Source: Solidesulfovibrio fructosivorans JJ]
Lineage (GTDB): Bacteria > Desulfobacterota > Desulfovibrionia > Desulfovibrionales > Desulfovibrionaceae
Assembly: GCF_000179555.1 (NCBI RefSeq)
Contig: NZ_AECZ01000011.1
Span: 1-64,000 of the forward strand
Direction of reading: 5' to 3'
DNA length: 64,000 bases
Positions within the stretch are counted from its first letter, which is position 1. Each line of letters opens with the position of its first letter. The position numbers and the translations under genes were made by a program. Positions 1 to 64,000 of this stretch are shown here, piece after piece. The notes beneath the pieces were generated by a model. The model had not been told where the DNA came from. It searched no databases and was given only the letters and a program-made list of their open reading frames with translations.

Positions 1-24
1 TTTTTAAAGGGTTTCCCCTCTCGC
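1..24. repeat. Family A palindrome, partial copy at window edge
   Basis: Only the right arm (6-24, ending CCCCTCTCGC) is inside the window. It matches the right arm of the seven other family A copies, and the following pyrimidine-rich tail is related to theirs. It lies just beyond the 3' end of the minus-strand cupin gene, so a terminator role is plausible. Confidence 0.7.
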
Positions 25-47
25 ACTTCCTTTCCCCAAAGTATTAT

Positions 48-398
48 TTAAAGTTCCGGCGCGGCAGGGGGCACGAGGCAGACGAAGACGAGCGGTTCGT
101 CGCCGGTATTTTGCATCTGGTGGACGGCGTTTGGCGGGATGTAGACCACCGAGCCGGGGCCGATGTCCTTTCGCACGCCGTCGCATTCCACCCAGCCCCG
201 GCCGGAATGCACGAACTGCTGGTGTTCCCAGGGATGGCTATGGGCCGGGATGACACCGCCCTTGGCCATCTCGATGACGCGCATGCAGAAATTGTCCGCG
301 CCGTCGGCCTTGCCGATGACCACCCGGCCCGTCACGCCGCGCATGGTGGCGGCGGTCAGTTCCCGGGCCGGGACCTCGTCGAATGTGATGCACTTCAT
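48..398 (-). CDS. Small single-domain cupin protein
   Basis: This is a 116-residue protein consisting of one conserved beta-barrel (cupin_2 type). The first metal-binding motif is visible as HSHPWEHQQF near residues 53-62, and the second (PPNAVHQMQN) near residues 88-97. Such stand-alone cupins bind a divalent metal, and their substrate cannot be inferred from sequence. No signal peptide is seen, so it should be cytosolic. The start is the ATG at 398, preceded by a purine-rich stretch. It is transcribed away from the lipoprotein gene at 614 and has no obvious operon partner. Confidence 0.85.
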   Translation of the reverse strand: MKCITFDEVPARELTAATMRGVTGRVVIGKADGADNFCMRVIEMAKGGVIPAHSHPWEHQQFVHSGRGWVECDGVRKDIGPGSVVYIPPNAVHQMQNTGDEPLVFVCLVPPAAPEL

Positions 399-613
399 GA
401 TGGTTCTCGCTCCCTTCCGTTACGACTTGCCCGCCCGGACAGCCTTGGAGCCTGTCGCGACGCGGGGTTGCCTTCGGGGTACACGCCGCGCCCCGAAACG
501 ACAAGCGGCTGCCCGTATGCAGGCCGGCCGCCGAAACATGTCCCCGGAGCTTTCCTTTCCGCAGGGCATTGGCTAGCATACGACAACGCTACTTCCCTGC
601 CCGGAGTTATCGC

Positions 614-1471
614 ATGCCCCGCATCAGACCAGCATTCGTCCTGCTCCTTATCCTGGCCCTGACCGCCTGCGCGCCCAAGCCCCAAACCCGGCACGATGCC
701 GGCAAGGGCAAGTCCACAGCCAAAGCAGCCGCGCCGGATTCTCCCTCCCAGCCGGGCCACCGGGTCGTCCTTGGCGAGCCGTTGCCGCCCGGTGCGCCCA
801 TAACGTCGGCCCCCGCGCCGCAACCGCCCGTTGCGGTTCCCCCTGCCGTCCAGACGCCGCCGCCGGCCCCTCTGGCCCAAGCTCCCCTAGCCCCCTCCCC
901 GGTCGCCCAGGCCCCGGTCCAGCAGGCGGCTTCAGCGCAGCAGCCGGCCGCGCCGGCGCCCGCCGCCACGCCCCAGGGCGTTCCCATGTTCGGCGAAGCG
1001 TCTCCCCAAACACCGGGGATGGCCGTGCCCACGGGTTTTGGCGGGCTGGCCTGGGGAGTCTCGGTGAAATCGAATCCCGGCCTGGCCGTTTATGAGGTGG
1101 ACAAGGGCGTGGACGTGGTCACCTGCATCTGGCCCCAGGGCCCCAAGGACATTGCCGGCGCGCCCATCCGCGACGCCTTTTACGAATTTTTCAAAGACCG
1201 CTTCTATCACGTGTGGATCGATTTCGACGGCATGGCCGCCTACAAGACGGCCCTGGCCGGCCTCACCAGGGACTTCGGCCCGCCGACCGCCGAGAAGCCG
1301 GACCAGTACTACCATTCCTGGACCATCGGCGACGTGAACATCTACTGCGTGTTCCACCCGGCCGAAAACGCGGGTGATGTGAGCTTTTTCTACCAGCCGC
1401 TCTACGAGCCCATGATGGCGGCCAAAAAGGCGGCCGCCGCCAAGCACACCCCGAGGAGCCGCAAGAAATGA
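614..1471 (+). CDS. Lipoprotein with proline/alanine-rich linker
   Basis: This is a 285-residue protein of unknown function. The start at 614 is chosen because it puts a lipoprotein signal (hydrophobic run, then LTAC lipobox) at the N-terminus; an upstream in-frame start would bury it. After the lipidated Cys comes a long low-complexity Pro/Ala/Gln linker (about residues 40-135). A compact C-terminal domain of about 140 residues follows, with conserved-looking aromatic patches (GLAWGVSV, FYEFFKDRFYHV, YYHSWTIGDVNIYCVF). The layout suggests a membrane-tethered periplasmic domain. Its stop overlaps the start of the M32 peptidase by 4 bp (ATGA), so the two are probably co-translated. Confidence 0.8.
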   Translation: MPRIRPAFVLLLILALTACAPKPQTRHDAGKGKSTAKAAAPDSPSQPGHRVVLGEPLPPGAPITSAPAPQPPVAVPPAVQTPPPAPLAQAPLAPSPVAQAPVQQAASAQQPAAPAPAATPQGVPMFGEASPQTPGMAVPTGFGGLAWGVSVKSNPGLAVYEVDKGVDVVTCIWPQGPKDIAGAPIRDAFYEFFKDRFYHVWIDFDGMAAYKTALAGLTRDFGPPTAEKPDQYYHSWTIGDVNIYCVFHPAENAGDVSFFYQPLYEPMMAAKKAAAAKHTPRSRKK

Positions 1472-2976
1472 CCGCGCGCGACGCCTACGACCGTCTGGTC
1501 GCCCATGGCCGGGCCAGCGCCGACATCGGCGCGGCGCTAAGCCTTCTGTCCTGGGACCAGCAGGTGATGCTGCCCGCCGCCGCCCATGCCGGCCGGGCCG
1601 CCCAGATCGGGGAGATGACCGCCATCCTGCACCGCCGGGCCACAGACCCGGCCATGGGCGAGTGGCTGGCGGCCTGCGAAGGATCGGAACTGACCGTCGA
1701 TCCGGCAAGCCCCGAGGCGGCCAACATCCGCGAATGGCGGCGTGATTACGATCTGGCCGTAAAAATCCCCCAGGATCTGGCCGTGGCCTTGGCCCGGGCG
1801 GCAAGCGCCGGTCAGCGGACCTGGGAACTGGCCAGAAAAGACAACGATTTCAAAGCATTTTCCCCGAAACTTAAAGAGCTGCTCGAACTTTCGAGAGCAA
1901 AAGCCGAAGCCCTGGGCTACGCCGGCGAAGCCTACGACGCCCTGCTCGACGGTTTCGAACCGGGCGAGACCACGGCCGGCATCACGCCGGTTTTGGCCGA
2001 ATTGCGCGACGCGACCAGGACCATCATGGATGCGGTGGCGGGCGCGCCGGCTCCAGCCCCCCTGCCAGGAGGCCCGTACCCCCTCGCGGACCAGCAAGCG
2101 TTGCTGGCCGAGGTCACCCGGCGCATCGGCTTGCCGCCCGAAGCCTCGCGCCTGGACGTCTCGGCCCACCCCTTTTCGACCATGATCGGCCCGGGCGATG
2201 TCCGCATCACCGTGCGCTACGACACAAGCGACTGCACCAAGGCGCTCTTCGGGGCCGTGCACGAGGCCGGGCATTCGCTCTACAGCCTCGGCCACGACAC
2301 CGGCGACGCCCGCCACGGCACCCCCATGGGCGAACACGTTTCCCTGGGCGTGCATGAGTCCCAGTCCCGGCTTTGGGAAAATCAGGTGGCCCGGTCGCTG
2401 CCCTTCTGGGAACATTTCCTGCCGCTGGCCGCATCGCTTTTCCCGCAACTGGCCGGGCTTTCGCCCGAAGCCGCGTTCAAGGCCGTCGGTGCGGCCGCGC
2501 CGGGGCTCATCCGCGTGGACGCCGACGAAACGACTTACAACCTGCATATCGTACTGCGATTCGAGCTGGAGCTGGCCCTTGTGCGCGGCGATCTGGCCGT
2601 GGCCGACCTGCCAGAGGCCTGGAACGCAAAATCCGAGGAGATTTTGGGCCTGACGCCGCCGGACGACGCTTCCGGCTGTCTGCAGGACGTGCACTGGGCC
2701 ACCGGGGCCTTCGGCTATTTCCCCACCTACAGCCTGGGCAACATCTACGCCGCCTGCCTGTTCGAGGCGGCGGGCAAGGCCATCCCGGACCTGTCCGAGC
2801 GCATGGCGGCCGGGGATTTCGGGACGCTGCTCACTTGGCTGCGCACGAACATCCACGAGAAGGGACGACTTTTTCGCCCGCGCGATTTGATCGCCGCGGC
2901 CACGGGGCAGGCCCCGACGGCCGGGCCGCTCATCCGGCATTTGCGGGCCAAGGCGGCGGCCATTTACGGCGTGTGA
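1468..2976 (+). CDS. M32 family metallocarboxypeptidase (Taq carboxypeptidase type)
   Basis: This 502-residue protein matches the usual length of the M32 family, cytosolic zinc or cobalt carboxypeptidases that remove C-terminal residues from peptides. The HEXXH zinc site is HEAGH at residues 265-269, followed by the family motif HESQSRLWEN about 30 residues later, which carries the third ligand Glu. The C-terminal GYFPTYSLGNIYA segment is also typical. The start overlaps the upstream lipoprotein stop (ATGA). The 3' end overlaps the convergent metallo-hydrolase gene by 13 bp. Confidence 0.95.
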   Translation: MTARDAYDRLVAHGRASADIGAALSLLSWDQQVMLPAAAHAGRAAQIGEMTAILHRRATDPAMGEWLAACEGSELTVDPASPEAANIREWRRDYDLAVKIPQDLAVALARAASAGQRTWELARKDNDFKAFSPKLKELLELSRAKAEALGYAGEAYDALLDGFEPGETTAGITPVLAELRDATRTIMDAVAGAPAPAPLPGGPYPLADQQALLAEVTRRIGLPPEASRLDVSAHPFSTMIGPGDVRITVRYDTSDCTKALFGAVHEAGHSLYSLGHDTGDARHGTPMGEHVSLGVHESQSRLWENQVARSLPFWEHFLPLAASLFPQLAGLSPEAAFKAVGAAAPGLIRVDADETTYNLHIVLRFELELALVRGDLAVADLPEAWNAKSEEILGLTPPDDASGCLQDVHWATGAFGYFPTYSLGNIYAACLFEAAGKAIPDLSERMAAGDFGTLLTWLRTNIHEKGRLFRPRDLIAAATGQAPTAGPLIRHLRAKAAAIYGV

Positions 2977-3596
2977 GCGCCTTTGGGCGCGAAAAAGGGA
3001 TTGCGGGTCTTTTCCCGACCCACCGTGGTCGACGGGCCATGGCCCGGAAAAATCTCCACAGCCTCGGGGAGGGTCAGGAGCCTGTCCCGGATGGAAGCCA
3101 GAAGCAGCGCTCCGTCGCCGTAGGCCGTATCGGTGCGCCCCACGCTGCCGGCAAAAAGCGTATCCCCGGTGAAGGCGACCAGGGAATGCGGGAAGAAATA
3201 GGCCATATGGCCCGGCGTATGCCCGGGCACGGGCAAAACCAGGCAGGGCTCGCCGAGAAAAAGATGGCGTCCCGGGGCAATGTCTTCAAAAGAAAAGGAA
3301 GGGCTCACCAGCCGGCCGCCCGGCGAAAGGATGCCGTCCCTGGCCAAGAAAGAGTCGGCGGAGGAAGCGTACACCGGCGCGCCCGTCTCCCGGACGAGTC
3401 TGGCCACCCCGAGCACATGGTCGTGATGCAGATGCGTAAGCAGCACGGCGACAAGCGTCAGCTTGCGCCTGCCGATCTCCTCCAGCACCAGCCCAGGCCG
3501 GCCGCCGCAGTCGACGACAACCGCCCGGCCGTCCTCTTTCCAGAGCAGGTGGGCGTTGACCTCGAGCGGGTCCATGCGAAACGTCCGTATAAACAT
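2964..3596 (-). CDS. Metallo-beta-lactamase fold hydrolase (glyoxalase II-like)
   Basis: This is a 210-residue MBL-fold protein. The metal-binding motif HLHHDH is clear, followed by later His/Asp ligands in PGHTPGHMAYF, FTGDTLFAGSVGRTD and FPGHGPST. This order is typical of the small 'MBL-fold metallo-hydrolase' (GloB2/YcbL-like) group. Known members hydrolyse glutathione thioesters or similar small thioesters, and the substrate here is not determinable. I chose the ATG at 3596 rather than 3638 because the protein then starts directly with the first beta strand (MFIRTFRMDPLEVN). It is divergent from the gene at 3680. Confidence 0.88.
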   Translation of the reverse strand: MFIRTFRMDPLEVNAHLLWKEDGRAVVVDCGGRPGLVLEEIGRRKLTLVAVLLTHLHHDHVLGVARLVRETGAPVYASSADSFLARDGILSPGGRLVSPSFSFEDIAPGRHLFLGEPCLVLPVPGHTPGHMAYFFPHSLVAFTGDTLFAGSVGRTDTAYGDGALLLASIRDRLLTLPEAVEIFPGHGPSTTVGREKTRNPFFAPKGAHTP

Positions 3597-3679
3597 GCGG
3601 TCGCGGAAATTCCGTCCTCCCGGCAGTTCCGCTTGCAATCCCCTTGCCGAACGGTCATGCCGACTTCAGAGGGCCAGCA

Positions 3680-4852
3680 ATGATCCTTTTTCGCGGCAAT
3701 TGCCAGATGCAGTTTTGCGCCGAGGCGGCAACGGCCGCCGGCCTGCCGGCAGGCTTTGCCTCCCTGGCCTCGCCCGTGACCCTGGCGCGCTCGCCGGGGT
3801 TCGTACCGCCGCTTCTGGCGAAGATGATCGCCGCCGCAGGGGTCGGAGAATACCTGCACACCCGGGAGCTTGCCGACCAGTTCCTGCCGCCGCCTGAGAG
3901 TCCCCGTCCCGACGTCCTGGTGGTCAATCTCTTCCACGAAAACACGCCCCTTTTCCTGCATGAGCGTGAAGGCCACGCCTTTTACATCGATCCGCGGGCG
4001 CTTGACGCCGCGCCGGCCTTCGGCCGCTTCATCAAGCGTCATTACCGCGCCATCGCGCCCAATCCCGCCACCTACCTCGACCGGCTGGCGAACATGCTGC
4101 TCGCCTGGCGTGAAGCCTTGCCCGACATTCCCCTTATCGTATGCGGCCGCATGTCCCATTTCCCGGGCCTCGGCCCCTCGCCCCACTCCTATCTGCAAGG
4201 CTGGGGCGAGGCCTGCTTCGACGCGGGCCGGGAATTCGCGGCCTGGGCGGCCGATCTTCCAGGCGTCCGTTACCTCGACGCCGACCGGATCATGGCCGGG
4301 GTGATGGCCCGTAGCGGCACGCCTGTGGAGGCGCACTTCCCGTTTTTACGCGTTCGACCAGCCGACGACGGGGCGCTGGCCATAAGCCGCGACCTTGAGC
4401 ATGCCGGCGGGCTGTGGCCGGCGATTGTCGCCAAGGTCGAAGAGGCGCTGGAGACGGGACAAGTGGCCTACGCCCCGGACGAGGCCGTGCCCGCGTCCTG
4501 GGACAAACCCTTTGCGCCCGAACGCCTGGACGAAGCGGCCATGCTCCCCCTGCTCATAAGCGGCTCCAACTACAAGGCGGCCCGGGCGGTGGGCCAGTTC
4601 TTCTTCCGGCCCGAGACCGACTTCACCGAGCTTTTGGTCACGGCGGCACCGTACATGCCGGTATGCCACAACCTGCTGTCCATGGTGCGGGCCTACGGCC
4701 GGTGGCGTAAAAATCCGGTCCTGGCCGGCTGGTGCGAGGCCCATGCCCGCACGGCCGCGACTTTCACGGCCAACGGCGAGGCCTACCGCGAAGAGTACCT
4801 GGGAAAAATCGAGGACCTGGCCCGGATGCTTCTTGCCCCCGGGACTGTTTGA
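3680..4852 (+). CDS. Protein with N-terminal GNCQ motif (WcbI/SGNH-like), unknown function
   Basis: This is a 390-residue protein. It begins MILFRGNCQMQF, the Gly-Asn-Cys-Gln signature at the first strand of WcbI-type polysaccharide-biosynthesis proteins, which resemble SGNH hydrolases. Further along are a hydrophobic strand with an Asn (DVLVVNLFHEN), CGRMSHFPG and an acidic catalytic-like patch (RYLDADRIMAG). The C-terminal about 130 residues look like a separate helical region. A role in capsule or glycan modification is inference only. The start at 3680 is chosen for its GAGGG site and because the GNCQ strand then follows immediately. Confidence 0.7.
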   Translation: MILFRGNCQMQFCAEAATAAGLPAGFASLASPVTLARSPGFVPPLLAKMIAAAGVGEYLHTRELADQFLPPPESPRPDVLVVNLFHENTPLFLHEREGHAFYIDPRALDAAPAFGRFIKRHYRAIAPNPATYLDRLANMLLAWREALPDIPLIVCGRMSHFPGLGPSPHSYLQGWGEACFDAGREFAAWAADLPGVRYLDADRIMAGVMARSGTPVEAHFPFLRVRPADDGALAISRDLEHAGGLWPAIVAKVEEALETGQVAYAPDEAVPASWDKPFAPERLDEAAMLPLLISGSNYKAARAVGQFFFRPETDFTELLVTAAPYMPVCHNLLSMVRAYGRWRKNPVLAGWCEAHARTAATFTANGEAYREEYLGKIEDLARMLLAPGTV

Positions 4853-4857
4853 GATTA

Positions 4858-4874
4858 TCAAACGCCTCGTTTGA
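4858..4874 (+). other. Small hairpin after the GNCQ gene
   Basis: This is a perfect 7-bp inverted repeat (TCAAACG, loop CCT, CGTTTGA) starting six bases after the stop codon at 4852. It lacks a clear T-run, so it is at best a weak terminator or an mRNA 3' end stabiliser. Confidence 0.4.
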
Positions 4875-5093
4875 CAATTTCAAACCGACCTTGGACGCGG
4901 CCCGGAATGGTCCGCCCTATTCTGCGCGGGCGTATCTCGCCCTGATTCAAACCCCAAGTCCTGTCGGCCTGTTATTGCCGCGCCCGCTTTTCACGCGGGG
5001 TTTGTGGCATGGTTCGTGCTGCCTGTGGAAAACGCTTGGGGAAGGGCTTTCACTCGCGGGAGTTGTATGATTTTTTTAAACGGGGAGGCGTCA

Positions 5094-6194
5094 ATGCGAC
5101 GCATCATGTTCTTGCTCATCGTCCTGTGCCTGATCGGGCCGAAAACGGCGTTTCCAGCCAAACATCATTCTTCCGGCAAATTGGCGGTCAAAGCCGCCCT
5201 GGTCGCCGACTACGGAACGGGGAAAATTTTCTACAGCCAGGACCCCGACCGGCGCATCGCTCCCGCCTCCGTGACCAAGGTCATGACCATGTACCTGGTT
5301 TTCGACATGGTGGCATCCGGCCAGGCCAGCTTCAGCGACAAGGTCAAGGTCAGCCGCCGCGCCGACGCCACGGGCGGTTCCACCATGAACCTGCGGGCCG
5401 GGGAAACCGTCACCCTCGACGAACTCATGCGCGGCATGGCCGTGGCCTCGGGCAACGACGCCGCCGTGGCCGTGGCCGAACATTTCGGTGGCGTGCCCGC
5501 CTGGGTCAAACGGATGAACGCCAAGGCCCGGCAGCTCGGCATGACCCGCACCACCTTCAAGACCCCCAACGGGCTGCCCGCTCCTGGACAGCTGACCACC
5601 GCCCGGGACCTCATGAAGCTGGCCGTCAGCTACCTGCGCCATTATCCCCAGGCCCTGCGCTACCACTCCACCACGACCATCAACCACTGCGGCGCGGTGC
5701 ACGCCAACACCAACCGTCTGCTCGGCGTGTGCGAAGGCATGGACGGCATCAAGACCGGTTTCGTCAACGCCAGCGGCTTCAACATCATCGCCACGGCCAA
5801 GCGCGGCAAGACACGCATCATCGCCGTGGTCCTCGGCGGGCGTTCGAGCCAGGTCCGCAATCGCGAAACCGAACGCATCCTCGACGCCTCCTTCGAGGGC
5901 TCGGTGGACAGCATGCTGGCCAAGGCCGACGTTGCCCCGGCCAAGTCTTCGGTCAAAAGGGCCAAGTCGCACCATCGCGGCAAGAAAATCCGCGTGGCCG
6001 ACTCCGGCCGGCATGAGAAAATCAGCGCCAAGCGCGGCGCGTCGGCGCGCATCGACGGCCACAAGGCCAGCGTCAAATCCAGCCGCCACAAGGCCGCCAA
6101 GGTCAAAAAGGCCCCCTCGAAAAAGAGAACGCACACCGCGTCCCGGTCCAAGAGCAAGCACAAAAAGAAAGCCGGCGCGTCGAGCCGCAAGTAA
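5094..6194 (+). CDS. D-alanyl-D-alanine carboxypeptidase (PBP5/6 family, S11)
   Basis: This is a 366-residue exported serine peptidase that trims the terminal D-Ala from peptidoglycan stem peptides. All three penicillin-binding motifs are present: SVTK at residues 59-62 (nucleophile Ser), SGN at 119-121 and KTG at 220-222. An N-terminal signal peptide (MRRIMFLLIVLCLIG) supports the start at 5094, which has GGGGAGG upstream. The usual PBP5 beta-sandwich and amphipathic anchor are missing. In their place is a very basic Lys/Arg/Ser/His tail of about 90 residues (from about 277), possibly contacting anionic wall polymers or DNA. No operon partner is obvious, although a deacetylase follows in the same direction. 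Confidence 0.93.
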   Translation: MRRIMFLLIVLCLIGPKTAFPAKHHSSGKLAVKAALVADYGTGKIFYSQDPDRRIAPASVTKVMTMYLVFDMVASGQASFSDKVKVSRRADATGGSTMNLRAGETVTLDELMRGMAVASGNDAAVAVAEHFGGVPAWVKRMNAKARQLGMTRTTFKTPNGLPAPGQLTTARDLMKLAVSYLRHYPQALRYHSTTTINHCGAVHANTNRLLGVCEGMDGIKTGFVNASGFNIIATAKRGKTRIIAVVLGGRSSQVRNRETERILDASFEGSVDSMLAKADVAPAKSSVKRAKSHHRGKKIRVADSGRHEKISAKRGASARIDGHKASVKSSRHKAAKVKKAPSKKRTHTASRSKSKHKKKAGASSRK

Positions 6195-6393
6195 ATCTCC
6201 CGGCCTCCCGTTTCCGCGGTCGTTTTCCACACCCCAAGGATCGCGCGGACCGTTTCCCTTCTCTCCCCGACGGGAAACGGCCCGCGCCCCGGCCGCATCC
6301 TTCCTCGGAAAAGGCCTACCCGCGCCTGCCGCCGCCTTGCCACCGTCCCGCACCGATGCCATGGTGCCCCATCCCGCTTACCGGAGGCCTCCC

Positions 6394-7443
6394 ATGCGTT
6401 TCGCCCGCATTCTTGCGCTCACCTTCTGCTTGCCGTTCCTCGCCGGGGTCGTCACGGCCCGGGCCGCGGGTTCCGCCGCCGTCTTCACCGCCCTGTGGTC
6501 CCCGGACGTCCTGGCCGCCGGGCCGGGAGAACGCAAATCGGGCCGGCTCGGGCCGCCCGACCGCTCCCCACCAGAGGCCACCACGTTTCCGGCCCTCCCG
6601 CCGCTGCCCGAGGCCCTGGCCGGCTCCATCCGCAGGGTGAACACCCATGGCGAGAAGCTCGTCGCCCTGACCTTCGACCTGTGCGAACTGGCCGACCAGA
6701 AATCCGGCTATGACGGCGCGGTGGTGGACGCGCTTCGCGCCGCCGGGGCGAAAGCCACCTTTTTCGCCGGCGGCAAGTGGATGCGTTCCCACCCGACGCG
6801 GGCCATGCAGCTCATAAGCGATCCGCTCTTCGAGATCGGCAGCCACGCCTGGACCCACGGCAATTTCGGCCAGCTCGACACGGCCGAAATGCGCCGGCAA
6901 ATCGCCTGGACCCAGGCCGAGTATGCGCTGTTGCGGGAAAAAATCGCGCTGATGGCCCGGGAAAAGGGTATTTCCGAGGCGGCAATCGCCACGATTCCGG
7001 CCGCGCCGACGCTGCTGCGTTTCCCCTACGGCCGCTGCCGACCCGATGCTCTGTCCCTGGTCGCGTCCATGGGACTTGCCGCCATACAATGGAGCCTGAC
7101 CACCGGCGACCCGGATCCGCACTCCACACCGGAGCGCATCGTCAAGATCGTCCTCGCCCGGGTGCGCCCCGGCGACATCCTTATCGGCCACGCCAACGGC
7201 AACGGCCACGGCACCGGGGAGGCCCTGCCGCGCCTTTTGGTGGAACTGCGAAAACGCGGCTATCGCTTCGTCACGGTCAGCGAACTGCTCGCCGCCGGAC
7301 GGCCGCTCATCGCCTCGGACTGCTACGACTTCCATCCCGGCGATACGGCGCAATACGACCGCATCTTCGGCGACGGCACCATCCATCCGCGCCATAAAAA
7401 AGGGCCGCGACCGCAGCCGCGACCCGAACATCCCGGACAGTAA
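6394..7443 (+). CDS. Exported polysaccharide deacetylase (NodB-like), variant first motif
   Basis: This is a 349-residue protein with a signal peptide, which makes 6394 (GGAGG upstream) the likely start even though the frame stays open further upstream. The NodB domain occupies about residues 85-310. Motif 1 reads TFDLCE instead of the classical TFDDG, while motif 2 SHAWTHGNF, motif 3 RFPYGRCRPD and the late His motif (LIGHANGNGHGT) are present. Family members remove N- or O-acetyl groups from cell-wall glycans or chitin-like sugars. It sits downstream of the D-Ala-D-Ala carboxypeptidase, fitting an envelope role. Confidence 0.87.
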   Translation: MRFARILALTFCLPFLAGVVTARAAGSAAVFTALWSPDVLAAGPGERKSGRLGPPDRSPPEATTFPALPPLPEALAGSIRRVNTHGEKLVALTFDLCELADQKSGYDGAVVDALRAAGAKATFFAGGKWMRSHPTRAMQLISDPLFEIGSHAWTHGNFGQLDTAEMRRQIAWTQAEYALLREKIALMAREKGISEAAIATIPAAPTLLRFPYGRCRPDALSLVASMGLAAIQWSLTTGDPDPHSTPERIVKIVLARVRPGDILIGHANGNGHGTGEALPRLLVELRKRGYRFVTVSELLAAGRPLIASDCYDFHPGDTAQYDRIFGDGTIHPRHKKGPRPQPRPEHPGQ

Positions 7444-7455
7444 AGAGCAACGCGC

Positions 7456-7929
7456 CTACTTTTTGGACTCTTCCTTTTTCTGGTCGGCCGCTTCACGCCG
7501 ATAGTGCGTGATGGAGGCCACCTTGGACTCCTTGGTCCCCTCGACGTAGGTGATGATCATGGTGTTTTTGCCGGTCAGCTTGCCGATGTAGACGCCGTCG
7601 TCGTCGGCCATGTAGAGCTTCGCGGCCCCGTCGATAACGCCGACCACGGTTTCCTTGGCCCTGGCCGAAGCCTTGGTGCCGTAAAAAGCCCGACCCTCCT
7701 GCTTGTCGATGGTGAGGGTCCAGTCGGCATGCAGAAACTGCGGCGAATGCACGGCGTCGGCATGGCCGAGCTTGCCCATGGCCACGGTGTCGGACGTGCC
7801 CTTCCACACGCCGGTGACATCGGGCACGGCTTTTTCCTTTTTCTCCTTGTGCTCCTTGGCCAGGGCCGGGAGAGCGGTGAGGACAAGACCGAGCATAACC
7901 AGAATCGCCAGGATGCGGACACGGAACAT
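7456..7929 (-). CDS. Small secreted protein of unknown function
   Basis: This is a 157-residue protein. The ATG at 7929 is chosen because it has a strong GGAGGTCACCC site and immediately gives a signal peptide (FRVRILAILVMLGLVL, cleavage near ALA-KEH). The mature part starts with a Lys/Glu-rich stretch, then a predicted beta-rich domain (VTGVWKGTSDTVAMG, ADWTLTIDKQEGRAFYG, GKNTMIITYVEG) that resembles lipocalin-like extracellular sheets. It ends in a charged Lys/Glu tail. No catalytic motif is seen. It converges on the deacetylase with only 12 bp between them. Confidence 0.72.
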   Translation of the reverse strand: MFRVRILAILVMLGLVLTALPALAKEHKEKKEKAVPDVTGVWKGTSDTVAMGKLGHADAVHSPQFLHADWTLTIDKQEGRAFYGTKASARAKETVVGVIDGAAKLYMADDDGVYIGKLTGKNTMIITYVEGTKESKVASITHYRREAADQKKEESKK

Positions 7930-8048
7930 GGGTGACCTCCAGGGATTGGGATGCCGGCCGCACGTGGCGCGACGCCGGCGGTTGCGATAGGATGCATGAT
8001 CGCCGAAGATATGAACCGCTTTTCGATTTTTAAGCAAAAGGATTGCCC

Positions 8049-9488
8049 ATGACAACCGAGACTGCCCCGATTCTCGTGGCCAGGGGAAAAAAGGACGCCC
8101 TGCTTTCGCCGGCCATGGCCAACCGCCACGGACTGGTGGCCGGAGCCACCGGCACGGGCAAGACCGTGAGCCTGCGGGTCCTGGCCGAAGCGTTTTCCGA
8201 GCGCGGGGTGCCGGTCTTTCTGGCCGACGTCAAAGGCGACCTTTCGGGCATGGCCGTGCCCGGGGGCGAAAACCCAAAGATTGCCGCCCGGGCCGAAAAG
8301 CTCGGCCTGACCGACCCGCCGGCCGGCTATCCGGTCGTTTTCTGGGACGTGTTCGGCCAGAGCGGGCATCCGCTGCGGACCACGATTTCAGAGATGGGGC
8401 CGCTGCTTTTATCGCGACTGCTTGGGCTCAATGAAACCCAGTCCGGGGTCATGGAGATCATCTTCCGCGCGGCCGACGATTCCGGGCTGCTGCTGCTCGA
8501 TCTCAAGGACCTGCGCACCATGGCCACGTACGTGGGTGAAAACGCGGCCGGGCTGCGCACCCGTTACGGCAACGTGTCCACGGCCAGCGTCGGGGCCATC
8601 CAGCGGGCCCTGCTCGCCCTGGAAGGGCAAGGCGGCGACACGTTCTTCGGCGAACCGGCCCTGGACCTCGACGACCTGCTCCAGACCGACGCATCGGGCC
8701 GGGGCGTGGTCAACATCCTCAATGCCCAGAGCCTGCTCGCCGCGCCCAAGGTCTACGCCACCATGCTCCTGTGGCTGCTTTCGGAACTCTTCGAGCGCCT
8801 GCCCGAGGTCGGCGACCCGGCAAAGCCCAAGCTGGTCTTTTTCTTCGACGAGGCCCACCTGCTCTTCGACGACGCGCCCAAGGCCCTGGTCGAAAAAATC
8901 GAACTCACGGTGCGGCTCATCCGCTCCAAGGGCGTCGGGGTCTACTTCGTCACCCAGTCGCCCCTGGATCTGCCGGACACGGTGCTGGCCCAGCTCGGCA
9001 ACCGGGTGCAGCACGCGCTGCGGGCCTTCACCCCACGCGAGAAAAAAGCCGTGGACGCGGCGGCCGACACCTTCCGCCAAAATCCCGCCTTCGACGCGGC
9101 TAAGGCCATCACCGAACTCGGCGTGGGCGAAGCGCTGGTGTCCTTTCTCGATGGAAAGGGGCAGCCGGAAATGGTGGAACGGGCGCTGATCGTGCCGCCG
9201 CGAAGCCGCCTTGCTCCCCTTGCCGACGCCGAACGCCAGGGAATCGTGCGGGGCTCGACGCTCTACGGACATTACGAACAAATGGTGGACCGGGAATCCG
9301 CCTTCGAAATGCTCCAGGCCAGGGCGCAGCGCCGCGAGGAAGAAACCAAGCCCTCCCGGACCCAGGCCTCGCCGGTGGAAAAACTCATCGGCTCCATGGC
9401 CCAAAGCGCCGTGCGCTCCATCGGCAGCCAGATCGGCCGCCAAATCGCCCGAGGCATCCTCGGCGCGTTATTTGGGGGGAAGAGGTAG
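8049..9488 (+). CDS. HerA-like/DUF853 (YjgR-type) ATPase
   Basis: This 479-residue protein belongs to the DUF853 branch of the HerA/FtsK ATPase superfamily. Walker A is [10 protein letters not shown] near residues 36-45, and Walker B is [12 protein letters not shown] near residue 260. The later [30 protein letters not shown] stretch carries the sensor and Arg-finger region typical of the family. The C-terminal FGGKR end and short Gly-rich helix also match. The cellular role of YjgR-type proteins is not established; a nucleic-acid translocase is the family-based guess. The ATG at 8049 follows AAAAGGA and is preferred over the TTG two codons upstream. Confidence 0.88.
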
Positions 9489-9501
9489 AAGGAGGGAATA
9501 T

Positions 9502-9544
9502 GCGAGAGGGGAGAACCCTTTTGCAAAGGGTTCTCCCCTCTCGC
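9502..9544. repeat. Family A palindrome with perfect 20-bp arms
   Basis: The arms at 9502-9521 and 9525-9544 are perfect reverse complements around a TGC loop (ends GCGAGAGGGG and CCCCTCTCGC). A conserved pyrimidine tail (CTCTCCCTTTCCTAAAC then TTTTT) follows. The element sits between the converging HerA-like gene and lutC, so it can terminate both. Confidence 0.9.
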
Positions 9545-9620
9545 GCTCTCCCTTTCCTAAACCTTTTTACGGGGTGGGGCATCGTGCGGGGGCCGGGGGC
9601 GGCGCCCCTGGCCTCACCCG

Positions 9621-10279
9621 CTACAACCACTCCAAACCGATGACATGGACGGCCAGCGGGCCGTGGACGCCGCGCACGTAGACGAATTCGATATCCCCGG
9701 TGCTGGAGACGCCGGAGACGCAGTTGACGGCGCTCGGCATGGGGCCTTTGGCCAGTCCCTCGAACACGGCCGGCAGATCGGGCACGAGCTTTGAGGCCGG
9801 AAGCAGCGCCACGTGCAGGCGCGGCACCAGCGGCGTGGCCCGCTCCCGCTCCTTGCCGGCGGCGAGGATCAGGCTCCCTGTGGCGCACACGGCGTAGGCG
9901 ACGCTGGTAAGGCCCATATCCACGGCGGCAAGCGACGGGCAGACGCGTTCCGGCAGGTCTTCGGGGGCCAGCACGGCCACGTCGGCCGAGGCCAGGGTGG
10001 CGGCCGCATCCACGGCGTCAAGGTCGGGATGGTCCCAGCGCACGGCGGTTTTGACCCCGTTTTTGGCGATCACGGCGGCCAGGGCGGCCTTGGCCGCATC
10101 CGGCGTCTTGGCCAGCTCGAAGGTCGGGCCAAGGGCGGTCAAGGCGGCGGCGAAGGTTTCGAAATCGACCGAATCCAGGCACTGGCGGCGCAAGGAAAGG
10201 GGACGCCGGGCGCGCGGCAATCCCTTGGGCTGGCCGGCGCGAAGCCGGGAGAGGATGGCGGTTCTCACTTGGGCTTCGT

Positions 10280-10283
<4 letters not shown>
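9621..10283 (-). CDS. lutC: Lactate utilization protein C
   Basis: This 220-residue LUD-domain protein is the third subunit of the LutABC L-lactate oxidation system. The C-terminal part shows the family run TGSLILA, LHVALLPASKLVPDL, CVSGVSSTGDIEFVYVRGVHGP. The first about 60 residues are more variable. The start at 10283 overlaps the lutB stop by 4 bp (ATGA), so it is translationally coupled. LutABC oxidises L-lactate to pyruvate in the cytosol, and lactate is a main electron donor for this type of organism. The gene ends 77 bp from a family A palindrome. Confidence 0.92.
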
Positions 10284-11700
<1,417 letters not shown>

Positions 11701-11704
<4 letters not shown>

Positions 11705-12423
11705 AACTCCCCTCCCGCCAACACCTCGGCCAGATGCAGCGCCTTGACCGAGGCTTCACGCTTGGCCAGGGCGGAACTGATATTGAGCAGGCAACTCGGC
11801 TCGGCCGTGATGACCGCCTCGGCTCCGGTAGCGATGATGTCGTCGATCTTCTTGGCCAGGATGGCCTGGCTCACTTCCGGGTAATCCACACTGAACGCCC
11901 CGCCGAAGCCGCAGCAGCGCTCGGGATGGGCAAGCGGCAAAAGCGTAAGCCCTTCCACGGCGGCAAGGAGCTTTTCGGTGCAGTCGCCGGCGCCGAGCGC
12001 CCGGGTGGTCTGGCAGGAAGCGTGCAGGGTCGCCCGCGCGGCGTAACGAGCGCCGAGGTCGGGGCTGCCGAGCTTGCCCACCAGATATTCGCCGAGTTCA
12101 AAGGTCTTGGCCGCCACGCGAGCCGCGCGATCGCGCCAGGGATCGTCCGCTTCGAAAAGCGACGGATACTTGCGCACCATGGCCGTGCAGGAAGCCGAAG
12201 GGCTGACGATGGCCGGGGCCTCCTCGAAAATTTCCACGAACCGCCTGGCCAGGGGCCGGGTCAAATCCGGACGGCCCCGCTTATAGGCGAACTGGCCGCA
12301 GCAGGTCTGCCCGGAAGGAAGCTCGGGGGTCACCCCGGCCCGGGAAAGGACCATGGCCGTGGCCTCACCCACCCGGGGCAGCACATGCTCGACCAGGCAG
12401 GGAATGAAGAGAAAGGCTTTCAC
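11701..12423 (-). CDS. lutA: Lactate utilization Fe-S oxidoreductase A (two CCG domains)
   Basis: This is a 240-residue LutA/GlpC-family protein. It starts VKAFLFIPCLVEHVLP and has two cysteine-rich CCG repeats: TCCGQFAYKRGR in the first half and RCCGFGGAFSVDYPEVS in the second, plus CQTTRAL and SCLLN elements. These bind a noncubane Fe-S cluster in the family. A GTG start at 12423 is chosen because GGAGG lies six bases upstream; the ATG at 12510 would add 29 unrelated residues. It is the first gene of the lut operon, divergent from the citrate-synthase-like gene. Confidence 0.93.
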
Positions 12424-12493
12424 AAAATTCCTCCTTGGGGGCCGCCAAATTACGCCGCTTGCGTTGCGGGTCAAGAGCGACAGGGAGGCGTGC

Positions 12494-12522
12494 TTTACAC
12501 CGGCCGGCACGGCGGCTATGAT
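12494..12522 (+). promoter_or_regulatory. Sigma-70 type promoter for the citrate-synthase-like gene
   Basis: TTTACA (12494-12499), a 17-base spacer and TATGAT (12517-12522) form a near-consensus housekeeping promoter. The expected transcript start is about 20 bases before the ATG at 12549, with AAAAGGA as the ribosome-binding site. Confidence 0.65.
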
Positions 12523-12548
12523 TTATAAATTTCACAAAAGGACGTTCG

Positions 12549-13838
12549 ATGACCGCACCCGACTCCGCCACCCTGACGTACGAAGGCAAAAGCGTCTCCC
12601 TGCCCGTTATCAATGGCGAACACGTGGAAAAAGCGCTGGACGTGCGCAAGCTGCGCGCCCAGACGGGCTGGATCACCCTTGACCCCGGCTACGCCAATAC
12701 GGCCGTGTGCAAAAGCGCCATCACCCATATCGACGGAGAAAAGGGCGTGGTGCTCTTTCGCGGCTACGATCTGGAGGAGTTGACCCAAAAGTCCACGTTC
12801 GTGGAAACGGCCATGCTGGTCATGTTCGGCGAGCTGCCGACCAGCGCGGAACGCGAGGCCTTTCGCGTCATGCTGCGCGACCAGGAGCTGTTGCACGAGG
12901 ACCTGCTCAGCCACCTGGACGGCTTTCCGCCAAACGGCCACCCCATGGCCATCCTCTCGGCCATGATCAATGCCATGGGCAGCTATTACCCCGAGCTTTA
13001 CGACATCAGCTCCCAGGACGACTTTCGCCTGGCCGCGGCCAAGATCATGAGCAAGGTGCGCACCATCGCCGCCTTCAGCTTCCGCAAGTCCCAGGGGATG
13101 CCGCTCAACTACCCCAATCCGAAACTGGATTACTGCCGCAATTTCCTGCACATGATGTTCTCCGTGCCGTTTTGGATCTACGAGGCTCCGGACCCCATCG
13201 TGCGGGCCTTAAGCATCTTCATGATGTGCCACGCCGACCAGGCCCTCGACACCTCCTGCGCCACGGTGCGCATGGTGGGCTCGAGCCAGGCGAACCTCTT
13301 CGCCTCGGTCTCCGCCGGCATCTGCGCCCTGTGGGGACGCCACCACGGCGGGGCCAGCTCGGCCGCCATCCGCATGTTCGAGGACGTGGTGGCCGGGCGC
13401 ACGACGGTGACCCGCATTCTCGAAGCGGCCAAGGCCCGCTCCGGCCGGCTCATGGGCTTCGGCCAGCGGGTCTTCCACGTCGAGGACCCCCGGGCCCGCA
13501 TCATCAAGGCGACCTACGAAAAGCTCATCGCCACCGGTTACGCCAAGTGCGACGCCTTCCACGACATCGCCCAGGAAATCGAGGAACGGGCCGGCGAGGA
13601 CGAATACTTCGCCTCCCGCCATTTGCTCCCCAACACCAATTTCTATTCAAGCCTGCTGCTTCGGGCCATCAACTTCCCGCCCAACATGTACCCGGTCATC
13701 ACGGCCATAGGGAACATGCCGGGCTGGATCGCCCACTGGAAGGAAGAAACCCACTCGCCCGACCAACGCATCCAACGGCCGCGCCAGATTTACATCGGCC
13801 GCAAACGCCACTCCTACACGACCATGGAGAAACGTTAG
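12549..13838 (+). CDS. Citrate synthase family protein with altered active site
   Basis: This 429-residue protein aligns from end to end with hexameric type II citrate synthases such as E. coli GltA, including the N-terminal small domain. His228 (HAD), His266 (WGRHHGGAS), the DPRAR arginine and RPRQIYIG are kept. Three other active-site positions differ by my alignment: Gln231 for E. coli His229, Gln306 for His305 (GFGQRV instead of GFGHRV) and Asn364 for the catalytic Asp362 (PNTNFYS instead of PNVDFYS). Normal Si-citrate synthesis is therefore doubtful. A changed acyl-CoA or oxo-acid substrate, a regulatory role or a weak enzyme are alternatives. It has its own promoter and is followed by a family A palindrome. 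Confidence 0.9.
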   Translation: MTAPDSATLTYEGKSVSLPVINGEHVEKALDVRKLRAQTGWITLDPGYANTAVCKSAITHIDGEKGVVLFRGYDLEELTQKSTFVETAMLVMFGELPTSAEREAFRVMLRDQELLHEDLLSHLDGFPPNGHPMAILSAMINAMGSYYPELYDISSQDDFRLAAAKIMSKVRTIAAFSFRKSQGMPLNYPNPKLDYCRNFLHMMFSVPFWIYEAPDPIVRALSIFMMCHADQALDTSCATVRMVGSSQANLFASVSAGICALWGRHHGGASSAAIRMFEDVVAGRTTVTRILEAAKARSGRLMGFGQRVFHVEDPRARIIKATYEKLIATGYAKCDAFHDIAQEIEERAGEDEYFASRHLLPNTNFYSSLLLRAINFPPNMYPVITAIGNMPGWIAHWKEETHSPDQRIQRPRQIYIGRKRHSYTTMEKR

Positions 13839-13853
13839 GGCGATCAGAGCGGC

Positions 13854-13894
13854 GCGAGAGGGGAAATCCTTTTTAAAAGGATTTCCCCTCTCGC
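13854..13894. repeat. Family A palindrome after the citrate-synthase-like gene
   Basis: A perfect 41-base palindrome with 20-base arms (GCGAGAGGGGAAATCC... and its complement), followed by the pyrimidine tail. It begins 15 bases after the stop codon, so it is a likely terminator. Confidence 0.9.
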
Positions 13895-14044
13895 GCCCTC
13901 CTGTTCCGAAAATTTTACAGACGGCCGCGCGCACCGGCCACACTCCGTCGCCGGCCAGCCCAACAGAAACAGTACTTCCGTCAACGCCTCCAACAAGCAC
14001 CGCATTCAAAAACAAGCCCGCATCATTTCCCATAGGATCCTTCC

Positions 14045-16498
14045 ATGCCCCGTATCCTTCGACTGTGCATCGCCATCCTGGCGCTTTCGCTCGGCCTTGC
14101 CATGCCCTGTCTCCCGGACGGCGTATTTGCCCGTGACGCCCTGGCCGGCCCGGCCAACGGAGCCAAGCAGTCGGCCGACAAGTCGGACAAGTCCGCCAAA
14201 GACGACGCCGCGGACGCTTCGGACGCCTCGCAGCCCAAGGACTGGCAGGTGCTGCTGTCCATCCATCAGGACGCCTTGGTCCAGCAGGCGGTGCGGTTCA
14301 AGTCCCTGGAAGGACTTTTGCCCCAGAATGTGCGGCACTTCAGGACCGCGCTGTCCGACCTGCAAAGCAAGCTCGACGCGCTCAACCTCATCATCTCGAT
14401 TTCCGGGGGCAACCCCTGGGAAATGCGAGCCGTGCTCAACGACATGGGGCGCTTGCGCCAAAACGCCCAGGCGCTCATCGACCCCTTTGCCAACAGCCGG
14501 GATGAAATCGACAAGATCGCCACCCGCCTCGACTCCCTCAAGGAAGAATTCAGCAAGCATCTCTCCGATGGCCAGGATCAGGCCCTTACCGACGCCATCA
14601 CGTACTACCTCAACTACATCAAGGGCGTGCGGGCAAGCCTGGCCAAGGTTCGCTCGGCCCTGGAAAAGCAACTCGGCCCGGCCAAGGATTTCCTCGAATC
14701 CCTGTCGGAGAATGAGAAGGCCCTCAAGGCCAGGCTCCCCAAGGCCTGGAAACACTATTATTTCACGCCTGTAGGCGATGTTTCGTCCCTGACCGCCTGG
14801 TCCGAGACCTTTGCCAGCATCCAGCTGTGGCTGCGCTCCAACACGTCCATGGTCCAGTCCCTGATCGGCGGCGCGGATTCCAGCCGCACCTTGGCCGCCT
14901 TGGTCAGAATCGCCATCGGTTTTTTCGTCCTGGGGTTGGCCGATTTCATGGCCGCCTTGCGCCTGCGCCGCCGCTACCCGGATTTCAGGGAACTCAAGCA
15001 GGCGCGCCGCATCTGGCTCATGGTCGGCCTGGGCTGCCTTTTCAACTGGGTGGCCGGGGACGCGCCGCTTCTGCTTCATGAATTTCTCAATGCCCTGGCC
15101 GAGATATCCCTGGCCGCCGCCCTGGTCGCCTTTGCCGAGATGCTTGCCCGGGCCGCCTCCCCGGAGGGCAAGGGCAAGCCGGCCGTGCATCTGCGCCGGT
15201 TGTGGCTGTTTTTTTCCATGGGCTTGCTCCTCCAGATCGGCGCTTTGCCAGACGTGCTCATGACCGCGGTGTGGATGGCCTTGCTACTGGCGTTTTTCCT
15301 CTACGAGCGCAAAAAGCCCGCCGCCCGCACCGGACCGTCGCATCTGGCCGGCAGCTTCACTCCGGCCCTGTACATCATCCTGTGCCTGATGACCGCCATG
15401 GGCTGGCAGCATCTGTCGGTGCTGGCGCTGGCGGGATGGTTCCTATTTCTGGCCGCCATCGAAACCGGCTCGGGGTTGTCCCGACTGGTGGCCAAGTGGC
15501 AGGACAAGGCCGCCCGGGAAGGCGCGCCCATCGTCACCCGGGCGGTTGTGTCCGGGCTCGGGTTTCCGCTGATCTTCCTGTCCTTGTTTTTCCTCGTCCT
15601 CTACTGGTTCTCCACGGAGCTCGGCGGCCAGGAAGTCTTTGCCGCGACCGTGTCCTTCGCCGTGGACATCGGCAACCTGCGCTTGTCCGTCGGCGGGCTG
15701 GCGATGGTCCTCACCGGCTTTTTCGTGACCCGTTCCACGGTCTACGTGGCCAAATCCTTCATCCGCGACCTGCCGCGACTGCAGCCCGGGGTCGACCCGG
15801 GCGTGCGCGACGTGCTCGACACCACCTCCACCTATCTGCTGTGGGGATTATACGCGCTCATCTCGCTTTTTCTGCTCGGCTTTTCCTTCACGAGCCTGGC
15901 GGTGGTCGCCGGCGGCCTTTCCGTCGGCATCGGCTTTGGTCTGCAAAATATCGTCAACAACTTCATCGCCGGCCTGATCCTGCTCTTCGGTCGCTCCATC
16001 CAGGCCGGGGACGTCATCCAGATTGACACGATCTGGGGCAAGGTCAGCAAGGTCAACATCCGCAACACCGTGGTCAAGACTTTCCAGAACGCCACGCTGT
16101 TCGTGCCCAATTCCGACCTCATCTCCGGCAAGCTCATCAACTGGACCCACCGTGACGCCACCATGCGCCGGGACATCACCGTGGGCGTGGCTTACGGCTC
16201 CGACACAGGGAAGGTCCGCGATATCCTGATCGAGGTGGCCAGAGCCCACCCACACGTGCTGCAAAACCCCAGTCCCTCCGTGCAGTTTTCGGCCTTCGGC
16301 GACAGTTCGCTCGACTTCCTGCTCATGGTCTGGGTCGACAACGTCGCCTATGGCATGGATACCGAGTCGGACATCCGCTTCAGCATCGACCGTCGTTTTC
16401 GCGAGGAGTCCATCGAAATTCCCTTTCCCCAATGCGATGTGCGCATCGTCCGGGAACAGGCCCCAGCTCCCGGCAAAACGCCGCCTGGGGACGCCTGA
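14045..16498 (+). CDS. Large mechanosensitive channel, MscS family (MscK-like layout)
   Basis: This is an 817-residue inner-membrane protein. A signal peptide (about 1-30) is followed by a long periplasmic region to about residue 270 with predicted coiled-coil helices. A series of membrane helices starts near residue 282 (VRIAIGFFVLGLADFMAAL). The conserved MscS core is at about 590-790, including the pore helix and FGLQNIVNNFIAGLILLFGRS, then the beta domain (FVPNSDLISGKLINWT). Such channels release solutes on osmotic downshock. The gene is followed on the same strand by a lipoprotein and a bactofilin. Confidence 0.93.
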   Translation: MPRILRLCIAILALSLGLAMPCLPDGVFARDALAGPANGAKQSADKSDKSAKDDAADASDASQPKDWQVLLSIHQDALVQQAVRFKSLEGLLPQNVRHFRTALSDLQSKLDALNLIISISGGNPWEMRAVLNDMGRLRQNAQALIDPFANSRDEIDKIATRLDSLKEEFSKHLSDGQDQALTDAITYYLNYIKGVRASLAKVRSALEKQLGPAKDFLESLSENEKALKARLPKAWKHYYFTPVGDVSSLTAWSETFASIQLWLRSNTSMVQSLIGGADSSRTLAALVRIAIGFFVLGLADFMAALRLRRRYPDFRELKQARRIWLMVGLGCLFNWVAGDAPLLLHEFLNALAEISLAAALVAFAEMLARAASPEGKGKPAVHLRRLWLFFSMGLLLQIGALPDVLMTAVWMALLLAFFLYERKKPAARTGPSHLAGSFTPALYIILCLMTAMGWQHLSVLALAGWFLFLAAIETGSGLSRLVAKWQDKAAREGAPIVTRAVVSGLGFPLIFLSLFFLVLYWFSTELGGQEVFAATVSFAVDIGNLRLSVGGLAMVLTGFFVTRSTVYVAKSFIRDLPRLQPGVDPGVRDVLDTTSTYLLWGLYALISLFLLGFSFTSLAVVAGGLSVGIGFGLQNIVNNFIAGLILLFGRSIQAGDVIQIDTIWGKVSKVNIRNTVVKTFQNATLFVPNSDLISGKLINWTHRDATMRRDITVGVAYGSDTGKVRDILIEVARAHPHVLQNPSPSVQFSAFGDSSLDFLLMVWVDNVAYGMDTESDIRFSIDRRFREESIEIPFPQCDVRIVREQAPAPGKTPPGDA

Positions 16499-16569
16499 CG
16501 TCGACGGAGCGCTTTTTTTCACGGGACAGCCGCCGGATGCTTTGCTATCCTGCCGAGTGGGAGAGGAAT

Positions 16570-16845
16570 ATGAAACGTTACGTCATCGTCTTTTGTTGCC
16601 TGCTTGTCGCCGCATTGCCGCTTGGCGCCGGTTGCGACAAGAAGGCCACGCCGCCCGTCATGCCGCAGCTTGCCAATCCGCAGCCCGGCCCCGGCGCCAG
16701 TCCCCAGGAAGTGGAACGTTACCAGTTGGAAGAGGAAAAGCGTTCGCTGGTGGACAACTACGGGGACAATATCGACCGCATCCAGCAAATCAACGCGCGC
16801 CTGATCCAGCTTAACATGGAGATCCACAACCAAGCCCACCAGTAG
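16570..16845 (+). CDS. Small lipoprotein with coiled-coil tail
   Basis: This is a 91-residue protein of unknown function. The start at 16570 (GAGAGGA upstream) gives a signal peptide ending in LGAGC, a good lipobox. The mature part has a short Pro-rich spacer. It is followed by a heptad-like helix rich in Glu, Arg and Gln (about residues 47-88), suggesting an Lpp-like or oligomerising helix. It is placed between the MscS channel and the bactofilin, so an envelope role is likely by context only. Confidence 0.75.
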   Translation: MKRYVIVFCCLLVAALPLGAGCDKKATPPVMPQLANPQPGPGASPQEVERYQLEEEKRSLVDNYGDNIDRIQQINARLIQLNMEIHNQAHQ

Positions 16846-16898
16846 GCGCAGCCCGGCTCACCCCACGCCCCGAAGACGCGGGCAGCAAGGACCATTTC

Positions 16899-17321
16899 AT
16901 GTTCGGACGTTCCAGCAAAAAAATGCCCCGCCATGAGGCCATTTCCGCCTTTCTCGGCGCGGGCACCCAATACCACGGCCAGTTCAATTTTCAGGGCGTC
17001 GTACGCATCGACGGCGGCGTCATCGGCGACATCATCTCCGACGGCACCCTTGTGCTCGGCGAACAAGGCTATGTGGAAGGCCGCATCAAGGTGGCCGAAC
17101 TGGTCTCGAGCGGCCGCATCGTCGGCGATGTGGAAGCCTCCAGGCGCGCCACCCTTTTTGTCCGCTCGAGCCTGAGCGGCAACCTGCTGGCCCCGATCGT
17201 GGTCATCGAGGAAGGCGCGATCCTCAACGGCCTCGTGCGTATGGCCCTCCCCGTAAACCCCGCCCTCGAAGTGGGCGAGGAGCCGCGCCAAGCCCTGGCC
17301 GCCGGGGATGACGCCACGTAA
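16899..17321 (+). CDS. Bactofilin (DUF583) cytoskeletal protein
   Basis: This 140-residue protein is almost entirely the bactofilin beta-helix. The repeat-like Gly/Val/Ile pattern starts at FLGAGTQYHGQFNFQGVVRIDGGVIGDI and continues through VEGRIKVAELVSSGRIVGDVEA to about residue 120. Short, poorly ordered tails flank it. Bactofilins polymerise without nucleotide and organise envelope enzymes, often near peptidoglycan hydrolases or secretion systems. Here it follows a MscS channel and a lipoprotein, which would fit local envelope organisation (inference). Confidence 0.93.
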   Translation: MFGRSSKKMPRHEAISAFLGAGTQYHGQFNFQGVVRIDGGVIGDIISDGTLVLGEQGYVEGRIKVAELVSSGRIVGDVEASRRATLFVRSSLSGNLLAPIVVIEEGAILNGLVRMALPVNPALEVGEEPRQALAAGDDAT

Positions 17322-17511
17322 ACCGCGATCAGCCTGTCTCCGTTCGCCCGAAAGTCCATGCCCCCGCCCTTTTTTTCCAACGGCACGAACGCGACGGATG
17401 CGGCAGGGACGCGGGGAAAAACCACAGGAATTGAGGCTTGCCAAAACGGACGCCGCCGTTTACACGGCGGACACGCCGCCAAGCGCCCACCCACGCAAGG
17501 AGTCGACCCGA

Positions 17512-17736
17512 ATGGGCCAATTTTTCCCGGATAGCGACCAGTTTCCCCTGGTCGATCAGATAAAAAATCTCGGTGATGACGAACTGCTCGATTTTTGGGA
17601 GGAAACCCAATATCTCGAGCGCATGCTCGTGGAGGAAGAGAGCCCCGAGGCCGAAAACTCCATGGAATACGAACGCGTAATCCTCCAGGAACTCATGCTG
17701 CGCTCCTGCCGCCGCACCCTCGAAGGGAACCGCTAG
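17512..17736 (+). CDS. Small acidic protein of unknown function
   Basis: This is a 74-residue protein beginning [20 protein letters not shown]. It is rich in Glu/Asp and Leu and predicted mostly helical, with two Cys-free helices and one Cys near the C-terminus (LRSCRRTL). The ATG at 17512 has AAGGAG upstream; the frame is open further upstream but shows no signal. No domain is recognised. It is the last gene in this plus-strand run. Confidence 0.65.
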
Positions 17737-17946
17737 GCCTGCCCCTTCCCGCCATTTCGACTTTCCACCGTTTTTTCACCAGCCCTTTTCCGGAGGCGGA
17801 CGCGGCCAAGCGGTCGGACCGGTCCCCGGCCAACCGCGTTCCGTAGCGCCCGTCCGCCAACCGGTACTCTTCCCAGGCGTTCCCCGGGACCACTTCCTTT
17901 GTGCCGCCCTTCCCGATGCGGTCTCCCATTGCGGCCGGGCACAAAA

Positions 17947-17968
17947 AAAGGGCGGTTGCCCGCCCTTT
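17947..17968 (-). terminator. Rho-independent terminator of ugd
   Basis: Read on the minus strand, a 9-bp stem (AAAGGGCGG paired with CCGCCCTTT) with a four-base loop runs straight into a T-run. It lies 28 bases beyond the ugd stop. On the plus strand it could also stop transcription from 17512. Confidence 0.85.
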
Positions 17969-17995
17969 ACTAAAGACCTATCGGTCGATCGCGCG

Positions 17996-19336
17996 TTAGA
18001 TCTTCGGCGCCGGACGGCCGATGCAGAAGTACACCATGCCGAGGTCGGCCAGAAGCTGCGGGGAATACAGGTTGCGGCCGTCGAAGATCAGCGGCTCCTT
18101 AATCATCTTCTTGATGCGGCCGAAATCCGGATTGCGGAACTGGTTCCATTCCGTAACCACGGCCAGACAGTCGGCCCCTTCCAGGGCGGCGTACTGCTCG
18201 TCGACCACGGTCAGCAGGTTGTTGTCCTTGAACTGCTCACGGGTGTTCGGGCCGGCGACCGGGTCGAAGGCCACGACCTTCATGCCCTTGGCCGTGACGT
18301 CCTTGATGAGCTCGAAGGCCGACGCCTCGCGCACGTCGTCGGTGTTGGCCTTGAAGGCCAGGCCCCACAAGGCCAGGGTCTTGCCCTTGAGTCCGCCCTG
18401 GGGCTCGAAATAGGCCTCGATCTTCTTGGTCAGGGTGTGCTTCTGGCGCTTGTTGACGTCGTCGACGGAAGCCAGCAGCTGGGGCTCGAACTTGTACTGG
18501 CGGGCGGTGTCGATCAGCGCCTTGACATCCTTGGGGAAGCAGGAGCCGCCGTAGCCCATGCCCGGGTAGATGAACTGGTAGCCGATGCGGTGGTCCGAAC
18601 CGATGCCCATGCGCACTTCGCGCACGTCGGCCCCGACCTTCTCGCAGATGTTGGCCACTTCGTTGATGAAGGAAATCTTGGTGGCCAGCATGCAGTTGGC
18701 GGCGTACTTGGTCATCTCGGCCGAACGCACGTTCATGACGATGACCTTCTCGCGGCTGCGGGCGTAGGGGGCGTACAGGGCCTTCAACAACTCGCCCGTG
18801 CGCACGTTGTCCGTGCCCACGACCACCCGGTCGGGCTTGAAGAAGTCATTGATCGCGTCGCCTTCCTTGAGAAACTCGGGGTTGGAGACCACGTCGAACT
18901 CGATGGTCTCGCCGCGCTTTTTCAGTTCCTCGCCGATGAACTTGCGCACTTCGTCGGCCGTGCCGACCGGGACCGTGGATTTGTCGACCACGATCTTGTA
19001 ATCGGTCATGCTGGAGCCAATGTCCCGGGCCACCTGGTAGACGAAGGACAGATCGCACGAACCGTCCTCGCGGGGGGGCGTGCCCACGGTGATGAACACG
19101 AACAGGGCATTCTCCATGCCCTCGGATACCTTGGTGGTGAAACGCAGGCGGCCCTCGGCCACGTTGCGCTTGACCAGCTCGTCAAGACCCGGCTCGTAGA
19201 TGTGAATTTTGCCCTGGCGCAGGTTTTCGACAATGGTGGGGTTGATGTCCACGCAGCAGACGTCATTGCCCATTTCGGCGAAACAGGCGGCGCTCACCAA
19301 GCCGACGTAACCGGTGCCTACAATACAAAGATTCAT
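17996..19336 (-). CDS. ugd: UDP-glucose 6-dehydrogenase
   Basis: This 446-residue enzyme oxidises UDP-glucose to UDP-glucuronate with two NAD+. The N-terminal Rossmann domain shows GTGYVG (residues 7-12), and the catalytic Cys is residue 266 in YGGSCFPKD. The C-terminal UDP-binding domain has NTDDVREA and FDGRNLYSP. Its product feeds capsule, lipopolysaccharide and exopolysaccharide synthesis. It is monocistronic, with its own terminator, and divergent from pdxJ. The length is normal for the bacterial family. Confidence 0.96.
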
Positions 19337-19447
19337 ACCTGTGTACTCGTTGTTAGGGTTGTTCCCCAGCGACGGGAAAGGACCGCGGAGGATGGGGCGT
19401 CTGTTGCCGGCTTGCGGCTTAGCCCCGTTTTAGAAGAAAGTGGTTCG

Positions 19448-19476
19448 CACTTACGGATTGGTCCGACGTTTGTCAA
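19448..19476 (-). promoter_or_regulatory. Possible sigma-70 promoter for ugd
   Basis: On the minus strand TTGACA (19476-19471), a 17-base spacer and a weaker TAAGTG -10 (19453-19448) are seen about 110 bases upstream of the ugd start. The -35 is consensus and the -10 is poor. Confidence 0.4.
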
Positions 19477-19561
19477 CAATCCCACGCCCGCCCTGGCCGG
19501 TTGCCTCGCAAATGTAAAAGGCTTACCGTCCGCGCAACAGTTAAAGAGGAAGGAGTCAGCC

Positions 19562-20287
19562 ATGCCCCTGCTCGCGGTCAATGTCGACCATGTGGCCACC
19601 GTGCGCCAGGCGCGCCTGGGCCAAAGCCCCGATCCCGTCGCCGCCGCCGCCATGGCCGAACTCGCCGGCGCGAGGGCCATCATCGTCCACCTTCGCGAAG
19701 ACCGCCGCCATATCCAGGACCGGGACGTGCGCCTTTTGCGCCAGACCATAAAAACCCGCCTGCACCTGGAGATGGCCGCCACCGACGAGATGCGCGGCAT
19801 CGCCTTGGAACTGAAGCCCGACATGGTCTGCCTGGTGCCGGAAAAACGCCGGGAACTGACCACCGAGGGCGGCCTCGGCGTGGCCGGCCGGGAAAAGGAA
19901 CTGGCCGCCTTCGTCGACGAACTGGCGGAGGCCGGCATCCCCACCAGCCTTTTCATCGATCCCGATCCGCGCCAGATCGACGCCTCCGTCGACGTGGGCG
20001 CGGCCTATGTCGAACTGCACACCGGGGCCTACTCCGACGCCACGACGCGGGAAACCCGGCAAGCCGAGCTGGACCGCCTGCTGGCCGCCATTCCCCAGGC
20101 CCGCCGGGCCGGACTCGGCGTCAACCTCGGGCACGGCCTCGACTACGACAATATATATGCCTTCAAAGGCACAAGCGGCATCAGCGAATATTCCATCGGC
20201 CACAGCATCATCGCCCGCGCCATCATGACCGGCATCACCGAGGCCGTCTCCACCATGGCCGCCATCGTCGCCGGCTTCCCCGACTGA
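19562..20287 (+). CDS. pdxJ: Pyridoxine 5'-phosphate synthase
   Basis: This is a 241-residue TIM-barrel enzyme that condenses 3-amino-2-oxopropyl phosphate with 1-deoxyxylulose 5-phosphate in vitamin B6 synthesis. The family N-terminus [15 protein letters not shown], the [14 protein letters not shown] loop, ELHTGAY and the terminal [12 protein letters not shown] are all present. The start at 19562 follows a good GGAAGGAG site. acpS begins 12 bp downstream, a pairing often seen in proteobacteria, so the two are probably one transcript. Confidence 0.97.
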
Positions 20288-20299
20288 CGGAGTGCGGCC

Positions 20300-20674
20300 G
20301 TGATCCTCGGCCTCGGCATCGATCTGGTGGAACTGGCCCGCATCGAGTCGGCCATCGAGCGGTTCGGCGAGCGGTTCCTGGCCCGCATCCTCACCCCGGC
20401 CGAACAGGCCGCCCTGCCGCCGCGTCCCGTGGCCAGGGCGGCCGGTCTGTTCGCGGCCAAGGAAGCGGCCGTCAAGGCGCTCGGCACCGGCTTTTCCCAG
20501 GGCGTCGGCTTTCAACACCTGCAAATCCTCCCCGATGCCCTGGGACGCCCGACCCTGACCCTGACCGGCCCCGCCTTGACCCGCGCCCAGGCCCTCGGCG
20601 CGACCGCCTGGCACGTCAGCATCACCCACGAACGCGCCACTGCCGCCGCCGTGGTGGTGCTGGAAGGGAGGTGA
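20300..20674 (+). CDS. acpS: Holo-[acyl-carrier-protein] synthase
   Basis: This is a 124-residue enzyme that transfers 4'-phosphopantetheine from CoA to apo-ACP. The magnesium-binding [10 protein letters not shown] (Asp8) and [15 protein letters not shown] motifs are clear, as is [13 protein letters not shown] near the end. The gene uses a GTG start at 20300, right after pdxJ. Four hairpins follow in the 237 bp before nnr, so transcription may stop or be damped here. Confidence 0.95.
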
Positions 20675-20678
20675 GGAT

Positions 20679-20720
20679 GCCTCCGGCGGCCAGAAGGGGC
20701 TTTGCCCCTCCTGGACCTCC
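20679..20720. repeat. Family B-like palindrome (reverse orientation) after acpS
   Basis: It starts GCCTCCGGCGGCCAG four bases after the acpS stop and folds as CCAGAAGGGGC / GCCCCTCCTGG around a TTT(G) loop (20690-20714, one mismatch), followed by GACC. The flank matches the reversed family B copies at 38074 and 53944, but the stem sequence differs. Confidence 0.65.
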
Positions 20721-20722
20721 CC

Positions 20723-20748
20723 ACCGGGGGGCGAGCGCGCCCCCCGGT
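20723..20748. repeat. GC-only hairpin between acpS and nnr
   Basis: Perfect 11-bp stem ACCGGGGGGCG / CGCCCCCCGGT with an AGCG loop. A related G/C-tract hairpin is found at 53245-53268. It is very stable with no T-run. Confidence 0.7.
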
Positions 20749-20759
20749 CCCCCCTTACC

Positions 20760-20797
20760 GCCGCAGGGCCTTGACGCCGGCGTCAAGGCCCTGCGGC
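20760..20797. repeat. 38-bp perfect palindrome without loop
   Basis: The arms 20760-20778 and 20779-20797 are exact reverse complements (GCCGCAGGGCCTTGACGCC and its complement) meeting at a GCC/GGC centre. It could form a cruciform or a strong hairpin in RNA. No T-run follows. Confidence 0.85.
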
Positions 20798-20827
20798 AAA
20801 GGGGTTACCCGGGATGACCAAGCAACA

Positions 20828-20904
20828 CCTTTGAAAGTTTTTTGGAGGGGGGTCCGGGGGGAACCTTTTTTTCAAAAAGGGTTCCCCCCCGACCGCCGGA
20901 GGCA
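20828..20904. repeat. Family B palindrome (forward) carrying the nnr ribosome-binding site
   Basis: The palindrome core is at 20855-20890 (GGGGGGAACC... with its complement), preceded by TTTGAAAGTTTTTTGGAGG and followed by the conserved CCGCCGGAGGCA. The GGAGG at 20898-20902 is nine bases before the nnr ATG at 20912, so the repeat itself supplies the Shine-Dalgarno site. Confidence 0.85.
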
Positions 20905-20911
20905 CACCACA

Positions 20912-22453
20912 ATGCTCGATGGTCGCTACTTCGATCCGTTGCCGACGCCGCAGGAGATTGCCGGTTGGGATGCCGCCAGTGTTGCCGAGTGCGGCATGTC
21001 GTTTCTGGCGCTGATGGAAAACGCCAGTCGCGAGGCCATGCACGCGCTGGTCGGCGAAGTCGGTGAGGTGCGCGGCAAGACGGTGCTCTTGTTGGCCGGT
21101 CCGGGCAACAACGGCGGCGACGCCGTGGCCTTGGCGCGTCATCTGGACGGCCTGGGGGCCAAGGTGACCATCGCGTTGGTCCGGCCACGCGGGCGCTACA
21201 AGGGCGCGGCCGGGTTCAACGCCCGGCTCGCGGCGAGGCTCGGCCTGCCCATGATCCCGTTGGCCAAAGCCGATCTTTCGGGCGCGAACGGGCCGGACAT
21301 CATTGTCGACGGCCTGCTCGGCACCGGATTTACGGGCGAACTGCGGCCGGATTTGCGCGAGGTGGTGGAGGCGGTCAACCGGCTGGCCGGCCAGTCGTAC
21401 ATTTTCGCCCTGGACATCCCGTCCGGGCTTTCCGGGGCGACCGGAGTGGCCTCGCCCGTGGCCGTGACCGCCGACGCCACGGTGACCTTCGAGGCGGCCA
21501 AGACCGGGCTGGTCGCGCCCCAGGCCGCGCCCTACGTGGGCAGGCTGCTGGTGCGCCCGATCGGCATCCCCCGCCCCGTCAGGGAAAACCATCCGTGCCG
21601 GGCCTGGCGCATGACGCCGCGTCTGGCGGACGCCTTGCCGGCCCTCGATCCGCTCTTGCACAAGGGCTCGGCCGGCCGGGCGGTCGTGGTCGGCGGCAGC
21701 CGGGGACTGACCGGCGCGCCGCTTTTGGCCGGGCTTGGGGCGCTTCGGGCCGGGGCGGGGCTCGTCAGCGTGGCCTGTCCGGGCGCGGTGGAAATCGCGC
21801 TCAAGGCCGGCCATCCCGACGTCATGACCCTGCCCGTGGGCGCGGGCGACCATTTCGGCCCCGACGACGCGAGGGCGGTGCGCGACTTCGTGTCCACGGC
21901 CGGCGCGGTGGCCTTGGGGCCGGGCCTTGGCCGTCATCCGGACACCGGGGCGTTCCTGCGCGCCCTTTTGCCGCTGCCCTCCCGGCTGGTCCTCGACGCC
22001 GACGGCCTCTTTTTCCTGGCAACTGATCCGGAGCTGAAGGAAAAAATCGGGTCTGAGGTTGTCATCACGCCCCATCCCGGCGAGGCGGCGAGGCTTCTCG
22101 GCACGGATATCCCGGCTGTGGAGGCCGACCGGCTGGAGTCCGCCCGAGCCCTGGCCGCGACCTACGGCTGCGTGGCCGTGCTCAAGGGGCCGGCGACGGT
22201 GGTGGCCGCGCCGGACGGGTCGGCGGCTGTAAGCCCGGTCGTCGCGCCCAATCTGGCCGTTGGCGGCTCGGGCGACGTGCTCTCCGGACTTGCCGCGGCG
22301 CTTGCCTGCTCCCCGCTTTCCCCCTTGCTTGCCGCCTGCATTGCGGTGTATTGGCATGGACTTGCCGGCGCGCGCCTTGCCGCCTTGTACCCCAGACGGG
22401 GCAATCTGGCCTCGGAAATCGCCGATATGCTGCCCCGGGCCCTCACGGAGTGA
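20912..22453 (+). CDS. nnr: Bifunctional NAD(P)H-hydrate epimerase / ADP-dependent dehydratase
   Basis: This 513-residue fusion repairs NADHX and NADPHX. Residues about 1-215 are the YjeF_N epimerase (ENASREAM, LLAGPGNNGGDAVALARHL, VDGLLGTGFTG, ALDIPSGLSG). Residues about 225-510 are the ribokinase-like dehydratase (KGSAGRAVVVGGSRGLTGA, LGPGLGRHP, LDADGLFFLA, TPHPGEAARL, VGGSGDVLSGL). The start at 20912 is preceded by the GGAGG of a family B repeat. It is followed by a CBS protein 2 bp later and by tsaE, the common nnr-tsaE neighbourhood. Confidence 0.96.
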   Translation: MLDGRYFDPLPTPQEIAGWDAASVAECGMSFLALMENASREAMHALVGEVGEVRGKTVLLLAGPGNNGGDAVALARHLDGLGAKVTIALVRPRGRYKGAAGFNARLAARLGLPMIPLAKADLSGANGPDIIVDGLLGTGFTGELRPDLREVVEAVNRLAGQSYIFALDIPSGLSGATGVASPVAVTADATVTFEAAKTGLVAPQAAPYVGRLLVRPIGIPRPVRENHPCRAWRMTPRLADALPALDPLLHKGSAGRAVVVGGSRGLTGAPLLAGLGALRAGAGLVSVACPGAVEIALKAGHPDVMTLPVGAGDHFGPDDARAVRDFVSTAGAVALGPGLGRHPDTGAFLRALLPLPSRLVLDADGLFFLATDPELKEKIGSEVVITPHPGEAARLLGTDIPAVEADRLESARALAATYGCVAVLKGPATVVAAPDGSAAVSPVVAPNLAVGGSGDVLSGLAAALACSPLSPLLAACIAVYWHGLAGARLAALYPRRGNLASEIADMLPRALTE

Positions 22454-22455
22454 TC

Positions 22456-22914
22456 ATGCTTAAAGCCAAGGACATGATGACCAGCGATGTCGTCACCATC
22501 ACCGAAGACACGGAAATAAGCGCTGCGGCCAAACTTCTCCTCGAGAAGGGATTTAACGGCATGCCGGTCCTTAATGCCGCCGGCAAGCTGACCGGCATTC
22601 TCTGTCAGGCCGACCTTGTCGCCCAGCAGAAGAAACTGTCGCTGCCCTCGGTCTTTTCGCTCCTCGACGGCTTCATTCCGCTCGGGTCCATGAAGGACCT
22701 CGACCGGGAAGTGGAGAAAATGTCGGCGCTGACCGCCGTCCACGCCATGTCGCGCAATCCCGCCACCGTTTCGCCGGAGACCGGCATCGACGAGGTCGCG
22801 TCGCTTATGACCGACAAGGGCTACCACACCATTCCGGTAACGGACGCCCAGGGAAAGGTGGTCGGCATTATCGGCATGAGCGACGTTCTCGGCACGCTGG
22901 TGGACAAGAAATAG
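22456..22914 (+). CDS. CBS-domain pair protein
   Basis: This 152-residue protein consists of two CBS domains: about residues 8-60 (MTSDVVTITEDTEISAAAKLLLE ... GILCQADL) and about 95-148 (NPATVSPETGIDEVASLMTDKGYHTIPVTD ... GIIGMSDVL). Between them is a helical insert. Such stand-alone pairs bind adenine nucleotides and act as energy or ligand sensors, with partners that cannot be read from sequence. Its start lies 2 bp after the nnr stop, so it is in the same operon with nnr, tsaE and lysC. Confidence 0.92.
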   Translation: MLKAKDMMTSDVVTITEDTEISAAAKLLLEKGFNGMPVLNAAGKLTGILCQADLVAQQKKLSLPSVFSLLDGFIPLGSMKDLDREVEKMSALTAVHAMSRNPATVSPETGIDEVASLMTDKGYHTIPVTDAQGKVVGIIGMSDVLGTLVDKK

Positions 22915-22922
22915 TTCCGGCG

Positions 22923-23423
22923 ATGGACGCTGGATCGCAGCCGCTGACCCTGTCCCTGCCCGATACGGAAGCGACGCTGGCGCTCGGCCGGAAACTGGCC
23001 GTTTTGGCTTCCGATCCAGCGACACGGGCGGCTTTGCTCTTGCGCGGCGGACTCGGTTCGGGCAAAACCACGCTCGTCCGGGGAATGGTGACCGCCCTGC
23101 CGGGCGGCGACGCGGCGGAAGTGGCCAGTCCGAGCTTCAACATCGTCAACGTCTATCCCACGACCCCCGAGACCTTCCACGTGGATTTGTACCGGATCGC
23201 CGGCGGCGACCCCTGCGTGGACGAACATCTGGAGACGGCCGCGGACCAGGATGCCCTGGTGGTCGTGGAGTGGGCCGAATACCTCGCCCGGGCGGCCCAG
23301 CCCGCCGACCGCCTGGAAATCGACTGGCTCCCGGCCGAATCGGGACGGCGCTGCCGGATCACCGCCGCCGGAGAGCGCGGCCGGGCGGCTTTGGCGGCCC
23401 TGGCCCGATCCCTCGCCACGTAA
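22923..23423 (+). CDS. tsaE: tRNA t6A synthesis ATPase TsaE
   Basis: This 166-residue P-loop protein is part of the TsaBDE complex that makes N6-threonylcarbamoyladenosine at tRNA position 37. Walker A GGLGSGKTTLVRG is near residues 42-54, followed by SPSFNIVNVYP, FHVDLYRI and the VVVEWAEYL segment. The usual 'GLDEYL' stretch reads PCVDEHLE. Eight bases separate it from the upstream CBS gene and 52 from lysC. Confidence 0.94.
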   Translation: MDAGSQPLTLSLPDTEATLALGRKLAVLASDPATRAALLLRGGLGSGKTTLVRGMVTALPGGDAAEVASPSFNIVNVYPTTPETFHVDLYRIAGGDPCVDEHLETAADQDALVVVEWAEYLARAAQPADRLEIDWLPAESGRRCRITAAGERGRAALAALARSLAT

Positions 23424-23475
23424 CGGCGCGACGCCGTGCCGGAAGCCGCACGCTCCGGCACCTTTGGAGGCAACA

Positions 23476-24711
23476 ATGCGGATTATCGTGCAGAAATACG
23501 GCGGAACGTCGGTCAAGGGGCTGGAGCGCATGCGTCTGGTCCTGGCCCGGGTGCAAAAGGCCCACGCCCTTGGCTACAAGCTGGTGGTGGCCCTTTCGGC
23601 CATGTCCGGCGAGACCAACCGGCTTTTGGCCCAGGCCCGGGAATTTTCCGCCGATCCCGACCCGGCTGAACTCGACGTGCTGGTCACCACCGGCGAGCAG
23701 GCCTCGGTCGCTCTTTTCACCATGTTGGCCAAGGATGCCGGGCTGCGCGCCCGCTCGCTCCTGGGCCACCAGATTCCCATCACCACCAATTCGAATTTCA
23801 CCCGGGCCCGGATCATGGAAATCGACGCCCCCCGCCTGCACGCCATGCTCGAAGGCTACGACGTGCTGGTGGTGGCGGGTTTCCAGGGCGTGGACTGCCA
23901 CGGCCGCGTCACCACGCTCGGCCGGGGCGGCTCGGACACCACGGGCGTGGCCCTGGCCGCGGCGCTCGAGGCCGAGGTCTGCGAGATCTACACCGACGTC
24001 AACGGCGTCTACACCACCGATCCCAACCTGTGCTCGGCGGCCCGCAAGCTCGAACGCATCTCCTATGACGAGATGCTGGAATTTTCGAGCCAGGGGGCCA
24101 AGGTTCTGCAGATCCGCTCGGTGGAGCTGGCCAAGAAATTCAATGTCCCGGTCCGGGTGCGCTCGACCTTCACCGACGATCCCGGCACGCTGGTCACTTC
24201 GGAGGATACGGAAATGGAAGACGTCCTGGTTTCGGGCATCGCCTACGACAAGGACCAGTGCCGCATCACGGTGCGCAACGTCAAAGACACCCCCGGGGTC
24301 GCGGCCGCCATCTTCGCCCCCATCGCCGAGGCCGGCATCCTGGTCGACATGATCATCCAGAACACCGGGCGCGACGGTCACACGGACATGACCTTCACCG
24401 TCTCCCGGGCCAACCTCGACAAGACGCTGGCCATCCTCGACCATATGCGTCCCGAGATCGGCGCCGACGACATCCAGCACGACATCCACGTGTGCAAGGT
24501 GTCGGTCATCGGCGTCGGCATGCGCAGCCATTCCGGGGTCGCCTCCACGATGTTCACCCTGCTCAAAAAGGAAAACATCAACATTCTCATGATCGCCACC
24601 TCGGAAATCAAGATCACCTGTCTGATCGAGGAAAAATACCTCGAGCTGGCCGTGCGCACCCTGCACGACGCCTTCGGGCTGGGCGAAGGCCCGGCCGTGG
24701 CCTGCGTCTAG
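23476..24711 (+). CDS. lysC: Aspartate kinase
   Basis: This 411-residue enzyme phosphorylates aspartate, the first step towards Lys, Met and Thr. The kinase domain (1-about 240) starts VQKYGGTSVKG, with LGRGGSDTTGVALA and YTDVNGVYTTDPN. Two ACT domains (about 265-335 and 345-405) give feedback control by lysine or threonine. The length fits the monofunctional class II enzyme. The ATG at 23476 follows TTTGGAGG. It is probably the end of the nnr-CBS-tsaE-lysC run, since a strong hairpin lies downstream. Confidence 0.96.
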   Translation: MRIIVQKYGGTSVKGLERMRLVLARVQKAHALGYKLVVALSAMSGETNRLLAQAREFSADPDPAELDVLVTTGEQASVALFTMLAKDAGLRARSLLGHQIPITTNSNFTRARIMEIDAPRLHAMLEGYDVLVVAGFQGVDCHGRVTTLGRGGSDTTGVALAAALEAEVCEIYTDVNGVYTTDPNLCSAARKLERISYDEMLEFSSQGAKVLQIRSVELAKKFNVPVRVRSTFTDDPGTLVTSEDTEMEDVLVSGIAYDKDQCRITVRNVKDTPGVAAAIFAPIAEAGILVDMIIQNTGRDGHTDMTFTVSRANLDKTLAILDHMRPEIGADDIQHDIHVCKVSVIGVGMRSHSGVASTMFTLLKKENINILMIATSEIKITCLIEEKYLELAVRTLHDAFGLGEGPAVACV

Positions 24712-24733
24712 TCGACGCGGCCCGCTCATAACG

Positions 24734-24769
24734 CCTCGCGGCCGTTTTCCCATGGCAACGGCCGCGAGG
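24734..24769 (+). other. Strong hairpin between lysC and cimA
   Basis: A perfect 13-bp stem (CCTCGCGGCCGTT paired with AACGGCCGCGAGG) and a 10-base loop, 22 bases after the lysC stop. There is no T-run, so it may be a Rho-assisted terminator or an mRNA end protecting lysC. Confidence 0.55.
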
Positions 24770-24837
24770 GCAATCTTCCGCCGGAAGCAGCCGCATGGCC
24801 CTTGTGCCTTGGCCCCGGCGGCAATCAGGAATAGCTC

Positions 24838-26466
<1,629 letters not shown>

Positions 26467-26469
26467 CGC

Positions 26470-26500
26470 GCATCCCGCTCCCTGAGCTGGGGCGGGATGC
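26470..26500 (+). other. Hairpin after cimA
   Basis: Stem GCATCCCGC / GCGGGATGC (9 bp, extendable by C-G pairs) starting three bases after the cimA stop, without a T-run. It lies 24 bases before the acyltransferase start and may limit read-through. Confidence 0.45.
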
Positions 26501-26524
26501 AGAAAGCAGACGAGCGGACGAGAC

Positions 26525-27598
26525 ATGGGTCTGGTGCGATTTCTTCTGGCCGCAACCGTGGTGATCAATCATACTGGTCCCCTGTACGGCTTCGTCTTTA
26601 CTGACGCCTATATTGCCATCAAAGTCTTTTTTATCATCTCCGGCTTCTACATGGCGCTTATCCTGACGGAGAAATACACGGGACCGGGGCACTGCCGCCT
26701 TTTTTACGGCAACCGCCTGCTGCGGCTTTTCCCGCCGTACTGGGTGGTGCTCGTCTTATCCCTTTGCGCGTCGCTTTTCTTCGCCTCGTTCCTGCGCACG
26801 TCCCTGCTCATCGGACCGTGGCGAACCTGGCTGCACGCGCTCTCGCCGGCGACCGTCGCCGCGCTGGTGACGGCCAACATCACCATCCTCGGCCAGGAGA
26901 TCCTCTTTTTCACCAATCTCAACCACGCCACGGGCACGCTCTCTTTTGCCTGGGACGCCCTGCATCGGACCACGCCGGGCTGGTTTTTCCTGCTCACGCC
27001 CCAGACCTGGACCATCTCCCTGGAACTGATGTTCTATCTGCTGGCGCCCTGGCTGGTGCGGCGCTCAAATCTTTTCCTGGTGAGCGTCATCGCCGCGAGC
27101 CTGGCGCTACGATCCGTGGTCTACCTGGACAACCTGCCTTTCGACCCCTGGAAGCAGCGTTTCTTTCCGGTCGAATGCGGCTTTTTCCTGCTCGGCATCC
27201 TGTCCTACCGCCTGTACGCGGCGCTTAGGCCCGTGGCCATCGCCCGGCGCACGCTGTGGACGATAAGCGGCCTCTATGTGGCGACCATCCTCGGCTACCA
27301 GTTCCTGCCCGGGGCGCGGGGCAAGGAATATTTCCTTTACGCCGCCACCGCGCTTTCCATCCCCTTTCTCTTTCTGCTGACCAAAAAGATGCGCTTCGAC
27401 CGGGCCATCGGCGAGTTGTCCTACCCCATGTATATCTCCCATTGGACCGTGATCATGGTGATCGAGTATTTCCACGGCAAGCGGGACCTGCCTTTGGTCG
27501 CCTTGGCGGCCACCACCGTCTTTTGTCTGGCGCTCAACCGGTACGTGTCCGCGCCCATTGAGCGATTGCGCCAGGAGCGAGTGCTGCGTCGGCGCTAA
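26525..27598 (+). CDS. Acyltransferase 3 family membrane protein
   Basis: This is a 357-residue integral membrane protein with about 10 hydrophobic helices. The family start RFLLAATVVINHTGP carries the conserved His of the active-site helix, followed by FFIISGFYMALIL and the NRLLRLFPPYWVVLVLSL segment. Acyltransferase 3 proteins O-acylate (often acetylate) exported sugars such as O-antigen or exopolysaccharide. The acceptor is unknown here. No glycan cluster surrounds it, although ugd is 7 kb away. Confidence 0.88.
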   Translation: MGLVRFLLAATVVINHTGPLYGFVFTDAYIAIKVFFIISGFYMALILTEKYTGPGHCRLFYGNRLLRLFPPYWVVLVLSLCASLFFASFLRTSLLIGPWRTWLHALSPATVAALVTANITILGQEILFFTNLNHATGTLSFAWDALHRTTPGWFFLLTPQTWTISLELMFYLLAPWLVRRSNLFLVSVIAASLALRSVVYLDNLPFDPWKQRFFPVECGFFLLGILSYRLYAALRPVAIARRTLWTISGLYVATILGYQFLPGARGKEYFLYAATALSIPFLFLLTKKMRFDRAIGELSYPMYISHWTVIMVIEYFHGKRDLPLVALAATTVFCLALNRYVSAPIERLRQERVLRRR

Positions 27599-27685
27599 CT
27601 CGCCGCCATAAAAAGCTTCTTCCGCTTTTCTTCTCCCTGTGGTAAATTGATGGAGCGAAAAAACCGCAACCACGAGGAGTCCGCC

Positions 27686-28138
27686 ATGGTCCAGATCAAG
27701 ACGATCGTCTGCGCGCTGGATTTTTCCGAGGTCAGTCCCAAGGTGGCCGCATACGCCAAGAACCTTGCCGAGATTTGCGGGGCCAAGATCGTGGCCCTGT
27801 ACGTTGCCCCGTCCCTGACCCAGTATGTGGAGTTCCACGTCCAGGCCAGCTACATCGACGACTTCGTCACCGGCATCGTCAGCGGCGCCACGGACACCAT
27901 GAACTCCTTCGTCAAGGAATACTTCCAGGGCGTCCCGGTCGAGGCACGGGTGGTTTCGGGGTACGCGGCCGAGGAAATCGTGTCCGTGGCCGAGGAAGTG
28001 GGGGCCGACGTCATCGTGCTCGGCACCCATGGCCGCAAGGGCCTCGACAAGATCCTGTTCGGCTCGGTGGCGGAAAAGGTTATCAAGACGGCCAGGATTC
28101 CGGTCCTGTCCATGCGCCCCGAGGGCAAGGAAGACTAG
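27686..28138 (+). CDS. Universal stress protein (UspA family)
   Basis: This is a 150-residue single Usp domain. It shows the N-terminal strand KTIVCALDFSEVSPK with the nucleotide-binding Asp. The C-terminal ATP-binding signature GTHGRKGLDKILFGSVAEKVIKTARIPVL (G-2x-G-9x-G(S/T)) is intact, so nucleotide binding is expected. The ATG at 27686 is chosen because CGAGGAG precedes it; an earlier in-frame ATG at 27647 lacks a site. Confidence 0.95.
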   Translation: MVQIKTIVCALDFSEVSPKVAAYAKNLAEICGAKIVALYVAPSLTQYVEFHVQASYIDDFVTGIVSGATDTMNSFVKEYFQGVPVEARVVSGYAAEEIVSVAEEVGADVIVLGTHGRKGLDKILFGSVAEKVIKTARIPVLSMRPEGKED

Positions 28139-28180
28139 CCGCATGCCGACCAAGAGCGAAGACCTCCTCGGGGTCGTCGG

Positions 28181-28999
28181 TTGATAAACGGCGGCCCCGG
28201 GCCCAGGCTGCGCCGCTACGGATCGCCGCCCTATCGCCTGGCCGTGGTGCACGGCGGTCCCGGCGCGACCGGCGAGGCCGCCCCGGTGGCAAGACGGCTT
28301 TCCCGCCTTGGCGGTGTGCTCGAGCCGTTGCAGACGGCCGACTCCGTTTCCGGACAAATCGACGAGCTCGCCGCCTGTCTGGATGCGGAGGCGGACGGCC
28401 CGGTCACGCTGATCGGCCATTCCTGGGGAGCCTGGCTTGGCGTGCTTGTCGCCGGCCGGCGTCCCGATCTGGTGGCAAAGCTCATCCTCGTCGGCAGCGG
28501 CCCGTTTTTGGCCCGCGATGCGCCCGGCGTCATGAAAACGCGACTTGGCCGCCTGGAGCCGTCCGACCGCCAGGAAATACAGGCTTTTTTCACCTCCGGC
28601 ACCGAACCGGATCAAGCGGCCGTAGTCCGCCTGACCAGTCTGCTCAAGCGGACCGACGCCTACGATCCCCTGCCCGCCGGGGAGGATGCCCAAGCCGATC
28701 CGCCGTGCGTCTTCGCGGCCGACATCCAGGCCAAGGTCTGGCCCGAGGCGGCCGCCTTGCGCCAAAGTGGCGAACTGCTGCGCATCGCCTTGTCCCTTTC
28801 CTGTCCCATAACCGCCATCCACGGCGACTATGATCCACACCCCGTGGCCGGCGTACGGGAGCCGTTATCCGGGGTGTCCCGCTTCCGCATGATCGTGCTG
28901 CCCCGCTGCGGCCATACGCCCTGGCGGGAACGTCAAGCCCGCGAGGCGTTTTTCGAGGTCCTGGCTTCCGCCATACGCGGGGAAGCGATCCCCGGGTAA
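28181..28999 (+). CDS. Alpha/beta hydrolase
   Basis: This is a 272-residue alpha/beta hydrolase fold protein. The oxyanion-hole strand VVHGGPG, nucleophile elbow GHSWGAWLG, acid strand ITAIHGDYDPHP and terminal His in LPRCGHTPWRE form a complete catalytic triad pattern. The HGGPG start resembles proline iminopeptidases (S33), but the substrate is not assignable. The only plausible start is a TTG at 28181, with no strong ribosome site, so the true N-terminus is uncertain. It follows the stress-protein gene by 42 bp. Confidence 0.8.
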   Translation: MINGGPGPRLRRYGSPPYRLAVVHGGPGATGEAAPVARRLSRLGGVLEPLQTADSVSGQIDELAACLDAEADGPVTLIGHSWGAWLGVLVAGRRPDLVAKLILVGSGPFLARDAPGVMKTRLGRLEPSDRQEIQAFFTSGTEPDQAAVVRLTSLLKRTDAYDPLPAGEDAQADPPCVFAADIQAKVWPEAAALRQSGELLRIALSLSCPITAIHGDYDPHPVAGVREPLSGVSRFRMIVLPRCGHTPWRERQAREAFFEVLASAIRGEAIPG

Positions 29000-29271
29000 A
29001 AGCGCCCGCCGCCGGCCTTTCCCGTCTCTCTTGGCAAACACTGGCTTACAGAATTGTCCTCTCTTATTTTCAATCTCCATGCGCTAACGATCGGCCCTCA
29101 GGCGAGGTCCGTTCGGCGACCTTTCTACGAATTTACAAAAAATACTCCATACAAACAAATAGTTAGCAAATGATTTATTTTGCCCCCTTTTTTGTCGTTG
29201 CTTTTTGCTCCAGAAGCGTTAAGTGGTAGCCGTGTTGAATTTTAGCTTTTTTGTCAAAAAGGAGACGCCTT

Positions 29272-29520
29272 GTGCAGAAGCAAACCCTGGAAAAAGTATT
29301 CGAATACGCTTCGTCCCCGATGCACGGCACCCTTTCGCGCAAGCTGCGTAAGGGTGTGAAACTGCAGATCAACGAAGGCAAGTTGTTCGAGGCCGCCACG
29401 CTTTTTCTCGGCGATGAATTCGTGCGCATCACCGAAAAGCTGGGCGAGGAGACCCGCAACACCTACTACGCCTGGGACAAGATCTGCTGCGTGAGCACCG
29501 TCGGCAAGGTCGAAGATTAA
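29272..29520 (+). CDS. Small protein of unknown function
   Basis: This is an 82-residue protein, start GTG at 29272 with AAAAAGGAG upstream. The sequence (VQKQTLEKVFEYASSP, then LRKGVKLQINEGKLFEAATLFLGDEFVRITEKLGE) looks like a small beta-containing basic protein with a two-Cys C-terminus (KICCVSTVGK). No family is recognised. An AT-rich region lies upstream and a clear terminator downstream, so it is a single-gene unit. Confidence 0.7.
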   Translation: MQKQTLEKVFEYASSPMHGTLSRKLRKGVKLQINEGKLFEAATLFLGDEFVRITEKLGEETRNTYYAWDKICCVSTVGKVED

Positions 29521-29616
29521 AAAAAACGGCGCGTCGCGCCCGGCAAGTACCCGCCGGACGCTACGCCCGCCCCAATTTGGTCCATGCCGGCCCCCCCTCT
29601 CCCGACGTGGACCACG

Positions 29617-29653
29617 CGCCGCCCCCTCTCTCCACGGGGCGGCGTTCTTTTTT
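29617..29653 (+). terminator. Rho-independent terminator
   Basis: Stem CGCCGCCCC / GGGGCGGCG (9 bp, 10-base loop) followed by TTCTTTTTT. It lies about 100 bases after the stop at 29520, ending the transcript of the small gene. Confidence 0.8.
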
Positions 29654-29767
29654 CCAAATTTGTCATCCAGACTTCCTTCCTGGCCAATCGAAGGCGACAG
29701 GCCGGTTGCCAAACCCGGGAACATACTTATCAGGTCAACGAGGGAGTCGCAGAGAAAGGAGGACATC

Positions 29768-29971
29768 ATGCAACAGCTCAAGCACACCTATAAGGGGTAT
29801 TCCATCGAACTCAGCCCCGAAAGCAACTACTGTTCCGCCTTTGCCATCGACGTCCGGGACGAGACGGGACATCTGCTTTCCCATGTGGGCGCGGCCGGCA
29901 AGACCGAGGAAAACGCCGTCGCCCGGGGCAAGGAACTCATCGACTTCGAAGAGGCGTATCAAAAACGCTAG
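29768..29971 (+). CDS. Small protein of unknown function
   Basis: This is a 67-residue protein, start ATG at 29768 with a strong AGAAAGGAGG site. It begins MQQLKHTYKGYSIELSPE and has a short beta-rich pattern (CSAFAIDVRDETGHLLSHVGAAGKTEE) and a helical end. The layout resembles small 'single-domain HicB-like' or DUF proteins, but I do not recognise it. It stands alone upstream of a family A palindrome. Confidence 0.65.
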   Translation: MQQLKHTYKGYSIELSPESNYCSAFAIDVRDETGHLLSHVGAAGKTEENAVARGKELIDFEEAYQKR

Positions 29972-30105
29972 CGCCCCTTTCTCCAAGGATGCCGCGGGAA
30001 CCTTGCCTTGTGAAAGGTCCCATCCGCTTCCTTGGTTCGCATCGCCAAGCAAGGCGCTCTTTGCCGTAACGATCTCAAAGAAATAACGTTGAGGAAGGGG
30101 AGTGC

Positions 30106-30146
30106 GCGAGAGGGGGAGACCCCTTTATAAAGTTTTCCCCTCTCGC
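30106..30146. repeat. Family A palindrome, degenerate, at the CobW breakpoint
   Basis: GCGAGAGGGG...TTTCCCCTCTCGC arms with mismatches in the inner part (GAGACCCCTTT against AAAGTTTTC). It sits about 60 bases upstream of the point where CobW homology suddenly starts. Confidence 0.8.
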
Positions 30147-30206
30147 ATCCTCTTCTCCTTCCCCTCCATCCGCTTTCTTTTCAAATCGCCGCTTTGGTGC
30201 TACCCC

Positions 30207-30734
30207 TGCAACAAGGCCGACCTGGTCGACGACACGGCCATCAAGGGCATCGAGGCCACGGTGCGGCGCTTAAACGACACGGCCGAAATCGTCGACGCCG
30301 TGCGCTGCGACCTGCCCATCGCCAAGCTTCTCGACCGCAAGGCCTTCGACATCGGCCGCAGGCTCTTCGGCAACCCGGATAGAGCCGTCGCGCCAGGGCA
30401 CGTCCATACCCACGAGCACGACCACGGCATCCAGAGCATGAGCTTTTCCCTGAACACGCCGTGCGATCCCGAAAAACTCGGGACACTCCTGGCCGATCTG
30501 CTGCGCGAGCACGGCCAGGACATCTACCGCTGCAAGGGCATCATGGACGTGGCCGGCACCAGCCAACGCTTCATCTTCCAGGGCGTGCACATGTACCTGG
30601 AGACCGCCTGGGGCGCCCCCTGGAAGGATGGCGAGGCGCGCGCAAGCAAGGCCGTGTTCATCGGCCGGGGCCTCGACCGGAATCTCGTGGAGAAGGGGCT
30701 TGCCGCCAGCGCGGCCAAGGAGGACGCGGTATGA
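30207..30734 (+). pseudogene. 3' remnant of a CobW/COG0523 GTPase
   Basis: The frame shows homology only from the G4 motif (NKADLVDD, about 30210) onward. The His-rich segment HVHTHEHDHG and a complete CobW_C domain (about 30420-30720) follow. The N-terminal P-loop, the CxCC metal site and switch regions are absent; the sequence upstream (from 30206) is unrelated and runs into a family A palindrome. No GTPase activity is possible. COG0523 proteins are metal chaperones, often zinc. The intact 3' end still overlaps the WD40 gene by 4 bp (ATGA), showing the original two-gene operon. Translation of the remnant would need a start near 30102, inside repeat-derived sequence. Confidence 0.8.
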
Positions 30735-31753
30735 GCTTTATGCCCGACAACGAACTGCCGGGACTGCACCGGGCCGACTTCGGGGCCTATGTCGCGGCCT
30801 GCGCCGTCAGCCCCGACGAGACCGTGGCCGCTTTCGCCCTGGGCGACGGCAGGCTGGCCCTTGCCGCCGTGGCTACGGGTGGGACGACCTTTGCCGCGGC
30901 CCATTCCGGCGGAGCCTCCTGCCTTGCCGCAACGCCGTTTGGGTTCGTGACCGGCGGCGACGACGGACGGATCGCCCTGACCGACCTCTCCGGCGGCACG
31001 CGGGAGCTGGCCGCTTTTCCAGGGCAGTGGATCGAGCACGTGGCCGCCAGCCGCGACGGCCGCGTCCTGGCCGCCGCCTGCGGCAAACAGGTCGTGCTCT
31101 TCGATCCCGAGACCCTGGCCCCTTCCCTGTTGCCGCCGCTGCCGAGCGCCATCGGCGGGCTGGCTGTCAGCCCCGACGGTCGCACCCTGGCCGCAAGCCA
31201 CTACGACGGCGTCACGGTCTACGCCCCACCCCGCCCGGATTGCCCAGGCAACACCTTCGACGGCCCGGGCTCGAACCTGGCCGTGGTCTTTTCCCGGGAC
31301 GGAGCCAAGATGGCCTGCGCCACCCAGGACAAAAGCGTGCGCGTCTACGACCTGGACCGGGCGGCGGGCTACCTGCTGGAAGGCTACCCGGCCAAGGTGC
31401 GCTGTCTGGAATTTTCCTTGGAGGGAGACATGCTCTGGACCGGCGGCGAGCAGGCGTTCGTCGCCTGGCCGGTGGATGCGGCCGTAGACCCGGCTGCCAG
31501 GGAAGCCACCGTGTTCGGGGCCTTCGAGCACGGACTCCTGGGCAGCCTGGCTGTGCATCCCGTGCTGCCGCTTGTGGCCGGCGGGTTCGACGGCGGGGTG
31601 GTTTTTCTCGGCAGCCCCGAACGCAAAGTCGCCGCGCCGCTCTTCGCCATCGCCAACCGCCGGGTCACCTGCATCGCCTGGTCACCCGACGGCCGGCGGC
31701 TCGTCGGCGCCGGGGACGACGGGGCGGCATTTTATATGGATATGGCGGGGTAG
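30731..31753 (+). CDS. WD40-repeat protein
   Basis: This 340-residue protein has about six to seven WD40-like blades, seen as repeated VSPDGRTLAA / FSRDGAKMACATQDKSVRVYD / AWSPDGRRLVGAGDDGA units. No signal peptide is visible, so it should be cytosolic. WD40 proteins next to COG0523 GTPases are known from zinc-responsive loci of other proteobacteria, and the ATGA overlap with the CobW remnant fits that. With its partner truncated, expression may now depend on read-through or a new promoter. Confidence 0.85.
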   Translation: MSFMPDNELPGLHRADFGAYVAACAVSPDETVAAFALGDGRLALAAVATGGTTFAAAHSGGASCLAATPFGFVTGGDDGRIALTDLSGGTRELAAFPGQWIEHVAASRDGRVLAAACGKQVVLFDPETLAPSLLPPLPSAIGGLAVSPDGRTLAASHYDGVTVYAPPRPDCPGNTFDGPGSNLAVVFSRDGAKMACATQDKSVRVYDLDRAAGYLLEGYPAKVRCLEFSLEGDMLWTGGEQAFVAWPVDAAVDPAAREATVFGAFEHGLLGSLAVHPVLPLVAGGFDGGVVFLGSPERKVAAPLFAIANRRVTCIAWSPDGRRLVGAGDDGAAFYMDMAG

Positions 31754-31778
31754 ACGGCGGGTTATGGGAAGAGAAGAT

Positions 31779-31821
31779 GCGAGAAGGGAAACCCTTTGAA
31801 AAGGGCGGCAGCCCCTCTCGC
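31779..31821. repeat. Family A palindrome between converging genes
   Basis: GCGAGAAGGGAAACCCTTT...AGCCCCTCTCGC with an imperfect centre, followed by the tail CTCTCTCCCTTTCCGAAACTTTTT. It lies between the WD40 gene and the histidine kinase. Confidence 0.8.
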
Positions 31822-31916
31822 TCTCTCCCTTTCCGAAACTTTTTGCCGGGGATCGTTGGGCAAAAGGGGGAACGTCTTCATAAGAAAGGACGCTTCCCTC
31901 GGGACCAAAAGCGGCG

Positions 31917-34709
<2,793 letters not shown>

Positions 34710-34745
34710 GCCCAAAACCTCCCGTTGCGGCGCGCCAGGTGTTGC

Positions 34746-34779
34746 GTTCTCGAAATCCGTGCTTATAACTCTCGAGAAC
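34746..34779. promoter_or_regulatory. Inverted repeat upstream of the kinase, possible operator
   Basis: GTTCTCGA (34746-34753) and TCGAGAAC (34772-34779) are exact inverted arms 18 bases apart, in the 308-bp divergent region between the kinase and the flavoprotein gene. The spacing could fit a dimeric regulator. The rest of that region (AT-rich around 34785-34815) shows no gene. Confidence 0.3.
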
Positions 34780-35017
34780 AATACCCTAACATAATTATAT
34801 TTCTCAAAAAAAATAGCGCCGTATCGCTCGATAACGTTGCACGGGTACGCCGCGAGACGGACCCTAGCCCAGCTCCGTGGGGATGACAACGGCAACAGCC
34901 GATTCGCCGGTTTCGCGCCCGATTCCCGACATCTTGTCCGCCCCGACGTTTTAAGGTTATCGTGCAGTTACACCGGGTCGCTTGGAAGACCCGCTTCACG
35001 CTTTGGGAGGTACGCTC

Positions 35018-35917
35018 ATGAACCGCATTCAGTGCCTGATCATCGGCGCGGGCCCCGCCGGACTCTCCGCCGCCATCTACACGGCCCGGGCCGGCATGGA
35101 CACCGTCGTCGCCGGCTGCGAACCGAAAATCGCTGGCGACTATGATATCGACAATTACTTCGGCTTTCCCGAAACCATTACCGGACGCGCACTGATCGAG
35201 CGCGGGGTACGCCAGGCCCAGCGCTTCGGCGCGCGCGTGATCTGCGAACGCGTCCTGTCCGTCCACATGACCGATGACGGCGCGTTCGTGGCCAAGACCG
35301 ACAAAGGCGAATACGAGACCCAGGCCGTGGTCATCGCCGCCGGCGTGACCAGGGTGCGCCCGGGCATCGACAACATCGCCGACTACGAAGGCAAGGGCGT
35401 CTCGTATTGCGTCAGTTGCGACGGCTTTTTCTACCGGGGCCGCAAGGTGCTCGTGGTCGGCGAAGGCAACTATGCCGCCAACCAGGCTTTGGAACTGACC
35501 AACTTCACCAAGGACGTCACTGTCCATACCCAGGGCAAGGAGCCGGCGATGGGCGATGGATTCGCAGCCAAGCTGGAAGCCGCCGGCATCGCCGTGACCA
35601 CCGACAAAATCGTACACCTTGCCGGCGAGCCGGCCATGACCGCCGCCGTGCTGGAGAACGGCCGGGAGATCGCGGCCGACGGCCTGTTTGTGGCCATGGG
35701 GCAGGCCTCGGCCCTGGATTTCGCCAAGACGCTGGGCGTTGCCTCCCGTGGGGCCTTCCTGGAGGCGGACCACGAACAAAAAACCAACATCCCCGGGGTA
35801 TTCGCCGCCGGGGACTGCGTGGGGCATTTCATGCAGATCAGCGTGGCCGTGGGCGAAGGGGCCAAGGCCGGGCGGGCGGCTATCGCCCATATCAAGGAAC
35901 GCGCCGGCCAGGCCTGA
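35018..35917 (+). CDS. Thioredoxin-reductase-like FAD/NAD(P) oxidoreductase
   Basis: This 299-residue flavoprotein has the TrxB two-domain layout. It has an N-terminal FAD dinucleotide fold (IIGAGPAGLSAAIYTARAG), a redox-active CxxC at Cys131-Cys134 (CVSCDGFF), an NAD(P) Rossmann motif (VLVVGEGNYAANQAL) and the terminal FAD motif PGVFAAGDC. The second Rossmann motif is GEGNYA rather than GGGDSA, so the cofactor or partner may differ from canonical TrxB. The ATG at 35018 has TTGGGAGG upstream. No thioredoxin gene is nearby. Confidence 0.88.
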   Translation: MNRIQCLIIGAGPAGLSAAIYTARAGMDTVVAGCEPKIAGDYDIDNYFGFPETITGRALIERGVRQAQRFGARVICERVLSVHMTDDGAFVAKTDKGEYETQAVVIAAGVTRVRPGIDNIADYEGKGVSYCVSCDGFFYRGRKVLVVGEGNYAANQALELTNFTKDVTVHTQGKEPAMGDGFAAKLEAAGIAVTTDKIVHLAGEPAMTAAVLENGREIAADGLFVAMGQASALDFAKTLGVASRGAFLEADHEQKTNIPGVFAAGDCVGHFMQISVAVGEGAKAGRAAIAHIKERAGQA

Positions 35918-35987
35918 CCTGGGCTGGCGTCGCGCCGGCGGGCCGGGAACCGTCGTGGCCGGGGGCCGCTCAGGGACAAAACAATCC

Positions 35988-36017
35988 TTGACAGGCTCTT
36001 GCGCATGAATGTATAAA
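35988..36017 (+). promoter_or_regulatory. Sigma-70 promoter of the tRNA gene
   Basis: Consensus TTGACA (35988-35993), an 18-base spacer and TATAAA (36012-36017). The tRNA begins 22 bases after the -10. Confidence 0.75.
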
Positions 36018-36038
36018 TGTGAGTTCACAATGCGGCAT

Positions 36039-36114
36039 GGGCCTATAGCTCAGTTGGTAGAGCCACCGGCTCATAACCGGCAGGTCCCAGGTTCGAATCC
36101 TGGTAGGCCCACCA
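36039..36114 (+). tRNA. tRNA with CAU anticodon (elongator Met, or Ile2)
   Basis: This is a 76-base cloverleaf. The acceptor is GGGCCTA/TAGGCCC with an encoded CCA, the D-arm GCTC/GAGC and the anticodon loop CTCATAA. The T-arm is CCAGG TTCGAAT CCTGG. The paired G1-C72 and the lack of the three-GC anticodon stem rule out initiator tRNA. Elongator Met is the default call, but a tRNA-Ile read through lysidine at C34 also carries CAU and cannot be excluded by eye. The 27-43 pair is A-C. Confidence 0.92.
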
Positions 36115-36191
36115 CGAAGGATACATGGCTACCCCAGCGAAGCTTCCCGAAAACGCTTTCCCCGCCGTCGCGGCGACACGGATGACGCGAC

Positions 36192-36234
36192 AAAGGCGCT
36201 TTTGCCAGTCCCACGGACCAAAAGCGCCTTTTTT
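36192..36234 (+). terminator. Rho-independent terminator of the tRNA gene
   Basis: Stem AAAGGCGCTTTT / AAAAGCGCCTTT with a 16-base loop, ending in a T-run. It stops only nine bases before the nif3-like start codon. Confidence 0.85.
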
Positions 36235-36242
36235 CATGCGCC

Positions 36243-37265
36243 ATGCTCGTTAGCGATGTGATCGGCGTCATCGAGCGCACGGCCGTCCCGGCCCGCGCCG
36301 CCAGTTGGGACCGCTCCGGCGTGCAGATCGCCGGGACCCTGGACGAGTGCGACAAACTGGCCGTTGCCCTGGACCCGACGCCCTCCATGATCAGACAGGC
36401 GCTCGCCTGGGGCGCGCAGTGCATCCTCACCCACCATCCCCTGACCCTTTCCCCGCGCCTGCCCGACCGTGTGGATGATTACCACCGGATGCTCGCCCTG
36501 ACGCTCGGGGCCGGGGCCTGGCTTTACGCCGCCCACACCTCCCTGGACACGGCCGTCGACGGCCCGCCGGCCTGGCTGGCCGACGCCCTCGCCCTGACCG
36601 GCCGCCGCATCCTGGAGCCGGCCGGGACCGAACCGCACTGGCAGGCCCGCTGGCGCGCCGCGCCCGGCAAAGACGTCGCCCATGCCCTTTCCGCCCTCCC
36701 CGGCGTCACGGCCCATCCCTGCGTCGGACAAGTGGAAGCGGTTTTCCCGACCCGGGAGCGCGGTCGCGTGGAAGAAACCCTGGCCACGGCCTGTCCCCAG
36801 GCCACCCTCGTCTCCCTGATCGCCCTGGCCGAACCGGCCGTACCCTATGGGTACGGGCTGATCGGGAAACTGTCCGTTCCGCTGACGCTTTCCGAACTGG
36901 AAACGCGTCTGGCCAAACTCTTGCCCCGGCGCTTTTTCATCGTCGCCGGCGATCCGCCCCCGACCATCGCCACCCTGGCCTATTGCCCGGGATCGGGCGC
37001 GGACATGGCCCCGCGGGCTTTCGCCGCGGGCGCCGACGCGTATCTCACCGGCGACCTCAAATACCATCAGGCCCAATCCGTGCCGCCGGGGAAATGCGTC
37101 ATCGACGTCGGCCACTTCTCCCTGGAGGAGGTCATGATGCGCCGCTTCGCCGACGATCTGGCCGCGACCCTGGGCGAGACCGGTCCGACCGTCCGTTTTT
37201 TTTCCGGAAAGGACCCTTTTTCAGCGCATGTCCCGGATGCGGCCAAGCCCTCCCGGACCGAATAA
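36243..37265 (+). CDS. Nif3-like dinuclear metal center protein
   Basis: This 340-residue protein belongs to the Nif3/YbgI family. Metal ligands appear in LTHHPLTLSPR (His pair), LYAAHTSLD and, near the end, DVGHFSLEEVMM. It is longer than E. coli YbgI (about 247) and carries a PII-like middle insert (about 130-230), as in the Gram-positive YqfO group. Proposed roles are GTP cyclohydrolase-like or metal handling, still unsettled. Its start follows the tRNA terminator with little room for a promoter or ribosome site. The zinc-ribbon gene follows by 16 bp, a pairing that recurs in other bacteria. Confidence 0.9.
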   Translation: MLVSDVIGVIERTAVPARAASWDRSGVQIAGTLDECDKLAVALDPTPSMIRQALAWGAQCILTHHPLTLSPRLPDRVDDYHRMLALTLGAGAWLYAAHTSLDTAVDGPPAWLADALALTGRRILEPAGTEPHWQARWRAAPGKDVAHALSALPGVTAHPCVGQVEAVFPTRERGRVEETLATACPQATLVSLIALAEPAVPYGYGLIGKLSVPLTLSELETRLAKLLPRRFFIVAGDPPPTIATLAYCPGSGADMAPRAFAAGADAYLTGDLKYHQAQSVPPGKCVIDVGHFSLEEVMMRRFADDLAATLGETGPTVRFFSGKDPFSAHVPDAAKPSRTE

Positions 37266-37281
37266 CCACTCGGAGAACCTC

Positions 37282-38046
37282 ATGTACTTGAAACAGATCG
37301 AACAACTGGTGGTCTTGCAGAAAGTGGACGACGAGATCGTCCTCCTCCAGGAGGAACTCAACAAGGCGCCTTTGCAGATTGCCGAACTGGAAAAACGCCG
37401 CCAGGAAGTCGACGACAGCGCCGCCGTCATCCGCGACAAGCTCAAGTACTTGGGCGACCAGCAAAAACGGCTGGAGACGGAGATCGAAACCGACTCCGTG
37501 CGCCTGAAAAAAAGCAAAAGCAAGATGATGATGGTGGGCAACACCAAGGAATATCACGCCATGATGCGTGAGATGGACAACCTGGAAAAGCAGAACCGCG
37601 GCCGGGAAGAGGAAAAAGTCACCGTGGCCGAGGAACTGGCCCGCCAGGGACTGGAGCTCAAATCCGTCGAAGAGCGCATCGCGGAGTTGGACACGGAACT
37701 CAAGGCCGCCCGTCAGAGCCTGGACGAGCGCATGGCCGTGGCCCAGGCCCGGCTCGACGAGCTCGACAAGCGTCGCACCGAGGCCGGCACGGCCGTGCCC
37801 AAGCCCATTTTGCAGCGCTACGAGTTCATCCGGTCGCGCCTCAAAAACCCGGTCATCGTTCCGGTCGAGGCCGGCATCTGCTCCGGCTGCCACATCTCCA
37901 TCCCGCCGCAGTCCTTCATCGAACTGCAAAAGGGCATCCAGATCCTCAGCTGCCCCAACTGCCAGCGCCTGATCTACTGGAGCGACCATATCGCCCCCGA
38001 ACCGGCCCCCGAAGGCGCGGAGCCGGCCACGGAAACCGAAGAGTAA
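37282..38046 (+). CDS. Coiled-coil zinc-ribbon protein (C4-type)
   Basis: This is a 254-residue protein. A long N-terminal coiled coil (about 1-175, heptads of Leu/Glu/Lys) is followed by a zinc ribbon with two CxxC pairs, CSGC and CPNC, in EAGICSGCHISIPP ... LSCPNCQRLIYW. An acidic Pro/Glu tail ends it. This matches the widespread DUF/C4-type zinc ribbon family, suspected to bind nucleic acid. The ATG at 37282 has GGAGAA upstream. It is in the same operon as the Nif3-like gene. Confidence 0.9.
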   Translation: MYLKQIEQLVVLQKVDDEIVLLQEELNKAPLQIAELEKRRQEVDDSAAVIRDKLKYLGDQQKRLETEIETDSVRLKKSKSKMMMVGNTKEYHAMMREMDNLEKQNRGREEEKVTVAEELARQGLELKSVEERIAELDTELKAARQSLDERMAVAQARLDELDKRRTEAGTAVPKPILQRYEFIRSRLKNPVIVPVEAGICSGCHISIPPQSFIELQKGIQILSCPNCQRLIYWSDHIAPEPAPEGAEPATETEE

Positions 38047-38073
38047 TAAGCGACGAATCGCGTTGAGAGGGAA

Positions 38074-38131
38074 GCCTCCGGCGACCAGAGAGAAACTTTT
38101 CCGAAAGTTTCTCTCTGGACCCTCTTCAAAC
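38074..38131. repeat. Family B palindrome (reverse) between converging genes
   Basis: GCCTCCGGCGACCAG then a perfect 15-bp stem (38085-38099 with 38104-38118: CCAGAGAGAAACTTT and its complement) and the tail GACCCTCTTCAAAC. The stop codon of the converging YrhK-like gene (38126-38128) lies inside this tail. Confidence 0.85.
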
Positions 38132-38896
38132 ATTGCCGCCGGGCGTTGCCGGACATGCGCCCGCCCGCTCGCCGTTTGCGGCCGCATCGCCGCGATGGCG
38201 CATGGCCTGTCGCAACAGGACATACGCGCGCCAGTAGTTGAAAATCCCGCCCAACAAGAAAAACGTGCTTCCCACGAGATACTGCCAGGCAAGGAAGGAA
38301 AACAGTATTTCCTTGTCGTGCGCGGTGTTGAAATTCCATAAATAGGGTATCGAGGCCACCGTAAAAAGCACGGAGCCAATCACGAAGCTCACGGCCGTGA
38401 GATTCATCAGTTGCAGCGTGATCAGGTTTTTCGAGGAAACAATCCGCAATACGTTGATGCACGCGCCAACGACGAAAAGCAGACTGCCGATAACGAAGCA
38501 CCAGGCCCCTGCCTTGGGCAGCCCGACAAAGGAGAGGAAAAGGATGCTGCCGACCGTAAAAAGAATCGTTCCCCACAAATAACTGGAAGCGGCCACCCAT
38601 TCGAACACATCGAGGATATAATGCTCTCCGGCCTGATGCCAATGACGTCGCACCTCGATGATGTCGTGGAGCGTGACGACGAGATACAGCAGGGAGCCGG
38701 CAAAAAATATCCAGGCCCCGATGTCCTGATACGCTTCGAACCTTGGAAAAAACAGTATGCTGCCGGCAATGAACACCAGCCCGCCCAGCTTGTAGAGAAC
38801 GGCATTGAAGGTTTCCCAGCGGAATTGCGCCTGAAGATCGGCCTTGTCCTTGGTCAAGTCGTACAACCTGATCCGATTGGCGAACATATGAGGCAT
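38126..38896 (-). CDS. YrhK-like multi-pass membrane protein
   Basis: This is a 256-residue integral membrane protein with about seven hydrophobic helices arranged as repeated pairs (VLYKLGGLVFIAGSILFFP, IGAWIFFAGSLLYLVVTLHDIIEV, LWGTILFTVGSILFLSFV, AGAWCFVIGSLLFVVGACINVLRI, VSFVIGSVLFTVASIPYLW). The internal repeat of G-S-ILF-P/F and DI-EV is typical of YrhK domains, whose function is unknown. The ATG at 38896 has AAGGGAGG upstream. The stop codon is inside a family B repeat tail. Confidence 0.82.
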   Translation of the reverse strand: MPHMFANRIRLYDLTKDKADLQAQFRWETFNAVLYKLGGLVFIAGSILFFPRFEAYQDIGAWIFFAGSLLYLVVTLHDIIEVRRHWHQAGEHYILDVFEWVAASSYLWGTILFTVGSILFLSFVGLPKAGAWCFVIGSLLFVVGACINVLRIVSSKNLITLQLMNLTAVSFVIGSVLFTVASIPYLWNFNTAHDKEILFSFLAWQYLVGSTFFLLGGIFNYWRAYVLLRQAMRHRGDAAANGERAGACPATPGGNV

Positions 38897-39116
38897 GACG
38901 ACGCCTCCCTTGAAGCTTTTGCCCTCCCTTAACCGGACAGGCCGTATTTCCGATCGTGCGGCGAATTCCCCCCGCGGGCCTTGCGGGCGACCGCCCGACT
39001 TCCATGGCAGCACCCTGACATGGCAAAAATCATGCGTCCACCCCACGCGGCGGGACGCGGCGCGTGAAACCTCCCTCCCCTTGCCCTCATCCGGCCGCCG
39101 TGCCAGGAAAACCGTC

Positions 39117-40118
39117 ATGGACTTTCCCAAACCGATCATCATCGGTCATCGCGGCGCCTGCGGGCACCTCCCCGAACACACCCTGGCCTCCTATGCCCTG
39201 GCCATCGAGCTTGGCGCGGACTTCGTCGAGCCCGACCTCGTGGCCACCAGGGACGGCGCGCTCATCGCCCGTCACGAAAACGAGATCGGCGGCACCACCG
39301 ACGTTGCCGCCAAGTTCCCGGACCGCAAAACCCGCAAGGTCATCGACGGCAAGACGGTCGAAGGCTTTTTCGCCGAGGACCTGACCCTGGCCGAAGTGCG
39401 GACCCTGCGGGCCAAAGAACGCCTGCCCTTTCGTGACCAGAGCCGAAACGGCATTTTTCCCGTGCCCACCTTCGAGGAAATCATCGCCCTGGTCCGGCAA
39501 AAGGAACGGGAAACCGGGCGGGGCATCGGCCTCTATCCCGAAACCAAGCACCCGTCCTATTTTCGGTCCATAGGCCTTCCCCTGGAAGGTCGGCTGGTGG
39601 AGATTCTCGATCAAAATGGCTACAGCGGCCCGGACGCGCCGGTTTTCATCCAATCCTTTGAAATGGCGAACCTCAAGGATCTGCGCCGCATGACAGAGAT
39701 GCCGCTCATCTTCCTGCTCGGCGCGTCGGAGGCTCGGCCATACGATTTCACGCTGGCCGGCGACCCGCGCACCTTCGGCGACCTGGCCACCCCGGCGGCG
39801 CTTGCCGCCATCGCCGCCTTCGCCCGGGGCATCGGGCCCTGGAAGCGGCTCATCGTCCCGGAAGAGAGCGACAAGAGCCTCGGCGCGCCAACGGCGCTTA
39901 TCGCCGACGCCCATGCGGCGGGGCTCCTCGTCCATCCCTACACCTTTCGCAACGAAGAGCGCTATCTGGCCCCGGCCTATCACAACGCCCCCTCAGCGGA
40001 ATACCGCCACTTCTTCGCCTTGGGCGTGGACGGCGTCTTTTCGGATTTCCCCGACACGGCCGCAACCGCCCGCACCCTCTTTTCCCAACGGCCAACCCAA
40101 CCCCGTCAAAAGGTTTAG
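39117..40118 (+). CDS. glpQ: Glycerophosphodiester phosphodiesterase
   Basis: This 333-residue TIM-barrel enzyme hydrolyses glycerophosphodiesters to glycerol 3-phosphate and an alcohol. The catalytic GHRGACGHLPEHTLASY, EPDLVATRDGALIARHE, YPETKHPSYF and the distal HPYTFRNEER ... DGVFSDFPD motifs are all present. It resembles GlpQ in length and motifs but lacks a signal peptide, so it is probably cytosolic. The ATG at 39117 is preceded by a CCAGGAAAA site. The last codons and the stop (TAG at 40116-40118) lie in the conserved tail of an inverted family A repeat. Confidence 0.93.
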   Translation: MDFPKPIIIGHRGACGHLPEHTLASYALAIELGADFVEPDLVATRDGALIARHENEIGGTTDVAAKFPDRKTRKVIDGKTVEGFFAEDLTLAEVRTLRAKERLPFRDQSRNGIFPVPTFEEIIALVRQKERETGRGIGLYPETKHPSYFRSIGLPLEGRLVEILDQNGYSGPDAPVFIQSFEMANLKDLRRMTEMPLIFLLGASEARPYDFTLAGDPRTFGDLATPAALAAIAAFARGIGPWKRLIVPEESDKSLGAPTALIADAHAAGLLVHPYTFRNEERYLAPAYHNAPSAEYRHFFALGVDGVFSDFPDTAATARTLFSQRPTQPRQKV

Positions 40119-40130
40119 GAAAGGGAGAGC

Positions 40131-40171
40131 GCGAGAGGGGAGAACCCTTTTCAAAGGGTTTCCCCTCTCGC
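40131..40171. repeat. Family A palindrome, inverted orientation
   Basis: GCGAGAGGGGAGAACCCTTT and its near-exact complement around a TC loop (40131-40171). The conserved tail lies on the left (GTCAAAAGGTTTAGGAAAGG), so this copy is inverted relative to the other seven. It sits between glpQ and the converging caspase gene. Confidence 0.9.
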
Positions 40172-40200
40172 ATTCCGCCTTTTCCAACCGCCTTGACGCG

Positions 40201-43080
40201 CTAATCGGCGGCGATGGGGAAGTCCTCGACCGTGCCCGGGACGCCGGTGGTCGGGGTCTGTTCGCCGTGGGTGAGTTCCTTAACGCGCTCGGAGATGTAG
40301 AGGTCGAGCATCTTGAACGTCACCCGGCCGGTGTGGCGGATATCGGCCTTGCCCATCACCCCTTCGACCAGGGCCTTGGTGAAGGCGCCGTTTTGCCAGG
40401 CCGGATTTTCCAGGGAGTACTGGCGGCCGGTGGAGGCGGCGAAGACCACCGCGCCGTTGCCGGCGCTGGCCAGTTCGTTGATCACGCCGTTTATGTCGCC
40501 CATACCGCGCCGCTTGGTCTGCCCCATGACGGACCCGCTGTGGCAGGTATCGACAAAGAAAAGCGTCTTGCCGGCGATGTTGCGGATGGTCTTTTGGATC
40601 TCCATGAACGGCAGCCCGGAAGCGCGCAGCTTTTCCAGGTCCACCGTGGCCGGCAGGAAGTAGTAATCGCCGTTCTTGTCGTCCACGCCGTGGCCGGCCA
40701 GGAAGATCATGGCCACGTCGTGCTGAGTGGTCTGACGCTCGATCCAATCCAGGCCATTGAGGATGCCGTCCTTGGTGGCCGAGCCGTCGGTGAGCACGCG
40801 GGTGACCACGTCGCCGTAGAGCCGGCCTTTCTGCAGGGCCATGGCGGCGGCGAAATCCCGGGCGTCCTTGGCCGGGAATTGCAGGGCCAGGGATTTGTCG
40901 TCATAGGCCCCCACGCCAATGGCCAGGACGTAGAGCTTGGCCGCCGGAGCCGCCGGAGCCGCCGTCTTGCCGGCCCACTTGAGACGCACCGTGGCCGGGG
41001 CCGAAGGACCGTTCTTGTTGTCGGCGATAACGGAGAGCACCACGTCGCGCCGGGGCAGCGTCACCTTGGACTGCAACACGCTCGGCTCGAAACCGCGTCC
41101 GGCCACGGACGGATGGTCCTCGACCACGCGCGCGCCGTCGACCAGAACGCGCACGTCCGTGACATCCTCGCCGCCGGGGCTGCGCACGGCGAATTTGACC
41201 GTCGCATCCGGGGTGCTGAAGGCAGAACCGGCGGAAGGCGACAGGATCTCCACCACCGGCGGCCGGGCGGTCAGCACCGAGGGCGAACGGACATCGCCGC
41301 CCCGGGCCGCGTTGGCGGCGGCCAGGGCCCGGTCCTCGTCCAGGGTGCGAAGGGCCAGATCGACTACATCCGGGCGGTGAAAGGCGTCGCGAAAACGGGA
41401 AGCCGGAAAGAAGTCGGCGGCGCGGTCCGGGCCGTTGTTGACGTTCCAGCCGATCATGTCCTCGCCGCCGGAGGAGGCGTCGTAGTACCCGGACGGCGTC
41501 CAAAGCACCCAGCGCCGGCCGTCGGCATTGGGGAAATAGGACAGAATCTCGCGACCGTCCTCCATGCGATACCAGCGGATGGAGCCGTCGCCCATGGCCG
41601 CCGCCACCACACGGCCGTCGCCGCTGACGTTGACGGCCCAGACGGTGTCCGGGGCCGGGGTCTGCCACAAAGGCCGGCCGTCCGCGCCGTAGGCCCGCAC
41701 GTTCCAGGCCGTGCCGAGGATGAGCCGCCGGCCGTCCGGGGCGATGGCCAGGGAATAGGCCGTCTCGAATTCCTTGAGCGCAAGCGGCTTGCCATTCAGC
41801 TGCGGCGTGCGGCCACCCTCCCAGCCCGTGACCACGAGGCCCGGGGCCTGGGTGCGGGGCGCGGTCATGCCGGGCGTGGGCGCGTCGATCTGGCGCAGGT
41901 CGCGCCCGGGCAGGGCGAAACGGTACAGGCCCTTTTGGGGCGTGGCGTCGTAGGCCACGGTTTCGCCGGTACGGTCAAGGTAGAAGCGGCGGGCCGAGGC
42001 GCGATAGTCGCGGATGGCCGGGGACCGGGTCATGCCGAAGGAGCCATCCGGCCGCAACACGCCCCAGCGCGGGGCCACGGTGCCATAGGCCAGCCCGCCG
42101 TCGGGCAGCGGGCAGATGGTCACCACGGCGGCCTTGCCCGTGTCCAAGTCCTGGTAGGCCACGAAATCGGCGGGCTTGAAGCGACGCACCGGGCAGCCCC
42201 GATCCGTCACCCAGCGCCCGGCGGCCAAAAGCGAACCGTCGGCGGCAAAAGCCACTGAGGCGAGGTTGCCGTTGTCCACGCCGGTCAGGTTCGGCGCGCC
42301 AAGAAGATTCAGCGTCTCGGCGTCCAGCACCGTGACGGCGGCGGTATCGGTAAAGCCCACGGCGAGCTGGGTCCCGTCCGGGGAAAAAGCCAGGGAAAAG
42401 GGACGCGAACCGCCCTGGGTCCTGGTCTTGGCCACGAGCGACAGACTCGTGTCCGTCACTTTGTACAGGCGGATGGCCCCGTCGTAGCAGGTGGTGGCCA
42501 GATGGCCCTTGCCGTCGAAGGCCGCGCCGTAGGACTCGCCGCCGTAAGCCTTGTCCCCGCCGACCAGGGACAGGTCGGACAGCCGCCAGACGCGCACGCC
42601 CTCCTCGCCCATGACCGCGGCCAGGTATGCGCCGTCGTGGGATACGGCCAGGTGGTTGATCACGCTCGGCAGGCCGGTCAGGCGCTTGACCATGCGGCCG
42701 GTCTCGCGCTCGAAAATATAGATGCTGTGGGTCTTGTCCCAGCCATAGCCGGTCCAGCCGCCGCAAAAGACGTAGCGGCCGTCGGGGCTCATGGCCACGC
42801 TGTAGAGCCTGCCCTCGTAGCCGTGGCCGATGGGCGGGCGCAGCACACGCAGTTGTTCGCCGGTCTTGATGTCCCAGACGCGGCAGGTTTTGTCGTCCGA
42901 GGCGGTTGCCAGATAGCGGCCGAGGCCATCCACGGCGATGCGCTTTATGAGCGCCGTGTGCATGCCGGTTTCGATGCGCAGTATGGGTTCGGCCGGCGGC
43001 GTACCGGCCGACGCGGCGGTGACGTGGCAGAAGGCGACAAGGATCAGGATGGCAGTCAGAATCAGGACGCGAAGGCGCAT
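40201..43080 (-). CDS. Exported WD40-caspase (peptidase C14) protein
   Basis: This is a 959-residue protein. A signal peptide (residues 1-25, LRVLILTAILILVAFCHVTAA) fixes the start at 43080. WD40-like repeats fill about 30-560 (TALIKRIAVDGLGRYLATASDDKTCRVWD and similar units), then a short Ig-like stretch. A caspase/metacaspase domain follows at about 720-955, with His797 in FLAGHGVDD and Cys846 in VDTCHSGS. Caspase-like proteins of this class cleave after basic residues in other bacteria, where tested. The exported location with a WD40 sensor is not the usual cytosolic defence layout. No substrate or partner is coded nearby. Confidence 0.9.
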   Translation of the reverse strand: MRLRVLILTAILILVAFCHVTAASAGTPPAEPILRIETGMHTALIKRIAVDGLGRYLATASDDKTCRVWDIKTGEQLRVLRPPIGHGYEGRLYSVAMSPDGRYVFCGGWTGYGWDKTHSIYIFERETGRMVKRLTGLPSVINHLAVSHDGAYLAAVMGEEGVRVWRLSDLSLVGGDKAYGGESYGAAFDGKGHLATTCYDGAIRLYKVTDTSLSLVAKTRTQGGSRPFSLAFSPDGTQLAVGFTDTAAVTVLDAETLNLLGAPNLTGVDNGNLASVAFAADGSLLAAGRWVTDRGCPVRRFKPADFVAYQDLDTGKAAVVTICPLPDGGLAYGTVAPRWGVLRPDGSFGMTRSPAIRDYRASARRFYLDRTGETVAYDATPQKGLYRFALPGRDLRQIDAPTPGMTAPRTQAPGLVVTGWEGGRTPQLNGKPLALKEFETAYSLAIAPDGRRLILGTAWNVRAYGADGRPLWQTPAPDTVWAVNVSGDGRVVAAAMGDGSIRWYRMEDGREILSYFPNADGRRWVLWTPSGYYDASSGGEDMIGWNVNNGPDRAADFFPASRFRDAFHRPDVVDLALRTLDEDRALAAANAARGGDVRSPSVLTARPPVVEILSPSAGSAFSTPDATVKFAVRSPGGEDVTDVRVLVDGARVVEDHPSVAGRGFEPSVLQSKVTLPRRDVVLSVIADNKNGPSAPATVRLKWAGKTAAPAAPAAKLYVLAIGVGAYDDKSLALQFPAKDARDFAAAMALQKGRLYGDVVTRVLTDGSATKDGILNGLDWIERQTTQHDVAMIFLAGHGVDDKNGDYYFLPATVDLEKLRASGLPFMEIQKTIRNIAGKTLFFVDTCHSGSVMGQTKRRGMGDINGVINELASAGNGAVVFAASTGRQYSLENPAWQNGAFTKALVEGVMGKADIRHTGRVTFKMLDLYISERVKELTHGEQTPTTGVPGTVEDFPIAAD

Positions 43081-43177
43081 ACGGTCACTCCTCGCCCCGT
43101 AACGGGCGGCGCGCATTCTTGTCCCAGTCGCAAACGGCGTCAAGAGGCGGGAGTGAAGGGGAAAAAGGAAAAAGCGT

Positions 43178-43219
43178 GCGAGAGGGGAAACCCTTTTGCA
43201 AAGGGTTCTCCCCTCTCGC
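43178..43219. repeat. Family A palindrome upstream of the caspase gene
   Basis: GCGAGAGGGGAAACCCTTTTGCAAAGGGTTCTCCCCTCTCGC with one mismatch in 19-bp arms, followed by CTCTCCCCTTCCTAAATC. It lies between the D-lactate dehydrogenase and caspase genes, both minus strand. Confidence 0.9.
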
Positions 43220-43565
43220 GCTCTCCCCTTCCTAAATCTTCTATCTGACGGGATTAACTCTACGTAATATTTTGTTTTTACCAAACAAGAGTTCGGAAAA
43301 CAAAACACCACAAGAGGAGATGGCCATAAGGCATATCGTTAAAAAGGCGATCCTAAATATTTTATGAACGTTGCGTAATCTCAGTCAGCATGCTCTCCAT
43401 TGAAACAAGGAACCAGGAAAAGGACTTGCCCTTTTGGGAAGGACAGGCGGTTGCGCGGGGATGCCGGCATGGCCTGGGAATACTGTTCCCTCGCGCAGGA
43501 AGACCACCTTCCGCTATCTTGAAAATAACGCTCCATCCCGCATCGGGTGAAGCCCTTCACCCCCT
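43220..43565. other. AT-richer intergenic stretch, no gene seen
   Basis: About 340 bases between the two palindromes contain TA-rich sequence around 43250-43370 (CGTAATATTTTGTTTTTACC and AAATATTTTATGAAC). No frame shows a ribosome site or domain. It may hold the caspase promoter, but I cannot place a convincing -35/-10 pair. Confidence 0.5.
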
Positions 43566-43633
43566 TTGAAAGTTTTTGAAGGGGGTCCAGGGGGAAACTT
43601 TTTTCAAAAAGTTTCCCCCTGGCCGCCGGAGGC
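43566..43633. repeat. Family B palindrome downstream of the lactate dehydrogenase
   Basis: A perfect 17-bp stem (43587-43603 with 43606-43622: CCAGGGGGAAACTTTTT and its complement) preceded by TTGAAAGTTTTTGAAGGGGG and followed by CCGCCGGAGGCA. Read on the minus strand it follows the dehydrogenase stop by about 18 bases. Confidence 0.9.
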
Positions 43634-43650
43634 ATCTCCGCCTCTTCGCC

Positions 43651-46503
43651 CTACTCCCCACCAGCCCGACTTGCCCGGTCCACCAAATAAACGATGGACT
43701 GGTAGGGTACGCCGCCGTGGTAGGACAACCCGATCTCGCAGGTACGGCTGTTGCTGTACCCCGACGTGGTGGTGGCCGGCAGCTTGCCGCGCAACTCGGC
43801 CAGAGCGGAAGCGTTGAGTTCCGGGTAGAAAAAGCCCCGGTCGCCGGCGAAGCCGCAGCAGTGGATGTCGCGCGGCACGACGACCTCGCGGGCGCAACGT
43901 TCGGCCAGGGCCGTGAACTTGGCCGTAAGCCCTATTTTGACCGAGGAGCAGGACACGTGGACGGCCACGGTTTCGGCCACGGGCGTGATGTCGAGGTACG
44001 GCAGGCAGTAGTCGGTGATAAATTCCACCGGTTCGTGCAGCTTGAGCCCCGGCTCCATGTGGGTGCGCATGGTGTAGAGGCAGGGGCTGGCGTCGCAGAG
44101 GATCGGGATTTCGCCGTCATTGCTGGCCCTTCGCAAGGCCGCCTCGAGCTCCCTGGATTTGCGTCCGGCCTCGCCGTGCATGCCCTTGGACTCGAGCGTG
44201 AGCCCGCAGCACAGCTCGCGCATGCCTTCCGGGAAGACGACGTCGTAGCCGGCCTTGGCCAGGATCGACATGGTGGCTTCGAAAAGTCCGCGCTGATCGG
44301 GGTCCAGGGCCGAGGGGCCCATGGAGCGGGTGGTGCAGCTCGGGAAGTAGACCACCTTGCGCCCCGTGCCATGACAGGTGGGATGAAAACGCGCCTTGGG
44401 CGCGGCCTTGGGCGCGTAGGGCGTCCAGTAAGGGACCATGCCCCGGCTCAGTTTGCGCAGCCCGTGGGTCATGGCGGTCATGGCCGACGTGCCGAGCAGG
44501 CGGTGCACGGCGTTCGACAGCCAAAGCCCCTTGGCGGAAAGGGCTGTGACAAGGCCGTAATGGTCGGCCACCCATCGCCCGATCCTGCGGCCGCGCTCGG
44601 TCGCTTCGCGCCGGCGGTAGTCCTTGGTGAAAACGCCCGTATCCACGGACACCGGGCAGACCGTTGCGCACAAGCCGTCGGCGGCGCAGGTCTGGTTGCC
44701 GTAATATTGGTAGTCTTCGTGAAAGAGGTCGAAGTCCGCCTTGTCCCCCTTGGCGGCGGCAAGGGCCATGTGGCGTTGGAGGGTGATGCGCTGGCGCGGG
44801 GTGGTGGTGACGTTTCGCGAGGGGCAGATGGACTCGCAGTAGCCGCATTCGATGCAGGGGTCGATCAACGGGCTCACCTTGGGCAAGGGCTTCAGGTTCT
44901 TCATGTGCACCTGCGGGTCATCGGTGAGGATCACGCCCGGGTTGAGCAGGTTTTCCGGGTCGAAGGCGCGTTTGAGGCGTTTCATGAACGCATAGGCCGT
45001 GGCCCCCCACTCCATCTCCACAAACGGGGCCATGTTCCGGCCGGTGCCGTGCTCGCCCTTGAGCGACCCGTCGTAGCGGCCGACGACCATATTGGTGACA
45101 TCGTCGATCAGGTGCTTGTAGTTGGCGACGGAGGCCGGATCGCCGAAATCCGGGCAAAAAACGAAGTGGATGTTGCCTTCCAGGGCATGGCCGAAAATGA
45201 TGCCTTCGGCGAAGCCGTGGTGGCGCATGAGGCGCTGGACCTCCACCGTGCCCTCGGCCAGCTTGTCAATGGGAAAGACCACGTCCTCGATGATGACGGC
45301 GGAACCGGGTTTGCGCGCGCCGCCGACCGAGGTGAAAAGGCCGCGCCGGATGTTCCAGAGCTTTTCGTAATCTTCCTTCTTGTCCATAAAGAGCAGCGGA
45401 AAAAGCGGCGAAAGTCCGGACACCCGGTCCAGAGCGGCCTCGATCTGGGCGAGCAAGCCCGGCTTGTCCGCCGCGCGCACCTCGACCAGCACAGCGGCGG
45501 CGTCTTCGTCGAGTCCTTTGAGAGAGGACGGCATGCCCGGCTTGTCCTCGACGGAGCGCAACGAGGCCCGGTCCATAAGTTCGGCCGCGGCCACGGGCAG
45601 GGACTTGAGCAGCGCGGCGGCACGGCAGGCGTCGGCGATACTCGGGTAGAGCATCAGCGACGAGGCCTTGTGGGGATGTTCGACGACCGTGCGGTAGGTG
45701 ACCTCACTGATAAAGGCCAGCGTGCCTTCGGAACCGACGACGAGGTGGAGCAGGATATCGAAGGGCTCGGTGAAATCCACAAAGGCGTTCAGGCTGTAGC
45801 CCGTCGTGTTCTTGATCTTGAATTTGCGGCGGATGCGCTCGGTAAGCGCGGCATCGGCGGCGATCTCGTCGCGGATGGCGGCGAGCTCGGCCAAAAGCCC
45901 GGCATGGATCTTCTCGAAACGCGCCCGGGATACGGGGTCGGCCGTGTCCAGGGCGGTGCCGTCCACAAAGACGAGCTTCATGGATTCCACGGTCTTGTAA
46001 CTGTTTTCCGCCGTGCCGCAACACATGCCCGAGGAGTTGTTGGCCGCGATGCCGCCGATCATGCAGGCATTGATCGACGCCGGGTCCGGGCCGATCTTGC
46101 GGCCATAAGGGGCCAGACGGAAATTGGCCTCGGCCCCGATGACGCCGGGCTCGATACTGACATGGGATGCGCCGGGGTGGATGCGCAATCCCCGGAAGTT
46201 GCCGGCGAGATAGACCAGCACCGAGTCGGTGAGCGCCTGTCCGGACAGGCTGGTGCCGGCGGTGCGGAAGGTGACGGACACCTTGGCGCCCGAGGCGGCG
46301 CGCAGAATGTGCGCCACTTCCGCCTCGTCCGTGGCCTTGACCACGATCTTGGGGACCAGCCGGTAGAAGCTGGCGTCATCGCCCAGGGCCAGGGTGTGAA
46401 ACGGCCCGAGGAAAATGCGGTCCGCCGGGAGGAACGCGGCAATGCGGTCGTAAAACGTCTTATGCGCCGGAGGCAGCGTGCTGTCGTGGCCGGGATGCGT
46501 CAT
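43651..46503 (-). CDS. Fused FAD-linked and Fe-S D-lactate dehydrogenase
   Basis: This 950-residue protein joins a FAD-binding PCMH/oxidase_4 dehydrogenase (about 1-530; RTAGTSLSGQAL, NNSSGMCCG, GSEGTLAFISEV, GEHGTGRNMAP) to an Fe-S module. The second part has CIECGYCESICPSRN and CAADGLCATVCP (two 4Fe-4S clusters, about 550-660). Two CCG domains follow near the end (ELCCGLTLESKG, HCCGFAGDRGF). This is the Dld-II type used by sulfate reducers to oxidise D-lactate to pyruvate. It pairs functionally with lutABC (L-lactate) at 9.6-12.4 kb but is not in the same operon. Confidence 0.93.
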   Translation of the reverse strand: MTHPGHDSTLPPAHKTFYDRIAAFLPADRIFLGPFHTLALGDDASFYRLVPKIVVKATDEAEVAHILRAASGAKVSVTFRTAGTSLSGQALTDSVLVYLAGNFRGLRIHPGASHVSIEPGVIGAEANFRLAPYGRKIGPDPASINACMIGGIAANNSSGMCCGTAENSYKTVESMKLVFVDGTALDTADPVSRARFEKIHAGLLAELAAIRDEIAADAALTERIRRKFKIKNTTGYSLNAFVDFTEPFDILLHLVVGSEGTLAFISEVTYRTVVEHPHKASSLMLYPSIADACRAAALLKSLPVAAAELMDRASLRSVEDKPGMPSSLKGLDEDAAAVLVEVRAADKPGLLAQIEAALDRVSGLSPLFPLLFMDKKEDYEKLWNIRRGLFTSVGGARKPGSAVIIEDVVFPIDKLAEGTVEVQRLMRHHGFAEGIIFGHALEGNIHFVFCPDFGDPASVANYKHLIDDVTNMVVGRYDGSLKGEHGTGRNMAPFVEMEWGATAYAFMKRLKRAFDPENLLNPGVILTDDPQVHMKNLKPLPKVSPLIDPCIECGYCESICPSRNVTTTPRQRITLQRHMALAAAKGDKADFDLFHEDYQYYGNQTCAADGLCATVCPVSVDTGVFTKDYRRREATERGRRIGRWVADHYGLVTALSAKGLWLSNAVHRLLGTSAMTAMTHGLRKLSRGMVPYWTPYAPKAAPKARFHPTCHGTGRKVVYFPSCTTRSMGPSALDPDQRGLFEATMSILAKAGYDVVFPEGMRELCCGLTLESKGMHGEAGRKSRELEAALRRASNDGEIPILCDASPCLYTMRTHMEPGLKLHEPVEFITDYCLPYLDITPVAETVAVHVSCSSVKIGLTAKFTALAERCAREVVVPRDIHCCGFAGDRGFFYPELNASALAELRGKLPATTTSGYSNSRTCEIGLSYHGGVPYQSIVYLVDRASRAGGE

Positions 46504-46673
46504 GGGAAGGCTCCTTGGCGGCGGGGCGCGTCGCTTGGGGGAATGAAGGTTTCTTATGCCACTATTTTCCGGGGTTGGGCAATGGGCGGGCCATGGGATG
46601 CGACATGACGCGGCAACAGCGTATTTCCTATCATTTTGGTTTTCTTTGAAGAATACACGTCAAGGCAAAATGG

Positions 46674-46701
46674 ATGACAAAACAGGCGAAATGGCTATAA
46701 T
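46674..46701 (+). promoter_or_regulatory. Sigma-70 promoter of the DUF5343-like gene
   Basis: ATGACA (46674-46679), a 16-base spacer and a perfect TATAAT (46696-46701), in an AT-rich region, 55 bases upstream of the TTG start. Confidence 0.5.
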
Positions 46702-46756
46702 GAGATATTGAATTTTCACCGCCGACGCGGCCAATTGGAGATGCAAGGAGAGTCGC

Positions 46757-48508
46757 TTGTTTTTCAATCTGTTTACCCCTGGCACGAGTACAATGCCGCC
46801 ATCCTTTGAACCCGCATCCAACAGGCGAGATGCGTCAAAGGCCCTTCCCGACGCCTATTCCTTGAAGACCGGGAGCATCCCCAAATATTTCCAGGCACTG
46901 CTGGCGTTGCCTGTGCCCGAAGTCTTCGATGCGGCGTTTTTTGCCGATATCGGATTCCGCTACGCCATCGACCGCGCGTTTATCGATATTCTTAAAGAAA
47001 TGCGTTTTCTTCATGCCGACGGCAGGCCGACACGGCGTTACTTCGACTTCCATGACGGCATTGCGGCTTCCGACGCACTCCTTGACGGTATCCGCGACGC
47101 CTACGGCGGGCTCCTGGAAATGGAACCCGATGCCCGCGCCCTGCCGCAACGCCAGATATTCGAGACACTCAAGGCGTTATACGCCGGCAGCAAACCAGAC
47201 ATGATGGTCATTGGCATCGCCAAGACCTTCGTGGCGCTTTGCCAATACGCCGAGGAAATCGATCGCAACCCTCCGCCGCTGCACGCCGCCACGGAAGTGC
47301 GGACCGAGGATGCCGGCAAACAAGACGAGGCGGGCGCGGAATCTCCTTCTTCGGGCGCGCCCCGGGAGGCGATGGAAGCCGACCGGCCCGAACCGGCGCT
47401 TTCCCTTGATGCGGTCGCGGAGGCGACTCCGGCCGAGGAGCCGGAAACGGCGCGCGCCGAGAGCGCGGACGAGCCCGCCCTTTCGTTCGTGCCCCCCGAA
47501 CCGGGTTTCTTTCCCGAGCCGGCGGCAACGGACCTTGTCCCCGATCGGCCGGAAACGGTCGTCCCGGACGACGTCTCTGAGGAGCCCATCCTCTTGACGT
47601 TGGACCAGCCGGAAGCTGACGGACCGGTCGAGGCATCCGTGGCGGACTCCCTGGACGCTCCTTTCGAGCTGGAAACGCCGCAAGAAAGGACTAAAATCGG
47701 GCGTTCCTTCGACCATGACACGGCCCCCCGCTCTTTGGAACAACCAGAGGACGCGATGTCGACAGAGGAGGCCCGGATCGAGAGCACCGTTGCCGGGCCC
47801 GAACCGGGCACCCCGGCTGACGGAATCGAAATCGTCATCGACGGGGATGCCCGACCGGAAACGTCCGTAGTCGCCTCTCCCGCGCTGCCGCGTCTCGAGC
47901 TCGACGCGTCCTGGCAACCCTCACAGGCCGCCACGGCCGCGCCGGCCGACACCGCGCAAGAGCCCCTTTCCGGCGCCGATCCGGCCCCAAAAGCCCCGAC
48001 AGTCCCGGCCGCCTCGACGCAAGAGGACATCCCTGCCGGCGACCAGCAGGCCTCCCTCCTGCCCCCCCTTGTCCTGGAAGAGGAAGCCTCGCCGACGACG
48101 CAACCGCCCGAGGCGGCGGAAGAGCCGGCGACGCCGGCGGCAAGCGTGTCCCCCAACCTCGCATTGGAACCGGAAACCCGGGAAAACGAAGCGACCGTTG
48201 CGCCCGGAATCGACGCTTTGACTGCCGAAGACCTCTCTCCGGACGCCGCGACGCAGGATGTTTCGCCCCTCTCCTTCACGGAAACAGCGCCCGGTGCCGA
48301 TCCTGCCGGGGAAGACATTCCCGAAACCTCTCCCCACGAGGCGGGACCGGAACTTACGTCGCCGATGCGCCTTTCCGTGCATGGCGTTTATGCAAGCGAC
48401 GCCCAGCCGCATACCATCAATTTCGTGCTGCCGGAGACCCGGGACCATGCCGTGTACGAGGCCATTTTCGCCAGCTTCAGGCGGCAGTTCCTCAAAGCGG
48501 AAAAATAA
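46757..48508 (+). CDS. DUF5343-like protein with long acidic disordered region
   Basis: This is a 583-residue protein. Residues about 30-175 (LKTGSIPKYFQALLALPVPEVFDAAFF, RFLHADGRPTRRYFDFHDG, RDAYGGLLEME, KTFVALCQYA) resemble the DUF5343 helical domain, by my recognition only. A region of about 350 residues rich in Pro, Glu, Asp and Ala follows and is almost certainly disordered. The C-terminus (HTINFVLPETRDHAVYEAIFASFRRQFL) looks like the short strand-helix that often ends DUF5343 proteins. The start is a TTG at 46757 with AAGGAG six bases upstream. Function unknown. Confidence 0.75.
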   Translation: MFFNLFTPGTSTMPPSFEPASNRRDASKALPDAYSLKTGSIPKYFQALLALPVPEVFDAAFFADIGFRYAIDRAFIDILKEMRFLHADGRPTRRYFDFHDGIAASDALLDGIRDAYGGLLEMEPDARALPQRQIFETLKALYAGSKPDMMVIGIAKTFVALCQYAEEIDRNPPPLHAATEVRTEDAGKQDEAGAESPSSGAPREAMEADRPEPALSLDAVAEATPAEEPETARAESADEPALSFVPPEPGFFPEPAATDLVPDRPETVVPDDVSEEPILLTLDQPEADGPVEASVADSLDAPFELETPQERTKIGRSFDHDTAPRSLEQPEDAMSTEEARIESTVAGPEPGTPADGIEIVIDGDARPETSVVASPALPRLELDASWQPSQAATAAPADTAQEPLSGADPAPKAPTVPAASTQEDIPAGDQQASLLPPLVLEEEASPTTQPPEAAEEPATPAASVSPNLALEPETRENEATVAPGIDALTAEDLSPDAATQDVSPLSFTETAPGADPAGEDIPETSPHEAGPELTSPMRLSVHGVYASDAQPHTINFVLPETRDHAVYEAIFASFRRQFLKAEK

Positions 48509-48524
48509 GCCTCCTTCCGAAACA

Positions 48525-48556
48525 AAAAAAGGCGCTCCGGTCGGAGCGCCTTTTTT
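48525..48556. terminator. Bidirectional Rho-independent terminator
   Basis: Stem AAAAAAGGCGCTCCG / CGGAGCGCCTTTTTT, a two-base loop, T-run on both strands. It serves the converging DUF5343-like gene and mtnP. Confidence 0.9.
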
Positions 48557-48578
48557 ATGGGAGACGGCGCGCGCGCCG

Positions 48579-49322
48579 TCACATTTCCTTGATGACATCA
48601 ACCAGCACATTGGTCACTTTCTCGGCGTTCTCCTTGAAGATCGTGACGATCTCCTCCCAGTTCACCGGCGGCTCGTCCGTCTTCCAGCAGTCGTAGTCCG
48701 TGCTCATGGCCACGGCGGCGTAGGGCACGCCGGCTTCCACGGCCAGGGCGCACTCCGTGGCCACGCTCATGTTGATGACGTCGGCCCCGAGGATGCGAAA
48801 CATGTTGGACTCGGCCCGGGTCGAAAAACGCGGCCCTTCGATGGTCACCACCGTCCCTTTGTCATGATGGCGATAGCCGAACTTGCGGCAGGCGCTTATG
48901 AGCAGTTCGCGAAGCGGCTCGGAAAACGGGTCGGCCATGGGGGTATGGGCCGGATTGTGGGGTTCGAAACGGTCGTGGAAGGTCGCCACCCGGCGCTTGG
49001 TGAAGTCGATGAACTGGTCGAGGATGACGAGGTCGCCCCGGCCGATCTCCTGGCGCAACGAGCCCACGGCCGTGGTGGAAAGGATGGCCGCGCAACCGAC
49101 CGCGCGCAGGGCGTGAATGTTGGCCCGGTAGTTGACGTGGCTCGGCGTGGCCGTGTGGGCGCGCCCGTGGCGGGCCAGAAGCACCACGCTCTTGCCGGCG
49201 ATCTTGCCCTGGCGCAGGGTCGAATTCGGCGGCCCGTACGGGGTATCGAGCTCCAGGTCGGTGGGGTTGTCGAGGATGTTGGGATCGTCCAGGCCGCTGC
49301 CGCCGATGATGCCGATCTTCAT
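48579..49322 (-). CDS. mtnP: S-methyl-5'-thioadenosine phosphorylase
   Basis: This is a 247-residue PNP/MTAP family enzyme. It shows the phosphate-binding IGIIGGSGLDD and ARHGRAHTATPSHVNYRANIHAL, plus ATAVGSL-like TTAVGSLRQEIGRGDLV. Base/ribose contacts follow in GPRFSTRAESNMFR and MSVATECALAVEAGV. SVATE with STDYDCW favours MTA or a 6-oxopurine, and the MTAP call is the more likely. It cleaves methylthioadenosine to adenine and methylthioribose 1-phosphate. apt lies directly upstream on the same strand. Confidence 0.88.
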   Translation of the reverse strand: MKIGIIGGSGLDDPNILDNPTDLELDTPYGPPNSTLRQGKIAGKSVVLLARHGRAHTATPSHVNYRANIHALRAVGCAAILSTTAVGSLRQEIGRGDLVILDQFIDFTKRRVATFHDRFEPHNPAHTPMADPFSEPLRELLISACRKFGYRHHDKGTVVTIEGPRFSTRAESNMFRILGADVINMSVATECALAVEAGVPYAAVAMSTDYDCWKTDEPPVNWEEIVTIFKENAEKVTNVLVDVIKEM

Positions 49323-49460
49323 GTGGTTAGGCTCTCAACGGTCCGTACCCGGCAAGGCCGGACGGACCGCTTCCATGTTGCGGGTTTTCGCTGCCGACCG
49401 GACGCCGATTGCGCCTATTCCCTGCGCGATAGCTCCGGACGTCATGCTTCGCGGCCGGCC

Positions 49461-49976
49461 TCAGGCAATCTGCAGGATGCTCTCGCAGTCGTAGGTGCTA
49501 AACTGTTGCTTGCCGTTTAAAAAGGTCAGCTCGATGACCACGCCGATGCCGACGATTGCGGCCCCGAATTCTTCCACCAGCTTCACCACCCCGGAAAGCG
49601 TGCCGCCGGTCGCCAGCAAATCGTCGATGACCAGCACCTTTTCGCCGCGCAACAGCGCGTCCTCGTGCATGCACAGCGTATCGGAACCGTATTCCAGGTC
49701 GTAGGAGACGGACCGCGTCTTGTAGGGCAGCTTGCCGGGTTTGCGCACCGGCACGAAGCCGATGCCCATCTTGTAGGCGAGCGCCGCGCCGAAAATGAAT
49801 CCCCGGGCCTCGGCGGCCACGATCTTGGTCGCTCCCGACGCGGCAAAGCGTTCTGCCAGCGCGTCCACGGCCCGGCGAAACCCTTCCGGATCGCCCAAAA
49901 GCGGCGTGATGTCGAAAAAGAGGATGCCCTGCTTGGGATAGTCCGGGATGTCGCGAATGAGTTTGCGCAGATCCAT
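49461..49976 (-). CDS. apt: Adenine phosphoribosyltransferase
   Basis: This is a 171-residue type I phosphoribosyltransferase. It begins DLRKLIRDIPDYPKQGILFFDITPLLGDP, and has the adenine-specific AEARGFIFG, the PRKPGKLPYKT-like VRKPGKLPYKTRSVSYDLEYG and the PRPP loop VLVIDDLLATGGT. It converts adenine and PRPP to AMP. The ATG at 49976 is preferred over the frame start at 50042. mtnP is 138 bp downstream, so adenine released by MtnP is recycled here. Confidence 0.96.
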   Translation of the reverse strand: MDLRKLIRDIPDYPKQGILFFDITPLLGDPEGFRRAVDALAERFAASGATKIVAAEARGFIFGAALAYKMGIGFVPVRKPGKLPYKTRSVSYDLEYGSDTLCMHEDALLRGEKVLVIDDLLATGGTLSGVVKLVEEFGAAIVGIGVVIELTFLNGKQQFSTYDCESILQIA

Positions 49977-50013
49977 GGCCGTCTCCTTGAAAAATGCGAA
50001 GTGGTACCGAGTC

Positions 50014-50042
50014 GGATTAGGGATTTTGCCAGGCATGGTCAA
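50014..50042 (-). promoter_or_regulatory. Possible sigma-70 promoter for apt-mtnP
   Basis: On the minus strand TTGACC (50042-50037), 17 bases, then TAATCC (50019-50014), about 38 bases from the apt start codon. Confidence 0.45.
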
Positions 50043-50083
50043 GCGGCCTTGGCCCGAAACGGAAGCTGCGTTACAAGGCCCCC

Positions 50084-51418
50084 ATGCAAACGCAACACAC
50101 CGCCTTCCCTTGCGACATGCTCGTTGCCGCCGGCATCCTGGTCACCCAGGACGACGACCGGCGAATACTTTCCGACGCGGCCCTGGTCGTAACCGATGGG
50201 CGCATCGCGGCCATTGGCCCGGCCGATGCCCTGGCCAAGGCCTACGCGCCGCGAGAGACCCTCGACCTGTCGGGCTGCCTGGTGCTGCCGGGGCTCGTCA
50301 ATACCCACGGCCACGCGGCCATGACGCTTTTCCGGGGACTGTGCGACGACGCGCCGCTTTCCGTCTGGCTCTCCGAGCACATCTGGCCGGCCGAGGCAAG
50401 GCTCGACGCGGCGGCCGTTTCCCTCGGCACACGGCTTGCCTGCGCCGAGATGCTGGCCACGGGCACGACCTGCTTTTGCGACGCCTATCTGTATGTCGAC
50501 GCCATCGCCGACGCGGTGGAGGAAGCGGGCATGCGCGCCGTCATCAGCCAGGGCGTGTTCGAGATCGAAAACGCCGGGTTCAAGACCGTGGACGCGGCCT
50601 TAAACGCCGCCGGGGCGCTCACCGACCGGCTGGCCGGCCACGACCGGCTGCGCCCGGCCATTTTTCCCCACGCGGTCTACACCTGCTCGGCCAAAACACT
50701 GACGCGCTGCGCCGATTTCGCCCGGTCCCAAAACGTGCTCCTGTCCACCCACGCCGCGGAAACCGCCCGGGAAAACGAGGATTGCCTCCAAGCCAACGGC
50801 GCGCGGGTCATCCCCTACCTCAACGAACTGGGGCTGCTCGGCCAAAATACCCTGCTGGCCCACGGCGTGGCCCTCGATGCCGCCGATATCGGCATTCTGG
50901 CCGCAACCGGCACGTCCGTGGCCCATTGCCCCAAAAGCAACATGAAGCTCGGCAGCGGGATCGCGCCCGTGGCCGCCCTGCGCGAGGCCGGGGTGACGGT
51001 TGCCCTCGGCACCGACGGCGCGGCCAGCAACAATACCCTGAACCTCATTTCGGAAATGCAGACCGCCGCCCTGCTCCAGAAGGTGGCCGCCTGCGACCCC
51101 ACCCTGCTTGCGGCCGAGGCGGCCCTGGACATGGCCACCCGCGACGGCGCGGCCGCCATCGGCTGGCCGGAACTCGGACGCCTGACGGTCGGCGGCCCGG
51201 CCGACCTGTGCGCCCTGGACATGAGCCGGCCGCAACTCACCCCGGCTTTCGATCCCGTTTCGGACGCCGTCTACGCGGCCAACGGCGGCGAAGTCGCCTG
51301 CACCATGGTGGCGGGCAAGGTGCTCTACCGAAACGGCGCATTCCCGGGGTTCGACTACCCCGCCCTCGTGGCCGCCTTCAAGGAAACGGCGGCGCGGCTC
51401 ACGCGGCCCGGGGCTTGA
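50084..51418 (+). CDS. mtaD: 5-methylthioadenosine / S-adenosylhomocysteine deaminase
   Basis: This is a 444-residue amidohydrolase. The metal ligands are seen in GLVNTHGHAAMTLFRG (HxH), STHAAETAREN, LAHGVALDAADI and LGTDGAASNNTLN. Length and motifs fit the MTA/SAH deaminase family, which turns MTA or SAH into the inosyl form. Other members of the superfamily (guanine deaminase, atrazine chlorohydrolase types) are less likely but possible. It is divergent from apt-mtnP with about 107 bp between the starts, giving a compact S-adenosylmethionine by-product cluster. Confidence 0.87.
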   Translation: MQTQHTAFPCDMLVAAGILVTQDDDRRILSDAALVVTDGRIAAIGPADALAKAYAPRETLDLSGCLVLPGLVNTHGHAAMTLFRGLCDDAPLSVWLSEHIWPAEARLDAAAVSLGTRLACAEMLATGTTCFCDAYLYVDAIADAVEEAGMRAVISQGVFEIENAGFKTVDAALNAAGALTDRLAGHDRLRPAIFPHAVYTCSAKTLTRCADFARSQNVLLSTHAAETARENEDCLQANGARVIPYLNELGLLGQNTLLAHGVALDAADIGILAATGTSVAHCPKSNMKLGSGIAPVAALREAGVTVALGTDGAASNNTLNLISEMQTAALLQKVAACDPTLLAAEAALDMATRDGAAAIGWPELGRLTVGGPADLCALDMSRPQLTPAFDPVSDAVYAANGGEVACTMVAGKVLYRNGAFPGFDYPALVAAFKETAARLTRPGA

Positions 51419-51505
51419 CAAAACCCGCCGGCTCCATAATAAAGGCTGGCTTTCCGCTGAAATCATTCCCGCGCCCCAATTCTGCGCGGCCCGGAGGTTA
51501 TTCCC

Positions 51506-51748
51506 ATGTCCCAGGTCATTACCGTCAACGGCGTCGAGTGCCATCCCATCGTGGACAAATGCGAGGGCTGCGAACGCATCCTGGAGCAGGACGGCGGCAA
51601 ATACTGCAAGAGCTATCCCATGCCCGAACGCAAATGGGCCCAGAAGGTCTGCAACTTCGCTACCCACGTCAAGCTCGAAGTCGACAAGGGCGGCAAGGTC
51701 AGCATCAACCCCTTGAAGGCTTCCAAGCGCGCCGCCCGCGGCCGTTAG
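51506..51748 (+). CDS. PxxKW family cysteine-rich protein
   Basis: This is an 80-residue protein with CEGCERI, YCKSYPMPERKW and CNF, i.e. four Cys and the diagnostic PxxKW motif (PERKW). The family is found mainly in sulfate reducers and their relatives, and a metal or Fe-S binding role is assumed, not shown. A strong GGAGG site is upstream. A family A palindrome follows 19 bases after the stop. Confidence 0.9.
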   Translation: MSQVITVNGVECHPIVDKCEGCERILEQDGGKYCKSYPMPERKWAQKVCNFATHVKLEVDKGGKVSINPLKASKRAARGR

Positions 51749-51767
51749 GAGAGATTAGAGGCAGGGT

Positions 51768-51808
51768 GCGAGAGGGGAAACCCTTTAAAGAGGGTTCTCC
51801 CCTCTCGC
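51768..51808. repeat. Family A palindrome after the PxxKW gene
   Basis: GCGAGAGGGGAAACCCTTT...AGGGTTCTCCCCTCTCGC with near-perfect arms, then CTCTCCCCTTCCTAAATC and a T-run (TTTTTT) at about 51828. Confidence 0.9.
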
Positions 51809-51988
51809 GCTCTCCCCTTCCTAAATCTTTTTTCTTTCGAGGGTTGTCATACCGCATCTTTTTTGCGTCCATGCCGGGAGGCTTGCCTTCCGGCTTTTTG
51901 CGTTTGCGTGTCCGGTTTGCCATCGCCCAACCAAGCGGCTATGCATGAACGGTATGCCGAAATGTCCTTCCAACCGCCCGGAGCCCCT

Positions 51989-53212
51989 ATGTTAGACGCC
52001 CTGCTTGCGCGGCTCGACGCCATGCGCGACACGGTCATCGACCTGCAACGCGAACTGACCGCCATACCCGCCCTCGGCCCGGACAACGGCGGCCCCGGCG
52101 AACGGGAAAAAGCCGATCGCTTAAAAGCCCTGCTCGCCGCCATGGGCTTTCCCGAAGCCCGGGAAATAAACGCCCCGGATTCACGCGTACCCTGCGGCCA
52201 CCGGCCGAACCTGGCCGTGGTCATCCCGGGCAGGGATACGTCCCGCACCCTGTGGGTCATCTCCCATATCGACATCGTGCCGCCGGGCGACCGCACCCTG
52301 TGGAAGACCGATCCCTATACCCTGGCCGTGGACGGCGACGCCATTTTCGGCCGGGGCGTGGAAGACAACCAGCAGGCCATCGCCAGCTCGGTTGCCCTCG
52401 GCAAGGCGATCCTCGACGCCGGGGAGACGCCGCCCATCAATTACGGCCTGCTCTTCGTGGCCGACGAGGAAACCGGCAGCAAGTACGGCCTCGATTACGT
52501 GGCCGAACACCACGACGGCCTTTTCACCCCGGACGACCTCTTTCTCGTGCCCGACTTCGGCCAGGCCGACAGCGAGATGGTCGAGGTGGCCGAAAAAAGC
52601 ATGCTGTGGCTGAAAATCATCGTCAACGGCCGGCAATGCCATGCCTCCACACCGGAAGCCGGCGTCAACTCCCTGGCCGCCGCCGCGCTTTTCATCCTCA
52701 AGATTCCCAAGCTCCACGACCGCTTTCCGGCCAAGAATCCGCTGTTCCAGCCGGCCAACTCCACCTTCGAGCCGACCAAGAAAGAGGCCAACGTGGAGAA
52801 CATCAACACCATCCCCGGCCGCGACGTGTTCTACGTCGACTGCCGCGTGCTGCCCGAGTATCCCCTGGACGACGTGCTCGCCGTCATCCGCGAATACGGC
52901 GCCGAGGTCGAGGCCGCCTGCGGCGTGACCGTCGACTACGAGGTCGTGCAGCGGGAACAGGCCGCCCCGACCACCCCGGAAGACGCCCCCATCGTGCGCA
53001 AGGTCATGAGCGCCGTCCGGGCGGTCTACGGCGCCAATCCCCGCCCCATGGGCATCGGCGGCGGCACCGTGGCCGCCTACCTGCGCCGGCGCGGCTACCC
53101 GACCGTGGTCTGGGCCACCCTCGTGCACAACGCCCACCAGCCCAACGAACGCTCCAGCATCCGCGCCACCCTGGGCGACGCCAAGGTCATGGCCCGGGTG
53201 TTGTTCGAGTAG
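51989..53212 (+). CDS. M20 family metallopeptidase (dapE/ArgE-like)
   Basis: This is a 407-residue protein. The M20 dinuclear site is seen as WVISHIDIVPPGD (His, Asp), GRGVEDNQQAI (shared Asp), ADEETGSKYG (catalytic Glu pair), VPDFGQADS (Asp) and VHNAHQPNE (final His). The small dimerisation domain lies at about 190-310 (VNGRQCHASTPEAGVNS). The length and motifs match the 'M20 family metallo-hydrolase' often labelled diaminopimelate aminotransferase, and the substrate is uncertain. The ATG at 51989 (GGAG upstream) is preferred over in-frame ATGs at 51941 and 51962. Confidence 0.9.
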   Translation: MLDALLARLDAMRDTVIDLQRELTAIPALGPDNGGPGEREKADRLKALLAAMGFPEAREINAPDSRVPCGHRPNLAVVIPGRDTSRTLWVISHIDIVPPGDRTLWKTDPYTLAVDGDAIFGRGVEDNQQAIASSVALGKAILDAGETPPINYGLLFVADEETGSKYGLDYVAEHHDGLFTPDDLFLVPDFGQADSEMVEVAEKSMLWLKIIVNGRQCHASTPEAGVNSLAAAALFILKIPKLHDRFPAKNPLFQPANSTFEPTKKEANVENINTIPGRDVFYVDCRVLPEYPLDDVLAVIREYGAEVEAACGVTVDYEVVQREQAAPTTPEDAPIVRKVMSAVRAVYGANPRPMGIGGGTVAAYLRRRGYPTVVWATLVHNAHQPNERSSIRATLGDAKVMARVLFE

Positions 53213-53244
53213 GGAAGCGCAATCGGGGTTCCGCCCCGCTCCCC

Positions 53245-53268
53245 GCCGGGGGCAACCATCCCCCCGGC
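53245..53268. repeat. GC hairpin after the M20 gene
   Basis: GCCGGGGG / CCCCCGGC stem of 8 bp with an eight-base loop, similar in make-up to 20723-20748. It lies between the M20 and methyltransferase genes. Confidence 0.5.
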
Positions 53269-53299
53269 CCACCTTCACGTCTGACAAGGGTAGAGAAAA

Positions 53300-53974
53300 A
53301 TGCGGTTCATGCAGTGGTTGAAAGAGAGACGCCTCGGCCAATGCCGCCGGCCGTCGGGCCTTCTTGGCGAATACGTGGCCCGGCGCATGAACCGCTACCA
53401 TTATCCGCTGACCAGCTGGGGCCTGGACCACGTCCTGGTCGGAAAAGACAACTTCGTTTTGGACATCGGCTGCGGCGGCGGCCGCACCGCCGGCCGGCTG
53501 GCCAGGCTCGCCCCGGACGGCCTGGTCGTCGGCATCGACGTCTCGGACAAAAGCCTGGGCCTTTCCCGGCGCGTCAACCGCAAAGCCATCCAGCAAGGCC
53601 ATGTCGCCATCCGCAAGGCCTCGGTCATGGAAATCCCCTTCCCGGCGGATACGTTCCATCTGGCCACGGCCGTGGAGACGCACTATTTCTGGCCAGACAT
53701 CACCAAGGGACTGGCGGAAATCCTGCGGGTGCTGCGGCCGGGCGGCAGCTTTGTGCTGATCGCCGAAGTCTACCGTTGCGACCGCTTCGACGCCCGCAAC
53801 CGCAAATGGCTGGAACTCACGCCCATGGCCTACCTCGACACGACGGAATTCCACGACTGCTTCGCCGCCGCCGGCTTCGACGGCATCGGCGTCTACGAGC
53901 ACACCGAAGAAGGTTGGATCTGCTGCGTCGGCCGAAAGAAGAGGCCTCCGGCGGCCGGGGGGAACTTTTTTTAA
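53300..53974 (+). CDS. Class I SAM-dependent methyltransferase
   Basis: This is a 224-residue Rossmann-fold methyltransferase. SAM-binding motif I is FVLDIGCGGGRTAGRLA, motif II GLVVGIDVSDKSL and motif IV ATAVETHYFWPDITKGLAEILRVLRPGGSF. The acceptor (small molecule or lipid) cannot be read. The last ten residues (RPPAAGGNFF) and the stop codon are encoded by a family B repeat, so the C-terminus was altered when the repeat arrived or spread. mnmG follows after two opposed repeats. Confidence 0.87.
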   Translation: MRFMQWLKERRLGQCRRPSGLLGEYVARRMNRYHYPLTSWGLDHVLVGKDNFVLDIGCGGGRTAGRLARLAPDGLVVGIDVSDKSLGLSRRVNRKAIQQGHVAIRKASVMEIPFPADTFHLATAVETHYFWPDITKGLAEILRVLRPGGSFVLIAEVYRCDRFDARNRKWLELTPMAYLDTTEFHDCFAAAGFDGIGVYEHTEEGWICCVGRKKRPPAAGGNFF

Positions 53975-54014
53975 AAAAAAAGTTCCCCCCGGACCCCCTT
54001 CCAAAAAATTTTCA
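53944..54014. repeat. Family B palindrome (reverse), overlapping the methyltransferase end
   Basis: GCCTCCGGCGGCCGGGGGG start, palindrome 53955-53992 (CCGGGGGGAACTTTTTT... and complement), tail GACCCCCTTCCAAAAAATTTTC. The methyltransferase stop (53972-53974) is inside the stem. Confidence 0.9.
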
Positions 54015-54103
54015 TAATATTATCCTGGCAATGTGCATTGACACCATACCTATTGGCTTATTCCCTTCCCAACGTATTCTCTGTGTCCATCACCACCCCC
54101 GTT

Positions 54104-54172
54104 AAAAGTTTTTTGAAGGGGGTGCAGGGGGAAACTTTTTTCAAAAAGTTTCCCCCTGCCCGCCGGAGGCAT
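54104..54172. repeat. Family B palindrome (forward) carrying the mnmG ribosome-binding site
   Basis: Palindrome 54124-54159 (GCAGGGGGAAACTTTTT and complement), preceded by AAAAGTTTTTTGAAGGGGG and followed by CCGCCGGAGGCAT. GGAGG at 54165-54169 is 11 bases before the mnmG ATG at 54181. Confidence 0.9.
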
Positions 54173-54180
54173 CCCATCCC

Positions 54181-56037
54181 ATGACATTCGACCTTATCGT
54201 CGTCGGCGCCGGGCACGCCGGGTGCGAGGCGGCCATGGCCGCGGCCCGACTGGGACTTGAGACGCTGCTTGTGACCCAAAACGTGGACCGCATCGGCCAT
54301 TTGTCCTGCAACCCGGCCATCGGCGGGCTGGCCAAGGGGCACATGGTCCGCGAAATCGACGCGCTCGGCGGCATGATGGGCCTTTGGGCCGACGCGGCCG
54401 GCATCCAGTTCCGCACCCTCAACACCCGCAAAGGGCCGGCCGTGCGCTCCACCCGGGCCCAGATCGACCGCGACGCCTACATGCGCGTGGTCAAGGCGGC
54501 GGTTTTCGGCCAGGACAATCTGACCGTGCGCCAGGACTCGGTGGAGGAGGTGCTGGCCGTGGACGGCCGGGCCCGCGGGGTGCGCGTGGCCTCGGGAGAG
54601 GATTTCGCGGCCCGGGTAGTGCTTCTCACCACCGGCACGTTTCTTTGCGGCCTCATGCACATCGGGCTGACCAAGCTTCGCGGCGGCCGGCTCGGCGATC
54701 CGCCCTCGGACGGGCTTTCGGCCAGCCTGCGCCGCCACGGCATCGCCCTTGGCCGGCTCAAGACCGGCACCACGCCCCGGCTTTTGGCCAAGAGCATCGA
54801 TTTTTCCGTCACCACGCCCCAGCCCGGGGACACCTCTCCCCCGCCGTTCAGCTTCCATGGCCCGGGGCCTATCTTGCCGCAGGTTCCCTGCCATCTGACC
54901 TACACCAACGCCCGCACCCACGAGGCCATCCGGGCCGGATTCGACCGTTCGCCGCTTTTTACCGGCGTCATCGAGGGCACGGGGGCGCGCTATTGTCCGT
55001 CGGTGGAGGACAAGGTGGCGCGGTTTCCCGAGCGCGACCGCCATCACGTCTTTCTGGAACCGGAAGGCCTGGAGAGCCCGGAAATCTATCCCAACGGCAT
55101 CTCCACGAGCCTGCCCATCGAGACGCAAAAGGCCATGATCGCCACCATCCCGGGGCTGGAAAAGGCGGTCATCGTGCGCCCCGGCTATGCCATTGAATAC
55201 GACTACGCCGACCCGGTGCAGCTTTTGCCCACGCTCGAGACCAAGGCCCTGCCCGGGCTCTATCTGGCCGGCCAGATCAACGGCACCTCGGGTTACGAGG
55301 AGGCGGCGGGACAAGGGCTGTGGGCGGCGCTCAACGTCTTTTGCGCCCTGGCCGGGCGCGAGCCGTTCCTGCCCCGGCGCGATCAGGCCTACACCGCCGT
55401 GCTGGTTGACGATCTGGTCACCAAGGGCACGAGCGAACCCTACCGCATGTTCACCTCCCGGGCCGAGCACCGGCTGCTGTTGCGCGAGGGCAACGCCGAC
55501 GCGAGGCTCACCCCCATGGGCCGGGAACTCGGCCTAGTCGGCGACCGCCAGTGGGATCTGTATCGCCGCAAGGAGGCGGCGCTCGCCGCCGTCATCGAAG
55601 GAATCGCCGCGCGCCGAGTGCGGCCCGACGACTGCGACGACGCGGACTGGCAGACGCTTGGCGGCCGGCCCCATGACCGCAGTCTGCGCCTGGAGGAGCT
55701 TTTGCGCCGGCCCGAGGTGGGAATTGCCGATCTGGCCCGTTTCTGGCCGGAGTTGGGGAGTCTCGATGCGATCATCGCCGTGGAAGCCGAAACGCGGATC
55801 AAATACGAAGGGTATCTGCGCCGCCAGGAAGAGCTGGCCGGGCGCATGGACCGCCTGGAAGCCGTGCTGTTGCCGCCGGGGATCGACTATGCCGCCGTGG
55901 CCGGATTGTCGCGGGAGGTGGTGGAAAAACTCACGCGCATCGCGCCGCGCAGCCTGGGCCAGGCCGGGCGCATCTCCGGCGTCACCCCGGCCGCGCTTTC
56001 CTGCCTGGAAATCCATCTGAAAAAGCATTTCGACTGA
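54181..56037 (+). CDS. mnmG: tRNA uridine 5-carboxymethylaminomethyl modification enzyme, FAD subunit
   Basis: This 618-residue protein has the normal MnmG length. It starts with the FAD fold [22 protein letters not shown] and has [63 protein letters not shown] and RIPPGIDY-like [11 protein letters not shown] towards the helical C-terminus. With MnmE it makes cmnm5U34 in tRNAs. Its Shine-Dalgarno site lies in a family B repeat, and no mnmE is adjacent in this window. Confidence 0.97.
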
Positions 56038-56082
56038 TCGCGCGGGCTTGTGCCTGTCAGGATGTTCGCTTATGGAGAATTT

Positions 56083-57165
56083 ATGCTTTCTTCCAGGGCC
56101 ATAGGCGAACTCCCGGCTTTTTTGAGCCTCTTCGACCCCGGTTGGTGGAATCGCATGCTCGACGCCACCACTTCGGGGCATTATTCGCCCGAGGCCATGA
56201 TCCTGATGGCCGGCGTCTTCGGCCTGGCTTTTCTGGCCATCACCGCCGGCTTTTTCCTCAAAATCCATATAGGGAAAAAGGAAGCCGTCCCGTCTTCCTG
56301 GATCGTCAGCCCCGGCGAAATCCGCGCCCTCCTCGACACGGCCCAGACCCAGCGCAGCAAGGTGCGGGTCAGCTTCGTGCGCGATGATCCCGGCGCCCGC
56401 TCCACCGACGCCTCCATCCTGTCCGCCGATCCCGCCCGGGGCATCGAACTGGAAATGACCTCCCTCGTGCGGGCCACGCCGTCCTGGATCGGCAAGCTGG
56501 TGGTCTGCGATTTCAGACTGCGCCTGGACCCGCGCAAGGATTACCAGACCTTTTACAACTTCGTGACCCCCATCATGGCCGTCCGCAAGGCCAACGACGA
56601 TTTCGTCCATATGCACGTGGGCTGGCCGACCCGGCTCGAACTCGAGCAGAAACGGGGATTCTTGCGGGTGGAGCCTCCCCGGGCATTTGTGCTCGAATTG
56701 GCCCTGTGGCACGAAAACACCATCAAGATGGCCAAGGGCAATTTCGCCCTGCCCTCCACCTGGGGCAAGCCCCTGGTGCGTCTGGACCCGAATCTCGCCA
56801 AGCCAGACGTCGAGCTGCGCAACATTTCCGGCGGCGGCCTGCGCCTGGAAGTCCAGGCCGAAGCCATGAACAACCACACCGGGCTTTTCGAGCCTGCCAA
56901 CCGTTTTCTCATGCATCTGCTTTTGGCCGAGCCGGAAGCCGAACAGCCCGTGGAATTTTTCCTGGCCTTGCGTTTGCAAAACGCCTACGGCGATCCCGGC
57001 CTCTCCGGCACCAAGGGCTTCGGCTTCCATATCCTGAGCTTCGGCGTGCCGACCGAAACGCCCCGGGAGAACCTGTCCTGGAAGACCGCCGCCGCCGGCG
57101 TCCCGGCCCTGGACGATTGGGCCTTCAGGCGGCATCTGGCCATGTACCGCTCCCGGGGGGAATGA
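56083..57165 (+). CDS. Membrane-anchored PilZ-domain protein
   Basis: This is a 360-residue protein. A single membrane helix (about 35-57, ILMAGVFGLAFLAITAGFFLK) is followed by a YcgR_N-like domain. A PilZ domain at about 185-330 follows, with the complete cyclic-di-GMP signature: RxxxR (Arg191-Arg195 in KRGFLRV) and NxSxxG (Asn247-Gly252 in RNISGGGLRL). The ATG at 56083 with GGAGA upstream is chosen over the upstream GTG and ATG. The window also codes a GGDEF protein 4 kb on. A flagellar brake or envelope effector is possible, unproven. Confidence 0.8.
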   Translation: MLSSRAIGELPAFLSLFDPGWWNRMLDATTSGHYSPEAMILMAGVFGLAFLAITAGFFLKIHIGKKEAVPSSWIVSPGEIRALLDTAQTQRSKVRVSFVRDDPGARSTDASILSADPARGIELEMTSLVRATPSWIGKLVVCDFRLRLDPRKDYQTFYNFVTPIMAVRKANDDFVHMHVGWPTRLELEQKRGFLRVEPPRAFVLELALWHENTIKMAKGNFALPSTWGKPLVRLDPNLAKPDVELRNISGGGLRLEVQAEAMNNHTGLFEPANRFLMHLLLAEPEAEQPVEFFLALRLQNAYGDPGLSGTKGFGFHILSFGVPTETPRENLSWKTAAAGVPALDDWAFRRHLAMYRSRGE

Positions 57166-57507
57166 CGCCTGCCCCCGTTATAAAAAGAGCGGGCAGAACG
57201 AAGACGGATCGCGCCAGGAGGGCGCAATCCGGTTTCAAAAAGCCGGCGCGGCGACGGCGCGGTCCGGCCCATGGACGGGCAGCGGTGATTTTGCTATCCG
57301 GGCCACGTTTTTTCGCGAAACGTCGGCAGGATGTCACGTACGGCGGCCCATAATGACCGATGTCGCGCCTTTTGGGATAATATGATCTTATTGTCTCGGG
57401 AAATATAACCATTCAAATATGTTGCCGTCGCCATCCGCAGCGACCCATTCCTGCGGTGCGACACGAAGAAGGCGCGGTCCGAAGCGGGCCCGCCAAGGAG
57501 AAAAAGG
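57166..57507. other. 342-bp intergenic region, no gene seen
   Basis: Contains a weak hairpin after the PilZ gene (CTGCCCCCG/CGGGCAG, about 57170-57195) and an AT-rich patch with GGATAATATGATC near 57375-57390 that may be the -10 of a corC promoter. No frame shows a domain or ribosome site before the corC AAGGAG. Confidence 0.5.
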
Positions 57508-58323
57508 TTGGACGACGATTCCGACAGTCGATTCTGGGGCGCATTGGGGAAGTTTTTCCGCCAGAAAAGCATTTCCATCGAAGAGCTCATCCTGGAGGCC
57601 AAGGCGGAGGGGACCCTCATCCAGGAAGACGCCTCCATGCTGCTCAACATCCTGCGCCTGGAAAAAAAGCAGGTCTTCGACATCATGATTCCCCGGCCCG
57701 ACATCGTCTGCGCCGAGGCCGACGACGGCATCCCGGCCATCTGTGATCTCATCCGCACCCACGGGCACTCCCGCATCCCCGTTTACGAGGGGAACCGGGA
57801 CAACATCCTGGGCATTGTCTACGCCAAGGACCTGCTCTCCCATATCGTGGGGGCCCAAGGGGAAATGCCCGACCCCAGGGCCATCATGCGGGCCCCGCTG
57901 TTCGTTCCCGAAACCCTCGACCTCAAGCGCATGCTGCTGGAATTTCGCAGCCAGAAAAAGCACATGGCCGTCGCCCTGGACGAATACGGCGGCACCTCGG
58001 GGCTCATCACTCTGGAGGACGTGCTGGAAGAGATCGTGGGCGAGATCGAGGACGAGCACGACCCGAGCAAGCCCGAGGAAATCCAGGAAACGGGCCCCGG
58101 CGTCTACCGCGTCTCCGGCCGCTTTCCCCTGGAGGACCTGAACGCCGCCCTGGGCCTCGACCTGGAATCGGAGCAAGTGGAGACCATCGGCGGCTTTTTG
58201 ACCGAGCTGGCCGGCCGGGTGCCGCGCCAGGGCGACGCCTTCACACTGGAAGGCCGCCGCTTCACCATCCGGGAGGCGGACCGCCGCCAGATCCGCTGGA
58301 TCGCCATCGAGCCCGCCGCCTAG
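57508..58323 (+). CDS. corC: CorC/HlyC-type CBS and transporter-associated domain protein
   Basis: This is a 271-residue protein. Two CBS domains are at about 60-180 (VFDIMIPRPDIVCAEADDG, RIPVYEGNRDNILGIVYAKDL, VPETLDLKRMLLEF, ALDEYGGTSGLITLEDVLEEIVGEI). A CorC_HlyC domain (about 195-268) carries the GRFPLEDLNAALG motif. It lacks the DUF21 membrane segment, so it is the CorC/YbeX type linked to Mg/Co efflux or membrane stress. A TTG start with AAGGAG seven bases upstream is used. lnt follows, the conserved corC-lnt order. Confidence 0.93.
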   Translation: MDDDSDSRFWGALGKFFRQKSISIEELILEAKAEGTLIQEDASMLLNILRLEKKQVFDIMIPRPDIVCAEADDGIPAICDLIRTHGHSRIPVYEGNRDNILGIVYAKDLLSHIVGAQGEMPDPRAIMRAPLFVPETLDLKRMLLEFRSQKKHMAVALDEYGGTSGLITLEDVLEEIVGEIEDEHDPSKPEEIQETGPGVYRVSGRFPLEDLNAALGLDLESEQVETIGGFLTELAGRVPRQGDAFTLEGRRFTIREADRRQIRWIAIEPAA

Positions 58324-58490
58324 TGTCGCACCCTCGCAATGGCCCTATCCCGATTACAATGGCGACATCTTTCCCCACCCGTATTCTTCTTCAAAACTAC
58401 GGGCGTATTTTCTAAGAAACGCGACGCATTGTCCCCCGTGAAAAATCCCTTCGGCATCTCCTCAACCCGTGGCGTCCACAAAGAAGCATC

Positions 58491-60017
58491 GTGACGACAG
58501 CTTGCATATTGGCCGTGATCGGCGCCTGGCTGGGTTTCGCCAATCCCGTCTACCGCCTGCCCGCCCTGGTCCTGCTGTTGCCGGCCGGACTGGCCGTAGC
58601 CGCCGTAAGGGCCCCATCGCTCAAGTCCGCGCTCAAGGCCGGCTGGTTGATCGGGGCGCTTGCCGCCTGCGGCAGCCTGTACTGGACGGCGCTGCCCATC
58701 CATGACTACGGCGGCCTGGCCTGGCCCTTGGCCCTGCCCGTGCCGGTGCTGGTCGGCATGGTGCTCGGGCTTTACACCATGTTTTTGGCCGGCCTGACCC
58801 GCTTTGGCGCGGCCCGGCTTTCGCCGTGGCTGTTCGGACCGTTTTACGCCCTCGCCTGGGCCTGCATGGAAATGGCCCGGGGGACCCTTCTGACCGGCTT
58901 TCCCTGGCTCGTCCTGGCCGGCGCGCTTTCCCCCTGGCCGGCGACCATCCAGGGCGCGGCCTTTCTCGGCGCCTACGGCCTCTCCGGCCTGCTCGCCGGA
59001 CTGGCCGGCTGGATCGCCGTGTGCGGCCCCATCTCCCGCCAAGGGCTTGTCGCCGTGCTGGCCTTCGTGGGGCTTTTTTTCCTGGGCAACAGCCGCCTCG
59101 ACGCTCCCGTCGCCAAGGACGGGGCCATCCATGCCACCATCGTCCAGGGCAACGTGGACCAAAGCCGCAAATGGGACCCCGAATCCCAGCGCGACACGGT
59201 GGAGAAGTATATCGCCCTGTCGCGTCAGGCCATCAAGGACGCGCCCACCGACCTGCTCGTCTGGCCGGAAACGACCATGCCGTTTTATTACCAGGACCAC
59301 GGGCCGCTTTCCGCCATGCTGGCCGATTTCGCGGCCGCGTCCAAGGTGCCGATCGTCTTCGGCGCGCCGGCCTACGAGCGCCGCCCCGAGGGGCCGGTGC
59401 TTTTCAACCGGGCCTACCTGCTCATGCCGTCGGGAAGCGAAAGCTACTACGACAAGGAGCACCTCGTCCCCTTCGGCGAGTACGTGCCGTTTGGAAAATA
59501 CCTCCCCTTCATCCACAAGCTGGTCGAGGGCGTGGGCGACTTCCGTCCCGGGCACGCCGAGAAGCCCCTCGGCGAGGGCAACCTTGCCCTGGGCATGCTC
59601 ATCTGCTATGAAGCAATCTTTCCGGAACTGGCGCAACAGCGGGTCACGGCCGGGGCCAACATCCTGGTCAACATCTCCAACGACTCCTGGTTTGGCGATT
59701 CCGCCGCGCCGCGCCAACATCTCGACGTGGCCCTGCTTCGCGCCGTGGAACAGGGACGGGCCATCATCCGGGGCACCAACTCGGGCATTTCCGCCGTGAT
59801 CGACCCCCGGGGACGCATCATGGCCCAGGGCGGACTTTTCACCACGTTGACCCTGCCGTGCCCGGAGGTGCCCATCGTGTCGGAAACGACCTGGTTCCAC
59901 CGCCATTTCAAGTTATTGACTTTTGCCGTGCCGGGAGCTTTCCTGGCGCTGTGTCTGGTCGCCCTTGTTTCCCCCAAACGCCGCGATGCCGTTTCTCCCC
60001 GCGGCACAAGCCTGTAA
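58491..60017 (+). CDS. lnt: Apolipoprotein N-acyltransferase
   Basis: This is a 508-residue inner-membrane enzyme that adds the third acyl chain to lipoproteins. Six or more membrane helices span the first about 205 residues, then a periplasmic nitrilase domain follows. The catalytic triad is Glu260 (WPETTMPF), Lys322 (YDKEHLVPFGEYVP) and Cys372 (LICYEAIFPE). A final membrane helix ends the protein. A GTG start at 58491 is used. It would mature the lipoproteins coded at 614 and 16570. Confidence 0.95.
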   Translation: MTTACILAVIGAWLGFANPVYRLPALVLLLPAGLAVAAVRAPSLKSALKAGWLIGALAACGSLYWTALPIHDYGGLAWPLALPVPVLVGMVLGLYTMFLAGLTRFGAARLSPWLFGPFYALAWACMEMARGTLLTGFPWLVLAGALSPWPATIQGAAFLGAYGLSGLLAGLAGWIAVCGPISRQGLVAVLAFVGLFFLGNSRLDAPVAKDGAIHATIVQGNVDQSRKWDPESQRDTVEKYIALSRQAIKDAPTDLLVWPETTMPFYYQDHGPLSAMLADFAAASKVPIVFGAPAYERRPEGPVLFNRAYLLMPSGSESYYDKEHLVPFGEYVPFGKYLPFIHKLVEGVGDFRPGHAEKPLGEGNLALGMLICYEAIFPELAQQRVTAGANILVNISNDSWFGDSAAPRQHLDVALLRAVEQGRAIIRGTNSGISAVIDPRGRIMAQGGLFTTLTLPCPEVPIVSETTWFHRHFKLLTFAVPGAFLALCLVALVSPKRRDAVSPRGTSL

Positions 60018-60032
60018 GCGAGCCACCCTTTC

Positions 60033-61140
60033 ATGCTGCAATATTCGGAACTGCGCACGACGAGCACGGAGCTTCTCGAAAAATTCGACGAATTCTGGAG
60101 GCGTCTTTGACCTGGAACAGACGAAATCCCGTCTGGCGGCCATCGAAGCCGAACTGGCCAAACCCGGAGCCTGGGACGCCCCCGAGCTTCTGACCCCCGT
60201 GTTGCGGGAAAAAAGCATGTTGACCTCGCGCATCGAAGACGGCGAAAAGCTGCTGGCCGCCAGGACCGACCTCGACGAGTGGCTTTCGCTGGCCAAAGAC
60301 GACGGCAGCCCCGAGGTTCTCGACGCCCTGGCCGAACAGATCGCCACGCTTGACGGCGAACTGGCCGACGCCGAGCTGGCCGCTTTTTTCCGGTCCGAGG
60401 ACAACGTCGACGCCATCCTGGAAATCCACCCAGGGGCCGGCGGCACCGAGGCCCAGGACTGGGCCGAGATGCTCCTTCGCATGTACCGCCGCTGGGCCGA
60501 ACGCAAAGAATTCGGCGTCAAGATCCTCGACTACCTCCCCGGCGACGAGGCCGGCCTCAAAAGCGTCACCCTCCAGTTCTCCGGCCCCTACGCCTACGGC
60601 ATGCTGGCCGCCGAAAAGGGCATCCACCGGCTCATCCGCATCTCGCCCTTCGACTCCTCCGGCCGTCGCCACACCTCGTTCGCCTCGGTGGACGTCTATC
60701 CCGACGCGGGCGTGGACATCGACATCGACATCAAGGAAGACGACCTGCGCATCGACGTGTTTCGGGCCTCGGGCCCGGGCGGACAGCACGTCAACAAAAC
60801 TTCCTCGGCCATCCGCATCACCCACCTGCCCACAGGCATCGTGGTGCAGTGCCAAAACGAAAAGTCGCAGCACCGCAACCGCGAAACGGCCATGAAAGTC
60901 CTCAAGGCCCGGCTCTACGACCTGGAGCTCAAAAAACTCCAGGCCGAAAAGCAGGAAAGCTACGAGTCGAAAAACGCCATCGGCTTCGGCTCGCAAATAA
61001 GGACCTACACCATGCAGCCCTACAGACTGGTCAAGGACCACCGTACAGGCGTGGACGCGGGCGACGTCGAGGCGGTGCTCGACGGCGATCTGGACAAGTT
61101 CATACGCGGCTATCTGCTGCGGGCCGGCAATGAATCCTGA
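60033..61140 (+). CDS. prfB: Peptide chain release factor 2 with programmed +1 frameshift
   Basis: This is RF2 of 368 residues when read through a +1 shift. The first 25 codons (from ATG 60033) end at CTT TGA (60105-60110), and the rest is read from GAC at 60109. The SPF tripeptide that recognises UGA (ISPFDSSGR) and the GGQ catalytic motif (GPGGQHVNKT) are present. RF2 releases chains at UAA and UGA, and the in-frame UGA senses its own level. The gene is tightly linked to lnt upstream and its end overlaps the GGDEF gene by 11 bp. Confidence 0.97.
60097..60111 (+). promoter_or_regulatory. prfB: prfB frameshift site
   Basis: The internal Shine-Dalgarno GGAGG (60097-60101), three bases, then CTT TGA C (60105-60111) is the classical autoregulatory signal. 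The spacing matches the E. coli site. Confidence 0.93.
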
Positions 61141-61996
61141 AAACGGCCATCTGCCGTCCGCCACCCGAGAGGCGCTGCTTGCGGAGCTGGACACGCTGCG
61201 CAGCATGCTGGCCGACCTGGATAATCCCTCCTCACAGTCCGGCGAAGAGGGCATGATCATCATGCGCCTGTGCTCGGGCCTGCGTCTGGTCGACTGGGAA
61301 GCCATCAGCCATCAACGGGATTTCCGGGACTGGCTGGCCCTGCCCCTGCACGCCGACCCCCTGCCCTTTCTCGCGCGCATCCAGGAAACGCTCAACGATC
61401 TGGTTTTTCTCTCCGAGCACGATCCCCTGACCAAGCTGTACAACCGGGGGGCTTTCGAGCGCATCCTGTCCGCCGAACTCGTCCGGGCCTACCGGGCCGG
61501 CCAGTCCCTGGCCCTGGTGCTGCTCGACGTCGACGATTTCAAGGCGGTCAACGACACCTACGGCCATCCCTGCGGCGACAAGGTGCTCGAGGATCTCGGG
61601 GCCATGCTCTTGGCCGAGAAGCGCGCCTACGACTATGCCGCCCGCATCGGCGGCGAGGAGTTCGCCCTGATTTTGCCGAGCGTGGGACTGGTGCGGGCGG
61701 AAATGGTCGTCAGCCGCGTCCTGGCCGCGGTCCGGTCCATGACGATTCTCTGCGACGGGGTGTCCACGCCGCTTCATATCACCATCTCCGCCGGACTGGC
61801 CATCACCAAAGGCAAAATCCCCACGACCCGGGAAAAGCTCTACGCCCTGGCCGACACGGCCCTGTACCAGGCCAAGACCGCGGGCAAGGACCGGGTCATG
61901 GCCGCGCCCATTGCCGACTTGACCGGACCACCGGAGAAAACGCTTGTGCGCGCGGACGAAAAACGCTTTCTTTTCACCGGATTAACCAAAGGATAA
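61130..61996 (+). CDS. Diguanylate cyclase (GGDEF domain)
   Basis: This is a 288-residue protein with no membrane segment. The N-terminal about 100 residues are an unrecognised helical region, then GGDEF at about 110-270. The active site is GGEEF (ARIGGEEFALIL), and the inhibitory RxxD I-site is five residues before it (RAYD). Substrate and metal motifs DPLTKLYNRGAF and DVDDFKAVNDTYGHPCGD are intact, so cyclic-di-GMP synthesis with product inhibition is expected. The gene overlaps prfB and is followed by the FleN-like gene. Confidence 0.94.
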   Translation: MNPENGHLPSATREALLAELDTLRSMLADLDNPSSQSGEEGMIIMRLCSGLRLVDWEAISHQRDFRDWLALPLHADPLPFLARIQETLNDLVFLSEHDPLTKLYNRGAFERILSAELVRAYRAGQSLALVLLDVDDFKAVNDTYGHPCGDKVLEDLGAMLLAEKRAYDYAARIGGEEFALILPSVGLVRAEMVVSRVLAAVRSMTILCDGVSTPLHITISAGLAITKGKIPTTREKLYALADTALYQAKTAGKDRVMAAPIADLTGPPEKTLVRADEKRFLFTGLTKG

Positions 61997-62004
61997 GACG
62001 GCAT

Positions 62005-62835
62005 ATGTCCCAAGCCATAAATCCCAGGAGCTCCCTGTCCGTGGCGATTCTCAGCGGCAAGGGAGGCGTGGGAAAAACCAATCTCGCCCTCAACCTGAGC
62101 TATGCCCTGTTTCGCGCCGGTCACAAGGTGCTGCTCATGGACTTCGATGTGGGGCTGGCCAATGTGGACGTGCTGCTCGGCCTGTCGCCGGAAAAAAACC
62201 TGCAAGACCTCTTCCGGCCCGAAGTCAATGCCGAGGAGGTCATGCTGTCCGTGGAGGAAGGCGGCTTCGACTTTCTGCCGGCGGCCAGCGGCGTGCCCGA
62301 ACTGCTGGAAATGGACGACGACATGCGCGAAATCCTTTTCCACAAGCTCAACAATGCGTTCAGCAACTACGATTACCTCATGCTCGACCTCGGAGCCGGC
62401 ATCTCCCAGACCGTCCTGTCCGTGGCCGCCATGAGCCATCTCCACGTGCTGGTGGTCACGCCCGAACCGACATCCCTGACCGACTCCTACGCGGTCATCA
62501 AGGTGCTCCATTCCCAATACGGGATTTCCGACTTCCATGTGCTGGTCAACCAGGTGAGCGGCGCCGCCGACACCAAGGCCACCTACAACCGTCTGGCTTC
62601 GGCATGCCAGCATTTTCTGGGATTTACGCCGGAACTGCTCGGCGGCGTCCGCGCCGACCCGACCCTGCCGGACGCCGTGCGCCGTCAGATCCCGCTGTTG
62701 CGCCACGCTCCCAAGTGTCCGGCGGCACAGGATATTTTGGCAGGAGCCGTCAAGCTGCACCGTATTCGACAGGCTCGGGAGGAGGCGCTGCAAACCCTGC
62801 CGGTGCTGGGAAAACTTCCCCGGCCGCCGAAGTAG
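62005..62835 (+). CDS. MinD/FleN (FlhG)-type ParA-like ATPase
   Basis: This is a 276-residue deviant Walker ATPase. P-loop AILSGKGGVGKTNLALNLS at about 13-31, Walker A' DFDVGLANVDVLLG, and a switch-like DLGAGIS. No C-terminal membrane-targeting helix like MinD is evident, which fits the FleN/FlhG type that sets flagellar number or position, though no flagellar gene is in the window. It follows the GGDEF gene by 8 bp, so co-transcription is likely. Confidence 0.88.
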   Translation: MSQAINPRSSLSVAILSGKGGVGKTNLALNLSYALFRAGHKVLLMDFDVGLANVDVLLGLSPEKNLQDLFRPEVNAEEVMLSVEEGGFDFLPAASGVPELLEMDDDMREILFHKLNNAFSNYDYLMLDLGAGISQTVLSVAAMSHLHVLVVTPEPTSLTDSYAVIKVLHSQYGISDFHVLVNQVSGAADTKATYNRLASACQHFLGFTPELLGGVRADPTLPDAVRRQIPLLRHAPKCPAAQDILAGAVKLHRIRQAREEALQTLPVLGKLPRPPK

Positions 62836-62947
62836 GCCTTGACGAACGTCGCTATTTTTCGGCAATGGTATGAAATAGATGGACGATTGCTCGACCGCCA
62901 GCTTCCGGCGGTGCCCGGCCAACCGTCAACAGCGCGAGGACACCGCG

Positions 62948-63223
62948 ATGAACAAAAGCGAACTCATCAAAACCCTGGCCGAAACCAAGGACCTCCACAT
63001 CGATGAGGCGGCGGACATCGTCAATGCCTTCGTCGATTCCGTCAAGCAGGCGCTGATCAACGAAGACCGCGTGGAAATCCGCGGGTTTGGCAGCTTCAAG
63101 ATCAAGGGCTACAAAGGCTACACCGGCCGCAACCCCAAATCCGGCGACGTGGTCACCGTGGCTCCGAAAAAGCTCCCCTTTTTCCGCCCCGGCAAGGAAC
63201 TCAAGGAATATCTGAATAAATAG
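62948..63223 (+). CDS. HU/IHF family DNA-binding protein
   Basis: This is a 91-residue histone-like protein. It has the family N-terminal helices (MNKSELIKTLAETKDL, AADIVNAFVDSVKQAL) and the beta-arm VEIRGFGSFKIKGYKGYTGRNPKSGDVVTV, with the RNP tip that bends DNA. HU versus IHF cannot be told apart by sequence alone, but it is closest to HU or IHF-alpha like single genes. The ATG at 62948 has a weak site. Confidence 0.95.
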   Translation: MNKSELIKTLAETKDLHIDEAADIVNAFVDSVKQALINEDRVEIRGFGSFKIKGYKGYTGRNPKSGDVVTVAPKKLPFFRPGKELKEYLNK

Positions 63224-63230
63224 GCGTCCC

Positions 63231-64000
63231 ATGCGAGCATTGCGCGTTTTTCTCCTGGGTCTGGGCTTCATGGTCCTGGCGATCCGGCCGGCTTTCGCCG
63301 CCGATCCCGTGCTGACCATCCTGTTTTCCGGCAATACCTACGGCTACTACGATCCCTGCCCCACCTGCGGCCCCGAAAAACTCGGCGGCCTGGCCCGGCG
63401 CGCGACCTATATCCGCAACCTGCGCACCCAGCCGCCCACGGCCGGCAAGACCCTGGTCGTGGCCGGAGCCTGGGAATTTCTGCCCGAAGTCTCGGCCGCG
63501 CCGCCCGAGCCCGAAAAGCTCCCGGCCGTGGCCAAGGCCCATGAACGCCTGGGCTATGACGTCCTGGCCGTGACTCCGGCCGAAGTAAAGGTCCTCACCG
63601 AACACAAGGCCGCCGTGCCCAAGGATGCCGTCATCCTCGGCCAGGAACCGACCACGCGGATCATGACCATCGGCGGCAAGGCCGTGGGACTGGTCTTTTT
63701 CCCCATGCCCGCCGACGTGAGCGCCCCTGTGCCGGACAAGCTGATGGACGCCGTGGCCAAGGCCGCATCCGGCCTGCGCGGCAAGACCGCCCTGGTCGTC
63801 GGCATCAGCCCCTGGGGGGCCATCGACGAGGAGGCGTTCATCAATACCCGCGTGGGCGCGGTGGACGTGCTGCTCGGCAGCGGCGGCGGCTCGGGCTTTC
63901 CCTCCCGGACCTCGAAAAACGGCAAGACGCTGTGGACCCGGGCCTACATCAAAGGCAAGACCATCAACCGCCTGGACCTCTTCGCGCTGCCCGGCGCGTC
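63231..64000 (+). CDS. UshA-like exported protein, cut off by the window end
   Basis: At least 256 residues are open to the window edge. The signal peptide (RVFLLGLGFMVLAIRPAFA) is followed by VLTILFSGNTYGYYDPCPTCGPEKLGGLARRATYI, resembling the first metallophosphatase strand of UshA/5'-nucleotidase proteins, with a CPTC pair. Later strands (GYDVLAVTPAE, VDVLLGSGGGSG) support the fold. The first metal ligands (normally DxH) read SGN, so metal binding may differ. The C-terminal part is not visible. Confidence 0.7.
   Translation, partial: MRALRVFLLGLGFMVLAIRPAFAADPVLTILFSGNTYGYYDPCPTCGPEKLGGLARRATYIRNLRTQPPTAGKTLVVAGAWEFLPEVSAAPPEPEKLPAVAKAHERLGYDVLAVTPAEVKVLTEHKAAVPKDAVILGQEPTTRIMTIGGKAVGLVFFPMPADVSAPVPDKLMDAVAKAASGLRGKTALVVGISPWGAIDEEAFINTRVGAVDVLLGSGGGSGFPSRTSKNGKTLWTRAYIKGKTINRLDLFALPGA

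Follow-up and report, generated by a model that had tools for sequence, protein, structure and literature searches.

We identified a citrate-synthase paralog in Solidesulfovibrio that, judged by its sequence, is an old duplicate lacking citrate-synthase chemistry, and we see about an even chance that it has been kept as a ligand-binding regulatory pseudoenzyme. The gene occupies positions 12549–13838 (+ strand) of the window, by which we mean the whole 64,000-nucleotide stretch of DNA analyzed here. Its open reading frame is intact, as had been predicted, and encodes a protein of 429 amino acids that matches PF00285 and, when aligned to GltA, carries the substitutions H229Q, H305Q, D362N, and R387N (E. 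coli numbers). We favor the pseudoenzyme reading because the protein is under constraint and has an ordinary companion enzyme: at the level of individual residues, an old and conserved paralog has given up catalytic positions while existing alongside an active enzyme.

Citrate synthase binds oxaloacetate through three arginines, R314, R387, and R407. H305 and R387 contact the oxo acid, so that their replacement removes those contacts, and replacing D362 takes away the base responsible for forming the acetyl-CoA enolate. We used E. coli GltA from NC_000913 as the reference and numbered residues without the initiator methionine. In this numbering the catalytic triad is 264/305/362, which corresponds to His265/His306/Asp363 of P. 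aeruginosa GltA (PMC9765439). Window Q231, Q306, and N364 align to H229, H305, and D362, and window H228 and H266, the equivalents of H226 and H264, are retained; the alignment thus agrees with the original prediction on the Gln/Gln/Asn set and on the two remaining histidines. The substrate arginines had also been described as kept. Two of them are, R314 (window R315) and R407 (window R410), whereas position 387 holds Asn (window N389) in all paralogs whose sequence reaches it in the alignment. Only His264 of the triad and two of the three oxaloacetate arginines are therefore left. H305Q, D362N, and R387N, along with Q231L and N232D, are each fixed to one residue in 16 of 16 full-length paralogs from two genera, and two paralog pieces at contig ends in a further genome (G006) show the first three of these substitutions wherever they are covered. 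For those three, such uniformity goes beyond what chance would give. Neighboring fixed columns, for example 230–232, 268, and 383, are altered as well, and H226, H264, R314, and R407 are invariant among the 13 paralogs aligned.

With hexameric Si-citrate synthase of the GltA type the paralog shares the full length of PF00285 (350.4 bits against a cut-off of 27, profile positions 1–357 of 357) and the four residues R314, R407, H226, and H264. It differs in the replacement of H305, D362, and R387 (and, in Solidesulfovibrio, of H229) and in falling below both NCBIfam citrate-synthase equivalog cut-offs (460.9 of 505 for NF004126 and 397 of 485.15 for TIGR01798). The cut-offs for 2-methylcitrate synthase (TIGR01800, 235.6 of 421.3) and for the citryl-CoA lyase subfamily PRK06224 (best score 81.6 of 212) are also missed. 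An AlphaFold model of the paralog, built from an eight-row alignment, was poor (mean pLDDT 49.6). The ordinary citrate synthase of the same genome (G000:C50:17390-18661, 428 amino acids) has intact active-site residues and passes both equivalog cut-offs (568.6 and 502 bits). The window protein is ~55% identical to this copy and ~37% identical to E. coli GltA. A second citrate-synthase gene is found in addition to the paralog gene in all 14 genomes of the genus and in all three of a sister genus (g41), and it is ordinary, with catalytic residues intact, in all 16 genomes where its full sequence could be read; both genes of G006 are broken by contig ends, and its second-gene piece matches residues 1–259 only.

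The presence of an ordinary Si-citrate synthase elsewhere in the genome runs counter to the earlier suggestion that a Re-citrate synthase had freed the paralog from the normal reaction. We also rejected this explanation on the distribution of the candidate enzyme, a 613-amino-acid HMGL protein without a strong relative in the paralog-bearing genomes of the family sample (nine of the genus and three of g41), so that the search proposed for a Re-citrate synthase gene yielded no strong match there. Across the 149 family genomes, the HMGL query has a strong match in 81 (at least 400 bits, the next score being 87); 77 genomes have only the HMGL protein, 53 only the Si-type enzyme, four both, and 15 neither. 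This is near mutual exclusion (Fisher P 1.3e-21, for genomes that are not independent), and the four double carriers have an HMGL match that is weaker (46–51% identity) and shorter. The paralog-bearing genomes fall in the Si group. The exclusion pattern, rather than any curated match, suggests short of proof that the 613-amino-acid protein (e.g. L151:1345-3186) is a Re-citrate synthase; its C-terminal part resembles chemoreceptor sensor domains, and the whole may be a fusion of a Re-citrate synthase with a ligand sensor. Three HMGL-like genes exceed the Pfam cut-off in the source genome: a citramalate synthase (domain at window positions 24853–25587), which passes a curated cut-off; LeuA, which passes two; and a 399-amino-acid isopropylmalate/homocitrate-synthase-like protein (G000:C1:234042-234827; L064:1453-2652), which falls short of all 25 NCBIfam cut-offs shown. 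Four family members without a Si-type citrate synthase each carry an extra HMGL gene scoring 99–110 bits, which has no counterpart among the HMGL matches of the source genome and G098; one of these four served as the query for the family sample.

The altered copy is present in all Solidesulfovibrio genomes searched (14/14) and in the related genus g41 (3/3: G053, G080, and G098), and it is full-length without stops in 13 of the former, the 14th lying at contig ends, and in all three of the latter. The paralogs of close named relatives are, for example, 94% (S. alcoholivorans DSM 5433) and 83% (S. aerotolerans DSM 16695) identical to the window protein. A Si-type match was found in 57 genomes of the family sample, and two copies occur outside Solidesulfovibrio only in the three g41 genomes. 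We could therefore discard a lone sequencing variant, the substitutions being common to all 14 Solidesulfovibrio genomes (in G006 where covered) and, for H305Q, D362N, and R387N, to all three g41 genomes. With regard to conservation within the Desulfovibrionaceae, which the original prediction had proposed to check, the Gln/Gln/Asn set is fixed in Solidesulfovibrio, and g41 has His/Gln/Asn; because the g41 paralogs keep H229, H229Q probably arose after the other changes.

Further afield, we ran a profile of 13 paralogs against 297 genomes of the order and 345 of the phylum, and full-length paralogs (852–937 bits) were separated from the next best score (671 bits). Among the 51 newly retrieved, best-scoring loci, seven were paralogs and 44 were of the ordinary type; H229, H305, D362, and R387 are kept in 44 of these 44, at least seven of which were already in the family sample. 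This reading of residues covers the best-scoring loci, many phylum genomes hold further, weaker-matching citrate-synthase copies, and dead copies of other citrate-synthase types may exist elsewhere in the phylum. The motif L[MIV]GFGQR occurs at 25 sites in 22 of 395 phylum genomes, and the four sites in a citrate-synthase frame belong to the source genome and the three g41 genomes; the same change was thus not seen elsewhere among these motif sites, the motif being blind to other sequence contexts. A literature search, with subscription papers mostly outside its scope, found no paper on the paralog.

The paralog appears to be an old duplicate of hexameric Si-citrate synthase that predates the split of the two Desulfovibrionaceae genera. 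A tree of 65 proteins places the 16 paralogs together in a single clade (support 100/100) with a stem branch of 0.46; within it the Solidesulfovibrio members sit on another stem, of 0.48, and the stem of the genus's ordinary copies is 0.27. The tree omits contig-end fragments (L009, L024, L038, and L039), repeat fetches, and the ordinary g41 copies, and because of the last omission the paralog and ordinary stems span different times. Direct comparison between the genera gives 79–80% identity to the source genome's ordinary copy for the ordinary g41 copies and 62–64% identity to the window protein for the g41 paralogs, indicating that the paralog has changed faster between genera. Within the genus, where 76 of 78 genome pairs were usable for dN/dS (NG86), its median was 0.130 for the paralogs versus 0.146 for the ordinary enzyme, and the median dN was 0.077 for both. 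Because dN is larger in the paralog than in the enzyme in 45 of 78 pairs, we regard constraint as similar, not stronger. Purifying selection on the paralogs is about as strong as on the ordinary enzyme, which bears out the earlier claim that the gene is under selection.

To these rates can be added the columns in which paralogs and enzymes differ, for which we compared 42 ordinary enzymes (13 from the genus, three from g41, 18 from the family, and eight from the order, outgroups left out). Of 149 columns invariant across these enzymes, the 16 paralogs all keep the enzymes' residue at 109. Another 20 columns are switched, that is, fixed (≥95%) to a residue in ordinary enzymes that never occurs in the paralogs; these include 230–233, 236, 268, 305, 311, 362, 383, and 387. 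Twelve of the 20 lie within six residues of eight active-site residues (P 0.006 versus 200 conserved columns), a partly circular test, since the list includes positions noticed beforehand. At the NADH-site positions, the comparison of paralog with enzyme gave no clear signal.

The gene has its own putative expression signals. We read a sigma-70-like promoter, TTTACA-N17-TATGAT, at 12494–12522 (+ strand) and a ribosome-binding site, AAAAGGA, at 12536–12542 (+ strand). The promoter had been called good, and this stands for TTTACA (12494–12499), which all 13 aligned upstream sequences of the genus contain, but not for the second hexamer, which varies (e.g. TATCAT, TAAAAG, TAGAAA); AAGGA is likewise found in all 13. 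Beyond the 3′ end, a long hairpin at 13851–13897 (no strand assigned; fold of 13838–13905, –47.9 kcal/mol, z –7.65) is probably a bidirectional terminator that sets the paralog apart from the mscS-like gene that follows, so that co-transcription of the two is unlikely. Similar long inverted repeats (GCGAGAGGGGAAA...) occur in the window at 9502–9544, 13854–13894, 30106–30146, 40131–40171, 43178–43219, and 51768–51808, with single arms of the same family at 9 and 31779. Arms of this family match 14 times with at most three mismatches, where 1.4 matches are expected, and the repeats probably serve as strong bidirectional terminators that recur across the window.

We compared the neighborhood in 12 genus and three g41 genomes (G003 and G006 left out). 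The divergent neighbors at 9621–12426 (– strand) are lutABC-like lactate-oxidation genes by profile match, and we count them as neighbors by position; the LutB-like protein scores 410.2 against the TIGR00273 cut-off of 444.8 and matches part of LdhH too. lutABC adjoins the paralog in 11 of the 12 genus genomes (a contig end cuts one) and in one of the three g41 genomes, being absent beside it in S. aerotolerans and the other two of g41. Downstream, every locus compared (12 in the genus, three in g41) has the mscS-like gene and a bactofilin gene, with ugd close by in most. lutA, lutB, lutC, mscS, bactofilin, and ugd are all absent from the stretches of 6 to 19 kb inspected around nine ordinary citrate synthases. 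The neighborhood shows shared descent of the locus, with no clear functional partner among the neighbors.

How might such a protein act? The paralog retains the conserved core and, in R314 and R407, half of the oxaloacetate pocket, and the other half (H305, R387, and, in Solidesulfovibrio, H229) and the catalytic base D362 have become neutral amides. The R314/R407 pair could hold one carboxylate with the opposite end of the pocket neutral, and the paralog would then have changed its ligand, probably to a monocarboxylate or an acyl-CoA. The ligand signal might be relayed by co-assembly with the ordinary enzyme into mixed oligomers, or through another target. In citrate-synthase structures R407 reaches into the active site of the neighboring subunit, and mixed oligomers are attractive because this residue, which serves the partner's site, is invariant. 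A specific form of the idea, a two-subunit citrate synthase in which the paralog lends R407 in mixed hexamers, reads a new ligand, and sets citrate entry, we consider doubtful. A consideration against the pseudoenzyme reading as a whole is that a new enzyme or a homo-oligomer would also account for the conservation of R407 and H264.

Known systems offer partial parallels. The regulatory subunits of NAD-isocitrate dehydrogenase are catalytically disarmed paralogs in mixed oligomers with an active subunit, although that is a different enzyme and mixed oligomers are hypothetical for the citrate-synthase paralog. According to one report, Caulobacter crescentus CitA controls the cell cycle without catalysis, and catalytically inactive CitA still does so (PMC7083601). 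Its H303A and H303W variants, which have lost the ability to complement an E. coli gltA deletion (PMC7083601), are altered at the equivalent of H305. The likeness to our paralog thus lies in a role independent of catalysis and in the site of the engineered lesion; the difference is that CitA is a working enzyme that moonlights, whereas our paralog is a separate gene whose lesion is natural and fixed. The same report describes CitC as an additional Caulobacter citrate-synthase homologue, 32% identical to CitA, that likewise does not complement E. coli gltA (PMC7083601), a likeness of description rather than of compared active-site residues.

The main rival to the pseudoenzyme reading is an enzyme with a new substrate, in which the less charged pocket takes another acid or acyl-CoA and H264 and the amides carry out another reaction, for instance thioester hydrolysis or condensation with a donor that is acidic from the start. 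A number of the switched columns hold a single residue rather than drifting, constraint is enzyme-like, and H226, H264, R314, and R407 do not vary in 13 paralogs, all as this explanation would have it. We nonetheless think it somewhat unlikely: D362 is the acetyl-CoA base in known enzymes and Asn is not expected to replace it, and no recognized pathway genes directly adjoin the paralog, with the hairpin preceding the next gene. A moonlighting or structural protein (an oligomer or filament) for which the pocket is irrelevant would account for a lost active site within a retained core. It has in its favor the Caulobacter CitA precedent (PMC7083601) and the constant presence of the mscS-like channel and bactofilin genes downstream. 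We regard this as unlikely, because invariance of the remaining or replacing pocket residues suggests that the pocket still matters and the neighbors look like plain synteny of related genera.

That the protein is still a citrate synthase, with reduced or altered kinetics, is very improbable. Its 55% identity to the ordinary copy and its recognizable signature segments point that way, against which stand the loss of two triad residues and an oxaloacetate arginine, the failure to reach two equivalog cut-offs that the ordinary copy passes, and the abolition of gltA complementation by a change at the H305 equivalent of CitA (PMC7083601). The earlier proposal of a role other than the normal reaction is in line with this, and on the residues present, loss of that reaction is probable. 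A decaying, functionless duplicate would fit the long stems of the clade and of its genus part and can be dismissed, given that 13 of the 14 genus genomes (contig ends interrupt the gene in the other) and all three of g41 have full-length, stop-free copies, that dN/dS is 0.13, and that 13 of 13 sequences retain TTTACA and the ribosome-binding site.

Citrate synthase is a textbook enzyme with one precedent, Caulobacter CitA, for regulation without catalysis, and a natural, fixed, and constrained paralog without the catalytic residues would offer a clean system for such a role. The gene also carries an annotation warning: it would be labeled citrate synthase, probably wrongly, and for modeling carbon flow in these sulfate reducers the ordinary gene, not the paralog, is the one to use. 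If the two-subunit reading were true, the paralog would set the entry of carbon into citrate in these organisms.
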